Of a stretch of 64,000 nt of DNA, positions 1 through 64,000 are shown one piece after another. Numbering within the stretch: the stretch's first letter is position 1; each line of letters begins with the position of its first letter. The stretch spans positions 1 through 64,000 of the forward strand of contig CAMDEA010000012.1 in the NCBI GenBank assembly GCA_945893045.1, in the 5' to 3' direction. This stretch comes from Planctomyces sp. SH-PL62 (lineage in GTDB: Bacteria > Planctomycetota > Planctomycetia > Planctomycetales > Planctomycetaceae). The notes under the pieces are model-generated. The model was not told where the DNA came from. It made no database searches and was given only the letters and a program-made list of their open reading frames with translations. The position numbers and the translations under genes are program-made.

Positions 1-567
1 GACATGGCCTTCAAACGGGACGCGATGGTCAATCAATTGTCGCGCGGTCAAACGCAACGCATCGGCCTGGCTCGCGTGCTGCTGCACGAACCGCAAGTGT
101 TACTGCTCGACGAACCCGCCAGCGGCCTCGACCCGCGCGCCCGCATCGAAATCCGCAACCTGCTGAAGAAGCTCGGCGAGATGAAGAAGACCGTCATCGT
201 CAGCAGCCACATCCTGCCGGAACTAGCCGACGTCTGCACCCGCGTCGGCATGATCGAGAAAGGCCACCTCATCATTGACGGCTACGTCGAAGACGTCATG
301 CGAAAAGCTCGCCGCAGCATCCTGCTGCTGATCCGCGTGAAAGACCGCCTCGAAGCCGCCGCCGCTCTGATCGAGCAGCACCCCGGAGTGAAATCGGTCG
401 AGACCAAAAACGGAACCGTCTTCGCAACCCTCAACACCGAAGTCCTCGACTACAGCGAACTGCCCACGCTGCTACTGGATCACGGCTTCAAGCTGACACT
501 GTTCCGCGAAGAAGAGGTCAACCTCGAAACCGCATTCATGGAACTGACCAAGGGCTTGGTGCAGTAA
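1..567 (+). CDS. ABC transporter ATP-binding protein, C-terminal part (5' end outside window)
   Basis: The reading frame is open from the first base, so this is the C-terminal part of a gene that starts upstream. Visible motifs are the ABC signature variant LSRGQTQRIGLARVL, a Walker B VLLLDEPASGLDP with D-loop, and the H-loop SSHIL. This is the layout of ATPases that partner ABC-2 type permeases. After the ATPase core comes a tail of about 80 residues, as in exporters of the CcmA/NatA type. The only ABC-2-like permease in view (13171-14148) is 13 kb away on the other strand, so a link to it is not shown. The Walker A region lies outside the window. Confidence 0.93.
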   Translation, partial: DMAFKRDAMVNQLSRGQTQRIGLARVLLHEPQVLLLDEPASGLDPRARIEIRNLLKKLGEMKKTVIVSSHILPELADVCTRVGMIEKGHLIIDGYVEDVMRKARRSILLLIRVKDRLEAAAALIEQHPGVKSVETKNGTVFATLNTEVLDYSELPTLLLDHGFKLTLFREEEVNLETAFMELTKGLVQ

Positions 568-1040
568 CTTCACGCCGGTTTTCGGTTGCGGACACCATTT
601 CGCTTACCAAGTGTTGCCACCATCATTGGGCATCGCAGTCATGCCTCCAAAACTCCCAGAAGAATTGTGGGCAGGGCTCCAGCAAACCGGCAGCTCTCCA
701 AAAGCGCGGAAAAGGAATTCAAGTATGCTTTTTGAATGTTCTGTTGATCGTTCTTAAGACCGGTGCTGACACCTTCTCTCCGTCCAGCTTTTCCATTCCC
801 ACCATCGCGCGAAACTTGGTCTGCCGCGTATGTGGCAATACATTGGCCGAGGTTTCGCGGCCTTCACGGGCCGATACGACACGATAAGAAACGCCGGTTT
901 GGCTCTCGACCTGCTCATCTGGAGGCAGTTTGTACGCCGTCCAGTCCGCCTGCGTTCAAAGTTCCAAGCGGAAGGACACCGCGAGGACAATGCGACCGGA
1001 ATCTTGTATGCCGCAGCCAGCCGTCCCTCGGTCACACGCG
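568..1040. other. intergenic stretch without a recognisable gene
   Basis: About 470 bases separate the ABC ATPase from the TIR-kinase gene. Short open frames exist on both strands, but none shows a recognisable motif or a good start context. The long downstream frame is open back to a TTG at 930 with GGAGG four bases before it. The peptide encoded between 930 and 1040 is Arg/Pro/Ser/Cys-rich and looks non-coding. I see no clear promoter or terminator. Confidence 0.5.
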
Positions 1041-4000
1041 ATGTTGTCCATTGAGCCTGCCGTCACTCGGGAGCAGGTTTTTCTCAGCTACAGCCACAAG
1101 GATGAATACTGGCTGGCAGAACTACAGACGATGTTGAAGCCGCTATTGAAGCGGCGAACAATCTCGATCTGGAGCGACACACTCATTGAGCCAGGTGAAG
1201 AGTGGCATCCTCGAATTCACGCTGCGTTATCCGCGGCCAAGGTGGCGATACTTCTGGTCAGCAAGCATTTTCTGGCCTCAAAGTTCATCACTGACGAGGA
1301 ATTGCCGGCGATACTCAAGATGCGTGAGTCGGGACTCAAGGTACTATGGATCCCCGTCAGCCATTCAATGTACGTCGACACTGAGTTGAAGCACCTTCAA
1401 GCGCTTCACGACGTTTCCAGTCCACTTGACTCGCTCGATGATCGTCACCGTGACAAATCCCTATTCGCGATCTGCGAAAAGATCCGCGACATCCTGCTGG
1501 AACCTCCTGCGACTGAGAACTTGGCTGGTAGTGATTTACAGGCGGCATCTGCGACGACGCGCGACAAATCTGATCGCAGCCCGCTGGAACGGCACGACAC
1601 CGACCTGAACCTGCTGTTTGGGGCCGTCGCGGTGCAGAATCAATTCATCGAAGCGTCAACGCTCGCTGAAGGCTGCGTTTTATGGAGCCTCAGGAAATCG
1701 CAACCTCTGTCAGAAATCCTTGTGGAGCAGGGGGCGCTTTCTCTCGCTGACCGAGCAGACGTGCAGCGACTGGTTGATCGGCGGTTGAGGGCAAACTCCG
1801 GCAACGTGGCGGCCACGCTTCGAAGTTCCACAGACAGCAGCGTCTGCGACATCCTAAGGAGAAGCCAGGTTCCTGAAGTGCTCCAGTCCTTGGACGCGTT
1901 AGCGACCTTGGATGGCCCACTTCAAGATTCCGCGACAGACTTGCCGCTGGAATGGCGAGCCGTGTTTCGAGAGGGAACGCTGGGAGAGGTCTGGACCGGA
2001 TTCGACCCCGTGCTGGGGCGAGAAGTCGCGTTGAAGGTCGTACGCAACGATCGCGCCTCCCAGGTTGGAGCCCAAGCTCGGCTGTTGCAAGAGGCACGCA
2101 TTAACGGTCGCCTTGAGCATCCGCACATTGTTCCCGTCTACGCTCTCGGAACGCGTCCCGATGGCACACCGTACTATTCGATGAGGCTCGTTCACGGTCC
2201 GACACTGGCAGAGGATATTGAGCGTCATCATCGAACTCGCATTAATGACCGAGTTGACGCAGTCGAGCGGCGACGGTTGCTTGAGAACTTTCTCAGTGTG
2301 TGCCATGCCGTTGCGTATGCCCACTCACGCGGCTTCTTGCATTTAGACTTGAAACCGCAGAACGTCATTTTGGGTGAATTCCGCGAGGTGTACCTGCTCG
2401 ACTGGGGACTCGCGCAATCAAATGCTGCCGAGGAGCGGGTAGCTCCCGTTTCGGCCGAAGCCAGTCGTGCCACTCCAATGTTGATCGGCACCCCCGCCTA
2501 CATGTCGCCCGAGCAAGCCGCCGGAAACGCCGAGCGATTCGATGTGCGAACCGACGTTTATGGCCTGGGGGCGATTCTCTTCGAAATTCTTACGGGAAAA
2601 CCGCCGCATGATGCTGACAACTTGGAGCAGCTCCTTCGGGACATACAGGTAAAAGACGCTCCGTCACCGCGTGAGTTGTTGTCGTCAATCGCCCCTTCGC
2701 TCAATGAGTTGGAAATGCGTGCGTTATCCCGCGACCCGCAGGACCGGTTCGCGTCGGCCGAAGACCTCGCTCTGGCCGTTGAACGCTGGCTTGACGACGA
2801 ACCGCTGGCCGTTTACCGAGAGAACATCGAGCGTTACCAGCAGAAAATCAAAGAGGAACCCGATACGACCCCCTATCGGGAAGGTCTCGCACGGAATTTT
2901 GTCGCCCAAGGCCTCGTTCTCTTTGGCATTGGCCGCCTTCCAGCCGCGGAGTTTAGCCTGCGACAGGGGATTGAAGTTTTTCAAAACGTTTTGAAAGACC
3001 GCCCCTCCCCCAGCGCGCTGGGGGATCTGGCGACGGCATGGCTGCATCTGCATTACCTACTGCGCGACACCGGCAAACCGGAAGAAGCCGAGGCGGCAAA
3101 ACGAGAGGCGTTGAAGCTGTATTTCCAACTGCGCCGGTCATCTCCGGGGCAAGACGGACAGCACTCAATCCTGCTGCCAATGATGACCATGCACTTTGAA
3201 GAAATGGACGCCGAACGCCTTAGCGACAAGCAATCTGAGGCAACAGATCAATCAGAAAATCAGATGGCCCGCTTGACGCAAGCCGAAGGCAACGCAAATT
3301 CTGAAGAAGAAATGGACGCCGAACGCCTTAGCGACAAGCAATCTGAGGCAGCAGATCAATCAGAAAATCAGATGGCCCTCTTGACGCAAGCCGAAGGCTA
3401 CGCGAATTCTGAATTAGAACCGCCGAGGAGCGAGTCGGGTGCTCGAACGACAGTGGCCCCGGAATCGGAATCGTCGATCCCAAGTACAAGTAACAGTGTC
3501 GAGACTCTCCGAGAACGATGGAGTCGCAGGGATTTTGTCTCGCGCAAGGTAATCGGTGAGGGAGGAATGGGAACCGTGTTTCAGGTGCGGGATGACGCCC
3601 TCAACCGTGAAGTTGCGCTAAAAACACTAAAGACACTTGAGACTCCGTTGAATCTCAATCGTTCAGGGACGTTTCATGAGGTTCTTCGTCACCGCGACGC
3701 GATGTTTTTTTCCGAAGCCATTATTACCGCTGACCTGTACCATCCAAATATTCTGCCGATTTATACGACCGGAATCTGGAACGATGGGCAGCCATTTTAC
3801 ACCATGCCGCACATTCGCGGTGACGGTTGGCATAAGCGTCTCAAGGAAATGACGCTCGAAGAAAACCTCGAAGTGTTGATGAAGGTCTCCGATGCGATTG
3901 GGTTCGCGCACTCGCGACACATTTTCAACCGGGATCTCAAACCAGAAAACGTGATGCTCGGCGAGTTCGGCGAGACGATCGTGCTCGACTGGGGTCTGGC

Positions 4001-4811
4001 ACTGCCGTTCGGCGAGGGGAAGGGACGCCTGCCGATGGCAACGACGGCCGGACTCGGATCGGGAACACCAGCCTACATGCCGCCGGAATTGATCACCGGA
4101 CCACTCGCCAAAATCGGCCCAGCCTGCGACATTTACTTGTTGGGAGCAATGCTGTTCCAGGTAATTACCGGATTGCCGCCGCATGATTTTTCCACACGCC
4201 CTCCCGACGGCACGCTCACGGCCGCCGAAAAGTTGGCGGAGGTTCGCCGCGTCGTGGTCGATAACGTCATTCGCGAAACGACGCACACCGGCGAACTGAT
4301 GGATATCGCCACGAAGGCGATGGCCACCAATCCAGAGGACCGCTATCGCACGGTCAAAGAGTTCCAGAATGCCATCCGCGACTACATGAAGCACGCGGCG
4401 AGCCACACGCTGGCTGATCGTGCCAAAGAGATGACCACCGTTGCCGCCCCGATCGCCACGGAGGCGAAACCCGCTGCGGACGTCCCCAGCGTCGGTTACG
4501 CGGACTATCAAAACGCATTGGCGCTCTACAACGAATCGCTGCGTGAATGGCCCGGCAACGAGGTCGCCAGAGAAGGACTGACTGCGACACAGTTGAACTT
4601 CGCGAAACTCGCGTTGATTATGGGAGACTTCGATCTGGGCTTATCGGTGCTCGATACGAACGCCGACTCACATTCGGAAACGCGATCGAAGCTGCTGCTC
4701 GTTCGCCAAGAACGTGAAGGCCGGATTCGTTTGATGAAGTTGTGGAAGGTCGCGGCGGCCGTGAGCTTGGTGGGGAACTTGGCGGCAATCGTCTGGATAT
4801 TGAGTCGCTGA
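1041..4811 (+). CDS. TIR domain protein with two Ser/Thr kinase domains and C-terminal membrane anchor
   Basis: About 1256 residues if the ATG at 1041 is used; the frame also allows TTG at 930. Residues about 10-150 are a TIR domain (VFLSYSHKDEYW, then ASKFITDEELP with a Glu where TIR NADases have the catalytic one). About 190-300 is a helical region common before kinases in planctomycetes (NLLFGAVAVQNQFIEA). Kinase 1 (about 305-585) has VALKVV, HLDLKPQN and DWG. Kinase 2 (about 830-1115) has IGEGGMGTV, VALKTLK, NRDLKPEN and DWG. So the usual HRD reads HLD and NRD, and DFG reads DWG in both; the Lys and Asp residues remain. A 36-residue tandem duplication links the kinases, and one TM helix ends the protein. 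It probably acts as a membrane-tethered signalling or defence-like sensor; the ligand is unknown. Confidence 0.85.
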   Translation: MLSIEPAVTREQVFLSYSHKDEYWLAELQTMLKPLLKRRTISIWSDTLIEPGEEWHPRIHAALSAAKVAILLVSKHFLASKFITDEELPAILKMRESGLKVLWIPVSHSMYVDTELKHLQALHDVSSPLDSLDDRHRDKSLFAICEKIRDILLEPPATENLAGSDLQAASATTRDKSDRSPLERHDTDLNLLFGAVAVQNQFIEASTLAEGCVLWSLRKSQPLSEILVEQGALSLADRADVQRLVDRRLRANSGNVAATLRSSTDSSVCDILRRSQVPEVLQSLDALATLDGPLQDSATDLPLEWRAVFREGTLGEVWTGFDPVLGREVALKVVRNDRASQVGAQARLLQEARINGRLEHPHIVPVYALGTRPDGTPYYSMRLVHGPTLAEDIERHHRTRINDRVDAVERRRLLENFLSVCHAVAYAHSRGFLHLDLKPQNVILGEFREVYLLDWGLAQSNAAEERVAPVSAEASRATPMLIGTPAYMSPEQAAGNAERFDVRTDVYGLGAILFEILTGKPPHDADNLEQLLRDIQVKDAPSPRELLSSIAPSLNELEMRALSRDPQDRFASAEDLALAVERWLDDEPLAVYRENIERYQQKIKEEPDTTPYREGLARNFVAQGLVLFGIGRLPAAEFSLRQGIEVFQNVLKDRPSPSALGDLATAWLHLHYLLRDTGKPEEAEAAKREALKLYFQLRRSSPGQDGQHSILLPMMTMHFEEMDAERLSDKQSEATDQSENQMARLTQAEGNANSEEEMDAERLSDKQSEAADQSENQMALLTQAEGYANSELEPPRSESGARTTVAPESESSIPSTSNSVETLRERWSRRDFVSRKVIGEGGMGTVFQVRDDALNREVALKTLKTLETPLNLNRSGTFHEVLRHRDAMFFSEAIITADLYHPNILPIYTTGIWNDGQPFYTMPHIRGDGWHKRLKEMTLEENLEVLMKVSDAIGFAHSRHIFNRDLKPENVMLGEFGETIVLDWGLALPFGEGKGRLPMATTAGLGSGTPAYMPPELITGPLAKIGPACDIYLLGAMLFQVITGLPPHDFSTRPPDGTLTAAEKLAEVRRVVVDNVIRETTHTGELMDIATKAMATNPEDRYRTVKEFQNAIRDYMKHAASHTLADRAKEMTTVAAPIATEAKPAADVPSVGYADYQNALALYNESLREWPGNEVAREGLTATQLNFAKLALIMGDFDLGLSVLDTNADSHSETRSKLLLVRQEREGRIRLMKLWKVAAAVSLVGNLAAIVWILSR
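3201..3416 (+). repeat. 108-bp tandem duplication inside the TIR-kinase gene
   Basis: Two adjacent 108-base units (3201-3308 and 3309-3416) are nearly identical and encode two 36-residue copies starting near MDAERLSDKQSEA. They sit in the acidic, Gln/Ser-rich linker between the two kinase domains. Because 108 is a multiple of three the frame is kept. The few differences between copies suggest a recent duplication. Confidence 0.93.
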
Positions 4812-4893
4812 TTGCAGCAATCTCGGCGGTTAGCTACACGAAATGGCCGAGGCTGTCGCTTATCGCCAACTGCTCTTTTGACTCAACGACGTG

Positions 4894-5205
4894 TTACTCA
4901 GAGTGCTTCGTCTCGCCGAAGGCGAGAAACTTCATTTGCATTGAGAATCGGCTGAGGTCGTCGCCGGATTCGATGCGGTCGTAGATCACCTGTAGCTCGG
5001 CGGAGAGAGATCTTTGGGCAGAAAGCGAAACGCTGACGCTGCGAGGTAGTCGGCTCGTTCCTCGAAGGCGAGCCAGTGGCGGCCTTCGGACTCGGACACG
5101 ATGCCCGTCGTTTTGGAACCGGCGAAGATGTCGAGCACCGTATCGCCGGGATCGGTCAGAAAGCGGAGGAAGAACTCCAGCAACTTGGCAGGGGACCGCG
5201 TTGAA
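4894..5205 (-). pseudogene. DNA methyltransferase C-terminal remnant, frameshifted
   Basis: The minus strand between about 5205 and 4989 encodes LLEFFLRFLTDPGDTVLDIF followed by AGSKTTG and GRHWLAFEERADYLAASAFR. This matches the C-terminal part of N4/N6 DNA methyltransferases, with motif I as DIFAGSKTTG. The frame stops at 4986. In another frame, 4894-4990 continues with ELQVIYDRIES and SRFSMQMKFLAF, the usual end of this family, so one frameshift separates the pieces. At the other end the coding match stops around 5205, where a second frame slip is likely, and a degenerate palindromic repeat follows at 5212-5278. No N-terminal half, target-recognition part or restriction enzyme is visible. 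I read it as a dead relic. Confidence 0.8.
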
Positions 5206-5211
5206 GATTCT

Positions 5212-5278
5212 GTAGCCACGCTCGCCAAGAGCGTGGGTATTCCGCGAATTCGCCCACGCTCCGGGCGAGCCTGGCTAT
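5212..5278. repeat. degenerate palindromic element, family A
   Basis: A diverged inverted repeat beginning GTAGCCACGCTCGCC and ending GGCGAGCCTGGCTAT. It matches the family at 48874-48935 and 17647-17835, and borders the upstream end of the methyltransferase remnant. Confidence 0.7.
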
Positions 5279-5404
5279 CTAGCGATCAATCCGGGTTCTC
5301 TTTGCAGAGATTGTCCCTCTGAGAATGCGGATTTACGGAAAAGCAGATGATCGACAGAATAAGGCCACGATCCCTTACGCGATCAAACCGATTGAGCGTC
5401 CCAG

Positions 5405-8400
5405 ATGGTTGATATCCGCAAAGCTCCAGAGATCGTGGCGGATTCCGCTCTGGCACTTTTGGTCGATCGTCACGATACCCTCATCAGTGAACTTTGCCCG
5501 CAGAATGCGACCGTCAATTGGAATGTCGTTACCGACGGCTCGGACGGTCGGGTGCAACTCGACGTGACGGATGCTTATGGCGGCAGTCGCCGAACTCTGA
5601 GCACGGCGGATCTCAGCGACGTCGATGGCATGGTCGCTCGGGTCTCGCAGTTGGTGGGCGATCTGGTTTATCAGCATTGCGATCACTTGCGCGATCGCGA
5701 CACGCTCGCACATCTGGCGAGCTTCACGCCCGGGCGATTGTGCTTGCGCTTCATGGAATCGGATCCGAATATCGCGCTGCCGTCGAGCGAGGAATGCCCG
5801 TGTGCCCTCTTGTTCGCCGACATTTCCGGTTTCACGAGCCTGACCGAACGTCTGGCTCGCAAGGGAGCGGCCGGGGCGGAAGAGCTGACGGCAGCTCTCA
5901 ACAGTTACTTCGGAAGGCTGATCGAAATCGTCTGTGAGTTCGATGGCGATGTTTTGAAGTTCGCGGGCGACGCACTGCTGGCCACGTTTCAAGAGAACGC
6001 GCACCAGCCAGGACTGAACAACGCCGCGTTCCGAGCGGTGGCAGCGAGTTTCAAGATTCAGCAGCAGTTGCGGGACTTCCCCGAGGTCGAAGGAACAAAG
6101 CTCTCACTGAAGATCGCGCTGGCGGCGGGTGACTTGCGGATGCTGCACTTGGGAGGGGTCTTCGGTCGCTGTGAACTGCTGATGGTGGGTGATCCGTTAC
6201 GCGAACTGGGCGATGCGAACGGCTTGGCCGAACCGGGTGACATCATTGCTGCGCCGAGTCTGCGCGCTCACGTTGCCGCGCGAGCCAGCGGGGCACTGCT
6301 CGATGGCGGGAACTTCCGCATCGAGTCCTTGCAGCCAGGAGGCAACGGCGACATCGAGACGTCCGGAGTGACCGGTCAGTCGCGGTTGGTCGCGGCTCCG
6401 TTTCGAACTGCGGTCGTCTCGGCCATGCGAGGCTATATCCCGGCGGCGATCTACGCGCGGCTGGCGGCTGGCCAGACCGATTGGTTGGGAGAGCTTCGCA
6501 AAGTGACGGTGATCTTCGTCAACTTACCGGGCTTCAATCGTGAGACTCCGTTGCCGGCGGCTCAGCAGTTGATGGTGGCGCTGCAACGGACCATCTACCA
6601 GTTCGAGGGGAGCCTCAACAAACTGAGCGTGGATGATAAAGGGGTCTCGATGCTGGCGGGGTTCGGTCTGCCGCCGGTCGCTCATGAGGACGATGCGGCA
6701 CGGGCGATCGGTGCCGCGCTGCTCTTGCACGAACGCATTACCGGGCTGGGGTGGAAGTGTTCGATTGGCGTGGCGACCGGCCGCATCTTCTGCGGTGCCT
6801 ATGGCAACAATCAGCGTCGCGAATACACGGTGATCGGCGACACCGTAAATACCTCGGCTCGCCTGATGCAGGCTGCCAAGGGACACATCCTGTGCGATCA
6901 AGTGACGTGGCAGGCGGCCGAATCGCGGTTCGATTTCGAGACGCTCGAACCGCTGAAGATGAAGGGGAAGAGCGAGCCGGTTCCATGTTATCGGCCCCTG
7001 GGGCGTCGCACTCGTGAGGTCCATGAAGCCGGCCAGCGCACGACCATCGGCCGCAAGAAAGAGCGAGAGATCTTCGGTGGCCGGCTGAGCGGACTGATCG
7101 AGCGACAGGAAAGTTCGGTCCTGTTGTTTGAAGGGGAGGCCGGCATCGGTAAGTCGCACTTGCTGGCGTCGTTTGGCAAACAGGCCCGCCTGAGGGGATG
7201 CCGGATTCTGAACGGGCGCGGTGATGCGATTGAGCGTTCGACCCCGTGGTTCGCCTGGAGATCGGTGTTCGCGGGAGTCATCGAGATCGACGACGAGCGA
7301 CTGGAACCAGTGTCGCTGGAACGCACCGTGCGCGACCGCTTTCAACTCGATGATGAATTGGTGCGTTTGCTGCCGCTGTTGTCGTCCGTCTTGCCTGTGA
7401 CCTGGCGAGACAACGAATGGACCGCGCAGATGAACGGAGCGATCCGCGCCGTGAATGCCAACATCTTGTTGACTCACCTGATTCAACAGGTGGCTCGTGA
7501 GCGACCGTTGGTCATCGTGCTGGAGGATTCGCACTGGTGCGATTCGGCGTCATGGGCACTACTGCGTGAAGTCGCGACCAAAGTTCATCCGCTGCTGATC
7601 CTGTCGGCATCGCGGCCGATGCCGCGACCGCTGCCCAGAGACTGCGAAGCAGTGCTCAAGCTGCCGGCCACCGAGCATGTGCAGCTCGATCTGCTGTCGG
7701 GTGACGATGCCGTCTTGCTGGCTCAGTACCTGCTGGAAGTCAGCGAGCTACCGCCTCAAGTCGAACAGTTGATCCGCGAACGAACGCAGGGGCACCCGTT
7801 GTTCGTCGAAGAGCTGGCCTACACCCTGAAGGAGTCCGGCACGGTCCAAGTCGTGGATGGCTTCGCGCGCCTGGTCGGCGATCTGCACGAGTTCGCCGAT
7901 CGAGGAGTCCTGGGATCGCTCGATGGCGTGATCGTCAGCCGTATTGATCGGCTGGCACCTTCCGAGCAATTGACCGTGAAAGTCGCCAGCGTGATTGGGT
8001 ATGAGTTTCCCTATCCGATGTTGCGGGACATCTTCCCGGTCGAGCAGGAACGTGGCGGACTGCCCAACTTCCTGCAAGCACTGGCGACCCACAGAGTCGC
8101 CAGCGCGGTCGATGACCGCGCGGATGCCGAGTACGTGTTTCGTCACCGCACGATTCGCGACGTGGCCTACAACCTGGTTCTGAACAAGCACCGCGTGGAA
8201 CTGCATCATGCCATCGCCGCCTGGATTGAAACGACCCATCAGGGAGAACTCGACGCCCACTACCCACTGCTGGCAGAACACTGGTTGCAGGCGGGTGAAA
8301 TCCAGCGAGCGATCGAATGCCTCGCGCGGGCCGGCGAGATCGCTCTGGAAAACAACGCCAATCGCGAAGCCGCCTACTTTTACCGCAAGGCACTCCGCAT

Positions 8401-9832
8401 CGAAGCCGAACAGAAACAGCGTGTCGATCCGATGGAGCGTGCCTTGTGGCATCGACGCTACGGCGAAGCGCTGTACCGGCACGGCGAGATCACGCTCAGC
8501 CTGCAACAACTGCGTGAGGCCCTGAAGCTGTTCGGCTACCCTGATCCAGAATCGCCGGTGTGGGCCGCGGTGCAAGGCAGTCTGGAAATGGTGCGGCAGT
8601 TCTTCAATCGTTGTCGCAGCGAACTGTTCGGCAGCCCCGCGGGCCGGCCCAGCCAAGCGCTCATCGAGTCGGTTCGCGCGTATGAACGAATGGCCGAGAT
8701 TCAATACATGCGAAACGCGATGCCCTCGTTTCTGGTCGCCACGTTTCGCTGCACGAATCTCGCCGAACGGTATGGATTCTGCGCAGAACTGGGCCGCTCG
8801 TTTTCAACCGTTGCCGTCATGGTGGGCTCGATGCGCTTGCGCGGCGGGGCGGAACGGTATGCGAACCGAGCCCGCGAGATCGCCGAGAAGACCGGCGATC
8901 TGCCATCCATTGCTTATGTCCGCGCCATCAACTGCCTGCCGTTCATGGGGTTCGCCGACTGGGAGAAGGCCAAGGAGACTCTGGAGTTCGCCGTCAAACT
9001 TTGCTCCGAAATTGGCGACCGTCGCCGCTGGTCGGAAGCCACGGTGCTGCTGATCAATGCCGTTTGCTGGAGCGGAGACTGGACCAAGCTCAGCCAGGGA
9101 GCCTGGGAACTGCGCCGCGTGTCCGAGGCCGAGAACGTCGCACAGGTGGCGTGCTGGGCGATCAGTTGGGTGATCTGGTTCGAATCGGCGTTTGATCCAG
9201 CAAGCTCCGCCACGCGCGAATCCGAACGAGCGATGGAAAGTTGGATGCGGACTGACGAAGAACTGCCTCTCGCGGATGAAGTTCTCTCGCGCGGCGGCCT
9301 GCTGCTGCCCAAGTTGCGACGCGGCGAGTGGGAACCGGCGCTCGCCGTCGCCAATGACATTGAGCGAATCCTCGGAAATGCTCAGCCGGTCGCGATCTAT
9401 CTGCTGCCAACCTACTGCGCGATGGCCGACCTCTACTACGCACTGTGCCATTCCGGATATTCGTCGGCGAGCATCACCCAGCGCCAATTGCGATCGCGTC
9501 TGCGACGAATGCACTTCCGAATTCACGTCTTCAGCATCCTGATCCCGATGGCGACCCCGTTGAAGTATCTCAGCGCCGGAAGGCGACACCTCTTGAAGGG
9601 ACACGTTTGGCGAGCTCGCCGCACCTTCCGCAAGGGCATCCGGCAGGGAGAGAAGTACCGCACGCCCTACTTCATCGCGATGCTGGAATTCGAGTTGGCT
9701 CAGGTCGTCAGTTCCGAAAGCGAACGCAGCGCCTTGGAAACCTCGGCGCGAGAGCGGTTTCACAAGTTGGGAATCGAGAATCCAGAAGTCCTCTGGAAGC
9801 GACCCGCAACTCAACAGGGAACCGGGCTGTGA
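5405..9832 (+). CDS. Class III nucleotide cyclase / AAA-type ATPase / TPR protein, soluble adenylyl cyclase-like
   Basis: 1475 residues. Cyclase domain C1 (about 130-290) has ALLFADISGFTSL with metal Asp near 139 and LKFAGDALLATF with Asp near 189, but lacks the Asn/Arg transition-state pair. Domain C2 (about 365-530) has lost the first Asp (FVNLPGF) but keeps GDTVNTSARLM with Asn about 482 and Arg about 486. The two domains can thus form one complete composite site, as in mammalian soluble adenylyl cyclase (ADCY10). An ATPase follows with Walker A GEAGIGKS (about 577-584) and a Walker B-like VIVLEDSHWCD. The last 700 or so residues are helical TPR-like repeats. No TM segment is visible. The start codon is the first ATG of the frame, without a strong ribosome site. 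Expected reaction: ATP to cAMP; substrate choice is not proven. Confidence 0.88.
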   Translation: MVDIRKAPEIVADSALALLVDRHDTLISELCPQNATVNWNVVTDGSDGRVQLDVTDAYGGSRRTLSTADLSDVDGMVARVSQLVGDLVYQHCDHLRDRDTLAHLASFTPGRLCLRFMESDPNIALPSSEECPCALLFADISGFTSLTERLARKGAAGAEELTAALNSYFGRLIEIVCEFDGDVLKFAGDALLATFQENAHQPGLNNAAFRAVAASFKIQQQLRDFPEVEGTKLSLKIALAAGDLRMLHLGGVFGRCELLMVGDPLRELGDANGLAEPGDIIAAPSLRAHVAARASGALLDGGNFRIESLQPGGNGDIETSGVTGQSRLVAAPFRTAVVSAMRGYIPAAIYARLAAGQTDWLGELRKVTVIFVNLPGFNRETPLPAAQQLMVALQRTIYQFEGSLNKLSVDDKGVSMLAGFGLPPVAHEDDAARAIGAALLLHERITGLGWKCSIGVATGRIFCGAYGNNQRREYTVIGDTVNTSARLMQAAKGHILCDQVTWQAAESRFDFETLEPLKMKGKSEPVPCYRPLGRRTREVHEAGQRTTIGRKKEREIFGGRLSGLIERQESSVLLFEGEAGIGKSHLLASFGKQARLRGCRILNGRGDAIERSTPWFAWRSVFAGVIEIDDERLEPVSLERTVRDRFQLDDELVRLLPLLSSVLPVTWRDNEWTAQMNGAIRAVNANILLTHLIQQVARERPLVIVLEDSHWCDSASWALLREVATKVHPLLILSASRPMPRPLPRDCEAVLKLPATEHVQLDLLSGDDAVLLAQYLLEVSELPPQVEQLIRERTQGHPLFVEELAYTLKESGTVQVVDGFARLVGDLHEFADRGVLGSLDGVIVSRIDRLAPSEQLTVKVASVIGYEFPYPMLRDIFPVEQERGGLPNFLQALATHRVASAVDDRADAEYVFRHRTIRDVAYNLVLNKHRVELHHAIAAWIETTHQGELDAHYPLLAEHWLQAGEIQRAIECLARAGEIALENNANREAAYFYRKALRIEAEQKQRVDPMERALWHRRYGEALYRHGEITLSLQQLREALKLFGYPDPESPVWAAVQGSLEMVRQFFNRCRSELFGSPAGRPSQALIESVRAYERMAEIQYMRNAMPSFLVATFRCTNLAERYGFCAELGRSFSTVAVMVGSMRLRGGAERYANRAREIAEKTGDLPSIAYVRAINCLPFMGFADWEKAKETLEFAVKLCSEIGDRRRWSEATVLLINAVCWSGDWTKLSQGAWELRRVSEAENVAQVACWAISWVIWFESAFDPASSATRESERAMESWMRTDEELPLADEVLSRGGLLLPKLRRGEWEPALAVANDIERILGNAQPVAIYLLPTYCAMADLYYALCHSGYSSASITQRQLRSRLRRMHFRIHVFSILIPMATPLKYLSAGRRHLLKGHVWRARRTFRKGIRQGEKYRTPYFIAMLEFELAQVVSSESERSALETSARERFHKLGIENPEVLWKRPATQQGTGL

Positions 9833-9857
9833 TCGACCGCACGCGACCATGAGTGGA

Positions 9858-9937
9858 ATGTTTAACCGCAACGCCATCGGCGTGCGCGAGAGTCGTTTGG
9901 CCCCTTCACGCACGCCGATGGCGTTGCGGTTAAACAT
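9858..9937. repeat. palindromic element (inverted repeat)
   Basis: Arms ATGTTTAACCGCAACGCCAT and its reverse complement flank a short centre containing the diverged sequence GAGAGTCGTTTGGCCCC. It lies just after the cyclase gene stop. It could act as a transcription end or REP-like element; no T-run follows. Confidence 0.85.
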
Positions 9938-10037
9938 CCCATCCACCCCGCTCTGCAAACGTTGAAAGTCTTGTTTTTGCGAGAAGGTTTTGAATGTGTG
10001 CTGCGTCTTTTGCCTGTACTCCGAAGGAGTTGCGTCT

Positions 10038-10215
10038 CATAGCCCAGGGTTGCCGCGCTTCGCGGCTACCCTGGGTGACGGGAGTCAAAATGAGTTCTAC
10101 CCCGAATGGGGTTGCGTCATTCATTGTTCGACAATGACACAACCCCATTCGGGGTAGATTGTGATGTCATGACTCAAACCCAGGGTAGCCGCGAAGCGCG
10201 GCAACCCTGGGCTAT
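10038..10215. repeat. nested composite palindrome
   Basis: The outer arms CATAGCCCAGGGTTGCCGCG and the reverse complement at 10196-10215 enclose inner arms TACCCCGAATGGGGTTG (about 10099-10115) and CAACCCCATTCGGGGTA (about 10141-10157). Each outer arm is itself a hairpin (CCCAGGGT...ACCCTGGG). The structure looks like one palindromic element inserted inside another. Confidence 0.88.
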
Positions 10216-10294
10216 GTGACTCAATCCCTTCGGGATAAAGGCCCGTCGCAAACTTCGTTGCAGACGTTTGGTTGCGGCTCTGCCGCGCCAGGAG

Positions 10295-10894
10295 CTACGT
10301 GTTGACCGGCACCCGCGTTGCCAAGTGCTCGACCAGCTTGGTGCATTCCTCGGCGAGCACGGCCAATCGCACATCCTCTTGAAACGCGGCGGCGATCATC
10401 TCGCGGTGATACCAAAGGATGCGGTCGGGCGGCGCGTTGAAGCGCGACCACAGGCCGGGATCAGTTTCGAGATCGAAGACCATCGTGCCGAGGTTGTGCA
10501 GCTTGTCAGCCAATGTAATCGCGCGGGCTTCCCACGAGGCGGCGGCGATGTGCTTGAGATGTTCGGTCTTGCGATCTTGCCACGAACGCTTCTGACCGGA
10601 CTCGTCCCGTTTGGTCTCGGTCAACGCGGCGACAAACTCGATGACCTGCGGCGGGAAGTCAGCCGCCAGGGCCGCGAGCGAACAGTCCGTGTCTTCGACA
10701 ACATCGTGCAGCAACGCGGCAGCCAGAATTTCATCGTCGGTGATGCCGGATTTCGTAAGCAACATCGCCACGCTGGCCGGATGCGTGAGGTACGGCAAAT
10801 CGCTCGCCTTGCGAGTTTGCTCACGATGACAGCGAGCGGCGACACGCATCGCGCGTTCGACCAGCGGGCTGAAAAGAAATTGGTCATTCGTCAT
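10295..10894 (-). CDS. HD domain metal-dependent phosphohydrolase (RelA/SpoT hydrolase-like)
   Basis: 199 residues from the ATG at 10894 (MTNDQFLFSPLVERAM). The frame extends further upstream, but that peptide is low quality. Motifs of the HD fold are YLTHPASVAMLL, ALLHDVVEDTD and ITLADKLHNL, matching the hydrolase half of RelA/SpoT and small alarmone hydrolases (Mesh1-like). No synthetase, TGS or ACT domain is present. It probably hydrolyses a nucleotide such as (p)ppGpp; the substrate is inferred. It is transcribed alone and faces a large composite palindrome at its 3' end. Confidence 0.85.
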   Translation of the reverse strand: MTNDQFLFSPLVERAMRVAARCHREQTRKASDLPYLTHPASVAMLLTKSGITDDEILAAALLHDVVEDTDCSLAALAADFPPQVIEFVAALTETKRDESGQKRSWQDRKTEHLKHIAAASWEARAITLADKLHNLGTMVFDLETDPGLWSRFNAPPDRILWYHREMIAAAFQEDVRLAVLAEECTKLVEHLATRVPVNT

Positions 10895-11096
10895 TCGGTG
10901 GCTCCCAGTTGCTCTGGCCTTGATCCGTGTGCCAGGTTCAATCCGTGTGCGAAGTGCGTTCGCGAAGTTTGAACACACTTCGCACACGGATCGGAATTCA
11001 CACACGGATGAAGACAGTCTGAATCGGCCGCGGGCGATCGGCCACTTTCGATTTGTGGCAATCGCCGATCATCAAAGGCGGATTCCTTTGATCCTG

Positions 11097-13088
11097 CTAC
11101 TCGGACACGTCGTCGCGCCGGAATTCGTTGAAGTGGATGTATTCCCAATGCCGCATCAGCGGCGCGGTGGTGATCAATTTCGAGTACGGCCCGATCGCTT
11201 CGACCCGGCCCTTGTGCAGGAAGACGACTTGATCGGCTTTGCGCACCGTCGAAAGCCGGGTCGGCAGAAAGATCAGCGTGCGGTCCTTCGCGAGCCGGGC
11301 GTACGTGTCGTCGAGCAGCGACTTCGTATTCTCATCGAGCCGCTCGGCAGGCTCTTCGATCATCATCAGCGCCGGATCGCGAACCAGCGCACGAGCCAAG
11401 CCCAGCAAAAATGTCTGGCCGGGATCGAGTGCTTGGACATGCTCGCCCAAGATGGTCTCGTAACCTTGCGGCAGCTTGGCAATGAACTGGTGCGCGTGGA
11501 CTTGCTTGGCCGCTTCGGTGATGTGTTGCAGGGCAAAGCGCGGATCGCCGCAACGGATATTCTCCGCGACAGTGCCGGTGAAGAAGGGGTCCGTGCCGCC
11601 GACAAAGATGGCCTCGGCCCGCAGCGATTCGAGCGTCACGAACGCCAAGTCCTCACCGTCGATCAGCACGCGGCCCGATTGCGGTTCGATGAACCGCGGC
11701 AGCAGGTACGTCAACGCGCGGGCTTCGAGTGGGTCCAGCGAGACCACCGCAATCATCGTCCTGGCCGGAATCTTCAGGTCCAGGCGATCGAGCAACAGTT
11801 GTTTGCCGGGCAGCCGGTACGTGACCGACTCGAATTGAATCTGCTTCGCGAGCGGTTGCAGAAACTTCGCGCCCACCGCCTGGCCGACTTCAGGGATCCG
11901 CGCCTGATACCTCAAGATGTTGTCGGCCCACTGCCCGGCCGTTTCCTCGATCTGCGGCAGTTCCCAGAGTTCGTTGAGCGGGCGGTACGCCAATCGGAAT
12001 ACCGAGACGAAAATCAGCACGGCTGAGACCGGCAAGTACGCGGACTCGGCCGGATCGCTCAGGGATTTGGTGGCGATCAGGAACAACACCAGCGTCAGCG
12101 TAATGAGCATCAACAACCAACACAGCCAGCGTGACAACTTCTCGTCTTCTTTCAGCGTCGCAATCTTGTCGAGGAAGCGTTGCAGGTGCTGACTGAAACG
12201 TTCGTGCTCGAAGTTCTCCATTCCGAATCCGCGCACCGGCCGAGTCTTTCGCAACCCTTCCGCCAGCAGACGCAGGTCATCGCCGACACGATCCTCCTGA
12301 AGACGGCGCGATTGCTCGAAACGGCGGCGCTCCTTACGCACGAGATACCAGCACGCCAACAGCGGCACGATGCACTGCAACGCCAGCATCCAGTGCATCA
12401 TCACCACCAGAAACAACAATCCCGCCAGCGTCACAGGCCAGCGCACGACACGCTCGAACCACGTTTGAATCCCTTCGCGGACTCGTTCAACATCGCCGGT
12501 AAACATCAGAAAGGCGACTTCGCCGGCATCGTCTTCCAGGTCGCTCGGTCCCAGCCGCAGCGTCTGGCGATGCAGCGATTGACGCAATCGCGTCGCGATC
12601 TCTTGGGACGTCCGGAAGGCCAGCGCCCGGATTTGCAACGCCGATAGACTCGCGATCAACGCCAGCCCGATGTTCGTCGCCAACAACGCCAGCAGAGCTG
12701 AACTGTTCGACCGCAGCGCAAAGAACCTGCGAACGCACCAACCGACAAACGGCCCCCACGACTCGCGCCGAGCTTCCCAAGCGGTGGCTCGCAATCCTTG
12801 GTCAAAGCGACGATGTCCGGTCGGCAGGTTCTCTTCGGCCGGCCCGTGAGCCTTCAAGCGTTGGCCAACTGGCAACGATCCGGTCACTCGCTCGTAGCCC
12901 GCGACATCGACTGCGGTCGGCAGCAGCACGTCGCCGCGCGTAATCAACAAATCCACCAGCAAGTAGATGCCAAAGAGTAATCCACACAACGACGCGGCCG
13001 ACACCGCCGACAACAACCACGCCCAGCGGGCTGCGCCACGCGACAAATCTTTCGGCGGAAACACGCGCCGGAACGGAGTCTCCATCAT
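11097..13088 (-). CDS. ABC exporter-type protein with degenerate nucleotide-binding domain
   Basis: About 663 residues from the ATG pair at 13088/13085, preceded by AGGGGATCC; upstream frame sequence overlaps the permease gene and looks non-coding. The N-terminal half has membrane segments of an ABC exporter (for example WLLSAVSAASLCGLLFGIYL and the region around 150-330). The C-terminal half aligns with an ABC ATPase, but the key motifs are broken: Walker A is SLDPLEARAL with no GKS/T, the signature is ALDPGQTFLL instead of LSGGQ, Walker B ends MMIEEP instead of DE, and the H-loop reads FLPTRLSTVRKADQ with the His gone. The fold seems kept but ATP hydrolysis is unlikely. The permease gene lies 82 bases upstream on the same strand, suggesting an operon. 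Confidence 0.85.
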   Translation of the reverse strand: MMETPFRRVFPPKDLSRGAARWAWLLSAVSAASLCGLLFGIYLLVDLLITRGDVLLPTAVDVAGYERVTGSLPVGQRLKAHGPAEENLPTGHRRFDQGLRATAWEARRESWGPFVGWCVRRFFALRSNSSALLALLATNIGLALIASLSALQIRALAFRTSQEIATRLRQSLHRQTLRLGPSDLEDDAGEVAFLMFTGDVERVREGIQTWFERVVRWPVTLAGLLFLVVMMHWMLALQCIVPLLACWYLVRKERRRFEQSRRLQEDRVGDDLRLLAEGLRKTRPVRGFGMENFEHERFSQHLQRFLDKIATLKEDEKLSRWLCWLLMLITLTLVLFLIATKSLSDPAESAYLPVSAVLIFVSVFRLAYRPLNELWELPQIEETAGQWADNILRYQARIPEVGQAVGAKFLQPLAKQIQFESVTYRLPGKQLLLDRLDLKIPARTMIAVVSLDPLEARALTYLLPRFIEPQSGRVLIDGEDLAFVTLESLRAEAIFVGGTDPFFTGTVAENIRCGDPRFALQHITEAAKQVHAHQFIAKLPQGYETILGEHVQALDPGQTFLLGLARALVRDPALMMIEEPAERLDENTKSLLDDTYARLAKDRTLIFLPTRLSTVRKADQVVFLHKGRVEAIGPYSKLITTAPLMRHWEYIHFNEFRRDDVSE

Positions 13089-13170
13089 GGATCCCCTGCG
13101 AATGAGCGGCCCGTGAAAGTTCAGCACGGCTCCATCCGTGCGGATCGTTGGAATCAACAATCGAGTGACA

Positions 13171-14148
13171 CTACGCCAAGTCGCGGTCTTCAAACAAGAT
13201 GAACGACAGCAGCAACATGGCTCCGATGTACGCCAGCGAGTACAGCGCGGAATATCCCAAATACACTGGCGGGACCGCGTTCCCCACCGAGACGTTCGCC
13301 GACATATTGAATGCTTCCAGTGACGGCAACAGCGTGGCAATCAGGCGGGCCATGAACGACACGAATTCCAGCTTGAGCGTTCCCGCCTGCACGAGCACCG
13401 GGGTCAGGTGACCGATGACGAAAATCGACAGGCACGTGACCATGTTGACGACCATCGGCGTACGCGTCGAAATCGCCACGCTGACCGCCGTCATCACCGC
13501 GACCTCCATCGCCATCAGCAGAACCGCGGGAACGACTTGCAGCATCTCCTTCAGCCGGTCGGCATTCAGGCCCTGGTTCTCAAACCAGGCCGGAATTTCT
13601 TTGGAACTCTCGCGAGCGTCGTAACCGACTTTGTAAAGCAGCATCACGCCGAACAGCACCACCAGCGGCACCAGCAGACACATCGTGGAATTCACGATGC
13701 CGACATACTTCCCGACAATGAACTGCCGCCGGTTGATCGGCTTCGACAACAGCGTCATTGTCGTCTTGCCTTCGATTTCGCTGGCGATGCTGGTGCTGGC
13801 CGTCCACACCGCCAGCAGCAACGCCGAAAACAGCAGCGTCATCAGCCCGCAGTCCTTGAGCATCTTGATATCGCTGCCCAACGAGAAGAACGGCAGGAAC
13901 GTGTTGATCACCAGCAGCAACGCGCCGAACGTCAGCATCAGCAGGAACACCGGCTGGCGAACAGCCTCTTTCGTGGTGGCGCGCGCGATGACTCCCGTGC
14001 GGGTCATGTAGAGGAACACAAACATGCCGGCCAGCAGCAATCCCAGGATCAGACCAATCGCACCCAATCCGATCGCGGACTTGTCGAACTCCGCTCGAAC
14101 AGGTTCCGCCGCCAGCACCGTGGAAGAAAGCCATACAAGCGACATCAT
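13171..14148 (-). CDS. ABC-2 type transporter permease
   Basis: 325 residues, mostly hydrophobic, with about six membrane segments. A first segment resembles a signal or TM helix ([16 protein letters not shown]), and the region [20 protein letters not shown] is typical of ABC-2 permeases in which a loop precedes the next helix. Start is the ATG at 14148, with GTGAGGC immediately before it. It is followed by the degenerate ABC protein on the same strand. A functional ATPase would be needed; the partial one at positions 1-567 is on the other strand and 12 kb away. The transported substrate is not indicated. Confidence 0.82.
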
Positions 14149-14287
14149 GCCTCACAGACTGTCAAAAACAGGAAAACACTCGAAATGACAACGACGCAGC
14201 GACCTTACGTCCGATCCGGCCCGCCGCGTTGGGCGAGAAATCTACCGAACCGTCCCGGCGAAGAAAAGCGGCGGAATTTCACCGATC

Positions 14288-14581
14288 TCACCGCCGAGTC
14301 CCGAACGTGTCAAACACCTCGTCACGTTCCACGTCGTGCATCTCTCGCTGGTGAATGTAGCCGGCAAATTCAGACTCAATGTCCGCGAGGAATTGGTCCA
14401 GCACCGGCGACGTCGCCTCGGCGACCAATTCGACGGACCCATTCGGCAGATTACGAACGAAGCCCACCACCGGATGTCGCCGTGCGATCGACACGGTCGT
14501 GTACCGGAATCCAACTCCCTGCACGCGGCCATAAAACAACACTCGCCGACGAATCGGCTCCGAAGACGTGTCCGCCATCAT
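14288..14581 (-). CDS. acylphosphatase
   Basis: 97 residues, the usual family size. It shows the acylphosphatase signature [16 protein letters not shown], where the second Arg binds the phosphate, and [18 protein letters not shown] with the catalytic Asn. The enzyme hydrolyses acyl phosphates in the cytoplasm. Its gene begins one base after the stop of the DUF4259 gene, so the two are very probably co-transcribed. The C-terminal end, with [15 protein letters not shown], is normal. Confidence 0.95.
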
Positions 14582-14582
14582 C

Positions 14583-14945
14583 TCACTCCTCCCAACATTG
14601 CCGGGCCAGTTGCCGGAGCCGCTCGAACGTGGCGCGAATCACTTCGCACCGCTCGGCCGAACTGACTTCGCTGAGTTGCTCAAACCGCGACTCCCAATCG
14701 TCAACCGCATCCGGTTCGGGCAAGAATCCGCCCCCGATCGTTTCGTGCAAAACGCAGATGACTTCGACGTTCGGCAAAACCGCTTCGAGCAACACCGCGA
14801 ATTCGGCAGTCCACTCCCCTTTCAGTTTGATCGAGGTCACCGAATCCAGCGCCTGCTCAATTTCCTCTGCCAGCGCGCGAGCCATCTCGAACAAGTGATC
14901 GCGAGCTGCGTCGTTGTCAAAGTTCCCCGATCCCCAGGTTGCCAC
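14583..14945 (-). CDS. DUF4259-like protein
   Basis: 120 residues. I chose the GTG at 14945 because GGGAGG lies six bases upstream and the protein then starts [16 protein letters not shown], close to the typical DUF4259 N-terminus (WG-x-G-x-FDND). The remaining sequence is acidic and helical with no known catalytic motif. Function is unknown. It is the upstream partner of acylphosphatase in a two-gene unit. Confidence 0.75.
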
Positions 14946-15098
14946 GTCGTCCTCCCTGTGTTGTTTTCCTCTGATTCGGCCCATCGTGTTGTGGCGAATC
15001 CTCCCGCCGGCGCGAAGAGCGGCAGGCTAGGATCGGAGCACGCCTCCGCTACCATGTCCCGCGTCGCGCGAGTTGTCCCGCATCGGAGATCATCGTCC

Positions 15099-16427
15099 AT
15101 GAAAACGCACCACCCGCTTCGTCCGCTGTTGCTCACCACTCTCGTCGCCGCTGTGACATCGACGCTCATCATTTTGCATGTCCCCGCGCCCGCTCCCGCA
15201 AGCGTGCAGACACTGCAAGCGGCCGGAGCGTTGAAATGGTATCGCGGCAACTTGCATACGCATTCGCTGTGGAGCGACGGCGACGACTATCTCGAAGCCA
15301 TCGCGTTGTGGTATCGCGAGCATCACTACGACTTCCTGGGGTTCACGGACCACAACATTCTCGCCGACAAAGAGCGCTGGATCGACGTCGCCAAGTCGAA
15401 GGGCAAGCAACAGGCATTCGACAAGCTGAAACAAAGGTTTCCCAACGGCTGGGTCGAAGAGCGTAAGACCGACGACCAACTCGAAACGCGGCTGAAGACC
15501 TTCCGCGAAGTCGCCGACCGCTTCAACGAGCCCGGCAAGTTCCTGTTGATCCAAGGCGAAGAGGTCAGCGATGCGTTTCAAAAGTTCCCCGTCCACATGA
15601 ACGCGACCAACGTCAAAGAACTCATCGTGCCGCGTCACGGCAGCAGCGTGGCCGAGACCATTCAGAACAATACCGATGCCTTGATCGCTCAACGCGAACG
15701 GACCGGGCAGCCGATGATCATCCACCTCAACCATCCCAACTTCGGCTATGGCGTGACGGCCGAAGACCTGATGCGGATTCGGGGCGAGAATTACTTCGAG
15801 GTCTACAACGGCCATCCCGGCGTCAACAACTCCGGCAACAAGGAACACGCTTCGACCGAGCGGATTTGGGACATCATCAACACGTTTCGACTCAGCGAAC
15901 TCGGCCTCCCGCCGCTGTTCGGACTCAGCACCGACGACGGCCATGCCTATCACAAGATCCCCAGCCGAGCCTCCGAACCGGGACGTGGCTGGGTGATGGT
16001 GCTCGCCAACGCACTGACGCCGGAACGCTTGATCGACGCGATGGAAGCCGGCCGCTTCTATGCGTCCAGCGGCGTGACGCTCCACTGCGTGACCTCGTCA
16101 TCCGCCGGATTAGAGGTATTCGTCAAACCCGATCCCGATGCGACCTACTCAATCGAGTTCATCGGCACTCGTCGCGGCTTCAACGCCAAGAGCGAACCAG
16201 TCCTCGACAAGGACGGCAAAGAAGTCCGCGCCACACGCCGCTACAGCGACGACATCGGCCAAGTCCTCTGCCGCATCGACGGCCCCTCCGCCAAGTATTG
16301 TTTTCAAGGTGACGAGCTTTACGTCCGCGCCCGGATCACTTCATCACGCAAGCACCCGAACCCCTCCGAAGTCGGCGAATTCGAGCGAGCTTGGACGCAG
16401 CCCGCAATTGGACCAGCAGCCAAGTAG
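15099..16427 (+). CDS. exported PHP/CehA-McbA family metallohydrolase-like protein
   Basis: 442 residues with an N-terminal signal or anchor (PLLLTTLVAAVTSTLIIL). The mature part starts GALKWYRGNLHTHSLWSDGD, where HTH and D are PHP metal ligands. FLGFTDHN, GEEVS, MIIHLNHPN, YNGHP and FGLSTDDGH follow in the right order for CehA/McbA-type PHP phosphoesterases. The last about 110 residues form a beta-rich domain. It probably acts in the periplasm on a phosphoester or similar bond. The ATG at 15099 is chosen because the signal begins there; the longer frame upstream overlaps the DUF4259 gene on the other strand. The stop codon touches a palindromic element. Confidence 0.85.
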   Translation: MKTHHPLRPLLLTTLVAAVTSTLIILHVPAPAPASVQTLQAAGALKWYRGNLHTHSLWSDGDDYLEAIALWYREHHYDFLGFTDHNILADKERWIDVAKSKGKQQAFDKLKQRFPNGWVEERKTDDQLETRLKTFREVADRFNEPGKFLLIQGEEVSDAFQKFPVHMNATNVKELIVPRHGSSVAETIQNNTDALIAQRERTGQPMIIHLNHPNFGYGVTAEDLMRIRGENYFEVYNGHPGVNNSGNKEHASTERIWDIINTFRLSELGLPPLFGLSTDDGHAYHKIPSRASEPGRGWVMVLANALTPERLIDAMEAGRFYASSGVTLHCVTSSSAGLEVFVKPDPDATYSIEFIGTRRGFNAKSEPVLDKDGKEVRATRRYSDDIGQVLCRIDGPSAKYCFQGDELYVRARITSSRKHPNPSEVGEFERAWTQPAIGPAAK

Positions 16428-16503
16428 GTCAGCCTTTCCAGGCTGACCCATTAGCCATCGACCATATTTTGTCCCACGCTCAGTCAGCCTGGAAAGGCTG
16501 ACC
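16427..16503. repeat. palindromic element with two hairpin arms
   Basis: GGTCAGCCTTTCCAGGCTGACC at 16427-16448 is a hairpin by itself, and GTCAGCCTGGAAAGGCTGAC near 16483-16502 repeats it in inverted form. It lies between the PHP gene, whose TAG stop touches it, and the bestrophin-like gene. Confidence 0.88.
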
Positions 16504-16512
16504 GACGAGAAC

Positions 16513-17508
16513 ATGATCCAATACGACCCACATCATTGGCGCAGCCACCTGTTCGACCTTCGCGGTTCGATGGTCCGTGAGATTTTCGCTCGCGTCACTG
16601 TCTGCGTGATTTGGTCAGCACTGGTCGTGGCCTGGCATTACGGAAGTCAGCAACCACGATTCATGGTTGATCCCGACGGGCACCTACAGACGCTCCCGAG
16701 CAACCAACTCCTGGAATGGTCTCGGCAACTGCCAATCCACATCCCGTTACACGGCCACACGCTGATCGGAGTCGCGCTGGGCCTGCTGCTCGTGTTTCGT
16801 ACGAACGTCTCCTACGACCGGTTCTGGGAAGGCCGCCGACAATGGGGCAACATCGTCAACGACTCGCGGAACATCGGACGGCTGGCGACATCGCTGCTGA
16901 AACAGGATCGCGACCTGCTCGACCGGTTGTTGTTATGGACGATGGCCTGGCCGTGGTCCGTCAAACATCGACTGAGAGGCAAACAGAGCATCGACAAAAT
17001 CGCGGCCGAGCTGCCGACACCAGAGGTGCAGGAAGTCGAGCAAGCTCAGCATGTCCCACTGGCGGTCTCGCGAAAGATGACCGAGCAGATTGACGCGGCG
17101 CAGCGTCGCGGACTCATCAGCGACGTGCAGCAGTCCCTGCTCGACGGCAGCCTGCAACGATTGATCGACGCACTGGGGGCGTGCGAGCGAATTCACAACA
17201 CTCCCCTCCCCTTCGCCTACATGGTCCACTTGCGGCGGGCCTTGATCGTCTATCTCGCCACACTACCGATGGCGTTGGTGGCAGACTTTGGCTGGGCCAC
17301 GGTTCCCGCACTGCTGTTGATCGCCTACATCCTGCTGGGTGTGGAAGAGATCGGCGTGGAAATCGAAGACCCCTTCGGCAACGACGTCAACGACCTGCCG
17401 CTCAAGACGCTGTGCGAAACCATCCAGAACAACTTGCAAGCCCTGCGACCGGGACAGCGGGCGAATGCTCAAGCCCCCCAACTCGATGACTTGAAGCAGC
17501 CGGAATGA
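16513..17508 (+). CDS. bestrophin-like / UPF0187 family membrane protein
   Basis: 331 residues. The N-terminal HHWRSHLFDLRGSMV and the central LGLLLVFRTNVSYDRFWEGR followed by WGNIVNDSRNIGR are hallmark segments of bacterial bestrophin homologues (YneE type). About four membrane helices flank a cytoplasmic helical part, and the C-terminal GVEEIGVEIEDPFGNDVNDL is also conserved in the family. These proteins form pentameric ion channels; ion choice cannot be read here. It is a single gene between palindromes. Confidence 0.9.
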   Translation: MIQYDPHHWRSHLFDLRGSMVREIFARVTVCVIWSALVVAWHYGSQQPRFMVDPDGHLQTLPSNQLLEWSRQLPIHIPLHGHTLIGVALGLLLVFRTNVSYDRFWEGRRQWGNIVNDSRNIGRLATSLLKQDRDLLDRLLLWTMAWPWSVKHRLRGKQSIDKIAAELPTPEVQEVEQAQHVPLAVSRKMTEQIDAAQRRGLISDVQQSLLDGSLQRLIDALGACERIHNTPLPFAYMVHLRRALIVYLATLPMALVADFGWATVPALLLIAYILLGVEEIGVEIEDPFGNDVNDLPLKTLCETIQNNLQALRPGQRANAQAPQLDDLKQPE

Positions 17509-17646
17509 CAGATCGGCTGGGTCATCATTTTGGGTTCATCCGTTTCCGGAGCGCCTCCGCAGCGCGTTCGACATCCTCGTGGCTTGGCACCGTGATCGTG
17601 GCCGACATCCTGCGAAAACACTTCCGAAGTCTTCGGAGCCTCCCGT

Positions 17647-17835
17647 CGTAGCCACGTTCACCAGAACGTGTCGGAAAATGTAACCCGAAGCGTTAGCGAG
17701 GGAGTTTGGATTGTGATTTCTCAATGATTCCGACCCTCGCTGACGCTTCGGGTTACATGATTCCGACTTTTTCGACAGGCAGACCAGAACGTGGGCTTTT
17801 CGTGGGATTGCCCACATTCTGGCGAACGTGGCTAC
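17647..17835. repeat. family A palindrome with a family B palindrome inserted in it
   Basis: Outer arms GTAGCCACGTTCACCAGAAC (from 17648) and GTTCTGG-like CATTCTGGCGAACGTGGCTAC (to 17835) are family A. Between them, 17680-17757 carries a complete family B pair: TAACCCGAAGCGTTAGCGAG and its near complement ending GCTTCGGGTTAC. It fills most of the 430-base gap 17509-17941, in which I see no gene. Confidence 0.88.
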
Positions 17836-17941
17836 GGCTCTGATCCGGCCTCATGACCAAAGAACCGCTGAGAGTCGAAATCGCCGACGCGCCAGGATCA
17901 GTCGCGAAGTTTCAAATCGTCAGCGTGAAATAGGACGCTGA

Positions 17942-20074
17942 TTACGGTGCCTTGAGGGACATGTCAGCAGCCATGCGCTCAACTTCGGCCCACTTTTTTT
18001 TCCCTTCGGCGATTTTGTCTGGCCTTCCGTCGCGCAATCCCTCCGCGAGAAGTTCCCAGCTTTGTTGCCGAAGCTCCATATAGGTCAGCATCTTTTCCAG
18101 GGGCGTCGATTTCACTTCGCCCGACTGCAAGGCAAACTGGCGAAGCCGTTCGTGTCCTGCACGCCAACCGGGCAAAACGTCTTGCTCGATCGCCGCCGCA
18201 AATTGTGCATCGCTGACGGCACTGTCTTTGCTCTCCTGGCAGATTCTTCCGTAGCGAGTCATGACACGGTCCTCGACGGCTGCGAACCGTAACAACTCAC
18301 CCGCTTCGTCAGTGGGCAGATTGGGTACCGCCACCTGAAATCCTAAGCGTCGGCCGTCGGCTTCCGCCCACCTGCGGAAGACGTCGAACGCCGCATCGAT
18401 TTTTTCAAGTCCGAGCCCCTGAGTCACCGCGTTCTGTTCGAGAGTTCCTTGCGTTAACAGATCCCAGCTTTCTTCGCGGAGTTTCATGAACTCGGAGATT
18501 GCCTGGATCGTGGCCAAATCCTCGGCGGCGACATTCTTCAGCGAGGACAACCGCTCGTAAGCGGCGTGCCACGGGACGGTGACGTCGCGCTGCATGGTCT
18601 CTCGCGTCGCAGCGGCGTTCGCACGGCCGCTGTCCAGATCCTGCATGGCCGACTGGTACGCTGCGGCCACGCGCTGTTCGATGGAAAACACTTTGCGCAA
18701 TTCAAATCGCAGGTCCGCGTTCGGAAGGGGCAGAAACATCAAACCGAAACCGGTGACGCAGAAACAGACGACCGACAGCAACGCCAAGCGCACTCGCGAG
18801 GAGAAGAATGTGCTCTTCGAAAACGTCGGAGAAATGAGCAGTCCACAAACAAGACCGCCCACGATACCGCCCAGGTGCGCCGCCAGATCAATGTTGGAGA
18901 TGGCGAATCCGGCGAGCAGATTGAAGACCAGAAAGCCGATGCAGGAGGCGCGGTGTTGCCGCAGAAGCTCAACGGGAAATTCGTGTCGTCGTCGCACCAG
19001 CAGTCCCAGCAGCAGCCCGAAGACTCCGAAGACGGCACCCGAGGCACCCGCACTGACGACCGGCCGATTCCACACCACGCTCGCGATGCTGCCACAGACT
19101 CCGGACAGGAGATAGGTCATCAAGTAGGCACCGTTCCCAATCAGTCGCTCCACCAACCGGCCGACATCGTTGAGAACCCACATGTTGAAAATCAGATGCA
19201 CGACACTCCAATGCAGAAACAGGCTCGTGAACAACCTCCAAGACTCTCCCGCCGCGGTGATCGGACCATAGTTGGCTCCCCAGTTGAGCATGACCTCCAG
19301 TGGCAGATTGCCGGACAATGAGCCTGGCGCAGGCGAGTGAAAGTAATTTTGCAGGAAGAGACCAATGAAAACCAACACGTTGATCCCGATCAATGTGGGA
19401 GTCACCCAGGCGCTGCGCGTGGTTCGTTTCAATTCGGTTTCAAAGCGGGCGAGTGCATTTCCGCGTTCATCGCTGCTCTGCGGATCGAGCCCCAAACACT
19501 CTCTCAATTGATTCACCTGTCCGAGATCGAACACGCCATCGGGAACCACCAGGTGATAACCCGTCTTGGAAAAGTTCTTGGACAGAGCTTTGCGGAATTC
19601 TGCGTTTGGGACATCGACCTTTTCGATTTCGTGGAAGCGCAGACACAGCTTGCGAGCCTCCAACACCACATCGGCCAGGTTCATCACCGGCGTGCGATAC
19701 GACGTTCCCAACAGTCGCAACGCCGCCTGCCCCTCTTGGATTTGCATCATGGGCGGAGACTTCCACTGTTTCCACAGTCCGTAGGCGAGCGACAGGAAAA
19801 AGACAGACACCATCAACTTCGCGGAGTCCGGTAACTCGACGACCAAGACAACAGCGGTCAAGAGATTGATCAGCAGCATGCCGATCAGACGTAAACCGCT
19901 CATGCTTTTTCCGAAGACGCAGAGGTCAGACGTCGCGGCGGGAGCGGCCACTTTTTGGACTGTCTCGAAAACCGCCGCGTTCGCAGGCAACTCCGGAATT
20001 GGAACCTCGGAGGATGGTTTCCGCGGTGATGGGAACTGAGGCTCTGGAAGATCACGATCGGGGTCGTTCGACAT
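17942..20074 (-). CDS. rhomboid family intramembrane serine protease, long form
   Basis: 710 residues, far longer than a typical 200-300 residue rhomboid. Residues about 60-110 carry two membrane segments and 110-220 a soluble part. The rhomboid core (about 230-425) contains WRLFTSLFLHWSVVHLIFNM, GASGAVFG with catalytic Ser about 345 and DLAAHLGG with His about 400. The rest is a soluble helical region of about 250 residues that ends near the stop. The enzyme cleaves membrane proteins within the bilayer. Start is the ATG at 20074 followed by an Asp/Pro-rich leader (MSNDPDRDLPEPQFPSP). No partner gene is obvious. Confidence 0.92.
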   Translation of the reverse strand: MSNDPDRDLPEPQFPSPRKPSSEVPIPELPANAAVFETVQKVAAPAATSDLCVFGKSMSGLRLIGMLLINLLTAVVLVVELPDSAKLMVSVFFLSLAYGLWKQWKSPPMMQIQEGQAALRLLGTSYRTPVMNLADVVLEARKLCLRFHEIEKVDVPNAEFRKALSKNFSKTGYHLVVPDGVFDLGQVNQLRECLGLDPQSSDERGNALARFETELKRTTRSAWVTPTLIGINVLVFIGLFLQNYFHSPAPGSLSGNLPLEVMLNWGANYGPITAAGESWRLFTSLFLHWSVVHLIFNMWVLNDVGRLVERLIGNGAYLMTYLLSGVCGSIASVVWNRPVVSAGASGAVFGVFGLLLGLLVRRRHEFPVELLRQHRASCIGFLVFNLLAGFAISNIDLAAHLGGIVGGLVCGLLISPTFSKSTFFSSRVRLALLSVVCFCVTGFGLMFLPLPNADLRFELRKVFSIEQRVAAAYQSAMQDLDSGRANAAATRETMQRDVTVPWHAAYERLSSLKNVAAEDLATIQAISEFMKLREESWDLLTQGTLEQNAVTQGLGLEKIDAAFDVFRRWAEADGRRLGFQVAVPNLPTDEAGELLRFAAVEDRVMTRYGRICQESKDSAVSDAQFAAAIEQDVLPGWRAGHERLRQFALQSGEVKSTPLEKMLTYMELRQQSWELLAEGLRDGRPDKIAEGKKKWAEVERMAADMSLKAP

Positions 20075-20343
20075 GGGGGTTGATCTCCAAGAGTTGAGCG
20101 GCGAACTCAGACGACGATTGGTCCGCGTTTCGCGCCGCCGAGTTCAAAGTCATTCTCCAGAATCCGGTTTGATATTCAATCGCCGCATCCGAGCGACCAA
20201 CTCCTAACAGCCTTCAGCAATGAACCGGACGCGCCCCGCAGAACAGGGCTTCCAGATTCGTTCGCCCGCTTGCCAGCCTCGCGAAGCTCCGGCAAACTGT
20301 CGCCCCGCTTTGCCTCACCCCTGACCGCATCAAGGACATATGC

Positions 20344-21423
20344 ATGACTGCCTCTTGGATTCGCCCGTTCGTGGCCGCGACATTGGTCCTGGGATTGATG
20401 AATTCCGCGTTCGCAGCCGATCCGCCGTTGGTTGCGACGGACGTCAAACAGGTGGACCGCGATTACTGGTTTCAAGGGGAGTATCTCGGCTCTGCTCGGA
20501 ACACTTGCGGGAAGTGCGAAGCCTGCGGCTTGCAAGTCGTCGCGCTCGGCAAGAGCGAGTTTCAAGCGGTGCTGTATCGTGGCGGCCTGCCGGGTGGTGG
20601 CTGGTGGACCGGCATGACGAAGCACGATTTCAAAGGGCAACGCGACGGCGAGACGCTGCGGTTGATCGGCGACGATGCGACTCAGCGGATCGAGATTCAG
20701 AAGAGCCAGGCGACGTTACAGGCCGTGCATCAACCGCCGTCACCCGGCAGCGAGCAAGTCGTGGCCTTGGGAGAATTGATTCGCGTCGAGCGTCGCAGCC
20801 AAACGCTCGGTGCCGCGCCTCCAGCCGGCGCGATCGTGCTCTTCGAGGGCAGCCACGCCGATCATTGGAAGAACGGCCGCAAGACGGACGACGGTTTGCT
20901 GATGATCGGCACCGAGACGAAGACCTCGTTCCAAGACTTCTACATGCACATCGAGTTTCAGTTGCCCTACATGCCCAACGCTCGCGGACAGGGTCGAGCC
21001 AACAGTGGCGTATACATTCAAAGCCGTTACGAGGTGCAGGTGCTCGATTCGTTTGGCCTCAAGGGAGAGTTCAACGAAGCCGCGAGTCTGTATCGGTTCA
21101 AGGCTCCCGACACGAACCTGTGCTTCCCGCCGCTCGTCTGGCAGACGTACGACATCGAATTCCAATCGCCGAGGTTCGATGCGGAAAAGAAAAAGACCTG
21201 TCCGGGAACGATCTCCGTCTGGCACAACGGGGTGCTGGTGCAGAACCGGCTTGAGCTGGCCAACAAGACCGGCGGCGGCGCGGCCGAAGGTCCGTCGCCG
21301 CTCCCGACCAAGCTGCAAGACCACGGCAATCCGGTCCGCTTTCGGAACATCTGGCTGCTCGACCGCAGTTGCTCGGCGAGCCGTTTGGCCCAATCTGCGT
21401 CGCTTGCCCAGCCGGCGAATTAG
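20344..21423 (+). CDS. exported DUF1080 (3-keto-disaccharide hydrolase fold) protein
   Basis: 359 residues with a signal peptide ending NSAFAADPP. After a first segment with C-GKCEAC the second half is DUF1080: IVLFEGSHADHWKNGRK, SFQDFYMHIEFQLPY, ANSGVYIQSRYEVQVLDSFG, and near the end GNPVRFRNIWLL. The fold is a concanavalin-like jelly roll seen in enzymes acting on glycosidic or keto-sugar bonds; family members are abundant in planctomycetes. The N-terminal part of about 150 residues is not usual for short members. Expected location is periplasmic or outside the cell. Confidence 0.9.
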   Translation: MTASWIRPFVAATLVLGLMNSAFAADPPLVATDVKQVDRDYWFQGEYLGSARNTCGKCEACGLQVVALGKSEFQAVLYRGGLPGGGWWTGMTKHDFKGQRDGETLRLIGDDATQRIEIQKSQATLQAVHQPPSPGSEQVVALGELIRVERRSQTLGAAPPAGAIVLFEGSHADHWKNGRKTDDGLLMIGTETKTSFQDFYMHIEFQLPYMPNARGQGRANSGVYIQSRYEVQVLDSFGLKGEFNEAASLYRFKAPDTNLCFPPLVWQTYDIEFQSPRFDAEKKKTCPGTISVWHNGVLVQNRLELANKTGGGAAEGPSPLPTKLQDHGNPVRFRNIWLLDRSCSASRLAQSASLAQPAN

Positions 21424-21453
21424 ACCCGCCGCGAGAGTGGTCGAAACCATTCA

Positions 21454-21543
21454 CTAACCCGAAGCGTCAGCGAGGGCGTGTGCTCCAGAGACTTCAATTC
21501 CGAGTCTTTGGAAGCGCACGCCCTCACTGACGCTTCGGGTTAC
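21454..21543. repeat. family B palindromic element
   Basis: TAACCCGAAGCGTCAGCGAG ... CACTGACGCTTCGGGTTA. It matches copies at 17680-17757 and 30564-30655; the centre differs among the copies. It sits in the 320-base gap upstream of the TPR lipoprotein gene. Confidence 0.92.
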
Positions 21544-21743
21544 TTTTTGGATTCTCGGCACATCGCAAGTTCGTCTCGACACGATTTCCGCCGGACATCT
21601 ATAACCCGGTCCCTTCCAAAATCCTGTCTGATGATTTTCGTCTTGCCTCGTCTCCTTCCATTCCCTTCCACGCAGCGGTTTCCGTCGTTCGCGTTACGCG
21701 GCTGCGGCACGTCTGTCTGTTGATTCCCCAGGATGGTTGATCG

Positions 21744-23963
21744 ATGAACAAAGCCTCGTTTCGTTGGGCGTTCCTGGCGTTGTTGGCGAATTCATTCACC
21801 GGCTGCGCGTCTCCCTTGGGACTGTTTGCCAAGAAGTCACAGTCGTATGACGACTTTCGGGCTGATCGAGCCGAGAAACTCGCCAAACAGACGCATCAGG
21901 TTGCGGGTAGCCAATCCGCTCCGACCGGCCAAATCGAGATCGCCGAGTTGCTGCACAAAGGGCATGCCGCCTTTCAGCAAGGGAATCTGCCGGAAGCGCA
22001 ATCCAACTATTACGCCGTCGTCCAACGGCAATCGAATCATCCGGTGGCGAATCATCGGCTGGGCGTCATCGCCGACCGGCAGCAAGATTACCAATCGGCG
22101 CAACGCTATTACTTCACCGCGTTGCAGGCTTCGCCGCGTGATCCGAATTTGTTGAACGACATCGGCTATTCGTATCTGTTGCAATCGCGGTACGGCGAGG
22201 CCGAGCAGTATTTGCAGGCCGCGTTGCGACAGAACGCCACACAATCCAACGCGATCAACAACCTCGGCCTGTTGTACGCCAGGCAAGGTCAGGCGGAGCA
22301 AGCGATGGCCATGTTCCGCCGCACCAGCAGCGAGGCGGAGGCGCAAGCGAAACTCGCTCGGCTGCTGCCCAGCGGCGCGGGTGCAGCGACTCCGCCAGCC
22401 ACGATGCTCGCGCAAAACCCGTGGGCACCGCAGAACACGATGAATCCCGCACCGACTTGGAACGGTGGCCAAAATGGTGAAGTGGCTGGCGTGCCAACTG
22501 GATCGAACCTGCCGAATGGCTATCCGCCAAGCAATGCGAGCGGCGCTTGGTCGCCGCCCAATTCGATGACTCCGAATCAAATGCCACCGACCGCGCAGAA
22601 CGGAACGAATCTCTCGTCACCGCTGCTCGCTGATCCGAACTTGCCGAGACCAACTCGGAACCTTCTGGAACAGATGGAACGCGAGAGGCGGAAGGCGATC
22701 GCCGAACGGCAAGCTCGCGATTTGGCCGATCGGCAGCGCAGCGAAATCGCGGCGCGGCAACTGCGTGAGGAAGAGTTTGGCCGGCCGAGCGCTGTGAATC
22801 CGAATCTTCCACGGCCAACCGATCCGAACCGTTTGAATCTACCTCCCGATGGCCTGTCGAACGCCGCGTCCAATCCACGCGGCTCAATCGTCGTCGGGCC
22901 ACCGCCGTTGAATCCAAATCCGAATCTCAATGCGAATTCCAACAACCCCGCCGGGTGGGTGCCCCCGCCGAACGCCACGTCACCTCCGAATGGTTATGTG
23001 GACTTGATTCCGTCCAATGTTCCCAACGCATCCATGAACTTGTTGCCCAATGCCACGCGCGAACAGATGCCGCCAGCCAATGCTGGCTCGCCGCTGGACA
23101 CGATGCCGGCTTGGCCCCCAGCGGACGCACTGCCGATGAACGCTCCCAACAACTCCGCCGCAGCGGCGGCTCCGTGGCCGAATGTGGTTCCCTCCGGCGC
23201 GATCGACGATCCGGCCCGCGCGGCGTCGCGAATGGGAATGAACGCCGGACCGGGCAACATGTTTCCAATCACGCCGGGACCAACCTCCGCGCCTACGAAT
23301 TCGCCGCCGACATCGACGAACTGGCCGCCCGCGACGAACCGGCCGAATAACGACGCGACTCTCAATGGAGTCGCACCGACAACGCCTCCCAATTGGCCGG
23401 CCAATTCGAATCAACAGGGATACGGACCCGCGACAGGTGATCCGCCTGCCGGTTCGTTTGAGCCGGGCAACTTCAACACTTCAGAAAACTCACGCTCGCA
23501 GATGCCCCAGTCGCAGGGTCAACGGCCGCCGTTCGAACTGCCTCAAACTTCCAACCGCTACGGATTCGCTCCCTCCGCGAACAGCCCGACTGCTCAGCCG
23601 ACGGGCTTCACACCGAATCCCAGAACCAGCGAAACACCCGCGCCGCAATACCGATCCTTCAATGCTCCCACTCCGAATCCGCCGACGAACGCTGTGCAGC
23701 GCAGCGACACGCGAGCGACCACGACTGATCGGTTCGGCCGCAACCAATGGGAGCAAGGTCCGCCGCCGGGGATTCAAAGTCCGCAAACGTCATTGTCAAC
23801 GCGGCCAGGATTCATCCCGACAAACGACGGCGACAATTCGCTCTTAGAGTATGAACGCGAGATCCAGAGACAAAACGCCGAGGTCAATCAGATTCGGCAA
23901 CAGCTCGATGCTCAGCGACAGATGCTCGGCTCGGAGAACTCTTCCACGTTCGGACGGAGATGA
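21744..23963 (+). CDS. TPR lipoprotein with long Pro/Asn-rich tail
   Basis: 739 residues. The N-terminus MNKASFRWAFLALLANSFTG is followed by Cys-Ala-Ser, a lipobox that should make it an outer-membrane or periplasmic lipoprotein. Residues about 70-210 are TPR repeats (GNLPEAQSNYYAVVQRQ, NHPVANHRLGVIADRQ, NNLGLLYARQG). From about 215 to the end the sequence is low-complexity, rich in Asn, Pro, Gly and Ala, with repeated ANLPNG-like and PNLPRPT blocks, then a short coiled-coil-like end. It ends a few bases before the convergent pseudopilin operon. The function is unknown; TPR lipoproteins of this kind often scaffold envelope complexes. Confidence 0.85.
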   Translation: MNKASFRWAFLALLANSFTGCASPLGLFAKKSQSYDDFRADRAEKLAKQTHQVAGSQSAPTGQIEIAELLHKGHAAFQQGNLPEAQSNYYAVVQRQSNHPVANHRLGVIADRQQDYQSAQRYYFTALQASPRDPNLLNDIGYSYLLQSRYGEAEQYLQAALRQNATQSNAINNLGLLYARQGQAEQAMAMFRRTSSEAEAQAKLARLLPSGAGAATPPATMLAQNPWAPQNTMNPAPTWNGGQNGEVAGVPTGSNLPNGYPPSNASGAWSPPNSMTPNQMPPTAQNGTNLSSPLLADPNLPRPTRNLLEQMERERRKAIAERQARDLADRQRSEIAARQLREEEFGRPSAVNPNLPRPTDPNRLNLPPDGLSNAASNPRGSIVVGPPPLNPNPNLNANSNNPAGWVPPPNATSPPNGYVDLIPSNVPNASMNLLPNATREQMPPANAGSPLDTMPAWPPADALPMNAPNNSAAAAAPWPNVVPSGAIDDPARAASRMGMNAGPGNMFPITPGPTSAPTNSPPTSTNWPPATNRPNNDATLNGVAPTTPPNWPANSNQQGYGPATGDPPAGSFEPGNFNTSENSRSQMPQSQGQRPPFELPQTSNRYGFAPSANSPTAQPTGFTPNPRTSETPAPQYRSFNAPTPNPPTNAVQRSDTRATTTDRFGRNQWEQGPPPGIQSPQTSLSTRPGFIPTNDGDNSLLEYEREIQRQNAEVNQIRQQLDAQRQMLGSENSSTFGRR

Positions 23964-23980
23964 ACGACCCCTTCGCTCAG

Positions 23981-25069
23981 TCATAGTGAATCGCTCGGCA
24001 CATACGGCTGGGCGAGCGGCAGCGCGACGGTGTGTTGGAAGCGATCGGTCGAGGCACTCACCGGACGTGAGTACCAGCCGCTCGTCGCCACCGGCGGATG
24101 AAAGTCGATCGTGATCCGAACCGCGTTAGGCAAACTATTGGACGTGGCGCTGTCCCACGACGTCCCCCAACTCACACCGTCAAAGTACTCGAATTGAATC
24201 GAGGCCACTTCCGGCGCGAGCAACTGCGCGCCGGACGCCATCGACGACATGTCGCCCGATTCGTCGGCCGCTTGCATTGCCATGCGATCCCCTTGCAGAC
24301 GCGCCAACCCAGTGGCTTGACCAGTCGCGCTCGTCATGGAGCTGGAGAGTTGTTGAGCAACCGAAGAACTCGAACCGGCTAGAAAATACATGACCGATTG
24401 CAGATCGCTGCCCGAAAAGGCCGACGTCCCGGAGACATTGCCATTCGCGGTGGACTGCGCTGCGGCGGACAAAGTCGACGCGCGGCTGGGCAAACTCAAA
24501 TGCAAAACGAGATTCTCCGTGTCTCCAAACACACCCGTCTTCTGCGTCGAATACGTGTCCGTCGTGGTCGTGCTCGACGAACTGCCGGTCGAACCGCTGC
24601 CGGAGGTGCTGCTGCCGGAGGTGCTGCTGCCACTCGTCGAACTCGAACCGCTCGATCCGGTGGTTCCACTGGAGGATGAACCGCTACTGTCCGAGGTGCT
24701 GCCGGTACTCGCGGAAGTGCTACTCGACGAGCTAGTGTCGCTGGAACTCGACGATGAGTCGTCGTCGGTTGACGACGAAAGCGGAGAGTCTCGAAACACG
24801 ACCGAACGGAGATCGGTTTCGATCCGGCGGAACAACGCGCGAGCGACCTGCGAACGTTCCATTTCCACCTGACCCAGCGCGGACGACGACCAGTGCATCT
24901 GCAACGCGGTGTATAACGCGACCAACAGCAAGCTCGACAAGCCGAGCGCCAGCACCATCTCCAACAGCGTGAAGCCATGCCGCCCCCGTAGCCTGACTCT
25001 CCGAGTCGGGCAGGCGGTGGACCCGACTCGGAGAGTCGGGCTACGCGAAGAAGAACGCAGTCGCGTCAT
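23981..25069 (-). CDS. GspJ-like pseudopilin with Ser-rich insertion
   Basis: 362 residues. The prepilin motif is GFTLLEMVLALGLSSLLLVA, with Glu at position +5 of the mature protein. The chain contains EMERSQVARALFRRIETDLRSVV as in GspJ. A low-complexity run of about 75 residues (mostly Ser, Gly, Thr) sits near residues 105-180. The leader is unusually long, 33 residues, because a palindromic element (24987-25045) encodes about 20 of them. This is the last gene of a four-gene operon and overlaps the previous gene by the four bases ATGA. No secretion ATPase, GspD or GspK lies in the window. Confidence 0.85.
   Translation of the reverse strand: MTRLRSSSRSPTLRVGSTACPTRRVRLRGRHGFTLLEMVLALGLSSLLLVALYTALQMHWSSSALGQVEMERSQVARALFRRIETDLRSVVFRDSPLSSSTDDDSSSSSSDTSSSSSTSASTGSTSDSSGSSSSGTTGSSGSSSTSGSSTSGSSTSGSGSTGSSSSTTTTDTYSTQKTGVFGDTENLVLHLSLPSRASTLSAAAQSTANGNVSGTSAFSGSDLQSVMYFLAGSSSSVAQQLSSSMTSATGQATGLARLQGDRMAMQAADESGDMSSMASGAQLLAPEVASIQFEYFDGVSWGTSWDSATSNSLPNAVRITIDFHPPVATSGWYSRPVSASTDRFQHTVALPLAQPYVPSDSL
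24987..25045. repeat. palindromic element (family H) inside the pseudopilin leader
   Basis: CGTAGCCTGACTCTCCGAGTCGGG and the reverse arm CCCGACTCGGAGAGTCGGGCTACG flank a short centre. Within the GspJ-like gene it encodes the segment SPTLRVGSTACPTRRVRLRG just before GRHGFTLLEM, so it lengthens the leader and does not break the frame. Confidence 0.9.
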
Positions 25070-25524
25070 GGCGTGGCCACTCCATCAATCGTGGTTTGTT
25101 GGGCGTCGGTCCACACCTGCGGATCACGAAGCAATCGACTGAGCTGATAGCTGCTGGCGGACAGTCCCCCCTGCCCCGGATGCGAGACATTCACGATCAA
25201 CAGCAACACATTCGCGTGAACTTCGCTGGGCAGGACTTGCAGACTCCAAGTCCAAGTGGCGTCATCCTCGAACGGCGTGTCGGTCGTGGATTGCAATGAC
25301 ACCGCACCGGCCACCACTTCGTTCAATTTCGATTCGCACCGCAGAATCGCCTGCGTGGTCAATCGCGCCTGCACGGAGGCACGCACACCTCCGTACCACA
25401 ACTGGCTGAGCGCGGCCAATGCTCCGAGAAACAGTCCGAGCGACAGCAAGACTTCCAGCAATGTCAGCCCCTGTCGCGCTGCCAACTTCCCCTCAGTCGT
25501 TTTGAGAATTCGCCGTCGCATCAC
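25066..25524 (-). CDS. GspI-like minor pseudopilin
   Basis: 152 residues, starting MMRRRILKTTEGKLAARQ followed by GLTLLEVLLSLGLFLGALAA, the class III leader-peptidase site with Gly/Leu and Glu+5. The body has a beta-rich C-terminal part and no internal insertions. It overlaps the start of the GspJ-like gene by four bases (ATGA) and the end of the GspH-like gene by four bases. Assignment as GspI is by size, order and leader. Confidence 0.82.
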   Translation of the reverse strand: MMRRRILKTTEGKLAARQGLTLLEVLLSLGLFLGALAALSQLWYGGVRASVQARLTTQAILRCESKLNEVVAGAVSLQSTTDTPFEDDATWTWSLQVLPSEVHANVLLLIVNVSHPGQGGLSASSYQLSRLLRDPQVWTDAQQTTIDGVATP

Positions 25525-26168
25525 CGCCTCCGATTCTCGATGGAAGAAACGGTCACACCACCGGTGAAGCCGCGCACGGCCAACCGGATCTGACGGTCGC
25601 GGGTGTCGATCACCGCCAATTCGAAATCCATCGCCGAGCCGTCCGGTTGAAACGTCATTGGAGCGCTCCAGCCAACCTGAGCCAACTCATAAGCGTTGGA
25701 CAACCCTGCCACCATCGCTGGCGGCAAACGCTCGACCGTCAGCGGCACTCCGTTGATATCACTGACGAACTGAATCCCCTTGGGCAGCTCGCCGAACGCC
25801 GGCCCCGCCGTTGAATTGGCGGCCGCGTTGTTCGCCGCTACCGAACCGCTTCCGCCGGATGTCGGCGAGTTCGATTCCTGCGGTAGCCAGAGATAATGGC
25901 GGCCACCCGGCTCAAAGCGAAACTGCCAGGCGGCACTGGAATCGAGCGCCTTGAGCCTCACGGTCGCGATCTGCGAACGAGCCCGTTCGGCCGCTTCTTT
26001 CAACGGTTGATCGGCCATCATCCGCATCAACGGCGGTAAGACCAACCCGCTGATGACCAGCAACAATGCCAGCACCAACAACAATTCGGCAAAGGTGAAG
26101 CCAGCGGGACGCGAACTCTGATCGTGCCGAGCACGCTGCGCCCACGGCTGTTCGCGTTTGCTCATCAT
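25521..26168 (-). CDS. GspH-like minor pseudopilin
   Basis: About 215 residues from the ATG pair at 26168; the frame is open to a TTG at 26192. The prepilin site is AGFTFAELLLVLALLLVISG, again with Glu+5. It follows the GspG-like gene by nine bases and overlaps the next gene by four. A Ser/Gly/Asn-rich stretch (about 120-140) precedes the C-terminal beta part. Assignment as GspH is from operon order and hydrophobic profile. Confidence 0.8.
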   Translation of the reverse strand: MMSKREQPWAQRARHDQSSRPAGFTFAELLLVLALLLVISGLVLPPLMRMMADQPLKEAAERARSQIATVRLKALDSSAAWQFRFEPGGRHYLWLPQESNSPTSGGSGSVAANNAAANSTAGPAFGELPKGIQFVSDINGVPLTVERLPPAMVAGLSNAYELAQVGWSAPMTFQPDGSAMDFELAVIDTRDRQIRLAVRGFTGGVTVSSIENRRR

Positions 26169-26176
26169 GCGTGCCA

Positions 26177-26644
26177 CTAATTCTGCGACCAATTGTTGAC
26201 GTCATCGGCGGTGTCGTCTTGATGGTCCGGTCCAGCCGACCAAATCGCCGGCTTGCCGGTCGTCGATTGACGATTGCCCGAGGCCGGGTACTCGTATCGC
26301 AATGGCTGCTTCCAGGCGTCCAGCGGAATCCGCTCCAGGTACGGCGCTCGCGGCGTCGCGGACTCGGCGGTTTGTTCCGGGCTCATCAGCGTCTGGATGA
26401 CCGAGTCACCGTTGCCTTGGGGAAACAGGCCGTCGTGATCGACCGCATAAATTTTCACCGCTTCCTCAAAGCCTTTGATACTGATGGCGGTCGCTTTGAC
26501 ATTCGCTTTATCCTGTGTGCCGAGCAGGTTTGGCACCACCATCGCCGCGATCACACCCAGAATCGCGAGCACTAACAAGACTTCAATCAACGTGAACCCG
26601 GAACGGGTGAAACGGCGGCGGACGGGACGGCGAGCGGCGTGCAT
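26177..26644 (-). CDS. gspG: GspG major pseudopilin
   Basis: 155 residues. The leader RRRFTRSGFTLIEVLLVLAI and the following AAMVVPNLLGTQDKANVKAT match GspG. The C-terminal part has PLDAWKQPLRYEYPASG and a terminal acidic segment GPDHQDDTADDVNNW, as in GspG proteins with a calcium site. It is the first gene of the operon GspG-H-I-J. The major pseudopilin polymerises into the type II secretion pseudopilus, or a related filament, in the periplasm. Confidence 0.92.
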   Translation of the reverse strand: MHAARRPVRRRFTRSGFTLIEVLLVLAILGVIAAMVVPNLLGTQDKANVKATAISIKGFEEAVKIYAVDHDGLFPQGNGDSVIQTLMSPEQTAESATPRAPYLERIPLDAWKQPLRYEYPASGNRQSTTGKPAIWSAGPDHQDDTADDVNNWSQN

Positions 26645-26819
26645 GACAGGGTTCCTTAAGGCGGGACTTCGAGGTCACAGGAGGCTGGTCAACAGAACCC
26701 GGCGGCAGCGGCACGGGTTTCATAATTGGGCATCAGCGTACTCAAACACCGGACCGCTGAATACGGCCCACTCCAATTTTTGACAGTCACGTTTTCCGCT
26801 CTTCGACCGCCGCGGGAAA

Positions 26820-27245
26820 TCACAAATCGCGAGTTTGCAGAAAGAGCGCTTTCTTCTCGCCCGGCAGCGTGAAATCGAAACCGCAGCGCTGGAAGAATTC
26901 GTCATTCGAGGTGATCGCCATGACTTCCAGCACCTTTCGCTCGTGAGCACGTTCGACGCATTGCTGAACCAAACGCCGTCCGACACCGCCGCCGCGAAAT
27001 TCCGGAGACACCGCCAGGCTGCGAATCTCGCTCATCTTCGGAGAATAAATCTCCAGCGCCGCGAAGCCGACGATACAGCCAGCCGACTCGGCGACGAAGC
27101 CGTGCTCGACCAAATCTTTCAATTCCTCGGCAGTGCGCGGCAGCAGTTTCCCAGCCGCGACAAACGGCTCGATGAACGTCGCGATCGCCGAGAGATCGCT
27201 GGACTGGACGGGACGAATCGTGACTGAAGCACTCGCGTTCGACAT
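26820..27245 (-). CDS. GNAT N-acetyltransferase, ArgA-like
   Basis: 141 residues. The order is IRPVQSSDLSAIATFIEP, KLLPRTAEELKDLVEHGFVA, EIRSLAVSPEFRGGGVGRRL (the acetyl-CoA loop, R-G-G-G-V-G) and NDEFFQRCGF. This order is typical of the short N-acetylglutamate synthase-like GNATs. It is therefore a candidate for the first step of arginine synthesis, but the substrate is only inferred. It is the gene upstream of the pseudopilin operon on the same strand, separated by 175 bases. Confidence 0.82.
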   Translation of the reverse strand: MSNASASVTIRPVQSSDLSAIATFIEPFVAAGKLLPRTAEELKDLVEHGFVAESAGCIVGFAALEIYSPKMSEIRSLAVSPEFRGGGVGRRLVQQCVERAHERKVLEVMAITSNDEFFQRCGFDFTLPGEKKALFLQTRDL

Positions 27246-27308
27246 AGATCTCTCACCGCTGGAGTTCGTGACAGCGGGACTATAGCCGGCGCGGCCACGC
27301 GCTAGACA

Positions 27309-27337
27309 GGCGAGCGGGGCGGCGTCAGCCCCCCGGT
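27309..27337. repeat. half of a family C palindromic element
   Basis: GGCGAGCGGGGCGGCGTCAG followed by CCCCCCGG matches one arm of the full element at 41027-41106; no second arm is present nearby, so it looks truncated. Confidence 0.7.
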
Positions 27338-27363
27338 ACTCACTTTGACAGATGTGATGATGA

Positions 27364-27425
27364 GCCGGAACGCGCTAGCGTCCGGTTTGTGGATTCATCG
27401 AGAACCGGACGCTAGCGCGTTCCGG
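27364..27425. repeat. palindromic element overlapping the DUF6513 gene stop
   Basis: GCCGGAACGCGCTAGCGTCC and its reverse complement GGACGCTAGCGCGTTCCGGC flank a short loop. The TAG stop codon of the DUF6513-like gene (27412-27414) lies in the right arm. Confidence 0.92.
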
Positions 27426-28809
27426 CTGATTCCTGGCCGCGCCGCCGGTCGTGAGCACTCACTTCGGGGATCGTCAAGAACCCCCACTGCAAAGCCTCGT
27501 CCTGCCGGTACTGCTTGCCCAGCGTCAGTGCCGTCGTCGCTTTCGCCAATTCGTAACCAAGATAAAAGGAGTGCGCCGAGTCGATCGGCGTCGTGCGTGT
27601 GATCTCGTTAAACAACTCGAACGGATCGGTCCCGTGCCAGTGCCCGTCGCGGTTGATTAAGTGCAGTTCACCACGCTCGACGAAGACGCGGAAGTTCGCA
27701 TCGCGGATTTGTTCGGCCAGCCGACGCAGTCCCACTTCGCCCAATTCGTGGACCTTCACATCGCGCAGCATCACCAGTTGCGAGTTCACATGCTTCGGCA
27801 GTACGTGATTCGTCACCGCGTGCCGCATCAACCGCCGCGCAAGATCAAACTCCTTAACCGCCGATCGGCACCAGCCGACGACCTCAGTCGTCAACACGCT
27901 GCGAATACCGAGTTCCTGACAGATCGCCGCGAACAAGAAATTCAGACCAGCGCTATCGACTTCCGACAACTCCGTCAGATTGCCGATGCCCATCATCATT
28001 TCCGCTGCGGGCCAACGACGACGAGCCTCGAAGTACCGAGCCAATGAGGCCGCGAATCCGAATCCGATGGGTTCCAGAATCGGATCGATGCGAAACTTTC
28101 GGCCAGCGGCAGCAAGCAGTGCGGTCGTTCTGACCAACGACTCGCCGTCCTGTGGTTGATCGGGAATAACGACCAACTCGGCGTCGCAAGCGGCCAGCCA
28201 GTCGGCGTTCGTGCTGTTGCAACTCAACACCAATTCGGCACCTGCCGCGACCGACTGTTCAACTTCACGCCGGTCAAAGCTGTCGATCGAGACGCGAAAG
28301 CCCTCGGCCCGCAGCATTCGCGTGGCCGCTCCGACTTGGGGCCAGAAATCGTCGGGGATGCAGCCGAGGTCGATAATGTCCGCGCCGTCTCGGCGATATT
28401 TCTCAGCTTGCGCGAGCAACTCCTGGTGACTCAATCGCGGAGCGTGATTGATCTCGGCCAGAATCTCGACGTCGTACCGGCTGAGGTCCGGCGGCGACTT
28501 CGCTTGGCCGCCGAAGTATTCCGGAAGATCAAACATGTCCTTCGGGCCTCGCTCAAACGGAGTGCCGAACTTCTGAGCCAGGGATTCCAAATCACCGCCG
28601 CACCAACCCGGCAATAACACGCGATCGACCCCTGACGGCGGTTCGAGCTTTCTGGCGACGAAATCCACAGACATCAACGCCGCCACGCTGATTCCTAATA
28701 CCGCGACGTCGTAATCAAAGCCCATCTTCGGAGCGAGCGTTACCAGCAACTCGCGCAACGACGCTTCAGCCAGTCGTCCCGTCACGAACAAGATGCGTTC
28801 CGCTGGCAT
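27412..28809 (-). CDS. DUF6513-type dihydropteroate synthase-like protein
   Basis: 465 residues from the ATG at 28809. The first 120 residues (ERILFVTGRLAEASLRELL) form an N-terminal domain as in DUF6513. Then comes a TIM-barrel like dihydropteroate synthase: AEINHAPRLS, DGADIIDLGCIPDD, GFRVSIDSFDRREVEQSV, ELVLSCNSTN, RIDPILEPIGFGFAASLARY. In planctomycetes such proteins occur with genes for tetrahydromethanopterin-linked C1 transfer, so a role in pterin synthesis is a fair inference. The gene starts 11 bases after the SDR gene stop and its own stop falls inside a palindromic element. Confidence 0.8.
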   Translation of the reverse strand: MPAERILFVTGRLAEASLRELLVTLAPKMGFDYDVAVLGISVAALMSVDFVARKLEPPSGVDRVLLPGWCGGDLESLAQKFGTPFERGPKDMFDLPEYFGGQAKSPPDLSRYDVEILAEINHAPRLSHQELLAQAEKYRRDGADIIDLGCIPDDFWPQVGAATRMLRAEGFRVSIDSFDRREVEQSVAAGAELVLSCNSTNADWLAACDAELVVIPDQPQDGESLVRTTALLAAAGRKFRIDPILEPIGFGFAASLARYFEARRRWPAAEMMMGIGNLTELSEVDSAGLNFLFAAICQELGIRSVLTTEVVGWCRSAVKEFDLARRLMRHAVTNHVLPKHVNSQLVMLRDVKVHELGEVGLRRLAEQIRDANFRVFVERGELHLINRDGHWHGTDPFELFNEITRTTPIDSAHSFYLGYELAKATTALTLGKQYRQDEALQWGFLTIPEVSAHDRRRGQESAGTR

Positions 28810-28820
28810 GATGGTTCCGA

Positions 28821-29591
28821 TCAACGCTGCGCACCGCCGTTGACGTAGATCACTTGGCCGGTGAGATAACTCGCCTCGCGGCTCGCCAAGAAACGCGCGA
28901 CGGACGCGACATCTTCTGGCGTCCCCCAACGTTTCAGTGGTGTCTCGCGCAAAACGCGCTGCTGCCAGACATCGTTCGCCCCATCACCCCACTTTGTGCG
29001 AATCCAACCCGGAGCGATGCAGTTGACGCGCACACTCGGTGCGAGACTGACCGCCAACGAGCGGGTGAATCCCATGATCGCACTCTTCGCCGCCGCGAAG
29101 AGTTCTCCGCTGTCCCCTTCCATGCCACGCTCGGCTTGATCCCAGCCGATGTTGAGAATCACACCACCTCCGGCCGCGACCATGCGCTGACCGACCAAGC
29201 GACTGAGCAGCAGCGCGCTGCGGACATCGACTTCGTACAGTCGCTGCAGCTTGTCGGAAAATCCGAGCTTCGCCGCGTCACCGGTCAGCAAATCGGCACC
29301 CGCGTTGTTCACCCAAATGTCGATGCCGCCCAACTCAGTCCAGCATCGTTCGACGAACGCCGGGAGCGAGTCTTCTTCGCCGACGTCCGTCATTACCGCG
29401 AAGACACGCGGGCCCAGCGACCGCAATTCTGCGGCGACCGACTCTGCGGCGTCTTGGTTTCGGCGTCCGTGAATGACGACATCCGAGCCCGCTTTGACAA
29501 ACTCCAAAGCGATCGCGCGACCGATGCCGGAGGTCGAGCCAGTCACCACCGCTCGCAGAACGGACAGGTTTGCAAACTCCGACAAACTCAC
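28821..29591 (-). CDS. SDR family protein with an altered catalytic site
   Basis: 256 residues from the GTG at 29591, eight bases after AAGGAG. The NAD(P) site is VTGSTSGIGRAIALEF, then NNAGAD. The usual Ser is replaced within LNIGWDQAERG, and the YxxxK motif reads ELFAAAKSAIMG, with Phe for Tyr while Lys remains. PGWIRTKWGDG and the C-terminal ASYLTGQVIYVNGG are normal. The protein therefore has the Rossmann fold and cofactor site but not the usual Ser-Tyr-Lys acid-base set. It is followed directly by the DUF6513 gene in the same transcription unit, so a pterin-related role is a plausible guess. Confidence 0.88.
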   Translation of the reverse strand: MSLSEFANLSVLRAVVTGSTSGIGRAIALEFVKAGSDVVIHGRRNQDAAESVAAELRSLGPRVFAVMTDVGEEDSLPAFVERCWTELGGIDIWVNNAGADLLTGDAAKLGFSDKLQRLYEVDVRSALLLSRLVGQRMVAAGGGVILNIGWDQAERGMEGDSGELFAAAKSAIMGFTRSLAVSLAPSVRVNCIAPGWIRTKWGDGANDVWQQRVLRETPLKRWGTPEDVASVARFLASREASYLTGQVIYVNGGAQR

Positions 29592-29608
29592 GAGAAAAAC
29601 TCCTTAAA

Positions 29609-29660
29609 GTAGACGAGTCACTCCGTGACTCGAATTCGAGTCACGGAGTGACTCGTCTAC
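29609..29660. repeat. perfect 52-bp palindrome
   Basis: GTAGACGAGTCACTCCGTGA at the left is mirrored exactly to the right with no loop; the centre is CGAATTCG. It lies 10-15 bases upstream of the SDR ribosome site, in the divergent region between SDR and ArsR genes, so it could also serve as an operator. Confidence 0.95.
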
Positions 29661-30072
29661 AAGGACTTCAGCGATTTTAGATCGTTGACGCCCCTGGGGG
29701 TGCCGTGCATAATCCCGCCCGTTCCGAATTGGTTTTCGCGGTGAATTTGCACGTCTCAATGTCGCTGACTCATTTCTGTGGCGGTTCCGCCAGTTCGATT
29801 CCTATCGCATCAGAGCCGAGTTCTCTCGTCTCTAGGATTCCCATCTTCAACCATTTCCAAATCACCACAAGTCCATTTGCCAGCAACTCGGTGTCTGCCC
29901 GACCGTTCGTTTCTCAGTTCGTCGTCTTTGTTCGTCGAGCTCTCGACCAGCGCGGTTCGTGGCAAACGGGCCAAAGGAATGCCACTTGGCTGTCCATTCG
30001 CAAAATGATTTTCCGCAGCCGCCAGCGCCGGCGGTCACTGCGGACCAACCTTCAAAACGTATTGAGGATGAA
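29661..30072. other. intergenic stretch without a recognisable gene
   Basis: About 410 bases before the ArsR gene. Open frames exist, for example one on the plus strand from 29705, but they have no domain motif and no good ribosome site. Nothing else stands out. Confidence 0.5.
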
Positions 30073-30480
30073 ATGCTCGAACTAGCCGAACCTCCCGTCC
30101 GCCGTAAGCAGCCCGTTGCCGAGGGCAACCAGCTTCCCGACCAACTCCAACACGATTTGGTCCAACTGTTCAAACTGCTCTCCGATGAGACACGCCTGCG
30201 CGTGTTGATGTATCTATACCGGGAAGACGAACTGCACGTCTCGGCGATGTGCGAACGACTGCAACAGAGTCAGCCGGCCGTCAGCCATCACTTGGCCTTG
30301 CTGCGCGAGGCAGGATTGATCGGCTGCCGACGGGACGGCAAGCACAACTTCTATTCGATCCGGCAGACGCACTTCCACCGCGTCGTCGCGCAGCTTTTTC
30401 AAAACATCGCCGACCCGACTCAACCGGAGTTCCGGTTCGACGAGTTCATTGTGACACCGCGGCGACACACCGGAGCATGA
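30073..30480 (+). CDS. ArsR/SmtB family transcriptional regulator
   Basis: 135 residues. The ATG at 30073 follows TTGAGGATGA, with the GAGG six bases upstream, which decides the start although the frame is open further. The winged helix is LLSDETRLRVLMYLYREDEL, HVSAMCERLQQSQPAVSHHL (recognition helix) and LREAGLIGCRRDGKHNFYSI. No metal-binding Cys pair is obvious, so the signal is unknown. A clear rho-independent terminator follows. Targets may include the divergent SDR unit or the downstream TolC-like gene. Confidence 0.92.
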   Translation: MLELAEPPVRRKQPVAEGNQLPDQLQHDLVQLFKLLSDETRLRVLMYLYREDELHVSAMCERLQQSQPAVSHHLALLREAGLIGCRRDGKHNFYSIRQTHFHRVVAQLFQNIADPTQPEFRFDEFIVTPRRHTGA

Positions 30481-30501
30481 CCATTCGCAGCCAGCGATCA
30501 C

Positions 30502-30540
30502 AGCGGAGCCGAGCAACAAGCCGGCTCCGCTTTTTTTGTT
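30502..30540 (+). terminator. rho-independent terminator of the ArsR gene
   Basis: Stem AGCGGAGCCG / CGGCTCCGCT (30502-30511 and 30522-30531) with a 10-base loop, followed by a run of T. It stands just after the ArsR stop. Confidence 0.92.
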
Positions 30541-30563
30541 TCATCACGTCGGCCGACGGCATA

Positions 30564-30655
30564 CTAACCCGAAGCGTCAGCGAGGGCGGACGCCCAGCGA
30601 CGTGATTTGCGGCGACGCGTTCTGGAGCGTCCGCCCTCGCTGACGCTTCGGGTTA
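30564..30655. repeat. family B palindromic element
   Basis: TAACCCGAAGCGTCAGCGAG and GGCGGACGC at the left pair with GCGTCCGCCCTCGCTGACGC and TTCGGGTTA at the right. It lies between ArsR and the TolC-like gene, a 360-base gap with no other gene. Confidence 0.95.
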
Positions 30656-30841
30656 GTTTGAACCGCGCTATGTTTCAACGCCCTGCGAGCCGCAACTTCT
30701 GCCGGTCGGGCTTAGTGGAGAGGTCATTCACGCTCGCAGAATCGGCACATCCAGAAACTCTTGCCAAAGCTGTAGCGATCGCAACGCCGATACTGGATGT
30801 AACGATTCGGCCGATCATTGACCGTCTGGAAGGGCGTTTTC

Positions 30842-33298
30842 ATGCCACTGCGAACGATTTGGCGACCGTGTAAGTGGGCCAGTGTGATTCTGAGCGGAGG
30901 CTTGCTCGTCGGCTGCTCCACTTCAGAAAAGAAGCTGAGCTATGTCGGCGATGCTGACCTGGAGCACTACAAAGATGTGGTGACCTCCATTGACTACCCG
31001 GCGGTTAATGAAGAGACCCCGGACGAAGTCAGCTTCTCCGATGAACCGCGCCGCATTCGCAAGCCGCGCAAGGACGAAGTCTGGAATCTCGGTTTGGAAG
31101 AGGCCGTGCATACCGCGCTCGCCAACAACGAAGTCATCCGGGACAACGGCCAGTTCCTGTCAACATCCAACCGCTTGCTGACGAATCCGGACTTCGTGCA
31201 GTCGGTCTATGATCCGGCACTGCAAGACACCAGCACCCTCTTCGGCCAGAACGGCGTCGAAGCGGCGCTCTCGGAATTCGACGCACAGTTCACGACCAAC
31301 TTTTTGTTTGGCCGCAGCAAGAACATCTCGGAAACCAACAGCTTCAATAACATTCAAGCAGGCGACACGCAGGAGACCGCCGCGGGTGACTTTCGTACGA
31401 GCTTGTCAAAGATCTTCGCCAACGGAGCACAGGCTTCGGTGCAGCACAATGTGCTCTATCAGGCATTCAACACCGGAGACTCAGGCGGGGCCGGTGGTAC
31501 TCGGCTCTTCCAGTCGTATTTCACGAACAATGCCAGTGCCACACAAAACTCCGGAATTCCCGGTGTGCAGTTTGACTATCGACAGCCGTTGTGGGCGGGC
31601 GGAGGGACTCGTTTCACGCGCATCGCCGGGCCAATCACCCGCCGGCCAAACTTGCAGGCCGTTCCGCAGGTCAACCAAGGCGTCGTGATCTCACGCATCC
31701 GCACCGACATCGCCATTGCCGACTTCGAGCAAGCGACTCAGAACCTGGTCAAAGACGTGGAAGACGTCTACTGGGAGTTGTATCTCGCGTATCGCCGCTA
31801 CGACGCCGAACTCACGGCCCGCAACAGCTCGTTGCACACCTGGCGTGAAGTCAAAGTCAAATTCGACCAAGGTCTGCCGGATAGCAACGCGGCGGATGAA
31901 GCCCAAGCTCGCGATAGTTACTTCGAAGTGCGTGCCCGTTCCGAGGAAGCGCTGTCGAATTTGTACAACTCGGAAGGCCGCTTCCGCCGATTGCTCGGTT
32001 TGCCGGTCAACGACGGTCGCGTCATTCGCCCTGCCGATGAACCGACCACGGCGGAATTCTTGCCGGACTGGCGCACCAGTTTGGTCGAGGCGCTCACACG
32101 CCGTGTGGAACTCCGCAAACAAAAGTGGAACATTAAGAGCTTGGAGTATCAGGTCGAAGCGGCTGAAAGTTTGACGAAACCACGGCTGGATTTGGTGACT
32201 CGCGCTGCCGCGAACGGCTTCGGCGATCAACTGTTTGGCTCTGCCGATCACGCACCGTCGGTCGCCGGGGCCAACGGCCGGTCCCGCAGCTTCTATGACA
32301 ATCTGCTTGAGGGGAACCAAACCGGCTACGGCGTCGGTTTTGAATTCAGCATGCCGATCGGTTTCCGAGCAGCCCACGCACAGGTTCGGAACCTCGAATT
32401 GAGACTCTGCAAGGCGAGAGCCGCGCTCGGTGCTCAAGAGTTGGAAATCAGTCACGAGTTAGCTCAGGCCTTCCGTCAGTTGGATGCGGCGTTCCAAACC
32501 GCTCAGACCAACTTCAATCGCCGCCGTGCGGCCGAGCGTCGTCTGCAAGCCTACGAAGCTCAGTACCGTGCAGGCACCCAAAAAGCGACCGTCGATCTCT
32601 TGCTCCGTTCGCAGATCAGCCTCGCTCAGGCCGAGACCGCCTACTATCAAAGCGTCGTCGGCTACAACCGAGCGATCACCGAAATGAAGTATCGCAAAGG
32701 GACGCTGCTGGAAGATGACAACGTCTATCTCGGCGAGAGCTTGTCGCATCCCGAAGCCTACGTTCAAGCCTTGCGACACGCCTGGGCTCGCAGCCATGGA
32801 CGTGATGCAGATCACCTCCACACCAAACCGGAAGAATTCGTCACTGATCAGTCTGATCCGGTCGAACTCGGCTCAGCGACCTATTCCGGGCCGGCGGATT
32901 CCGCAGCTCCAACACCACCGGAACCGGTCCCGGCTGGTGAGCTTCCCGCGACTCCTCTGAAGCCGCTGCCCGAACCAGCCGCACCGGTTCCGGCAGAGAA
33001 AAAAGAATTGCCCGGTTCCGCCGAGGCGGCCTTCTTCGATGAGCCTTCCGAAGTCGAACCGGCATCGCTGGAGATGATGGACGAGCCAGACTCAGACGAA
33101 TTGATTCAGCAGACGGACTTTCAACCGCCAGCCGCGATGAATCGTCCGCGCCCACAGAACCTGCCGTCAGACAGCGAATTCCAACCTCCCGTTCGCGGTG
33201 CTCAGTCCCCCGCCATCAAGCAGTTGGAGGACGACGATGACGACGAAATGGACGAGGAAGCGGAAGAAGAGTCGCTGAGTCTGCCTCGACGACGCTGA
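30842..33298 (+). CDS. TolC family outer membrane efflux lipoprotein
   Basis: 818 residues from the ATG at 30842; the frame opens earlier with a TTG at 30818. The N-terminus ends in a lipobox, SGGLLVGCSTSEK. Two outer-membrane-factor repeats can be seen, with long helices such as VVISRIRTDIAIADFEQATQ, EDVYWELYLAYRRYD and LSHEL-like regions, and a second set ending TVDLLLRSQISLAQAETAYY. It should form the trimeric channel of an efflux or type I system; no inner-membrane or adaptor partner is next to it. The C-terminal 180 residues are Pro/Glu/Asp-rich and end in a stretch of acidic residues, an unusual tail. Confidence 0.88.
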   Translation: MPLRTIWRPCKWASVILSGGLLVGCSTSEKKLSYVGDADLEHYKDVVTSIDYPAVNEETPDEVSFSDEPRRIRKPRKDEVWNLGLEEAVHTALANNEVIRDNGQFLSTSNRLLTNPDFVQSVYDPALQDTSTLFGQNGVEAALSEFDAQFTTNFLFGRSKNISETNSFNNIQAGDTQETAAGDFRTSLSKIFANGAQASVQHNVLYQAFNTGDSGGAGGTRLFQSYFTNNASATQNSGIPGVQFDYRQPLWAGGGTRFTRIAGPITRRPNLQAVPQVNQGVVISRIRTDIAIADFEQATQNLVKDVEDVYWELYLAYRRYDAELTARNSSLHTWREVKVKFDQGLPDSNAADEAQARDSYFEVRARSEEALSNLYNSEGRFRRLLGLPVNDGRVIRPADEPTTAEFLPDWRTSLVEALTRRVELRKQKWNIKSLEYQVEAAESLTKPRLDLVTRAAANGFGDQLFGSADHAPSVAGANGRSRSFYDNLLEGNQTGYGVGFEFSMPIGFRAAHAQVRNLELRLCKARAALGAQELEISHELAQAFRQLDAAFQTAQTNFNRRRAAERRLQAYEAQYRAGTQKATVDLLLRSQISLAQAETAYYQSVVGYNRAITEMKYRKGTLLEDDNVYLGESLSHPEAYVQALRHAWARSHGRDADHLHTKPEEFVTDQSDPVELGSATYSGPADSAAPTPPEPVPAGELPATPLKPLPEPAAPVPAEKKELPGSAEAAFFDEPSEVEPASLEMMDEPDSDELIQQTDFQPPAAMNRPRPQNLPSDSEFQPPVRGAQSPAIKQLEDDDDDEMDEEAEEESLSLPRRR

Positions 33299-33318
33299 GT
33301 CCCAGGGCTTCGCCGGCT

Positions 33319-34647
33319 TCACTTCGTCGCCGACCGCAAATCGGCGACGACTTGAGCGGCCCCTTCAACGCGGTTGTCGGTCAACGTGATGTTCTTAGTC
33401 TCGGCTCCCACACGGATGCCGATGCGTTTGGCCGAGCCGCGCTGTTCGACGATGCGGTTCTCGATCAGTTCGATCGACTCCGTCCCGCCCTGGATGTCGA
33501 TGCCGACTCCCTCATCGCCACCGCTGTTGATGATCTCGTTCCGTTCGATGCGATTGCGATGCCCGGCAAACGAGGGACCGCGTTCCGGTCGAAAGAGCAC
33601 TCCCGCCACGCCGCTGTTCTTGATGACGTTGTCGCGGACGATGTTGTCCGTGTCGCGATGCCCAATCGAAACGCTGGCCGTGCGGATGCCTTCGATCGTG
33701 TTCTTCTCGGCGAGTCCATACTTCACGCCCCAGCAGAAGAAGATGCCGATGTTGCACCGCTCGATCCGATTGCCTCGGATCAGCGGCCGCTGTGAACCGC
33801 TGCCCGGATGCAGGCCCAAGTCCGCGTTGTCGTGGCTGTGACAATTCTCGACGACGACGTCGTGACAAATCTGCCAACTGATCCCGTCGCCGTTGTTGTT
33901 CCAAGCCTCGACGCCGCGCATCGTCATCCGCTGGCAGTCCTGCAAGAAGATGCAGCCGGAGTAATTGCCGTCGAAGTGATCGTTCTTCTCGCGATTGCCG
34001 TCGAGCGTGATGTGCTCAATAACGCAGTCGCTGATGAACTCGCCGCTGATCAGCGGGAAAAGTGTCGCCGCCGTCGGTTCGCCCATTTGCCAGACGTTCT
34101 CGCGCAGCGCCTTGTCGAGCTTGAACCGCTTCCCCGAACGAGCAATCAGCGTCCGCTTGAGCACCGTCGCACCGTTGTTGTGCGGGTTCTTCGCGCGGAT
34201 CACGATCCCGTCACCGACGCGAAAACCGTTCGCGTCTTCCAGCGTGATCTCCTGATCGTACCAGTCCGAATCGACGACGATCTTCGTCTTCACGCTTGGC
34301 TCTTTAATGAGCACCGACTCCGCCCCGCTACCGACAATCCGCACCTTCGACGCCAGATAAACCGAGTTCCGCAGCCGATACGTCCCCGGCAACACCTTGA
34401 CCGTTCCGCCACCGAGCCGCGCGACCGTATCGACCGCCGCTTGCAACACCTTCTCGTTCGAGCCGATCAGATCCCCCTCCTTGTTGCCGACCGAGATCGT
34501 CAACCGCTCGTCCCATTTTGGCTCGACAGCCGAATCGCCAGACGTCGCTCGCGGAGACGTCACCTTCGGCCGACCGTCCTCCGCCAGCAAGGTCATCGTC
34601 GTGAGAACGCAAACGCCAGCACACGCGAGAAAGCTGCGACGATTCAT
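33319..34647 (-). CDS. exported right-handed parallel beta-helix protein
   Basis: 442 residues. The N-terminus MNRRSFLACAGVCVLTTMTL is a Tat-like signal. Then GGGTVKVLPGTYRLRNSVYL introduces a beta-helix with many HxN/GN turns (RGNRIERCNIGIFFCWG, VRDNVIKNSGVAGVLF, IERNEIINSGGDEGVGI). The fold is that of pectate-lyase-like or NosD-like proteins. I see no firm catalytic motif. It is likely exported and binds or cleaves a polysaccharide, which is inferred from fold only. Confidence 0.85.
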   Translation of the reverse strand: MNRRSFLACAGVCVLTTMTLLAEDGRPKVTSPRATSGDSAVEPKWDERLTISVGNKEGDLIGSNEKVLQAAVDTVARLGGGTVKVLPGTYRLRNSVYLASKVRIVGSGAESVLIKEPSVKTKIVVDSDWYDQEITLEDANGFRVGDGIVIRAKNPHNNGATVLKRTLIARSGKRFKLDKALRENVWQMGEPTAATLFPLISGEFISDCVIEHITLDGNREKNDHFDGNYSGCIFLQDCQRMTMRGVEAWNNNGDGISWQICHDVVVENCHSHDNADLGLHPGSGSQRPLIRGNRIERCNIGIFFCWGVKYGLAEKNTIEGIRTASVSIGHRDTDNIVRDNVIKNSGVAGVLFRPERGPSFAGHRNRIERNEIINSGGDEGVGIDIQGGTESIELIENRIVEQRGSAKRIGIRVGAETKNITLTDNRVEGAAQVVADLRSATK

Positions 34648-34728
34648 GTCAAACTCCCAAATAGTTGTTCCGGCTGAAAGCTGTAAGCTGATGGCTGTAG
34701 GCCGTTATCCCAAATCTTTCCTCGACGA

Positions 34729-36231
34729 TCAGAATGACTCCGGCAACGCCGAGTGCCGATACATATTCCGCAACGCCGAATCGCACAGGCCGACCACATT
34801 AAACGGCCGGATCGCCGCCGCCAACTCGCTCTCGAATTCCGCAACGTCGGCCACTTCACGCAGCCGGTCACACATCCGCCGCACAACCGGCAGCCAAGCT
34901 GGATCATTCGCCAGCAAAAAGGCCGGTTGAAATTCTCCGATGCTCGCGACACGAGCACGCTCATAACTTGTCGCCGCCGCGAAGTAGAGCATCGTGGCGG
35001 CGGCGAAGCGACGAAAGTCTCCCAACCCCGCGAAGCAGCCGCTGACTAGCAGGTCGATCATTTCGACCTCGCCCAAGACGCAGCGTTCGTATTCACGTAG
35101 TCGTAATTCCAAATCGTCACGGCCGAGCGACCGAATCAGAATGCGAGCCAGCCGCTCGATCCCGCAGAGCGTGTGCGCGATCCCGGAACTGTGCAGCGCG
35201 TCGATGAAGCCCGCCGTGTTCGGCAACATCGCCCACCAGGCACCGGCCGCGCGGGCCACCTTGCGTTGCAACCGCCCAGTGCTGCGCAGACCACCAACCG
35301 GTCGGACGATTTTCGCGTTCGCGAATTGCTCGCCGACGGACGGGTATCGGCGCAACCAGGAATCCCATTCGTCGCTCGCCGAAAGATTCGGCCGCTCGCC
35401 ACGATTCAAGTCCTGCACGAAACCGGCGCTGAGGGTCTCGTCATTGAACCGCAGTTGCCACATCCAACCGGCATCGAAAGCGTGATGCAGCGCGGCGTGA
35501 TCGCAGTCGAACGGATGCTCGGCCGTGTCGAGGCCGCGTGATTCCATGCAGCGCTTCCAGCGAGTCACGTCCGCGAAGTGAGCGAACACCGCTCGTGAAT
35601 TCGTCCGCAGTTCAAGCGTCCGATTTTCGATTCCCAATTGCTTCGCGAGAAATCCCCCTTCGCCACTCGCATCGACAACGAAGCGAGTCCGCACCTCGTG
35701 GGGCAGGTTTCCAACCTGCCCGTGCTTCAAGGGCAGGTTGAAAACCTGCCCCACGCCGGGCAATTCAATCTCCCCGATGTCGCACTGCTCAAAACAGATC
35801 GCCCCTGCCGCGCGAGCCTCTTCAAACAAAAACCCATCGACATCCTGCCGCAACCAGTGCGTATCCGAATGCTGATCGCTGCTGCTGGCCGCGACGAGCA
35901 ACTCCGTCGAATGCTCCGCATCCGCCAGGAACGGCTGACCGGCCTCGTGATGAAAGTACGAAAACCCACGCTTGATCCCAGAGACCAGTTGCGGATGCGT
36001 CGCCTGCCAGGTGCCATACTTCGCCAACGGAGCGACTCGCGGCAGGTCATACTCGCGGCACAAGTCCTTCAACACGAGATTCGCAATCGGAGTGGATGAC
36101 TCACCAATCGCAAACCGCGGATGCCGGCCTTTGTCGATCAAGGCAACGCTCAACCCCGCGCGCCGCAGCACCAGCGCCAGCAAGCTGCCGCCGAAACCTC
36201 CACCCACAATCGCCACTTCCACTTCCAGCAT
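34729..36231 (-). CDS. flavin-dependent halogenase-like FAD oxidoreductase
   Basis: 500 residues. The start ATG at 36231 is preceded by AAGGGGACAC and the protein begins MLEVEVAIVGGGFGGSLLAL, the FAD site GxGxxG. Then comes IGESSTPIANLVLKDL, FVVDASGEGGFLAK, and near 250 the segment AGWMWQLRFND, which resembles the WxWxIP motif of FAD halogenases and related monooxygenases. The coding frame contains a 57-bp palindromic element (35698-35754) that adds 19 residues including GQVFNLPLKHGQVGNL. Substrate and halogenation are unproven, because the usual tryptophan-halogenase Lys site is not certain. The radical SAM gene lies upstream on the same strand. Confidence 0.85.
   Translation of the reverse strand: MLEVEVAIVGGGFGGSLLALVLRRAGLSVALIDKGRHPRFAIGESSTPIANLVLKDLCREYDLPRVAPLAKYGTWQATHPQLVSGIKRGFSYFHHEAGQPFLADAEHSTELLVAASSSDQHSDTHWLRQDVDGFLFEEARAAGAICFEQCDIGEIELPGVGQVFNLPLKHGQVGNLPHEVRTRFVVDASGEGGFLAKQLGIENRTLELRTNSRAVFAHFADVTRWKRCMESRGLDTAEHPFDCDHAALHHAFDAGWMWQLRFNDETLSAGFVQDLNRGERPNLSASDEWDSWLRRYPSVGEQFANAKIVRPVGGLRSTGRLQRKVARAAGAWWAMLPNTAGFIDALHSSGIAHTLCGIERLARILIRSLGRDDLELRLREYERCVLGEVEMIDLLVSGCFAGLGDFRRFAAATMLYFAAATSYERARVASIGEFQPAFLLANDPAWLPVVRRMCDRLREVADVAEFESELAAAIRPFNVVGLCDSALRNMYRHSALPESF
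35698..35754. repeat. in-frame palindromic element (family G), 57 bp, in the flavoprotein gene
   Basis: GTGGGGCAGG at the left and CCTGCCCCAC at the right end the element, and inside there are two hairpin units, GGCAGGTTTCCAACCTGCC and GGCAGGTTGAAAACCTGCC. The length of 57 is 19 codons, so the host frame is preserved. Confidence 0.95.
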
Positions 36232-36347
36232 GTGTCCCCTTTCAACTTCATCCGTGCTCCGGCTCTGCCATCCGTGCGGCACACTTTTGTTTTCTGCGAT
36301 TCTGCCGGCCCGATGAGAGGCCGCACAGATTGAGACAGAAGCGTCAT

Positions 36348-37535
36348 TCATGACCGATTGATCATCACCGCCGAGTGAGGCGACGGCTGGCATCCCGGAC
36401 AGACGACCGGCGACCGGATCGTCTGCGACAAATTCATTTGCCGCAACCGCTCGACCCGCTCGGCCGCACACGTCGTGCAGGCGGCGAAGCGAGCGGCATC
36501 CCACGTGTCGGCGAAGACTCGGCCGCGTTGCATTTCGATTCCGGTCGCTAAGACGTCCTCCAGTGAAGCCAGATTCGGTGGAGAGAAACGTCCCTCCGCT
36601 TGCAGTCGCTCCATCGTTCCGTTGCCCGCACGTGTCGGAATCACTGAGACGCATGTCACTCCACAATCGAACGCGAACGTGATCGACCGCAGCGCCCAAT
36701 CGACCCCTTCCGCTTCGGACAAGAACGGCGGCCGCAGCAGCACGAACGCGCGGACGGCGATGTCATGCTCGACCAGAAACCGCGCCGCCCGCTCAAAGTC
36801 ACCGAGCGTCATGCGCTTGTTCATCCGCGCGAGCACGTCCGGGTGTACCGTCTCCAATCCCATCGCGACTTCCAGGTGGACGTCACGGGGTCGGGAGTCT
36901 TTTTCCGAGCGGCCTTCCTCATCACATTGTCGCTCCAACGACGTCGGGCCGCTCGAAAAAAGACTCCCGACCCCTTCGCGTGGCAGGTTAAGAAGTTCGC
37001 GAAACCGCAAACAGCGATCATCAATCAGCAGCGGATGGTTCTCGACGATGACTCGCTCGAACTGCCGCACACGATCGGCAATCGCCGGCCAGTCGTCGGG
37101 CGGAATCGCGGAGGCATCGAAGAAGTTGCCACTGTTGTAGAGCTTCACGACGCTGGGAGCAGGACGGGGTCGGGAGTCTTTTTCCGAGCGGCCCGCTGCT
37201 GAATGTTGCTGATCCAACAACGACGGGCCGCTCGGAAAAAGACTCCAAACCCCTTCGCGTGGGCAAATCTCATCCAGCGCGATGTCGATCTGCTTCGGCA
37301 CCGCACCGCGCGGCGTCGGCTCATCCAGCGTGTGCCGCCAGAGATCGCAGTACACGCAGCGGAACGAACACTCGCGATTCGCCAAGAAAATCGTGGCCAC
37401 GTCAACCACGCGCCCGTCGGCTTGCCGCTCCGGTTCGACGAACGAGGCAATCGGTCGCCACGGATCGACCAGCGCTTTCGGACCACGCGCGGCGAGGACT
37501 TCACGATCGGTGAGTTTGGGGAAAAATGGTATCAC
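36348..37535 (-). CDS. radical SAM protein related to the archaeosine synthase partner family
   Basis: About 395 residues if the GTG at 37535 starts the protein; no ATG fits before the conserved [19 protein letters not shown]. The iron-sulfur site is [12 protein letters not shown] (CxxxCxxC). [17 protein letters not shown] and, later, [20 protein letters not shown] and [20 protein letters not shown] resemble COG1244/RaSEA proteins, although RaSEA has a longer Cys spacing. A C-terminal CTTC and CPGC may bind another metal. Two in-frame palindromic elements of 99 bp each lengthen the protein by 66 residues. The gene diverges from queC (37675), which supports a link with deazaguanine chemistry as inference only. 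Confidence 0.8.
36885..36983. repeat. in-frame palindromic element (family F), copy 1, 99 bp
   Basis: GGGGTCGGGAGTCTTTTTCC and GAGCGGCC at the left pair with GGCCGCTCGAAAAAAGACTC and CCGACCCC at the right. It encodes [18 protein letters not shown] and following residues in the radical SAM protein. Copies 1 and 2 share ends from ACGGGG to CGCGTGG, 99 bases, exactly 33 codons. Confidence 0.96.
37164..37262. repeat. in-frame palindromic element (family F), copy 2, 99 bp
   Basis: Second copy, same length and same terminal bases as copy 1, encoding [18 protein letters not shown] and following residues. It lies about 180 bases from copy 1 within the same gene. Confidence 0.96.
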
Positions 37536-37568
37536 GGCTATCGGCGGTCGGCTTACGGCGATCGGCCG
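37528..37568. repeat. half of family E palindrome at the radical SAM gene start
   Basis: TGGTATCACGGCTATCGGCG followed by GTCGGCTTACGGCGATCGG matches one arm of the complete element at 47667-47737. The candidate GTG start of the radical SAM gene lies in it. Confidence 0.75.
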
Positions 37569-37674
37569 GAGAAGTCGCGCGCAATGCGTTCCTTTTCCCC
37601 AGGCACGTTGCCCACAAGAATACCGCTGCCTCAGAAACTCGAAAGCAACTGTGTTTGAAAACAACAGTGAGACC

Positions 37675-38373
37675 ATGAGCAACATTCCGCCAAAAGCAGT
37701 CGTCCTCCTCAGCGGCGGACTCGATTCCGCGACCGTGCTGGCAATCGCACGGCAGCAAGGCTTTGAAACCTTCGCCCTCTCCATCGACTACGGCCAGCGG
37801 CATCGGTTCGAGTTGGAAGCCGCGCGGCGCGTCTGCCAGTCACTCGGAGCCAAACAGCATCGGGTGTTTCAAATTGACTTGCGGCAGTTCGGCGGTTCGG
37901 CACTGACGGCCGACATCGCCGTTCCGAAGGATCGCAGCGACGCACAGCTTCACTCCGGCATCCCGATTACTTACGTCCCGGCTCGCAACACGATCTTCTT
38001 GTCGCTGGCGCTCGGCTGGGCTGAAGTGCTCGGCGCGTTTGACCTGTTCATCGGCGTCAACGCGGTCGATTACAGCGGCTACCCCGATTGCCGGCCGGAG
38101 TTCATCCAAGCGTTTGCTGAGGTCGCGCGGCTCGGCACCAAAGCGGGAGCCGAACGGACCGGGCGATTCGTGATTCATTCACCGCTGATCTCACTGTCAA
38201 AAGCCGAGATCATTCGTCGTGGCGTCGCACTCGGTGTCGATTACGGTTTGACGACCAGTTGCTACGACCCCGACTCGGCGGGCCGGCCCTGTGGCCATTG
38301 CGATTCCTGCCAACTGCGTCGAAAAGGCTTCGCCGAAGCGGGGCGCGTCGATCCGCTGCCGTACCGGGATTGA
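37675..38373 (+). CDS. queC: 7-cyano-7-deazaguanine synthase
   Basis: 232 residues. The ATP pyrophosphatase loop is [17 protein letters not shown] and the zinc site is [18 protein letters not shown] (four Cys), as in Que[21 protein letters not shown] and [14 protein letters not shown] are also characteristic. The enzyme converts 7-carboxy-7-deazaguanine to preQ0 with ATP and ammonia, for queuosine or other deazaguanine products. The start ATG at 37675 gives the normal length; longer frame sequence upstream overlaps the divergent radical SAM gene. The glycosyltransferase gene follows after 8 bases. Confidence 0.97.
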
Positions 38374-38380
38374 TGATTCC

Positions 38381-39508
38381 ATGCCACTCGCCGCACGACG
38401 CACGAAACTGATGTTGCTGGTTCCGACTCTCGATCAATCGGGAGCCGAGAAGCAATTGACGTTGCTGGCCTGTCGGCTGCCGCGAGAAGAATTTGACGTG
38501 CATGTCGTCGCGCTCACGCGCGGCGGGCCGTTCGCGGACGAGTTGGACAAACACGGCGTGCGATGGACGGTGCTCGGCAAGCGTTGGAAGTTCGATCCGG
38601 TCGCGATGTGGCGTTTGCGAACACTGATCGCGGCCGAGCAACCCGACATCGTTCACACCTGGCTCTTCGCGGCGAACGCCTACGGCCGACTGGTCATTGG
38701 CCGGCGGATGCAGCAGCGTCCGAAGTTGATCGTGTCGGAACGCTGTGTCGATGTCTGGAAAGCGGGCTGGCAATTGTGGCTCGATCACAAGCTGATCGAG
38801 CGAACGGATCGGCTGGTCGGAAATTCGGTCGCGGTTGCGGAGTTCTATCGGTCGATCGGCTACCCGGCGGATCGCATCACGGTGATCCCGAACGGCATCG
38901 ACGTACCGGAACCAACACCGATCGATCGTGACGCAATCTTAGCGGAACTTGAAATTCCCAAAGGCTCGCAAGTCATCGGATTTGTCGGCCGGATGGCGAA
39001 ACAAAAGCGAGTCGATGATCTGGTCTTCGCAATGGCCTTGGTGGCGATTCTGCAACCGGAACCGCATCTGCTGCTGATCGGCGACGGACCAGAGCGGGAC
39101 AAGCTGATGAAGTTCGCGCGGGACATCGACATCGACCATCACACACGCTTCACCGGCCACCGCGCGGACGCCGCACGCTTGCTGCGAGTCATGGACGTCT
39201 TCTGGATCGCCAGCGATTTCGAAGGGCAGTCGAACAGCGTCATGGAAGCGATGGCCGCCGGACTGCCGGTGATCGCCAGCGACATCCCGCCGAATCGCGA
39301 ACTGGTCATCGACGGCGAAACCGGCTTCCTGGTCAAAGTCGGCGACCGTGTTGGTTTCCAACAGTTCGCCGATCGTTTGCTGGCTGACCCGGAATTGGCG
39401 CGGCGCTTGGGCGACGCGGGCCGCGAACGGATGCGGCAGCATTTCAGCATCGGCAACATGGTCGCCGCGCACGCGCGGCTGTATCGCGAAGTGCTGTCGC
39501 GACCGTAG
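38381..39508 (+). CDS. glycosyltransferase family 4
   Basis: 375 residues from the ATG at 38381, eight bases after the queC stop. GT-B features are LVPTLDQSGAEKQLTLLACR at the N-terminus, VHTWLFAANAYGR, ITVIPNGIDVPEP, IGFVGRMAKQKRVDDLV, LIGDGPERDKL and WIASDFEGQSNSVMEAMAAG with the donor-binding Glu. It likely transfers a sugar from a nucleotide sugar in the cytoplasm. Its TAG stop falls at the left end of a palindromic element shared with the convergent DUF1501 gene. Confidence 0.92.
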   Translation: MPLAARRTKLMLLVPTLDQSGAEKQLTLLACRLPREEFDVHVVALTRGGPFADELDKHGVRWTVLGKRWKFDPVAMWRLRTLIAAEQPDIVHTWLFAANAYGRLVIGRRMQQRPKLIVSERCVDVWKAGWQLWLDHKLIERTDRLVGNSVAVAEFYRSIGYPADRITVIPNGIDVPEPTPIDRDAILAELEIPKGSQVIGFVGRMAKQKRVDDLVFAMALVAILQPEPHLLLIGDGPERDKLMKFARDIDIDHHTRFTGHRADAARLLRVMDVFWIASDFEGQSNSVMEAMAAGLPVIASDIPPNRELVIDGETGFLVKVGDRVGFQQFADRLLADPELARRLGDAGRERMRQHFSIGNMVAAHARLYREVLSRP

Positions 39509-39560
39509 CTCGGACGCCTACGTCCGAGCAGATTGACCGGACGTGGGCGTCCGGTCTACG
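39506..39560. repeat. palindromic element between two convergent stops
   Basis: CGTAGCTCGGACGCCTACGTCC...GGACGTGGGCGTCCGGTCTACG: imperfect inverted repeats with CGTAG and CTACG at the ends. The TAG of the glycosyltransferase gene (39506-39508) and the TAG of the DUF1501 gene (39556-39558, minus strand) are both within it. Confidence 0.9.
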
Positions 39561-41004
39561 CCAGCACATCCTCGACGACATGGCCATGCACGTCGGTGAT
39601 GCGGCGGTCGATGCCGTTGTGGCGGACGGCCAGCTTGGTGTGGTCGATACCCATCAGGTGCAGCACCGTCGCGTGCAGGTCGTAGCTCCAGGTTTCGTCT
39701 TTCGCGGTCTTGTACGCGAACTCATCGCTTTCGCCGTGAGTCGCTCCTGCCTTGATGCCGGCTCCGGCCAGCCAGGTGACGAACGTGCCGCCGTTGTGGT
39801 CGCGGCCGGTTGCTCCTTGAGTGAACGGCATCCGGCCGAACTCGGTCGTCCAGATGACCAGCGTATCCTCGAACAGCCCGCGCTGTTTCAGATCGCGGAC
39901 CAGCGCGGCGATCGGTTGATCGACCATGCTGGCGATGAACGGCAACTCCTTGTCGATGTTGGTGTGGTTGTCCCAGTTATTTGAGGCCCCGCCGGCACCG
40001 CTCCAAACTTGGACAAACCGCACACCCCGCTCGATCAGCCGCCGAGCGGTCAGGCAACTCTTCGCGAAATCCGCCGTCGGAGCGGCATTGGTCCCATACG
40101 TCTTATGAGTCTCCTCCGTCTCCTTGGTGAGATCGAGAGCCTCCGGCGCAGAGAGCTGCATCTTCGCGGCGAGTTCGTAGCTGGCGATTCGCGCGTCCAA
40201 CCGGGAATCTCCCGGCCGAGACTTCTGATGTTCGCGATTGATCTCCGCGAGCACGCGCAGCCCCTCCGCTTCGCTGTCACGCGTAATGAAACCAGCCGAC
40301 TTGGGCGGGAACAAATCGCTGATCGGCGTGGGCGCGTTGGCCTTGATGATCGTCCCTTGATGATCCATCGGCAGAAACGCGGAGGAGAAATTCCCGGCGT
40401 TGTTGTACGGCAGCCCGCGCGTATCCGGCAGCACAACGAACGTCGGCAGGTTGTCCGCGAGCCGGCCCAGTCCGTACGACATCCACGCTCCCAGACACGG
40501 AAAGCCCGGCTGAGTGAACCCCGTGTTCTGCATGTAACTGGCGGGGCCATGCACGTTGGTCTTGGTCGTCATCGCCATGAGGAAAGCCAGCTCATCGACG
40601 ATCGTGGCCGTATGAGGCAGCACGCTCGTGACCCAGCGGCCGGACTCGCCGTGTTGCTTCCACTCGAACGGTGACTTCATGACCGCCCCCGGCACGCTGG
40701 TCGCCGCCGCCTTGAGGCCGAAGTCCACTTTCTCGCCGTGCTTTTTGATGAGCTCCGGCTTGTAATCAAACGTGTCCATCGGACTCGCGCCGCCATTCAT
40801 GAAGAGCTGAATGACCCGCTTGACCTTCGCCTTGTGATGCAACCCGCCGTTGAATTCGGGCCGAGGCGTCGGCCGCTCAGTTGCCCAACTTTCCGTCGTC
40901 AGCAACTGGTGCAACGCGAGTGCTCCGAAGCCACCGCCGGATGTTATGAGGAATTCACGGCGTGACGAAATCGAATCTGTGGCGTTGTGGCGAAAAGGAA
41001 ACAT
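39556..41004 (-). CDS. DUF1501 protein, Tat-exported
   Basis: 482 residues. The Tat signal is SSRREFLITSGGGFGALAL. Family motifs are VIQLFMNGGASPMDTFDYKP, PFEWKQHGESGRWVTSVLPH, WDNHTNI and VIWTTEFGRMPFTQG, as in DUF1501 proteins that share the alkaline phosphatase/sulfatase fold. Members are numerous in planctomycetes, usually next to a DUF1549/DUF1553 cytochrome partner; none is visible here. Function is unknown, with a hydrolase role suspected from fold. Confidence 0.95.
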   Translation of the reverse strand: MFPFRHNATDSISSRREFLITSGGGFGALALHQLLTTESWATERPTPRPEFNGGLHHKAKVKRVIQLFMNGGASPMDTFDYKPELIKKHGEKVDFGLKAAATSVPGAVMKSPFEWKQHGESGRWVTSVLPHTATIVDELAFLMAMTTKTNVHGPASYMQNTGFTQPGFPCLGAWMSYGLGRLADNLPTFVVLPDTRGLPYNNAGNFSSAFLPMDHQGTIIKANAPTPISDLFPPKSAGFITRDSEAEGLRVLAEINREHQKSRPGDSRLDARIASYELAAKMQLSAPEALDLTKETEETHKTYGTNAAPTADFAKSCLTARRLIERGVRFVQVWSGAGGASNNWDNHTNIDKELPFIASMVDQPIAALVRDLKQRGLFEDTLVIWTTEFGRMPFTQGATGRDHNGGTFVTWLAGAGIKAGATHGESDEFAYKTAKDETWSYDLHATVLHLMGIDHTKLAVRHNGIDRRITDVHGHVVEDVLA

Positions 41005-41026
41005 GGCACTCTCGTTTTAGCACCCA

Positions 41027-41106
41027 GGCGAACGGGGCGGCGTCAGCCCCCCGGTTGTTTTGCAGTCCCGCGAAACCACCGGGGGGCTGACGCCGCCCCG
41101 CTCGCC
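41027..41106. repeat. family C palindromic element
   Basis: GGCGAACGGGGCGGCGTCAG with CCCCCCGG pairs with CCGGGGGGCTGACGCCGCCC and CGCTCGCC. It lies in the divergent region between the DUF1501 gene and a secreted protein gene. Confidence 0.93.
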
Positions 41107-41256
41107 AAAATTCTCAGGGGCAACACTGCTGGAATCTACCGAACTTCTTCTGCACGAGCACGCGCGATCTCCACAAGATTTTCTTGTAGACGATACCCGT
41201 CGGTCCCTTCGCTCGTCAGAATCCCTCGGCCTTTGTCCAAGTCGGGAGATCATTCC

Positions 41257-42900
41257 ATGCGACTGCATTCGTTCTTCGGTCTGAGTTGTTGTCTGCTGTG
41301 CGCCAGCGTCGCGCTCGCACAATCGCCGGAGCTTCCGTGTGCGTGCGGCCAACCGAAGCCGTCGCGATTCGCTCCGCCGAGAGCTTCCGCGCCGGCGATG
41401 ACCTCGCCGATCCCCGTCCGATCGGAACCGTTCGTGATGGATTCCAGGTCGTTCCTCGCGGCTCCGATCAATGTCCGCGCGGCCAGAATCGAACTCGCTC
41501 CGGACGAGATGATTCACGACCTCGCTCCGCTGCAGGTCAGTATTCCCGAACGATTGCTCAACCAACTGCTGACCGATGAGCGTTCTGAAGTCGGTGCCGT
41601 CCGCGATGTGATCGCGAACGCCGATGTGATCGGCCGGCAGGCCACCGCCACACGAGTCGTCGTCGATGTGCGGCCCAATGCCAGCTTCGCGGAGCTGCAT
41701 CTTGTTCTGACCGGAGCAGTGCGGAGCGACACGATCGGCATGACCTCGCAAGCGGCGGTCAACACGCTGGGGCGACACGACGTGCTGGCGGTCAAGCCGG
41801 TGATGTTCGACGGAAATCAAATCACCACGCGCCGCCCGCGCGTGTGGGTCGATGTCCACAACGAGCATGTCGGTGCCCAGACCGCGTACGATGGCACGCT
41901 CTTCGGAGGATTCGCACGCAGCGTGGCGATCTCCACTGCGAAACGGCAACGAACGCAGGTCGATGCCGAGACGGCGGAGCATCTCGCCGCGCAACTCGGC
42001 CCCAAGTTCAACCGCGAGGCAGATCAGCAGCTTGCTCGATTCAATCGCGAATGGCGTGACGGCGTGAAAGCCCAGTTCGGCAGCCTTTGGCCGCAGCAAC
42101 TGACGGCTCGTTCGACTGACTCGCAGTTGCTGATCTCCGCCGCTTGGGCCGATGCTCCGGCACTCGCACAGTCGAACCTGCCCCGCGCGGCCGATGCGGA
42201 CTCCGTGACCATCCGTGTGCATGAATCGGTTCTGAATTCCGGACTGCGAACACTCAACCTCGGCGGCAAAACAGTGACGGAAACGGAACTGCGAGAGATT
42301 CTGGAATCGTTTGTGACAAAGCTCGGCGGGCGCGTGCAGCCACGCGGAAACAAACTCGCCGGACAGCCGCTGCCAGGAACCGCCCCGTTGATTCGGCTCG
42401 GCGAGAAAGATCCGGTGAGGATCAGCATCGTTGAGGGGGAACTACGATTGACGGTCGTAGCCAGTATCGAAGTTGCCGGTCACACGGTGCTCGCTCAAGA
42501 CGAAATCACCGTGCCGATGTCCTCGAAATTTGAACGTGGCGAATGGCGTTTGATCCCAGGACAACTGGCGTTTGCCAAAGCCGACAATGGAGTGTCGCTC
42601 GCAGGCATGGTGGAAACATTGGCCCGCAATCAATTGGCCGCAGCATTTCCCGACGTCGTGCTGCCCGACTCGATTCCGTTGCCAACCAGCGGACCGACGC
42701 AGCCGATGCCTGCGTTGCGACTCGCCCGCGCAGAAGCCTCGTCCGGTTGGCTGACACTGTCGCTGACATTCGGCGCAACGGCTCAACCAATTCCCGAACC
42801 GCAACCGGAAGAAGCTGGTCCCTTCGAGATCGTGCCACCGCGACTCATTGCCCCACCGCGACTGGAATCGCGCCGCGACCCGCGCCGATGGTTCGATTGA
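41257..42900 (+). CDS. secreted protein of unknown function
   Basis: 547 residues. I chose the ATG at 41257, eight bases after GGGAG. The signal peptide MRLHSFFGLSCCLLCASVAL ends near AQS. A Cys/Pro-rich linker follows (CACGQPKPSRF), and the rest has alternating beta-rich and helical parts with no known motif: IELAPDEMIHDLAPLQVSIP near residues 80-100, and a repeated theme near 325 to 520 (TIRVHESVLNSGLRTLNLGG, LPLPTSGPTQPMPALRLARA). It looks like a planctomycete-specific envelope protein. I do not recognise a function. Confidence 0.75.
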   Translation: MRLHSFFGLSCCLLCASVALAQSPELPCACGQPKPSRFAPPRASAPAMTSPIPVRSEPFVMDSRSFLAAPINVRAARIELAPDEMIHDLAPLQVSIPERLLNQLLTDERSEVGAVRDVIANADVIGRQATATRVVVDVRPNASFAELHLVLTGAVRSDTIGMTSQAAVNTLGRHDVLAVKPVMFDGNQITTRRPRVWVDVHNEHVGAQTAYDGTLFGGFARSVAISTAKRQRTQVDAETAEHLAAQLGPKFNREADQQLARFNREWRDGVKAQFGSLWPQQLTARSTDSQLLISAAWADAPALAQSNLPRAADADSVTIRVHESVLNSGLRTLNLGGKTVTETELREILESFVTKLGGRVQPRGNKLAGQPLPGTAPLIRLGEKDPVRISIVEGELRLTVVASIEVAGHTVLAQDEITVPMSSKFERGEWRLIPGQLAFAKADNGVSLAGMVETLARNQLAAAFPDVVLPDSIPLPTSGPTQPMPALRLARAEASSGWLTLSLTFGATAQPIPEPQPEEAGPFEIVPPRLIAPPRLESRRDPRRWFD

Positions 42901-42940
42901 TCTGCCGCCTATCCGTGCTCCGGCCCTGCCATCCGTGCGG

Positions 42941-44110
42941 CTACTTTTCCGGATTCGGTCCGCCCAGCGTGACGGGGACATTCACTTTGCGTCCCTCGCG
43001 CAGCACGGTGACGATCACTTGATCGCTCGGCCGCTTGCTTTCGACCACGCTCAGGAAATCGCTTTGCGATTTGACCTCTTCCTCGTCCACGGCCACGACG
43101 ATATCGGCCGCTCCGTAATCAATCCGCGTGCCGCCCAAGATTCCCGTCTTGCGAACAACCTTAGGACCGTGCAACCCCGCCTTATCGGCCGGACCGTTCG
43201 GTTGCAGTTGAGCAACCAATAATCCTTTCTCTGTCTTCAGCAACCGCACACCAATTTCGGGCCGGATGACTTTGCCGTGACGAATCAGTTCCGGCACGAC
43301 GCGAGCGACAAGATTCGACGGAATCGCGAAGCCGACTCCCGCGCTTTGCCCGGTCTTGCTGGCGATGGCGGTGTTGATGCCGATCAACCGGCCGTGTGTA
43401 TCGAGCAACGGGCCGCCGGAATTTCCTGGATTGATCGCCGCGTCAATCTGGATGATCTGCTTGATCGACCGATTGCGAATCTGCAACGAGCGATCAACGC
43501 TCGAAATGCTGCCGGTCGTCAGCGTCCGTTCCAGTCCGAACGGATTGCCGATCGCGAAGCACTTCATGCCGACTCGCAGATGGCTCGAATCACCCAGCGC
43601 GACGGGATACAGCACTTCCGGCGGAGCCTTCACACGAATGACCGCGACATCGTTTTCCGGGTCCGCCCCGATGAACGATGCATCGTACTGCTTGCCGTCG
43701 TGCAGCGTGACGACCACATCGTTGGCGTCCGCGATGACGTGAAAGTTGGTGACGATGTGCCCCGCCTTGTCGAGAATCGACCCCGAACCAGTTCCCTCGG
43801 CCGTGACTTCAAATGCCAACAACGCCGAGTGTGAACTCTTCGTGTTGATGTTCACGACGCTCTTGTTGATCGCCTCATAAACCGCGACGTTAATCGCCTC
43901 TTCCGGCGTCAGTCCCTCGCGATTGAACACATTCGGCAAGTTGGTCGGTGCGAACGAACGATTCTCTTCCAAAGAAAACGACGCCCGCGTGACTCGCTCG
44001 CCAGCCTTCTCCTGAGCGTCCACCGGCCGCAGAATGTTCTCACTCTGCAACGCCAAGGCGAGCAACGCTCCGACAAACGCCGACACTCCGCAACCCAGAC
44101 AGAAACGCAT
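42941..44110 (-). CDS. HtrA/DegP-like trypsin family serine protease with one PDZ domain
   Basis: 389 residues. An N-terminal hydrophobic segment (VSAFVGALLALALQSE) targets it to the envelope. The catalytic triad is His124 in TNFHVIAD, Asp154 in ENDVAVIRV and Ser231 in NPGNSGGPLLD, all intact. The segment IQIDAAINPGNSGGPL is typical of DegP/DegS. A PDZ domain covers about 285-385 with GVRLLKTEKGLLVAQ and GGTRIDYGAADIVVAVDEEE. It probably degrades or processes misfolded envelope proteins. It is transcribed alone. Confidence 0.93.
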   Translation of the reverse strand: MRFCLGCGVSAFVGALLALALQSENILRPVDAQEKAGERVTRASFSLEENRSFAPTNLPNVFNREGLTPEEAINVAVYEAINKSVVNINTKSSHSALLAFEVTAEGTGSGSILDKAGHIVTNFHVIADANDVVVTLHDGKQYDASFIGADPENDVAVIRVKAPPEVLYPVALGDSSHLRVGMKCFAIGNPFGLERTLTTGSISSVDRSLQIRNRSIKQIIQIDAAINPGNSGGPLLDTHGRLIGINTAIASKTGQSAGVGFAIPSNLVARVVPELIRHGKVIRPEIGVRLLKTEKGLLVAQLQPNGPADKAGLHGPKVVRKTGILGGTRIDYGAADIVVAVDEEEVKSQSDFLSVVESKRPSDQVIVTVLREGRKVNVPVTLGGPNPEK

Positions 44111-44138
44111 GGCATCCTCCGCTGACGATCAACTCTCT

Positions 44139-44218
44139 GTGAGAGGGACGGCGCTAGCCGCCGGTCTTGCATGGAAAATCGATTCCACGACACCGGTGGC
44201 TAGCGCCATTCCGCTCAC
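44139..44218. repeat. family D palindromic element, 80 bp
   Basis: GTGAGAGGGACGGCGCTAGC at the left pairs with GGCTAGCGCCATTCCGCTCAC at the right; the centre has ATGGAAAATCGATTCCACGA. It is the same length and shares the centre and arms with the copy at 59253-59332. Confidence 0.93.
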
Positions 44219-44310
44219 AACCCAGTTGGGCGAACCACGCCCGCCTATCGCAATAATGAACGGCGCGAGGATAGGCCGTATTCCGTCTTTGGCTCAAGAC
44301 GGGTTCGGCT

Positions 44311-44450
44311 TAGGAATGGGAGCGCAATAACTTCCCAGTTCTGGATACAAGCCCGCAGCGCCAGTAAGTGAATCACCTGCGAGCAGGCTCGGAACTCACT
44401 CGCTGGCGCTGCGGGCTTGTATCGGGAAGATATTGCGTTCCCGTTCCTTA
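44311..44450. repeat. large palindromic element touching the nadA stop
   Basis: TAGGAATGGGAGCGCAATAA with CTTCCC, then GATACAAGCCCGCAGCGCCAG, pair with the reverse complements CTGGCGCTGCGGGCTTGTATC and GGGAAGATATTGCGTTCCCG. The nadA stop codon (TAA on the minus strand, 44448-44450) is the end of the right arm. Confidence 0.92.
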
Positions 44451-45443
44451 CTTCAGCAGGCTCTTCTCGACGACGGCCCGCGCCTTGTCGAAGCAGGGAT
44501 TCCATTCGATCTCCGGCCGGCCGTCGCGCAGGCAGTCGCGGACTTTTTGCAGCGTGTTCCGAGCCATGTGCGGACAACGGTTGCAGGCACAGGTCTCGCC
44601 GCTGGATTCCATCAGGCCGGGGATCGGCACGTAGTTGTGCTGCGGAGCGATCTTTTGCAGCGGGTGAATCATGTTCGCTTCAGTCGCGACGAGAAACGTC
44701 TGCGGCTCGGCGATCGACGCGACGTGTTTGCGCATCGCTTCGGTGCCGCCGATGAAGTCGGCGTGTTCGAGAATATTCACCGGACACTCCGGGTGCGCGA
44801 TGATGCGACTGCCGGGGTTGTTCCGTTTGGCTCGCAGCATGTCCTGAATGCTGAACATCTCGTGAACCATGCAAGCACCCGGCCACAGGATCATCTTGCG
44901 GCCGGAGACCTCTGACAGATACCGGCCAAGATGCTGATCCGGCACAAACAAGATTTCCTTGCCAGCCGGCACACGGTCGATGATCTCGCGAGCGTTGCCG
45001 CTGGTGACGATCCAATCGACGAGACTCTTCACTGCCGCCGACGTATTGATGTAAGCGACCGTCTCGAAGTCCCGCCCTTCGGCTCGCAGCTTCTGTTGAA
45101 ACTTGGCCAACTCTTCCGGCTGACAGCTATCGGCCAGCGAGCACCCCGCCAGCATGTCCGGCAGCAACACGCGCTTGGTGGGGCTGAGCATCTTAGCCGT
45201 CTCGGCCATGAAATGGACGCCGCTGAACACGATCGTCGAGGTCGTCACCTTCGTGGCATCGCGAGCCAGCTTGAGGCTATCGCCCGTGAAGTCGGCCACG
45301 TCCTGAATGTCCCCGTCCACATAAAAATGAGCGAGGATCGTGGCGTCTTTTTCTTTCTTGAGCCGCTCGATTTCGTCCATCAGATCGAGCGGATCTTCCT
45401 CAACGGCGGGAGCTTGTCCCAAAATCGGCAACGTGGCAGGCAT
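44448..45443 (-). CDS. nadA: quinolinate synthase A
   Basis: 331 residues. Motifs are [44 protein letters not shown] and [19 protein letters not shown], including Cys residues expected to ligate the 4Fe-4S cluster. NadA condenses iminoaspartate and dihydroxyacetone phosphate to quinolinate in NAD synthesis. The N-terminus with [20 protein letters not shown] is normal. No nadB or nadC is close. The gene's stop codon lies in a palindrome. Confidence 0.97.
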
Positions 45444-45530
45444 GATGATTCCTCGTGGAGCACGCGGCTCGCGTGCTTTCTCTTTTGCGCCAGATTATAG
45501 AGCCGATTGCCTTGGAGGATACTCGACCAG

Positions 45531-45695
45531 ATGCGAGACCTCATTCCGCTTGTCGTGATTGTCTTGTTCGTCCTCTTGGACGGTGCGTTCGGCATCATGA
45601 AGTCGAATCCGAAGCCGGCGGACCGTTGGCTATTTTACTCGTTGTTGGTGACGATTGTTGTGCTCGCGGTTTTGTTCCTCTATGTCCTCAAATGA
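45531..45695 (+). CDS. small two-helix membrane protein
   Basis: 54 residues from the ATG at 45531. Two hydrophobic segments, [20 protein letters not shown] and [20 protein letters not shown], are separated by [15 protein letters not shown] lies 12 bases before the start; an upstream TTG at 45507 is the other option. Its stop TGA overlaps the ATG of the dehydratase gene (ATGA at 45692-45695), which argues for real translation and coupling. I do not recognise a family. Confidence 0.65.
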
Positions 45696-47677
45696 ATGAT
45701 CTCAGAATGCAAACTCTCGTCGGTTCTCTGCTCGACTCGGATGACCCGCAGCTTTTCCACATCGCGACTCACGGGCCAGGACCGGTGGGGCGGATGCCGT
45801 TTACCGAAAACATGTTGCTGGATGCTCCGTCGGGCGACTTGTTCGGCATGACGCAGAATGCCGGTATGGGTTGGGATCCGGCGCAGTTGGGGCGGCCACA
45901 GTTTTTGATCGTCAGCACTCAGGGTGGCATTCGGGACGAATGCGGCCGGCCGATTGCATTGGGATATCACACCGGGCACTGGGAAGTCGGCTTGCTGATG
46001 CGAGCGGCGGCCGACGAATTGAACCGGCTGGAAAAGCTGCCGTTCGCGGCTTATGTCAGCGATCCGTGCGACGGACGATCGCAAGGGACCGTCGCGATGA
46101 TGGATAGCCTGGCGTATCGCAACGACGCGGCAATTGTGCTGAAGCGATTGATTCGTTCGCTGCCGACTCGGCGCGGCGTCATCGGCATCGCGACGTGCGA
46201 CAAGGGATTGCCTGCGACGATGATGGCTCTGGCGGCTCAGCATGACTTGCCCTGCGTGATCGTGCCCGGCGGAGTCACCTTGCCGAGTCGCGATGCGGAA
46301 GACGCCGGCAAGGTTCAATCGCTGGGAGCACGTTTCGCACATGGCGAAGTGACGCTCGAATACGCTCAGGACATGGGTTGCCGAGCCTGCGGCAGCGCGG
46401 GAGGCGGCTGCCAGTTCTTGGGAACGGCGGCGACATCACAGGTCGTCGTGGAAGCACTGGGCATGGCGTTGCCGCACACCGCGCTGATGCCGTCGGGACA
46501 AGCGATCTGGCTGGACGCGGCTCGCCGATCGGCTCGCGCGGTCATCGCGATGGAAGCCGCTGGGCTGACGATGCGCAAGTTGCTGACCGACGATTCGCTG
46601 CACAATGCGATGGTCGTTCATGCGGCCTGTGGTGGCTCGACGAATCTATTGCTGCACATTCCGGCGATCGCGTTCTCGGCGGGGCTGGAGCGGCCGGTCG
46701 TCGATGATTGGAATCGGATCAATCGCCAAGTGCCGCGACTGGTCGATGTCCTGCCGAACGGGCCGAAGGGACATCCGACCGTGCAATTCTTCCTCGCGGG
46801 GGGCGTTCCTGAAGTCATGCTGCACCTGCGCACGTTGGGCCTGCTGCGTTTGAACGCACTGACGGCAACGGGGCGGCTGCTGGGTGAAGTGCTCGAATGG
46901 TGGGAACAATCCAATCGCCGCCGCGAACTGCGAGCGTTGTTGCGATCGGCCGACGGCGTTGATCCCGATGATGTGGTCATGTCGCCGGAACGTGCTCGCG
47001 CACGCGGCTTGACGAGTACCGTGACATTCCCGATTGGGAACATCGCGCCGGAAGGTTCGGTCATCAAAAGTACGGCGATTGATCCCAGCGTGGTCGATGC
47101 CGACGGCGTCTATCGCAAGCTCGGCCCCGCGAAAGTCTTCACGTCCGAACGGGACGCGATCGCGGCGGTGAAGGGGCGTGGCTCGAAAACCATCGAAGCG
47201 GGAGACGTGATCGTGCTGATGTGCCGCGGACCGCTCGGTGCCGGCATGGAAGAGACGTTTCAGCTCACCTCTGCGTTGAAGTATCTGTCGTTTGGAAAGC
47301 AGGTGGCCTTGATCACCGACGCCCGCTTCTCCGGCGTCTCGACCGGAGCCTGCATCGGCCACGTCGGTCCCGAAGCGCTGGCCGGAGGCCCGATCGGCAA
47401 GCTCCGTGACGGCGACATGATCGAGATCATCATCGACCGCAACTCGCTCGACGGCAGTTTGAATTTCGTCGGTGAAGCGGATCGCCGGTTCTCGCCGGAG
47501 GAAGGTGCGCGAATCCTGGCTGCTCGTGAACCCGCGCAACCTTTGCTGCCTGATCCGCAACTGCCCGACGACACGAAGCTCTGGGCGTTGCTGCAACAAC
47601 TTGGCGGCGGCACTTGGGGCGGATGCGTGTACGACGTCGATGCGCTGGCAAAAGTGATTGCAAACAAAACGGTATAA
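45692..47677 (+). CDS. IlvD/Edd family dehydratase, YjhG/YagF-type D-xylonate dehydratase
   Basis: 661 residues from ATG 45692. The order [78 protein letters not shown], and [20 protein letters not shown] matches the YjhG/YagF subgroup closely and not general IlvD. The Cys residues suggest an iron-sulfur cluster. The enzyme dehydrates sugar acids such as D-xylonate to 2-keto-3-deoxy acids, consistent with sugar-acid use by planctomycetes. The start overlaps the stop of a small membrane protein gene. Its own stop lies in a palindromic element (47667-47737). Confidence 0.9.
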
Positions 47678-47737
47678 CGGCCATCGGCGTTCGGCCGAAT
47701 GCCGTCAGCCGATTGCCGACAGCCGTGATACCGTTTT
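47667..47737. repeat. family E palindromic element at the dehydratase stop
   Basis: AAACGGTATAACGGCCATCGG with GTTCGGCCGAATGCCGTCAG pairs with CGATTGCCGACAGCCGTGATACCG. The TAA stop of the dehydratase gene (47675-47677) lies inside its left arm; the gcvT gene starts 30 bases beyond its end. Confidence 0.88.
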
Positions 47738-47766
47738 TTCAAATCTCAAATCTCGGAACTACAGGA

Positions 47767-48861
47767 ATGACTGATTTACTTCAAACGCCGCTGCACGACT
47801 GGCACGCCGCGCATGGCGGGCGGATGGTTGAGTTTGGTGGCTGGCACATGCCGGTGCAGTATCGCTCGATCACCGAAGAGCATCACGCCGTGCGGCGCGC
47901 GGCGGGGCTGTTTGACATCGCGCACATGGGACGGCTGCGATTCACCGGGACGCACTCGGTGAAGTTTCTCGATCATCTGCTGACGAACGACGTCGCATCA
48001 TTGAATTCGGGACAAGTGCGGTACTCGCTGATCTGCAACGAAGCGGGTGGCGTGCTGGATGACGTGCTCGTGACTCGGTTCGAGGGCTGGCATCTGCTGG
48101 TCGTGAATGCCTCGAACCGACTGAAAATCGTCGATTGGGTGACACAGCATCGCACCAGCTTCAACGTGTCTGTGGAAGATTGTTCGGCGAAATGGTCGAT
48201 GCTCGCGCTGCAAGGGCCGAAGTCGGTGGAGTTACTCACCCCACTGGCCGGCGAGAACATCGCTCACTTGCGGTATTACTTCGGTTGCGAGACGGACGTG
48301 CTCGGCCAGCGCGGCATCGTGACCCGCACGGGTTACACGGGTGAGGATGGCTTTGAAGTGATTCTGCCTCGCGAGCACGGAGTGAAGTTGTGGGAGACAC
48401 TGATCGAACGGGGAGCCTGCGCCGGTTTGTTGCCGTGTGGGCTAGGCTGTCGAGACACGCTGCGGCTCGAAGCCGGGATGCCGCTTTACGGACATGAGTT
48501 GTCGGAGTCGATCGATCCGATCTCGGCGGGACTGTCGTTCGCGGTGAAGTCGCAAACCAAAGACTTCATCGGGAAGGACTCGTTGCTGGCGAAGCCTCAG
48601 CCGCGCGCCCAGAAGCGAGTCGGTCTGGTGTTGGCTGGCCGGCGGATCGCTCGTGAAGGAGCGCAGGTTCTCGCGGGGCAGGTGGATATCGGCGAAGTGA
48701 CCTCGGGGACGTTTTCGCCGACGCTCGAAAAGCCGATTGCGATGGCGTACATCGCGCGCGAGGCCGCGATCCTCGGAGCGAACGTCGAATTGGATATCCG
48801 CGGCCAAAGCGAGCGGGCCACCATCGTGGAACTGCCGTTCTATCGGCGGCCGCGCTCGTAG
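47767..48861 (+). CDS. gcvT: aminomethyltransferase (glycine cleavage T protein)
   Basis: 364 residues. Typical sequence: LHDWHAAHGGRMVEFGGWHM, SITEEHHAVRRAAGLFDIAHMG, GVLDDVLVTRF, LALQGPKS, RTGYTGEDGFEVILP, GLGCRDTLRLEAGMPLYGHEL and the C-terminal GEVTSGTFSPTLEKPIAMAY. It transfers the methylene group from aminomethyl-H protein to tetrahydrofolate. gcvH and gcvP are not in the window. The start is ATG 47767, with AGGA directly before it (no clear spacing). Confidence 0.96.
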   Translation: MTDLLQTPLHDWHAAHGGRMVEFGGWHMPVQYRSITEEHHAVRRAAGLFDIAHMGRLRFTGTHSVKFLDHLLTNDVASLNSGQVRYSLICNEAGGVLDDVLVTRFEGWHLLVVNASNRLKIVDWVTQHRTSFNVSVEDCSAKWSMLALQGPKSVELLTPLAGENIAHLRYYFGCETDVLGQRGIVTRTGYTGEDGFEVILPREHGVKLWETLIERGACAGLLPCGLGCRDTLRLEAGMPLYGHELSESIDPISAGLSFAVKSQTKDFIGKDSLLAKPQPRAQKRVGLVLAGRRIAREGAQVLAGQVDIGEVTSGTFSPTLEKPIAMAYIAREAAILGANVELDIRGQSERATIVELPFYRRPRS

Positions 48862-48873
48862 TGGGTGTTCCCT

Positions 48874-48935
48874 GTAGCCACGTTCGCCAGAACGTGGGAA
48901 GGCCAGAAGCCCCACGTTCTGGCGAACGTGGCTAC
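48874..48935. repeat. family A palindromic element
   Basis: GTAGCCACGTTCGCCAGAAC at the left pairs with GTTCTGGCGAACGTGGCTAC at the right. It is between the convergent gcvT and purH genes. Confidence 0.95.
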
Positions 48936-48945
48936 GACAGCAATC

Positions 48946-50565
<1,620 letters not shown>

Positions 50566-50576
50566 GAATCGGTCTC

Positions 50577-50647
50577 CGTAGGATGGGCACTCCTGCCCGT
50601 CTTCGTTCTTCCAACGACGTAGGATGGGCAAAAGTGCCCATCCTACG
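50577..50647. repeat. palindromic element upstream of purH
   Basis: CGTAGGATGGGCA...TGCCCATCCTACG: a first inverted copy and a perfect 30-base hairpin at 50618-50647 (CGTAGGATGGGCAAAAGTGCC and on). It lies directly upstream of the purH ribosome site. Confidence 0.9.
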
Positions 50648-50690
50648 TCACGCGGCCGATGCTAGTGGGCGGCACAAGCAGTTCAAAGCG

Positions 50691-51662
50691 TCAGCCGTTG
50701 AGTTGCTGCATGATCGCGTCATGCAACGCCGGCACAGTCACCTTGTGATCCCCTTGGACATAGAAGCTCTGGCCGCCATCGGCGACGGTGCGAACGAGAA
50801 TCGTTTTGAACGGGCGGAAGTAATACCGCGGGTCGTTCTTCGGCGCTTCCTGCGAGAGATCATCGCCAAGGCTCGGCAGATCGAAGACGGCGGTTGTGAA
50901 GTGACAGATCTTTTCGTCGCGTTGATGAGCAACATTGCGAGCCATCGCTAACGCCTTGAGATACACCTCCGGCCCCATCACCGCCGAGCCGATGTTGAGG
51001 AACACGCCTCCTTCCAGATTCATGACCGACTGCGTGAAGATCAGGAAGTCCGTGTACGAGGTCGCTCCGGCAGCGGCTCCATCGAAGTTCGGATGCTCGT
51101 GAACGATGTCCTGGCCGATGCAGACGTGGGCCGTGACTGGGACTCGCAGCCGATAGCCGGCCGCAAAGATGCTCGTCTCCCGAAACGGGAATCGTTCTGC
51201 CTCAATCGTTCTGCCAACCGCCTCGCCAAAACCGAGTCCGTCGCGATGCCCGGCGCTCACGGCGTCATTCAATTGCGAGGTCTCTTGCCACAAGCCGAAC
51301 TGACCTTCTTTGACGTACTTGGCCACGCTCTCGCAGGTCTGGCCGATCATCGCGAGTTCAAAATCGTGAATCGCTCCCGCGCCGTTGAATCCGATGTGCG
51401 TCAGCAATCCGCGCTGCATCAAGTCGATCAGCAGCGGAGCATTGCCGGCTCGCAGCACATGCGCGCCGCACAAGAAGATGATTGCGCGGCCGTTGCGTTT
51501 GGCTTCGACGATCCGCTCGGCGAGGATCGGGATCGCGGGATGCTCGAACGGCACACGCGAGCCGCCGGGCTGATTGAGAATCGCCTCGCGGCTCAAGTCG
51601 TGGATTCGCTCACCGAGCGGCAGAATGCGAAGCTGGCTACGATCAAATTGCGGAAACGGCAT
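50691..51662 (-). CDS. deoxyhypusine synthase-like family protein
   Basis: 323 residues. Segments IIFLCGAHVLRAGNAPLLID, LLTHIGFNGAGAIHDFELAM and, later, FDGAAAGATSYTDFLIF and GGVFLNIGSAVMGPEVYLKA follow the order of the NAD-binding deoxyhypusine synthase fold. The usual catalytic Lys region is not clearly kept, and bacteria generally lack eIF5A, so the substrate may be a polyamine or something else. No start better than ATG 51662. The upstream acyltransferase gene diverges from it. Confidence 0.6.
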   Translation of the reverse strand: MPFPQFDRSQLRILPLGERIHDLSREAILNQPGGSRVPFEHPAIPILAERIVEAKRNGRAIIFLCGAHVLRAGNAPLLIDLMQRGLLTHIGFNGAGAIHDFELAMIGQTCESVAKYVKEGQFGLWQETSQLNDAVSAGHRDGLGFGEAVGRTIEAERFPFRETSIFAAGYRLRVPVTAHVCIGQDIVHEHPNFDGAAAGATSYTDFLIFTQSVMNLEGGVFLNIGSAVMGPEVYLKALAMARNVAHQRDEKICHFTTAVFDLPSLGDDLSQEAPKNDPRYYFRPFKTILVRTVADGGQSFYVQGDHKVTVPALHDAIMQQLNG

Positions 51663-51806
51663 GAACGACTCCGGGATAAAACGGGGTGGGACGAGGCGAC
51701 TCTAAAGACGTGAGTGGCGACCGAAAAGACTGGGCGAGCACGCAAGAGCAGCCCTTCGGAAAGAAGTTCATTATGCTCCGCGAACCCACCTAAGAGTGAC
51801 TCCCTG

Positions 51807-52961
51807 ATGGCAGATGATCCCCAGCGGCAACTTGACGCAGAGAACGGACCGCGAGTCGCGCCCACGGCAGATCGCCCGCCGGCTCGGTTCGCGTTTCTCG
51901 ATGGACTGCGCGGTCTCGCGGCGTTGGGGATCGCGGTGTATCACATTTGGCGGTACGAGCCGCTGCCGTATCCGGCGATGAATTGCTTGCCGTGGATCGT
52001 CGATTGGGTGTTGCTGCGGTCTTGGGTCGGAGTGCAATTCCTGTTGGTGCTCAGCGGATTCGTGATCGCCTTCACGCTGCGTGAGACCTGGGTGACTCCG
52101 CGCGAAGTGGGGTCATTTCTCGGACGGCGGATCGTGCGACTGGGACCACCGTATTGGGCCACGCTGGCGTTCGTGCTGGTGTTGCATGCGTTGAACGTGA
52201 CGTGGTGGAACCTGCCCCCGTCCTTCGAGGAACCGCTGACGAGCGGCCGCGTCTTGGCGCACACCGTGTTCCATCAGGATGTGCTGGAAGAAACGCCGTT
52301 GTCGGCGGCGATCTGGACGGTCTGCATCGAGATGCAGTTCTATGTCGTCAGCGTTCTGGGTTGGGGGATTGCTCAACGGCTGCAACGCCGCTCCGAACAG
52401 CCGTCAACGCGACCTTCGGCAACCGCTTTGATGCTGGTCTTCGCGCCGCTCGCGCTGGTCTCGCTGGTCTATTGGAACCGGCAGGACAGCACTGAGCCGT
52501 GGGTGATTCATTTTCTGTGCTCGTTCTTCTTGGGGATGGTGACGTGGTGGACGCTCGACCGAACCGTCTCGCCACTGGTCTTCGCGGTGAGCGTCGCCGT
52601 CGTAGCCGGACATCTGGCGTACCAATGGAAGTTGGAGAACGCGCTCGCGCTGACGGCGGCGTTGTTGATTTTTGTCGCCGGACGAACGGGACATTTTCAC
52701 GATTGGTTGAATTGGCGCTGGCTGCAATACCTCGGCCGAATTTCTTACAGCCTGTATCTGATCCATTATCCGGTGAGTCATTATCTGACGTGGGTCGGTT
52801 GGCGATGGTGCGACAACGCGCCGACTCCGGTTCAGTCGAGTCTGATCTTGCTGACATGCCTGGTGGCCAGCATTGCCGCCGGGCATTTGCTGTACGTCGG
52901 CGTGGAAGTACCGGCTGGTCGCTGGTCCGCTTGGTTGAAAGCTCGGCGGCCTGTGATTTGA
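51807..52961 (+). CDS. acyltransferase 3 family membrane protein
   Basis: 384 residues. The start ATG at 51807 gives MADDPQRQLDAENGPRVAPT; the open frame begins earlier but without support. The family hallmark is FAFLDGLRGLAALGIAVYHI with the catalytic His, followed by WVGVQFLLVLSGFVIAFTLR with an R-E pair, and about ten membrane helices. YSLYLIHYPVSHYL near 330 is typical of the end of these proteins. It probably adds acyl groups to sugars of the envelope or exopolysaccharide. Confidence 0.9.
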   Translation: MADDPQRQLDAENGPRVAPTADRPPARFAFLDGLRGLAALGIAVYHIWRYEPLPYPAMNCLPWIVDWVLLRSWVGVQFLLVLSGFVIAFTLRETWVTPREVGSFLGRRIVRLGPPYWATLAFVLVLHALNVTWWNLPPSFEEPLTSGRVLAHTVFHQDVLEETPLSAAIWTVCIEMQFYVVSVLGWGIAQRLQRRSEQPSTRPSATALMLVFAPLALVSLVYWNRQDSTEPWVIHFLCSFFLGMVTWWTLDRTVSPLVFAVSVAVVAGHLAYQWKLENALALTAALLIFVAGRTGHFHDWLNWRWLQYLGRISYSLYLIHYPVSHYLTWVGWRWCDNAPTPVQSSLILLTCLVASIAAGHLLYVGVEVPAGRWSAWLKARRPVI

Positions 52962-53055
52962 GGTCTTGGATGAAATAGCCGATGTTGATACGTTCCTGCG
53001 GTCGTTGGTTTGTTGAGAGACAGCGTTCGTCTACGAAAATGAGAGCCGGTGTTTC

Positions 53056-55191
53056 ATGGAGTTTTGTCAGATCGTCGCCTACCACGGGCCGAATCGCTGG
53101 GCAGCAGTCCCGACGTTGGACGTGCGCGTGGATTTGCAGGCCCGAAAGGCCTGGCGATCCAGCGAGGATCCTCAGGCCATCGCTCGGCTGCTGTCGTGGT
53201 TGCCCGCGCTGAACGATCCTCCGCCGCAGGCACCGCAGGGAACGAGTGACGGGCCGCCGACCGAGTCGTTTTCCAAGCTCGCCCAGCGCGGAATTTCGCT
53301 GGCCAACGTGCTGCAACGAGTGACGTGCGTGCTCGCAGCAGCGGCCGGCACGCCGCCGCATTACAGCGGTTGCCACTCGACCGATGGCGACGCGACCGTT
53401 CATCTGACGTTTGAGTTTGAAGCGGAGCCGCTCGGCCGAGCCTGCTTGGAGACAGCGCGAACGTGCGTGCTGGCGGCGCTCAACGACACCGATTTCGACG
53501 CGCCGGTGGAGATTCGTAAGCTGGTCGATCTGGCTGACGACGTGCGTTTGGGGCCGAGCACTCGCGCGATTCTGCGAGCGGCGGCGGCGCGTGGCGTCCC
53601 GTGTCGGCGACTGACGACGGGCAGTCTCGTACAGCTTGGCGAAGGTGCTCGGCAACATCGCATCTGGACGGCCGAGACCGATTCCACCAGTTCGATTGGA
53701 GAGAACGTCGCTCAAGACAAAGAGCTGACGAAAATGCTGCTGCGAAATGTCGGCGTACCGGTTCCGCGAGGCCGCGTCGCGGAATCTCCGGAGGAAGCCT
53801 GCGAGATCGCGCGCGAGGTTGGCTTTCCCGTCGTCATCAAACCGCGTGATGCGAATCATGGCCGAGGCATCTCGTTCGACCTGATGACTTGCGAAGGGAT
53901 CAACGAAGCCTTCCAGCATGCGCTGGGCGAGAACTCCGCAGGCACCACCGGCGTGATCGTCGAGCAGTTCGCGCGCGGACCAGCTCACCGGTTGCTGGTC
54001 GTCGGCGATCGGCTGATCGCGGCGACTCGCGGCCAAAGCGATATCGTGGTCGGCGACGGTCACAGCACGATTACGGAACTGATCGACGAGGCGAATCGCG
54101 ATCCGCGGCGCGGCGAGAACTACACCGACAAGCTGGACACGATGGCTCTCAACGAAGCGGCCGAGGCGCGGATCAAACGCAAAGGGCTGACACGTGACTC
54201 GGTCCTGGAAGTCGGGCAAGAGATCGTCGTGTGCGTGAACGGAGATTTGACGACCGACGAGACTAGCGAGGTCCATCCCGCTGTCGCGGAGCGTGCGGTG
54301 CTTGCCGCGCAGACCGTGGGCTTGAACATCGCCGGCTTAGATGTCATCGCGACGGACATCGGACGTCCGCTGGAAGAAACCGGGGGCGTGATCATCGAGG
54401 TCAACGCCGGCCCGGCCCTGTCGATCCATGTCGAACCGCTTTACGGGAAACCTCAACCGGTGGGCGATGCGATTATCGAATTGATGTTCCCCGGCGGCGA
54501 GAACGGCCGCATCCCGATCATCGGCATCGCGAGCAGTCCCGAGTCCGCGGACATCGGTCGCTTGATCGCCGAACTGCTGCGCCAGTTCGGACGCCGAGTC
54601 GGCATCGCTGTCGGCGACGATGTGCAGATTGATGGTCAGCAACCGTTCGTGCTGCGCGGTTCCGATCATGACCGCATCAACTCGTTGCTCCTGCACCCGC
54701 GTGTCGAGGCGGCGATCTTTGAATGCCGAACAGAACAATCTCTGGCCAGCGGCCTGGGCTGTGAACGCTGTGATGTTTCCGTCCTGACCAACGGAGTTTT
54801 GGCGAGCGGTTGTCCCAGCAGTGATGAGCTGCTGTCTGGTGTTCTGCCTCTGGTGCATGCGGTGCCGCCGGAAGGGATGCTCGTCGTCCCAGCGGACACA
54901 CAGCACCTCGAACGATTGCTGGCCGCTTGCCGAGGCCAAGTGCTCCTGTATTCGACCGCCGGAGAAACCGCGCCGCTGCGTGAACATCAAGCTCGCGGCG
55001 GACGAGTCGCGTTCCTGCTGCACAACAACTTGGTTCTCGGTATCGGGCCGAACGCTTATTTTCTGCCGCTCAGAAAAGCCGATTCTGCCGACCCGGTTGT
55101 TCGTGAGAATCTTCTGCCCGCCGTCGCCGCCGTCTGGTCGGCCGGAGTTCCCGCCGAGCGGTTGCGCAGCATTCTAAATCGGGCAACGTAA
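53056..55191 (+). CDS. CphA2-like cyanophycin synthetase with degenerate Mur ligase domain
   Basis: 711 residues versus about 870-900 for CphA1. The N-domain has PVEIRKLVDLADDVRLGPST. The ATP-grasp domain (about 215-480) has VVIKPRDANHGRGIS, IVEQFARGPAHRLLVVGDRL and DVIATDIGRPLEETGGVIIE, all as in cyanophycin synthetases. In the Mur-like part (about 485-711) the P-loop position reads IIGIASSPESADIGRLIAEL instead of a GTNGKTTT loop, and the C-terminal Mur module is missing or shortened. This is the CphA2 plan, in which only the ATP-grasp site works and beta-Asp-Arg dipeptides are joined. The activity is inferred. No cyanophycinase or isoaspartyl dipeptidase gene is in the window. Confidence 0.85.
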   Translation: MEFCQIVAYHGPNRWAAVPTLDVRVDLQARKAWRSSEDPQAIARLLSWLPALNDPPPQAPQGTSDGPPTESFSKLAQRGISLANVLQRVTCVLAAAAGTPPHYSGCHSTDGDATVHLTFEFEAEPLGRACLETARTCVLAALNDTDFDAPVEIRKLVDLADDVRLGPSTRAILRAAAARGVPCRRLTTGSLVQLGEGARQHRIWTAETDSTSSIGENVAQDKELTKMLLRNVGVPVPRGRVAESPEEACEIAREVGFPVVIKPRDANHGRGISFDLMTCEGINEAFQHALGENSAGTTGVIVEQFARGPAHRLLVVGDRLIAATRGQSDIVVGDGHSTITELIDEANRDPRRGENYTDKLDTMALNEAAEARIKRKGLTRDSVLEVGQEIVVCVNGDLTTDETSEVHPAVAERAVLAAQTVGLNIAGLDVIATDIGRPLEETGGVIIEVNAGPALSIHVEPLYGKPQPVGDAIIELMFPGGENGRIPIIGIASSPESADIGRLIAELLRQFGRRVGIAVGDDVQIDGQQPFVLRGSDHDRINSLLLHPRVEAAIFECRTEQSLASGLGCERCDVSVLTNGVLASGCPSSDELLSGVLPLVHAVPPEGMLVVPADTQHLERLLAACRGQVLLYSTAGETAPLREHQARGGRVAFLLHNNLVLGIGPNAYFLPLRKADSADPVVRENLLPAVAAVWSAGVPAERLRSILNRAT

Positions 55192-55257
55192 ACCGCTCGC
55201 GGACCTGAGTGAGTTGTACGACTCAGTTTCAACTTCTTGTCCGGCTGCACGCATTTC

Positions 55258-55350
55258 GTAGGGTGGGACAAGCTCGCTTCGAGCGCCGGCCCACCGCAGA
55301 TTCGCGAGCTGATTTTTGGTGGGCCGGCGCTCGAAGCGAGCTTGTTCCAA
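55258..55350. repeat. palindromic element
   Basis: GTGGGACAAGCTCGCTTCGAG with CGCCGGCCCACC pairs with GGTGGGCCGGCGCTCGAAGC and GAGCTTGTTCCA. It is in the 310-base gap between the CphA2-like and kinase genes. Confidence 0.92.
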
Positions 55351-55503
55351 CTTAAGTTGAGATGAATTTCCCGAATTTTTGGCCGGGGTTGCAGGCGGCA
55401 TACGCATTAGACTGCGGCGGCTTCGATTTCGCGTCTGATTCGGGACTCAGACAACTGCGGAGGTTACGATCGCACGGAGGCAAACGAGTGTGGATTCGCG
55501 TTC

Positions 55504-58500
55504 TTGACGGAATGCCGAAAGGGCCAGTTTGTGGCGTGGCGAGATTGGCTGAATTTGGTGGGGCTGGCATCACGGCGTTCGACGTCCGCGAGCGACGCCA
55601 CAACTATCGACTTTGAGCATCCGACTCCACCTGATCTCGCCCAGCGTTCCGTCGCGCCGACGGTGATCTTCACTCCGCCGACCAGCGACGATGCGGCGAC
55701 CGTCCAACAGCCAACCATCGCTCGCGAGCCGGGCACCGTGCTGTTGGAAACGGACGACAGGCGACCCGCTCAGAAGTATCCTGCCGACGATCTTTTGACC
55801 GTTGCGAATTTCACTTCAGACAATGATCTCACAGGGTTCATTCCCAGCGATCAGACCGAAGCCGGACTCTCGATCTCACCGAACAGAGACAGTGACTCCG
55901 CCGATCAACAACAAACCATCGCTCGCGATCCAGACACAATGTTGCTGGAAACGGATGGGACGAAATCACCTCGGAAGAATCCTGCGGATGATCTTTTAAC
56001 CGCAGCGGGTTCCTCTTCCGGCGATGAACTCACGGGAGTCTATGCCGGCAATCAACCCGCGGCATCGAAGACAACGCCTGCCGATCCTCTCCCATTGGAA
56101 GCGGTGATCGTTCCGGGCTATGACATTCTGGAAGAATTGGGCCGTGGCGGGATGGGTGTCGTTTACAAGGCGCGGCATCGCAAGCTGCATCGGCTGGTCG
56201 CGCTGAAAATGATTCTGGCGGGTGCGCATGCCGGAGCGTCCGGGTTGGCTCGGTTTCGCGCGGAGGCGGCGGCGGTCGCTCAATTGCAGCACTCCAACAT
56301 CGTGCAGATTTATGAGATCAGCGAGCACGAAGGTCGGCCGTACTTTTCGCTGGAGCTGATTGAAGGTGGCAGTCTCGATCGCTGCACACGCGAGAACCCC
56401 CCTTCTCCGCGCGCCGCCGCTCGGTTGGTCGAAACACTGGCGCTGGCGATGGGGTTTGCTCATCAGCGCGGCATCGTGCATCGCGACTTGAAGCCGGCGA
56501 ACATTTTGCTCGCGTCGATCAGTGGTCTGTCCTCCGTGTCGCGCAGAGAACAGCTCTCCGGAGACACTCTGCCGGTCGATCACTGGTCGCGGAACACCGT
56601 TCCCAAGATCACGGACTTTGGGTTGGCCAAGCGAGTCGATGACGAGTCGGGCATGACTCACACCGGAACGATCGTCGGCACACCCAGCTACATGGCTCCG
56701 GAACAGGCGCGTGGCAAGATTCACGAAGTCGGCCCGCTCTCCGATATCTATTCGCTGGGCGCGATCTTCTACGAGTTGCTCACCGGTCGGCCGCCGTTCA
56801 AAGCCGGCAACCCAATCGATACGATCCGGCAAGTGGTCGATCAGGAACCGGTCCCGCCGCGACAGATTGAGCCGCGCGTGCCGCTGGACCTGGAGACCAT
56901 TTGCTTGAAGTGTCTGCAGAAGGAATCGTCGCGGCGGTATGAAACAGCCGAAGCGTTGGCCGACGACCTGCATCGCTTCCTCAGTCAGGAGCCGATCCTC
57001 GCGCGTCCCATTTCGACGACCGAGCGTGCCTGGAAGTGGGCCAAACGCCGACCGGCGATGGTGGCGCTCATGGGAGTCAGCGTGGTTGCCGCACTGAGCA
57101 TGGTGCTGATGGTCATTTGGCACAACGTCTCGCTGAGCGAACGGCTGGACGAGGCTCTCGCGGACGAACGGAAAGCCCAGCAACGTGCCGACTCGGCGAC
57201 GGAAGAACAACGCTTGTTTCGCGTGCAGAACGAAGGGCAAAAGTTGTTCGACAGTGCTCGTGTCGCCGCCGCCGCCGGCAATTGGCCGAATGCGCGGCTA
57301 GAACTGACGAAGGCGCTGACGATTATCCGCCGCGAATCGCAACTCGATACGTTGAAGAAACCGGCGGAAGAGTTGCTCGCGAAGGTTGAGCAAGAATTGC
57401 AGCAGGTCGAACAGCAGCAGCAAGCTGAAGCCGCGCAGCGAACCGCGCAAACGCAGTTCCAAAAGTTCGCCGACCTGCGTGACGAGGCGCAGTTTCTGGG
57501 AAGCCTCTACACCGGCATGGATTTGGCTGCCAATCTCAAAGCCTCACGCGCCGCGGTTTATGCGGCGCTCGATGTCTACGGGGTCTCCTTGAAAGAGGAC
57601 ATCCCGCCGAAACTTAATGAGCATCTCAAGGAGACTCAGAAGTCCGAGATCATTGCCGACGTTTATCAACTCATTTTGATTCTGGCCGAGACCGAAGCCG
57701 AGTCCGCCCCCGATCAGAAGTCTCCGGAACAGACCGCGCAATTGCGCGAAGCGTTGCAGTTGCTCGATCAATCGCTCCGCTTCGGATCCCCTTCGCGAGC
57801 GTATCATCTGCGACGTGCGCGATACCTCAGTCGGCTGGACGATGACGAAGCCGCAGTTCAGGCCGAGGAAGCGGCGCAAGCCGCGCCCGTCACTGACGTG
57901 CTCGATCACTTCCTGATGGCCGACGAGTTCTATCGCCGCGCGAACTTCGACGAAGCGATTGAACAATTCGAGCAAGTGCTGCAACGCAAGCCGGATCATT
58001 TCTGGGCGCAGTATCTCAACGGGCTGTGCCTGCTGCGGCAGAACCGTCATGCCGAAGCGAAGTCGGCACTCACGGCCTGTCTGGCTCAGGGACGTGAGTT
58101 CGTGTGGCTGTATCTGCTGCGCGGTTTCGCGCATGGAGAACTCAAGGCGTGGGACGCGGCCGATGCGGACTTTCACAAGGCGTTGCTCATGCCGTTGGAT
58201 GACAATTCGCGTTACGTCCTGTTCGTGAATCGCGGCGTGCTGCGAATCCGGCAAGAGCGCTACGCCGACGCGATCGCCGATCTGAATGAGGCGATCAAGC
58301 TCAAGCCGACCGAGTATCAAGCGTTCGTGAACATGGCTCAGGCGTATCGCCGGCTCAATGATCTGGACGCGGCGCTGAAACAGCTTGATCTCGCCATCGG
58401 ACACGAACCGTCGCTGGCGCACCTGTATCGCCTGCGAGCGCGCCTGCATCTCGAACGGAACGAACCAGCGATGGCACTCGCCGACTTCGATCAGACGATC

Positions 58501-59256
58501 CAACGCGAGAACTCCGACAGTCCGTTCCGAACGGAGGATCATGTCGAGCGCGGGCGGCTGTTGCTGCGCGATGGACAGCATTCGGAATCGTTAGCCGCAT
58601 TCGATGCGGCCTTGGAGCTTCAGAAGGATCACTCGCTGGCTCAGCGGCTGCGAGCCGAGACGCTGTTCCATCTCCGCCGGTTCGAGGAAGTCATCGAGTC
58701 CTTCGACCGTTACTTGGAGAACGGCAAGCCGCTGGAGTCTGTCTATCGAGGACGTGGCTTGGCGAAGTCCGAGTTGGGCAAATACCCCGGTGCGATCGAG
58801 GACTTCACGAAGGCTCTGGAACTCCAGCCGACCTCGGCCGTGCAGGCGTATCGGGGCTGGATGCACGTCGTCTGCGAAGCCCCCAAGCTGGCCGAACGGG
58901 ACTTCCAATTGGCCATCGAATTGGACCCCAAAAACAGCGACGCCTACGCCGGCCGTGGCTTTGTGCGGGCCATCGCCAAGCAGTCTCAGGAAGCCATTGA
59001 AGACGCCGAAGAAGCACTCAGGCTGGGGCCGCGCACCCCCCGATTGATTTACAGCGCGGCCCGCATCCACGCCCAGGCCGCCGGAGCGGGTGACTCGCGG
59101 GTCTTTGAACTGATCAGCGAAGCCCTGGCCTTGTTGCCCGACGAGCAACGCTCCGCGTTCTGGACTACTCAGGTCCGAACTGATTCGGCCCTGGCCGCGA
59201 TCCGCAAACATCCGCGGTTCGTGCAACTGGAAAAAGAGATGTTGTCGAAGAAGTGA
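55504..59256 (+). CDS. Ser/Thr protein kinase with TM helix and TPR repeats
   Basis: 1250 residues. The start is uncertain: TTG at 55504 is the first start codon of the frame. Residues about 60-190 hold two diverged copies of a segment (TIAREPGTVLLETDD and TIARDPDTMLLETDG, each followed by PADDLLT). The kinase domain (about 205-495) has LGRGGMGVVYKARHRKLHRL, VALKMIL, IVHRDLKPANILL, DFGLAKR and GTPSYMAPEQARGK, all intact. Then comes a TM helix (MVALMGVSVVAALSMVLMVI), a coiled region and about ten TPR repeats. The layout, intracellular kinase and external TPR sensor, is common in planctomycetes. The stop codon is in a family D palindrome. Confidence 0.9.
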   Translation: MTECRKGQFVAWRDWLNLVGLASRRSTSASDATTIDFEHPTPPDLAQRSVAPTVIFTPPTSDDAATVQQPTIAREPGTVLLETDDRRPAQKYPADDLLTVANFTSDNDLTGFIPSDQTEAGLSISPNRDSDSADQQQTIARDPDTMLLETDGTKSPRKNPADDLLTAAGSSSGDELTGVYAGNQPAASKTTPADPLPLEAVIVPGYDILEELGRGGMGVVYKARHRKLHRLVALKMILAGAHAGASGLARFRAEAAAVAQLQHSNIVQIYEISEHEGRPYFSLELIEGGSLDRCTRENPPSPRAAARLVETLALAMGFAHQRGIVHRDLKPANILLASISGLSSVSRREQLSGDTLPVDHWSRNTVPKITDFGLAKRVDDESGMTHTGTIVGTPSYMAPEQARGKIHEVGPLSDIYSLGAIFYELLTGRPPFKAGNPIDTIRQVVDQEPVPPRQIEPRVPLDLETICLKCLQKESSRRYETAEALADDLHRFLSQEPILARPISTTERAWKWAKRRPAMVALMGVSVVAALSMVLMVIWHNVSLSERLDEALADERKAQQRADSATEEQRLFRVQNEGQKLFDSARVAAAAGNWPNARLELTKALTIIRRESQLDTLKKPAEELLAKVEQELQQVEQQQQAEAAQRTAQTQFQKFADLRDEAQFLGSLYTGMDLAANLKASRAAVYAALDVYGVSLKEDIPPKLNEHLKETQKSEIIADVYQLILILAETEAESAPDQKSPEQTAQLREALQLLDQSLRFGSPSRAYHLRRARYLSRLDDDEAAVQAEEAAQAAPVTDVLDHFLMADEFYRRANFDEAIEQFEQVLQRKPDHFWAQYLNGLCLLRQNRHAEAKSALTACLAQGREFVWLYLLRGFAHGELKAWDAADADFHKALLMPLDDNSRYVLFVNRGVLRIRQERYADAIADLNEAIKLKPTEYQAFVNMAQAYRRLNDLDAALKQLDLAIGHEPSLAHLYRLRARLHLERNEPAMALADFDQTIQRENSDSPFRTEDHVERGRLLLRDGQHSESLAAFDAALELQKDHSLAQRLRAETLFHLRRFEEVIESFDRYLENGKPLESVYRGRGLAKSELGKYPGAIEDFTKALELQPTSAVQAYRGWMHVVCEAPKLAERDFQLAIELDPKNSDAYAGRGFVRAIAKQSQEAIEDAEEALRLGPRTPRLIYSAARIHAQAAGAGDSRVFELISEALALLPDEQRSAFWTTQVRTDSALAAIRKHPRFVQLEKEMLSKK

Positions 59257-59332
59257 GCGGTACGGCGCTGGCCGCCGGTGTCGCGTGGAGAATCGATTCC
59301 ACGACACCGGCGGCTAGCGCCGTGCCGCTCAC
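59253..59332. repeat. family D palindromic element, 80 bp, with the kinase stop inside
   Basis: GTGAGCGGTACGGCGCTGGC at the left pairs with GCTAGCGCCGTGCCGCTCAC at the right, and the centre is GAGAATCGATTCCACGACAC. The kinase gene stop TGA (59254-59256) lies in the left arm. Confidence 0.94.
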
Positions 59333-59347
59333 AGAGGAAAACGATTC

Positions 59348-62300
59348 GTGATCATTCGGTGCCGAGGTTGGTCGCAACGCCGACGTTCCAGACGCCCTCG
59401 GCCAGCTTGGTCGTGTGCCTTGGAGCGGTTGGAAGGTCGTGGCTTGCTCAGCACAGACCCGTTGGTGGTGGCGATCAACCCGACTCCGGCCAATGTGACG
59501 GATCGCTCGATCGTCACGGCGAATGAAGTGGACTCGTACTCGTTCACGATTCGCGATGCGCTGGGCGGCGGAGTTTTGAATGTCGCTCTCGCCGCCACCA
59601 GCGTGGCGCTTGCCCCGCGTTTGACGCTCGCGCGAACGGATGAGACCGTTCTGATTCAATCCGACAGCGGTCACATCGGGCAGCACTTGAAGCCGGGAAC
59701 GTATTTGTTGAGCGTCTCGGCGCAATCGGGACAGGGCGACTATCGGTTGAGCACGCAGTTCACTCCGACTCAAGATCCCTTCCAACCGCCTGGGACAGGG
59801 AAGCGTCCGACGCTCGCGGTGGCGGACGTCAATGGCGACGGCTCCGACGATTTGATCACGGCAAACTACAACGACGACAGCGTGAGCGTCTTGCTGGGTG
59901 CTGGTGATGGCTCGTTCCAGGCGTTTACAAATTTTGCGGTGGACTCGTGGCCGCTGCGGATCTCAATGGCGACGGCTTTGCCGACATCGTCACGGGCAAC
60001 TACCTCAGCGGTGGCACGGTCAGCGTGCTGCTGGGAAATGGCAACGGCACCTTTCGGCCGACACAGAATTTCACGACGGGGGACGGTGCCCTCTTCCCGG
60101 TGATCGCCGACGTCAACGGCGACGGGCGGCCGGACATCGTCACCGGCAACTACCGAGCTGGCACCGTAAGCGTGCTGTTGGGAAACGATGACGGCAGCGG
60201 ACATGGCGACGGCACATTTGAGACTCTGCCGGAGATGGTGGTCGGTGCGTATGCCGCGTTCGTGTCCGTGGCCGACGTCAACGGCGACTCGCGGCCCGAC
60301 ATCATTAGCCCCAACGGCAGCGATTCTGTGAGCGTGCTCCTGAACCTGGGAAACGGGCCGGACGGCAAGCCTGTGTTTCAGGATCAGCTTCAGTTTCCCA
60401 CGACCGATTTTCCCTTCGCAGTCGGGATTGCCGACTTCAACGGAGACGGCAAACCGGACTTGGCCAGCGCTCATCGCAACGATGACACGGTTCGCTTGCA
60501 GGTTGGAATCGGCAACGGCACGTTCGGGGCCGAAGTCAGCTTTGACGTCGGCGATACTCCCTATGCGATGGTCGTGGCGGATGTGAACGGCGACGGCCGC
60601 CCCGATATCGCGGTCGCGAACCGCAACGCCGGCACGGTCAGCGTGCTGCTGAGCAAAGGGAACGGCACGTTCCAACCCCAGGTGACGCTTCCGGTCGGTC
60701 AGCGGCCTTTGACCATTCGAGCAGCGGACATCAATCGCGATGGGCACACCGATCTGCTCGCCGCCAATGCCGACGACAATACCGTCAGCGTGTTGCTGGG
60801 ACGCGGCGACGGATCGTTCTCTTTCCCGGCCGGGGCCGTCGCCGCGGCTGGCAAGCGCCCGTTTCTTTTTGCAGTTGGCGATCTCCGCGGCGACGGACAT
60901 GCCGACATCGTCACCGCCAACAGTTCCAACGGCTCGTTGAGCATTCTGCTCGGCGCGACGGACGGCTCGTTCCAGCCACACCAGACTCTCGACGTCGGCG
61001 ACCAGCCGATCGGCGTGGCGATGGCGGACTTCAATGGTGACGGCAAGCTCGATCTGGTGGTCACCAATAAAGCGGACGACACGGTGGGCGTGCTTCTGGC
61101 GCTGGACACGGGCGGCTTCGGGCCGCAGACAACATTCGCCGTGGGAACGAAGCCGTTGTATGTCGTGACGGCCGATCTCAACGGCGATGACGACCTGGAC
61201 ATTGTTGTGACCAACAACACCGGCACCTCGGTCAGCGTGCTGCTGGGAAACGGCGACGGAAGTTTTGCCCCGCAACAACAGTTGACGACCGGCGCAACCA
61301 CGTATGGAGTGGCCGTGGCGGACGTCAACGGCGACGGCCAACCGGACATCGTGGCCTCCAACTACGGCGACAACTCGGTGAGCGTTCTGCTGGGCAACGG
61401 CAACGGAACCTTTCAGGATCAGCAAGTCGTCGCGAATGTCGGCGCGCTCCCCTCCGCATTGGCTCTGGACAAGGTCAACAGCGATGACTTTCTCGATCTC
61501 GTCGTCGCCCTCGGCGGCGACAACAAAGTGGCGGTGTTGCTGGGCAACGGCGATGGAACATTCCAGCCAGCACAAGCGTTCGACACCGGCGGCGTGCCGA
61601 CCGGAGTGGCGCTGGCACGCTTCAACAACGACACGTTCCTCGATGTTGTGGTCTCCAATCGCGCCGACAACAGCGTCAGCGTGCTCCTGGGAAACGGTGA
61701 CGGCACGCTTCAGGTCCACCAGACTTTTGACGTCGGCCGACAGCCTTTTTCCGTGGCGGCCACTGACGTCACCGGCGACGGTCGCCCCGACATCATCACC
61801 GCCAACGCCTCGGACAGCACTGTGAGCGTGCTGGAAGGCCAAGGCGATGGCACCTTCTCACCACAGAGTCCGTTCGCACTCGGCAAGCGGCCTTATGCCG
61901 TGGTCGTTGCCGATGTCAGCGGCGACGGAAATCCGGACACCATCACCGCCAACTACAACGCCGGCACGGTCAGCTTCGCGCGAGGCAACGGCAACGGCTC
62001 GTTTCAGACACCGCAATCGTTCGCCGTCGGGAACAAACCTTTGGCGGTCACGCTGGCCGACCTGAATCGCGATGGTCGGTCCGATCTCGTGACGGCCAAC
62101 AGCGCCGACAATTCGGTGAGCGTGCTGCTGGGCAACGGTGATGGCACCTTCCAAACGCAGCGCGCGACCAACGTCGGCCGGCGGCCTTCCGATGTGACCG
62201 TTGCGGACATCAACGGCGACGGACATCTCGACTTGATCGTCGGCAACTACGACGACGATTCCGTCAGCGTGCTCCTCGGCCGAGGCGATGGCTCGTTCGC

Positions 62301-64000
62301 TGTTCAATCTGCCGCAGGCAGATTTGCCGTCGGCAATGGTCCCAATGCCCTGAGCGCTGCCGACCTCAACGGCGACAACAAGCCCGACCTCGTCGTCGCG
62401 AACATCTTCGACGATACGGTGAGCGTACTGCTCAACACGGGGACCGGAGTTGGCGGCAACGCTTCGTTTCAGTCTCAAGTAGCATTCGCCGTCGGCGCGC
62501 AGCCTTACGATGTCGCCATCGCCGACGTCGATGGCGACGGCCAGCCGGATCTGATCACGGCGAACTACGGCGGCAACAGCGTCAGCGTTCTGCGGGGAAA
62601 CGGGCTGGGTTCCTTCGGCACGCAGCAGATTGCGTCCGTCGGTGAGCGGCCGGTGGCGGTCTCCGTGGCGGACGTCAACGGCGATCGACGGCCGGACCTC
62701 GTCACCACCAACCGCCGCGATGGCACCTTGAGCGTTCTTCAGAACAACGGCGGCACCTTCGCGCTTTCGCAAACATTGGACGCCGGTACTCAGCCGGTCT
62801 CGACCGCTGTGACGAACGTCAACGGCGATGGCCGACCCAGCATCGTCACCGTCAATTACAGCAACCGCACGCCGCGCGTCTTGTTGGCCAGCACCAGCTC
62901 CTTCAATCCCGCCACTCCTGGCAATGCGACCGAGAGCTTGAACAACACGGCGCTGGTGGATCTCACCCGCGACGGCATCCGCGACAGCGTCATCCTGGAC
63001 GCCTCGGGCAACGTCTTGTTCCGTCAAGGATTGGCCGGCAGCGACGGTGCCTTCGTGCCCCCGATGATCCTCAACGCCGACCGGCGCGCCCGCGACCTGA
63101 CGATCGTGAACAACGGCAGCAGTCTGAGCGTCGCCACCGCCGATTCGAGTTTCGATCCGGTCCTGAGCGCCGCGGCCAACCAGTTTCTTTATACGGTGTC
63201 GCTCTACGCGGTCTCCGCCGGATCAGTCACCCGCACCACGGCCTTTACGTCGCTGCTGCTGCCGACGCGCATCGTGGCGGCGGATCTGACCGGTGACAGC
63301 CGAGACGACATCGTCGTGGCCAACTCGTTGGACAACAGCATTCAGGTGTCTTTCTTTCAGCAACTCAATCACTCGTTCAGCGAGCCGATCACCCTGACCA
63401 CGGGCGAGGCCCCTTCCAACGTTGTGGTCGTGGACATCAACGGCGACGGCTTACGAGACATCGTGGCGACGGACCAAGCTTCCGGCGACATCAGCGTTTT
63501 TCTCAATGACATCAGCCATTCGTTCAGCACCAGCCTCCGCTTTCGCGCCGGCAACGGACTGTTTGGCTTGGACACGACCGGCTCGGCCCCCGTGGTCACG
63601 AGCCTGCTGCAATCCGTCAGCCTCGCGGCCGGTGACTTCACTGGTCTCGGCCGCAATGACCTCGTTGTGGTCAACCGAGGCACGCATTCCTTCAGCGTCT
63701 TGTCCAACAACGGCCGCGGTGGTTTCGACAATCCCAGCTTGAGTCTGACGACTTCCACCAGCGATGGCTTCGACATCAACAACCAACCCGGTGCCGTCGT
63801 GGCCGGCGACTTCAATCGGGATGGTCGGCTCGACGTGTCCGTGCTGATGGAAGACACCGGCGAGCTGTGGATCTTCACCAAACAAACCAACGGTTCTTTT
63901 CGCCACACGTTTTCGATCCCGGTCGGCGATCAAGCCACGGGGTTGTCCGTGATCCCCGGCAGCAGCGACGGGCTGTTGGATTTGCTCGTCGGCAACGGCT
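59348..64000 (+). CDS. giant VCBS/FG-GAP repeat protein with LEPR-XLL-like N-terminus (frameshifted, continues past window)
   Basis: GTG start at 59348, with AGAGGA nine bases upstream. The N-terminus has ALERLEGRGLLS, resembling the planctomycete LEPR-XLL motif. Then about twenty repeats follow of the type VADVNGDGRPDIVTANY ... SVSVLLGNGDGTF, each carrying a DxNxDG calcium site. Between 59908 and 59947 the frame moves by one: the first frame runs to a stop at 60103, while the repeats continue in another frame to the window end with no stop. A single missing base at the GCGGTGG/ACTCG junction would restore FAVG-LVAAADLNGDG. So this is either a pseudogene, a sequencing error or programmed frameshift. 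It would be a very large cell-surface or secreted protein. Confidence 0.9.

Follow-up and report, generated by a model that had tools for sequence, protein, structure and literature searches.

The 64,000-nucleotide stretch of Planctomyces sp. SH-PL62 DNA analysed here (the window) encodes an ABC exporter homologue with degenerate ATP motifs, which we call the pseudo-ABC. Comparison with its homologues indicates that it is almost certainly a pseudo-ATPase maintained by selection, and since this disabled version is kept in related bacteria, it probably does a job other than ATP-driven export. Its constant neighbour is the gene for a NosY-like ABC-2 permease, with which it may work.

An intact exporter frame with altered ATP motifs

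The pseudo-ABC frame is open throughout its 663 codons, with an ATG start and no internal stop, in keeping with the original prediction of an intact frame of more than 600 residues. Pfam places ABC_membrane (residues 131-339) ahead of ABC_tran (residues 460-580), each above its cut-off, and the ABC_tran match lacks the first 28 profile positions, which are the Walker A region. The top NCBIfam match is MsbA, at 209.5 bits against a cut-off of 602, and the protein falls under the curated cut-off for all 25 NCBIfam models shown. Its AF2 model, built from a 71-row alignment drawn from the window protein and 78 usable references, contains the exporter helices and the NBD (mean pLDDT 89.4, pTM 0.80), with the last dozen residues less sure (pLDDT block means of 68 and 44). 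Foldseek matched this model best to MsbA (6o30, E 1.8e-31), and further matches were other MsbA entries, TM287/288, MsRv1273c/72c and TmrAB. By Pfam, AF2 and Foldseek the protein is a type IV (MsbA-like) ABC exporter homologue with the TMD-NBD order, and the predicted structure keeps the exporter fold. TM1 and a large extra loop lie N-terminal to the transmembrane domain. The features of the gene, all on the minus strand, are as follows.

11097 to 13088, minus: pseudo-ABC exporter, 663 aa (ATG at 13088, stop at 11097)
11904 to 12713, minus: transmembrane domain, residues 126-395 (ABC_membrane 131-339, AF2 helices)
11853 to 11894, minus: family-specific linker PEVGQAVGAKFLQP, residues 399-412 (alignment)
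11169 to 11843, minus: pseudo-NBD, residues 416-640 (Pfam ABC_tran, AF2 model)
11718 to 11741, minus: lost Walker A, SLDPLEAR, residues 450-457 (alignment with homologues)
11595 to 11597, minus: lost Q-loop Gln, here G498 (alignment with homologues)
11415 to 11429, minus: altered signature LDPGQ (canonical LSGGQ), residues 554-558 (alignment)
11349 to 11369, minus: altered Walker B LMMIEEP, residues 574-580 (alignment)
11256 to 11264, minus: altered H-loop PTR, residues 609-611 (alignment)
11121 to 11156, minus: family-specific C-terminal tail, consensus YRHWEYxxFNxF, residues 645-656 (alignment)

As the motif reference we used four canonical exporters from the same genome, all with normal motifs. 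Where these paralogues have the Walker A sequence GPSGAGKT the pseudo-ABC has SLDPLEAR; its signature retains the GQ; and the H-loop His (canonical HR) is replaced by T610. At Walker B the canonical LDEA has become IEEP, with Asp changed to Glu578 and the catalytic Glu579 kept. The original prediction, that Walker A, the signature, the H-loop His and both acidic residues of Walker B are altered, is thus borne out except for the catalytic Glu.

Degenerate homologues across one planctomycete class

We searched for homologues in 59 genomes, comprising the strain's own and those of relatives. Eleven further genomes of the genus were sampled: 10 have top matches at 72-95% identity, and the eleventh (G007, 91% complete) gave canonical-range matches only; in the other sampled genomes of the family (n=25) the top matches have about 40-64% identity. 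A scan of named genome contigs confirmed 119 relatives, and the best 80 of these 119, which were retained, are planctomycete records, including two of Candidatus Kuenenia stuttgartiensis, which we count as planctomycete; one is labelled just 'bacterium'.

Of 209 profile matches, 183 cover the NBD end at more than 200 bits, and removal of identical copies left 154 distinct proteins. These divide without overlap into 23 canonical sequences, which have every motif, and 131 pseudo sequences, in which neither Walker A nor SGG is ever complete; the canonical set is a non-random sample, made up of the own genome's four exporters and the best matches from genomes chosen because their scores were weak or borderline. 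All 131 pseudo homologues lie in a single planctomycete class, where they span ten family groups: 91 belong to the window's family, named records assigned to it included, while f3 contributes 15, f2 10, f81 four, f5 three, f4, f86 and f91 two each, and f6 and f90 one each. Outside the class, G063 and G219 matched at E near 1e-100, and both have normal Walker A and Walker B motifs; the signature is normal in G219, and the signature pattern found no match in G063. We rejected both as pseudo members since their motifs look canonical. Score by itself therefore cannot part pseudo from canonical sequences, and because the scores of the two sets overlap near 1e-100, our pseudo counts cover only sequences whose motifs were read.

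Comparable motif losses recur in all 131 homologues. None has a complete Walker A or its K plus S/T pair; a lysine stands at the Walker A position in 19, never with S/T next to it. SGG occurs in 0/131 and the signature Ser is changed in 125/131. The Walker B Asp is retained in three, while the catalytic-Glu position is Glu in 131/131 and Pro580 is present in 128/131. The H-loop His and the Q-loop Gln are each found in 23/131, in every case outside the window's family group. Of seven key residues, all seven are lost in 88 proteins, six in 19, five in 12 and four in 12 (n=131), whereas 23/23 canonical relatives keep all seven; comparable losses in every pseudo homologue and in no canonical relative argue that they are not the product of chance or sequencing error.

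Some replacements are themselves recurrent. P-loop residue 452 is acidic (D or E) in 78/91 proteins from the window's family group and in 31/40 from the remaining groups, and an acidic residue there would be expected to repel phosphate. R, K or H at 457 occurs together with Glu at 578 in 79/131, a co-occurrence that is at most suggestive of a substitute salt bridge. Weak nucleotide interaction is conceivable in some lineages, given that three of the seven key residues survive in 12/131 and the H-loop His in 23, and it is conceivable too that the pseudo-ABC binds ATP through unusual residues.

Descent and selection

In an IQ-TREE phylogeny computed with the motif columns removed, a single branch (SH-aLRT 99) divides the rows into 23 canonical and 51 pseudo; this was a quick search without bootstrap, with some long branches and no inferred root. 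Its 74 rows out of the 154 proteins comprise all 23 canonical sequences, 15 hand-picked from the 91 pseudo sequences of the window's family, and 36 of the 40 others, the remaining four being too short. The simplest reading of this tree is a single loss of the ATP motifs in the pseudo clade. Orthologues with normal motifs, which had been named as a sign of a gene decaying in this strain, were not found; the degenerate homologues placed in the tree instead group together.

Among 10 genus members, six close pairs gave within-genus dN/dS values of 0.106 for the whole gene, 0.085 for the NBD and 0.100 for the motif residues, so that by this measure the gene is under strong purifying selection. The very large number of altered catalytic motifs might by itself have suggested a decaying gene or a sequencing or assembly artefact, but frames intact in many genomes, dN/dS of about 0.1 and the fixation of new residues make this extremely improbable, and decay was ruled out by the orthologue comparison together with dN/dS. 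The idea of a maintained pseudo-ATPase, put forward from the window alone, is thus strengthened by a class-wide loss in one clade under strong purifying selection.

The new fixed residues include pseudo-only conserved columns at G52, Q403, A407, F409, P412, T485, P580, D594 and R598 and, in the tail, at H647, Y650, F653 and N654. Among pseudo sequences with a letter there, the tail positions are conserved at 99% (H647), 99% (Y650), 97% (F653) and 97% (N654); the tail residues were looked for in the canonical relatives and not seen, and several f3 proteins stop before the tail in the alignment used. Mean column entropy in the pseudo set is 1.68 for the NBD and 2.61 for the TMD, so constraint is stronger on the dead domain, though canonical NBDs are tighter still (1.29).

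A conserved upstream NosY-like permease

The gene upstream of the pseudo-ABC encodes an ABC-2 permease and ends 82 bp from it; the two are likely to be in the same operon. An acylphosphatase gene lies further upstream.

13171 to 14148, minus: NosY-like ABC-2 permease, 325 aa (PF12679, Foldseek NosY, linkage)
14288 to 14581, minus: acylphosphatase gene upstream of the permease (PF00708)

The permease model matches NosY best in Foldseek (7qba_E, 9.2e-05), and NosY is also the only PDB sequence match at E <=1 (E 0.0059, profile positions 96-150). The permease alignment took 55 rows out of the window permease and 68 others. Residues 118-152 form the most conserved stretch of the permease, which we take, from ABC-2 families, to be the NBD-contact segment. 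No known role for the NosY-like permease of this class was found in the literature searched.

By frame clustering in the window and 80 further loci, the permease lies upstream on the same strand in 69/81. Of the 131 distinct pseudo sequences, 106 have it immediately upstream in the same orientation, 14 lack it there despite at least 1300 bp of upstream sequence, and 11 have too little sequence to judge. A pattern search found an acylphosphatase-like frame upstream, in the same orientation and no more than 3 kb away, in 53/111 loci. Apart from an HD_4 (RelA/SpoT-like) gene directly downstream of the pseudo-ABC (window 10295-11005, minus), whose cluster occurs in 25/81 loci, the remaining common frame clusters overlap the pseudo-ABC and permease genes, and we regard them as shadow frames.

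The remaining window genes include, on the plus strand, a 1293-aa protein with a TIR domain, a Ser/Thr protein kinase domain and TPR (930-4811) and a 1475-aa protein with two guanylate-cyclase stretches and AAA_16 (5405-9832). On the minus strand, a beta-helix protein with a NosD Pfam match (33319-34647) lies about 19 kb from the permease.

Permease and pseudo-ABC can occur apart. The permease is present in 18 of 20 genomes picked for missing adjacency or odd placement; of the other two, G030 (90% complete) has a pseudo-ABC with no permease match, and G401 has neither by score. It is a single match per genome in 289 of 297 sampled genomes of the class, and it occurs with no adjoining pseudo-ABC in f5, f7, f8 and other classes. 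It follows that the permease does not need the pseudo-ABC, and the latter seems to have been added beside a permease that already existed. In the other planctomycete classes (L180-L191) the permease homologue often stands beside what by eye we presume to be ParB-like and metallophosphoesterase-like genes.

Search for an active ATPase partner

The suggestion that the pseudo-ABC pairs with a catalytically active half is not supported. Motif patterns and profiles were used to look for such a half nearby, and they revealed a motif-complete ABC ATPase in just 2 of 130 homologue loci (L137 and L139, flanks of 0 to 10 kb), while L057 has two weaker NBD-like frames; no active partner is consistently linked. 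Neither profile nor pattern detected an ABC-type ATPase beside the permease in 20 permease loci (L172-L191). ABC_tran matches number 62 in the strain's own genome, and a search for an orphan NosF-type ATPase in 20 stretches around its ATPase genes, with crude gene picking, gave no clear candidate. At the start of the contig, about 10 kb from the pseudo-ABC and on the opposite strand, the window holds the C-terminal part of an ABC ATPase (4-567, plus), cut by the contig start, with an intact Walker B.

Possible roles

In our judgement the evidence is evenly balanced on whether the pseudo-ABC is a non-catalytic subunit or regulator, of ABC-exporter fold, of the NosY-like permease, a role suggested by linkage. 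On this view an ABC-exporter half-transporter would have lost the ability to bind and hydrolyse ATP, in the simplest case through one early event in the window's planctomycete class, and would have been retained as a non-catalytic membrane protein that forms a complex with the upstream permease or regulates it. The pseudo-NBD, EEP motif, linker and C-terminal tail would then offer a surface for docking or switching rather than a motor, and if ATP drives any step, the energy would come from a different, unlinked ABC ATPase acting at the conserved NBD-contact segment of the permease. A more specific version, which we find quite doubtful, is that the pseudo-NBDs dock on this segment and hold or gate the permease without ATP, replacing the motor; if true, two membrane folds would be combined in one hybrid ABC complex, found across much of a bacterial class.

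Type IV exporters function as dimers, and four exporters with full motifs are encoded elsewhere in the same genome, so the pseudo-ABC might be half of a heterodimer with an unlinked canonical half, contributing only a substrate path and a dead NBD. We regard this as unlikely; it would be an extreme of TM287/288-type asymmetry. Besides the scarcity of linked active halves, the loss of the signature Ser and Gly would disable the active partner's site as well, which argues against a composite site. Furthermore, in exporters with one degenerate site that site still binds ATP, according to the review PMC7756269, whereas here Walker A is gone.

It is also rather unlikely that the pseudo-ABC is a homodimeric, energy-independent channel, scramblase or substrate receptor, a passive exporter fold whose permease neighbour is simply co-transcribed. 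The fold and transmembrane helices retained in the model are consistent with this, as is the persistence of the gene where the permease is unlinked. However, the entropies (2.61 for the TMD against 1.68 for the NBD) suggest that constraint falls on the cytosolic part, and the gene order shared with the permease is strongly conserved.

Comparison with known systems

The literature consulted includes a P. limnophila essential-gene paper (PMC10632474). Searches for such an ABC family (degenerate, pseudo-ATPase, pseudoenzyme, planctomycete ABC) returned no report of it, nor did we find in print a long-retained whole exporter with both ATP sites lost; most subscription papers fell outside the scope of these searches. 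ABC exporters with one degenerate site are already well studied. A single-clade, class-wide case under strong selection would offer a direct way to ask which role an NBD has left without catalysis, here in a protein tied to a nearly universal planctomycete permease.

With MsbA/ABCB-type (type IV) exporters the pseudo-ABC has in common the TMD-NBD order, the fold (6o30, E 1.8e-31) and profile similarity, but it lacks Walker A, the signature Ser/Gly and the Walker B Asp and has an extra conserved C-terminal tail and linker. BmrCD is a heterodimeric exporter with one degenerate site that keeps nucleotide binding and an active partner; like the TM287/288 and TmrAB heterodimers, it resembles the pseudo-ABC in having non-catalytic NBD residues in an exporter. 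TM287/288-type heterodimers retain nucleotide binding and an active partner, as described in PMC7756269, whereas in the pseudo-ABC the binding motifs are gone and a linked partner is lacking. Finally, the linked permease shares the NosY fold with the NosFY(D) ABC-2 exporter, but in place of an adjoining NosF-type ATPase it has the gene for an exporter-fold pseudo-ATPase.

Follow-up and report, generated by a model that had tools for sequence, protein, structure and literature searches.

A REPIN-like Palindromic Repeat in Frame within a Planctomycete Halogenase-like Gene and the Joint Switching of Its Arms

Introduction

Regarding small palindromes within genes, Di Nocera et al. (2013, PMC3733652) described singlets and dimers of GTAG/CGTC-family REPs inside the ORFs of unrelated proteins, where over half of the intragenic inserts are dimers or groups encoding 20–30 amino acids. 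In the same work, different REPs were located at about the same recB site in two Xanthomonas species, the removal of inactivating REP insertions was proposed, and REPs were reported from Planctomycetes. The RPEs of Rickettsia are palindromic repeats of 105–146 bp, found in frame within conserved protein genes and also in intergenic regions (PMC2229807). A REPIN, meanwhile, pairs two REPs in inverted orientation around a variable spacer and folds into a single long hairpin, and REPINs constitute a dispersed population (Bertels and Rainey 2011, PMC3116915); a passage of that paper cites Higgins et al. (1988), since when it has been asked whether REPs evolve by gene conversion. The homogenisation of repeat arms by template switching has been described in yeast genes and RNA genes (PMC8604942; PMC8794818). 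In-frame palindromic insertion is thus already known, from intragenic REPs and RPEs, and the newer part of the present analysis is the coordinated switching of arms in orthologous coding copies. A literature search of partial coverage returned no planctomycete in-frame REP paper besides PMC3733652 and no paper on the family described here or on such switching.

The element under study lies in a window of 64,000 nucleotides, bases 1–64,000 of contig C12 in a 7.83-Mb assembly (G000), 89% complete, of an uncultured planctomycete in which this selfish-looking short palindrome has about a hundred copies. With considerable confidence, it can be read as a REPIN-like non-autonomous palindromic repeat, whose history would combine spread as single-stranded DNA, the survivorship of frame-keeping copies and a later conversion of arms. 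The census covered a sampled part of G000, namely 60 regions around copies on contigs C1–C74, which gave 67 elements; orthologous sites were obtained by flank searches and from regions fetched in G065, G155, G144 and G046, the genomes compared being mostly draft assemblies.

The Element and Its Host Gene

The 57-bp element (35698–35754) is a doublet with the order GTGG-GGCAGGTT-TCC-AACCTGCC-CGTGCTTCAAG-GGCAGGTT-GAA-AACCTGCC-CCAC. Hairpin 1 (GGCAGGTT-TCC-AACCTGCC) occupies 35702–35720 and hairpin 2 (GGCAGGTT-GAA-AACCTGCC) 35732–35750, both read on the forward strand, separated by the spacer CGTGCTTCAAG (35721–35731), which is CTTGAAGCACG on the coding strand. Moreover, the element as a whole is an inverted repeat, with arms at 35697–35724 and 35728–35755 that are 93% complementary. 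As a single strand, it folds at −34.4 kcal/mol, compared to −13.7 ± 2.6 for its shuffles (z = −7.9), none of 200 shuffles being as good.

The host gene, on the reverse strand (34729–36231), encodes a 500-aa FAD-dependent halogenase-like flavoprotein with Pfam matches to Trp_halogenase (1.1e-13) and DAO (1.1e-8), and a matching protein was found in 100 of the 100 sampled genomes of the order. Its frame is open straight through the element, as an earlier sequence-only reading of this two-hairpin palindrome had proposed. The 19 codons, read on the reverse strand, encode VGQVFNLPLKHGQVGNLPH, which corrects the peptide GQVFNLPLKHGQVGNL given in that reading. In the alignment, the element falls in a variable segment preceding the conserved F(V/I)(V/I)DA(S/T)G, here FVVDASG. 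It had also been assumed that the insert adds 19 codons to the protein. However, 48 codons separate the same anchors in the window, in G065 and in the element-free G046 alike, so the element replaced a native loop, and a simple 19-codon addition was rejected from the homologue lengths; homologues outside the genus are a few codons shorter between these anchors. An AlphaFold model (36 sequences, mean pLDDT 92.5) places a predicted strand at model residues 163–169, within the insert (159–177) and before the conserved strand 178–186, the confidence of this block being 70–84.

That the element is peculiar to the window genome is not supported, because five species of the genus share the insertion at this site; the insertion is therefore old and most likely predates the separation of these species. 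Homologous proteins with a segment of the same kind, which the sequence-only reading had named as evidence against its view, thus do occur within the genus, by descent, while none was found among the aligned homologues outside it. In addition, the same loop carries three other palindromes, unrelated to this one, in G071 (L043, 1646–1713) and, in other genera, in G052 (L072, 1204–1283) and G084 (L071, 1184–1265), with arms of 29–30 nt that are 80–93% complementary. The earlier suggestion that independent families behave alike holds in this sense, as unrelated palindrome families occupy the same protein loop in other lineages.

Other repeats were observed in the window. The palindromes at 36880–36981 and 37163–37256, with arms of 35 and 33 nt, lie inside two 83%-identical 99-bp copies; they are the radical SAM inserts of the open frame 36348–37784 on the reverse strand, which belong to another family and are likewise in frame. 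An 81-bp palindromic repeat is present in two copies (44139–44219 and 59253–59333; 88% identical), and an array of degenerate ~147-bp repeats with D-x-N-G-D-G-like motifs, FG-GAP or calcium-binding-like, extends over 59816–63474.

The Repeat Family and the Search for a Mobiliser

The hairpin occurs 177 times in G000, a high-copy dispersed population as in REPINs, compared to zero for a reversed-pattern control, and between 0 and 318 times per genome across the genus. Inverted doublets make up 54 of the 67 sampled elements, nearly all with GTGG/CCAC ends, and thereby show the inverted REP pair, spacer and long hairpin of a REPIN. The family consensus is C|GTGGGGCAGGTT-TTC-AACCTGCC-spacer-GGCAGGTT-GAA-AACCTGCCCCAC|G, with doublets of 52 to 109 bp and a modal length of 57 bp. 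Among 94 doublet flanks, the base directly 5′ of GTGG is C in 93% (position 35697 in the window element) and the base one further out is T or A in 81%, from which an apparent target WC|GW was derived. Lengths in multiples of three within genes fit insertion without target duplication; no clean empty site was found among the orthologues compared, where element-free orthologues usually have some 8–57 nt of other sequence instead. Other properties depart from those of described REPINs: about 20 of the 67 sampled copies (about 30%) are intragenic rather than extragenic, and the tag is GTGG, at best a GTRG variant of the GTAG superfamily. The copies in conserved protein genes, in frame and absent from homologues, resemble protein-coding repeats of the RPE kind.

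There are 11 matches to Y1_Tnp in G000, and their number ranges from 8 to 16 among several relatives. Among 58 loci inspected around PF01797 matches, no Y1 transposase was directly flanked by a REP of the window family, the loci being flanked by other REP families or by none. As no RAYT flanked by the same REP was found, the label REPIN-like was preferred to REPIN. The closest case is a GGCACGTT doublet at position 2318 of L303, ~690 bp from a RAYT; this Y1 transposase (L303, 1168–2062) is itself flanked by REPINs CGTAGGTCAGGCTTTCCAGCCTGACC, of a build similar to the window family.

Reading Frame within and outside Genes

When the copies were sorted with a codon model trained on the fetched regions, the 67 elements fell into 21 with an open frame and the same coding phase on both sides, 8 with the same phase and a stop, 17 on the same strand with a different phase and 21 others. 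The ratio of 8 to 17 is the chance expectation for intergenic copies. One of the copies sorted as open, L144, is probably a 5′ leader, because the start codon comes after the element.

All 14 open-frame doublets are multiples of three, compared to 21 of 40 elsewhere (Fisher p = 0.0009), and 13 of 13 remain when L144 is set aside, in agreement with the earlier proposal that intragenic copies keep the frame. The 21 of 40 outside genes also exceed one third (p = 0.017), an excess apparently due to 57 bp being the modal length. In addition, the 13 interior doublets are all read in one frame, GTG GGG CAG GTT (VGQVxNLP...GQVxNLPH), whereas three single hairpins and L144 use a different one. This bias is partly due to the target, since in coding DNA 64% of WC|GW occurrences coincide with a codon boundary; even so, 13 of 13 would be unlikely from the target alone (p = 0.006).

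Frameshifted host genes were sought among the 25 same-strand copies outside the open class and were rejected, as 22 begin past the stop codon that closes the upstream gene, often by 9 nt or less, and the remaining three (L122, L133 and L150) sit right at a gene's 3′ terminus. Of these three, L150 alone has a length that three does not divide (67 bp), and so near the 3′ terminus the frame matters little. Copies in ORFs with such lengths had been named as contrary evidence; L150 is the single one, and the interior doublets are multiples of three without exception. As a separate observation, intergenic copies often stand 0–9 nt past the upstream stop codon (L109, L113, L115, L130, L131, L148, L155, L158 and others).

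Most of the hosts tested have Pfam domains (FtsK, MurJ, 2-oxoacid_dh E2, Pkinase, PSCyt/PSD1 and ABC). The ftsK gene carries two inserts, both between the membrane and alpha domains of FtsK, while the insert of the E2 acyltransferase lies between the lipoyl and E3-binding domains and that of MurJ at the N-terminus; further hosts include a protein kinase, PSCyt/PSD1 proteins and an ABC ATPase. Survivorship, the loss of out-of-frame insertions from gene bodies, accounts best for the frame pattern and would imply purifying selection. Of the two options offered by the sequence-only reading, the removal of other insertions is thus retained, and a mechanism of in-frame insertion is not needed, since survivorship suffices.

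Orthologous Copies and Switching of the Arms

Many orthologous sites in G065, G155 and G144 are occupied at the identical position, often with equal length, as at L110, L119, L122 and L156. Comparing these copies, a complete switch of the arms between GGCAGGTT and GGCACGTT is seen at L110, L112, L119, L122, L123 (the window element), L129 and L156, where CAGG has become CACG in each of the four arms. At the window site, the spacer CTTGAAGCACG is near-identical in the five species, with at most 1–2 differences, although the arms differ; at L122, the spacers of the switched orthologues are too divergent to prove descent. Both arm types are present in each genome in different proportions, the GGCAGGTT/GGCACGTT counts being 177/39 in G000 and 58/242 in G065. 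Half-switched hairpins are few, 24 in 12 genomes, compared to 830 GG hairpins in 11 genomes and 573 CC hairpins in 12. Among the sampled G000 doublets, 52 are all-G, one is all-C and one has a point mutation, none mixing both types.

In 118 orthologous hairpin comparisons, which are not independent events, arm position 5 changed on both sides in 41 cases and on one side in 5, while positions 1–4, 7 and 8, taken together, gave 23 single changes and no paired ones. Covariation at the window site counts three pairs changed on both sides, compared to zero for any slid structure. A general hairpin repair as the only process was rejected, as in most of the remaining arm positions the single changes have stayed unpaired. 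Conversion between copies is favoured, from the switching of position 5 with two abundant donors while unpaired changes elsewhere are left alone.

The strongest alternative is that the paired changes were made in situ within the individual copies, through template switching at quasipalindromes as the DNA is replicated and with no donor copies, a process published for coding inverted repeats (PMC8604942; PMC8794818). The near-constant spacer of the window site, kept while the arms switch, fits this process as well. Besides, the copy in SXKJ01000079, matching that of G148, has at the window site the hairpin GGCAGCTT/AAGCTGCC, whose single occurrence in 12 genomes of the genus makes it a paired change without a visible donor, suggesting that in situ paired change also occurs. 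As the main source of the switching, however, template switching seems doubtful, because, position 5 aside, six of the seven arm positions gave single changes exclusively, so that correction is not general, and because only two alleles dominate position 5, A or T variants there numbering 4 in the genus. Conversion between copies thus remains the preferred explanation for most of the switching. Its widest form, a two-allele system in which genome-wide conversion rewrites all arms of the dispersed palindromes in each lineage, altering many proteins for reasons unrelated to them, is put forward tentatively.

The G000 ftsK gene contains a half-switched hairpin, GGCAGGTT..AACGTGCC (L136, 3353–3371), which may be an intermediate, its orthologue being of the GG type in G144 and of the CC type in G065. 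In G065, ~207 bp of mutually nested palindromes (L229, contig C57) stand where G000 has a 63-bp element, and one site in a protein kinase gene has different palindromic sequences in four species (L267, L281 and L254 versus L137).

Proposed History of the Element

Two REP hairpins in inverted orientation, with their GTGG tags outward and a variable spacer, would together form one non-autonomous element. It most likely spread as single-stranded DNA through a transposase of the IS200/IS605 type (RAYT), inserting at WC|GW, presumably without target duplication. Insertions in gene bodies would survive only if they kept the frame and fell in a tolerant loop or linker, so that the gene-resident copies are multiples of three with one peptide frame. 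In the common ancestor of at least five species, one such insertion would have taken over the variable strand-loop of the halogenase-like protein. Afterwards, its arms would have been held complementary by a process acting on the palindrome, mostly conversion between the abundant types GGCAGGTT and GGCACGTT and occasionally a paired change in situ.

A different history, in which one permissive site received distinct elements independently from species to species, is unlikely. It draws on the unrelated palindrome families found at one site in other species (L165, L137, L163 and L111, besides the halogenase loop of G071, G052 and G084). However, a common spacer despite differing arms in five species refutes it for the window site, and the equal lengths at the four orthologous loci named above speak against it, given the wide range of doublet lengths. 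Even less probable is that the palindrome is kept for a structural function in each host gene, as an RNA hairpin, DNA cruciform or protein-binding site: its very stable fold and coordinated arm changes would agree with this, but an Rfam search of the window gave no match, mismatches on one side have been left uncorrected elsewhere in the arms, the host genes are unrelated to one another, and element-free homologues are the rule outside the genus. That the segment is a native, conserved halogenase part, palindromic by accident, can be practically dismissed despite a net length near that of element-free homologues and the strand modelled in the insert, as the repeat census, with the same hairpin 177 times in the genome, refutes it; the segment is also absent from the aligned homologues outside the genus.

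The maintenance of a palindrome can dictate that amino acids change in pairs, which could otherwise be mistaken for protein co-evolution; in the halogenase loop these pairs are Q/H with L/V and V/L with N/K. Orthologous copies in protein genes, having two alleles, known flanks and conserved spacers, allow conversion, template switching and selection to be separated by comparison alone.

Comparison with Known Systems

Like the intragenic REPs of PMC3733652, the window family consists of small palindromic dimers in the ORFs of unrelated proteins; unlike them, it has the tag GTGG and no cognate RAYT was found. The present comparison goes beyond that work in that orthologues were followed across species, with arms switching together, and lengths modulo three were counted. 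By behaviour, the family resembles the RPEs, being in frame in conserved genes and also intergenic, whereas, compared by description, the RPEs are 105–146 bp long and belong to Rickettsia, and the present repeat is a REP doublet of 52–109 bp in a planctomycete. The inverted REP pair, variable spacer and dispersed population are shared with REPINs, but those of PMC3116915 are extragenic with a flanking RAYT, while here about 30% of the sample lies within genes, and the inspected RAYT loci gave none flanked by this REP. Finally, as in the template-switching studies (PMC8604942; PMC8794818), the arms of inverted repeats change jointly in coding DNA with paired amino acid replacements; in contrast to those cases, the present repeats are mobile, dispersed through the genome and dominated by two alleles, so that one copy may also have been converted by another.

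Follow-up and report, generated by a model that had tools for sequence, protein, structure and literature searches.

In-frame palindromic elements in a planctomycete radical SAM gene and in other genes of the same genus

A radical SAM gene of Planctomyces sp. SH-PL62 contains two similar palindromic segments, which raises the question of whether they are a regular part of the protein family or DNA that has entered the reading frame, and what could have carried it there. The gene lies at 36348–37535 on the minus strand of the window (the whole stretch analysed, 64,000 nucleotides) and was delimited by its open reading frame (ORF), an orthologue alignment, a profile match and an AlphaFold model. 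It is a single ORF whose probable start codon is GTG; the protein has 395 aa and includes both segments in frame. The nearest named model for the protein is the RaSEA-like TIGR01210, matched below its cut-off; the protein is remotely related to the archaeosine enzyme RaSEA, and the gene adjoins a QueC-like gene (37676–38373).

We compared the protein with its orthologues, which were present in all 12 genomes of the genus. The results showed that both segments occur only in the window's genome (G000) and in G004, at identical positions, while in the other 10 genomes they are missing and the family sequence is continuous, as seen in the alignment with 11 congeners. Relative to the empty relative G002, the net gain was exactly 99 bp for each segment. 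Both segments are in-frame insertions, and the preliminary description was right that removing them restores continuous sequence. Its exact length of 33 codons holds for these two copies, but other copies differ. At the first site, G002 has a stretch (GCGAAGGGGGCG) that could be a remnant or a product of chance, and we did not use it. In the AlphaFold model (mean pLDDT 80), the inserts correspond to residues of about 107–135 and 201–228, numbered on the 408-aa frame beginning at 37574; both ranges fall below pLDDT 50, and each insert follows a helix and precedes a strand. The exposed position claimed earlier for both inserts finds its support in this model, which predicts them to be disordered and in helix-to-strand loops. 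From the fold class, the insert loops would face away from the strand-to-helix side that carries the CxxxCxxC cluster motif.

The two copies, at 36885–36983 and 37164–37262, are 99 nt each and share 83% identity, with arms of 33–35 nt that are 89–91% complementary. Folded as single-stranded DNA, copy 1 reached -34.3 kcal/mol (z = -7.0) and copy 2 -37.5 kcal/mol (z = -8.0), and none of 200 shuffled sequences folded as well, which bears out the inverted-repeat core described before. Across 85 sites the conserved unit consists of AC, a palindromic core of 84–105 nt (mostly 85–88 or 103 nt), TT and a weaker CGCG. The 99-bp unit first proposed fits both window copies, but its final TGG is not conserved across these sites. 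With these boundaries, copy 1 extends over 36885–36980 on the plus strand in the canonical orientation AC-core-TTCGCG, on the evidence of inverted repeat, fold and family logo; its core is 36887–36974, with arms at 36887–36914 and 36947–36974 and a loop at 36915–36946. Copy 2, identified by inverted repeat and fold, extends over 37164–37259 in the same orientation (plus strand; core 37166–37253, arms 37166–37193 and 37226–37253, loop 37194–37225). The typical hairpin has arms of about 28 bp and a loop of ~31 nt. Its outer arm is near-invariant, while the inner stem showed 45 compensatory changes affecting both sides and a covariation of 0.193, compared with 0.055 in shuffles. In five of the six frames the consensus arms can be read without a stop, which makes in-frame survival easier. 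A search of Rfam with the element gave matches that were all below threshold and mostly to microRNA models, a reflection of the hairpin shape.

We then determined the copy number by genome searches and from the 85 retrieved sites. Allowing for a single mismatch, the arm motif occurred 191 times in the 7.83-Mb genome and its reversed control not once, corresponding to about 95 elements; at least 84 distinct sites were recovered with a covariance model based on 23 copies. Copies lie both within and outside ORFs, so the genome search proposed in the preliminary description did yield further copies of both kinds. Of the 63 sites other than the 22 coding ones, codon usage, which is noisy, placed most in or beside intergenic DNA; this sorting of all 85 sites served for picking candidates, and the in-frame claim comes from orthologues. 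Among 40 sampled genomes, the element was abundant in G000, G002, G004 and G008, sparse elsewhere in the genus and missing from the family's other sampled genera; one genome of the same class gave 7 weaker matches. Four G000 contigs (C11, C17, C26 and C74) start inside element copies, within the first ~80 bases, so that assembly contigs end where the element lies. The nearest records are planctomycete MAGs with mostly lake-like names, from which we infer a lake habitat for the host.

In-frame copies were found at no fewer than 22 sites in 18 genes, that is, at 20 sites in 17 genes beyond the radical SAM gene. The hosts include GlnE (two copies), Mfd, a NuoM-like subunit, two heavy-metal P-type ATPases, a BioF-like enzyme and an O-antigen-ligase-like protein. 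A 2184-residue ORF with three in-frame copies (L088 926–5501, on G000 contig C108) appears polyketide-synthase-like by its carrier-protein motifs. In 75 comparisons with orthologous DNA from five congeners, the length difference was always a multiple of three (75/75) and the sequence read open in 74. The same family was present in 28 comparisons, three sites were cleanly empty and some held in-frame remnants, as did L114 in both G002 and G008; at L150 the sole orthologue found had no clear empty state. L127 was dropped as an in-frame site, its upstream flank containing a stop. No target site duplication was apparent at the compared sites, where the divergence of the empty sites prevents exact placing of the insertion ends. 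The core length was of the form 3n + 1 at 15 of the 22 coding sites compared with 21 of the 63 others (P = 0.006). These multiple-of-three insertions, together with a stop-free loop, show that a gene gains about 30 codons with each copy.

The loop is under no visible amino-acid constraint. In shared copies, its substitutions at codon positions 1, 2 and 3 were 0.29, 0.29 and 0.34, while those of the host flanks were 0.08, 0.05 and 0.23. Stops were absent from the coding frame of the loops (0/240) but occurred in 23 of 494 in the other two frames (P = 1.4e-4), a statistic drawn from sites picked as open in G000 and from orthologues that share ancestry. This avoidance of stops in an unconstrained loop indicates that the inserts are very probably translated.

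The arms behave differently from the loops. Where loops were clearly inherited in place, the arms differed by 5.8%, the loops by 18% and host third positions by 25%. Deviation of the outer arm from the consensus over 38 positions was 0.23 in G004, 0.75 in G002 and 3.83 in G008, the last from 6 copies and near the neutral expectation of about 4.8, with host divergence equal across the species. Arms that are uniform in some species and decayed in G008 suggest homogenisation by an active family. The presence of consensus arms in copies that have not moved since the species split is not explained by plain mobility.

Occupants of a site also changed between species. The loop was inverted, with the flanks left as they were, at L088-926 (G000 vs G004) and at L124 (G004 vs G000 and G008), and the inverted-loop alignment scores were matched in none of 924 comparisons of unrelated loops. 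Complete replacement of the element wherever loops differ was considered and rejected, as alignment in both orientations showed most loops to be inherited in place, with replacement a possibility for about two of them (in G002, at L119 and L102). Among 47 orthologous sites without the element family, 17 held a palindrome of another family, compared with 7 of 228 control segments (3%; P = 8e-10), the 17/47 sites being partly dependent through shared species history. A palindrome of a different family is present beside the radical SAM gene, in frame at 35697–35755 (no strand assigned) of an FAD-type oxidoreductase-like gene (frame 34732–36231, minus strand). It is a double palindrome beginning GTGGGGCAGGTTTTCAACCTGCCC, in frame in 9 of the 12 species, and four of its stem positions switch together in G002, G004 and G006 (CAGG/CCTG vs CACG/CGTG), so that the Q-to-H and L-to-V changes occur together. 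The window contains 19 strong palindromes of many families, and shuffled sequence none; genome-wide, palindromes may number on the order of two thousand. Beyond what was first described, the analysis adds a probable mover of the RAYT type (REP-associated tyrosine transposase), turnover at the sites and several unrelated palindrome families that do likewise.

The candidate mover is a RAYT-like gene (HUH/Y1) of 221 aa on contig C115 of the sister genome G004, which matches Y1_Tnp above its cut-off (40.7 bits) and NF047646 below it (70 bits; cut-off 80). One element lies just upstream and one just downstream, in the same orientation and each within about 35 bp. By this arrangement, seen at the single locus, the RAYT is the likely mover of the element. 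Five other Y1 loci of the genus have GGGGTC[AG]GG palindromes of other families nearby. No element-flanked RAYT or Y1 gene was found in the window's own assembly, G002 or G008; the window's assembly is 89% complete and some of its contigs start in elements, so a missing RAYT could have been lost between copies. On G000 contig C155 (L039, 430–1690), GGGGTCAGGTCTTCAAATTTC palindromes flank the gene of a Y1 transposase of 317 aa whose C-terminal domain is DnaA-like, an arrangement that fits the TIRYT type.

Taken as a whole, these data are probably best read as a small non-autonomous mobile palindrome that is found in frame inside genes, is likely moved by a RAYT, adds a tolerated peptide and has its occupants modified or exchanged. 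The RAYT of G004 or a close relative would recognise the hairpin as single-stranded DNA, excise or copy it, and insert it close to a short favoured sequence that has CGCG on one side. Selection would remove out-of-frame insertions, and the extra peptide would be translated, disordered and functionally neutral. The arms would remain uniform while the loop drifts freely except for staying open, and in permissive protein loops the occupant would change over time by loop inversion, in-frame deletion of a part or a palindrome of another family. A further idea, to which we give rather less than even chances, is that such protein loops are long-lived docking sites where palindromes are rewritten in place and in frame, with arms refreshed, loops inverted and families exchanged. 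If so, a DNA-level process would go on editing amino-acid sequences in a coordinated way genome-wide, producing coupled changes such as the paired Q/H and L/V switch at 35697–35755.

Other explanations account for parts of these observations. That the palindrome is kept for a host function of its DNA or RNA structure (a binding site, mRNA stability or translation pausing) and is not mobile would agree with the inner-stem covariation and with the low divergence of arms in non-moving copies (5.8%, against 25% at host third positions). We nevertheless consider this unlikely, since in G008 the decay of the arms is close to neutral, congeners show in-frame remnants and clean losses, copies are scattered over unrelated genes, and a RAYT is associated with the element. 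Equally unlikely is that the element is a classical MITE driven by a DDE transposase and that its RAYT neighbourhood in G004 is a coincidence: the long terminal inverted repeats are MITE-like and only one RAYT locus carries the element, but that RAYT has an element on each side at close range, and the other Y1 loci of the genus share the layout with palindromes of their own.

Less probable still is that the inserts are lost after transcription or bypassed during translation, in an intron-like or hop-like manner that leaves the protein unchanged. The strong hairpin would fit, as would the location in conserved proteins, Mfd and GlnE among them, whereas neither the avoidance of in-frame stops nor the multiple-of-three lengths would be needed under removal, and nothing in Rfam scored above threshold. 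The view that these segments are simply conserved sequence belonging to the radical SAM family, which only their presence in two species favours, has practically no chance of being correct: it is refuted by the empty congeners, 10 of 12 with continuous family sequence, and by about 95 dispersed copies of the sequence in unrelated genes and outside genes.

The mobile in-frame palindrome that we favour resembles several known systems. Rickettsia palindromic elements (RPEs; Ogata et al. 2000) are in-frame palindromes reported from 19 Rickettsia reading frames, one of them in a translated, active enzyme according to a review (PMC2229807). RPEs and the protein-coding palindromes of Wolbachia share with our element a length of about 100 bp, many copies, locations inside and outside genes, and apparent tolerance; our element is also in frame in conserved proteins and absent from relatives (22 sites, 18 genes). 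Compared with the 105–146 bp of Rickettsia-type elements, it is slightly shorter, with its core of 84–105 nt and short ends. Unlike the RPE, it has a free-living host in another phylum, a candidate transposase, conserved arms with a free loop, and sites in common with unrelated families. Like REP/REPIN sequences with their RAYT (PMC3733652; PMC3116915), it is a high-copy palindrome of which copies flank a RAYT gene, in G004 at contig C115 alone. However, a REP unit is 20–40 bp, and near the element the REP tags GTAG and CGTC occurred at only 1 and 6 of 85 sites, giving no sign of an unpaired tag; the element also differs in its longer hairpin and its many in-frame copies within the proteins of one genus. 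Intragenic REPs, RAYT-flanking REPs and TIRYT-flanking TIRs are on record, and the recB genes of two Xanthomonas species carry different REPs at about the same site (PMC3733652). As with TIRYT TIRs (PMC3733652), palindromes starting with GGGGTC lie beside Y1 genes at several loci of the genus, one with a perfect GGGGTCAG start. The TIR motif GGGGWSAS differs from the element's GGGGTCGG by one mismatch, and the transposase here is short and RAYT-like (221 aa) rather than of the 317-aa TIRYT type with a DnaA-like tail. The element works in the manner of an RPE, and its movement is probably that of a REP or TIR; the likeness to RPEs drawn in the preliminary description is apt as a mode of working.

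In-frame palindromes are already known from Rickettsia RPEs and intragenic REPs. The most familiar cases come from Rickettsia and Wolbachia, which have reduced genomes, and the present element extends the phenomenon to free-living bacteria. These results also carry a warning, in that covariation within such proteins can stem from DNA palindromes and not from protein contacts. The 12 sampled species provide filled, empty, remnant and exchanged states of the same site, together with a candidate transposase. It can now be tested how such DNA enters proteins, why it stays in frame, and whether new protein sequence arises from it.
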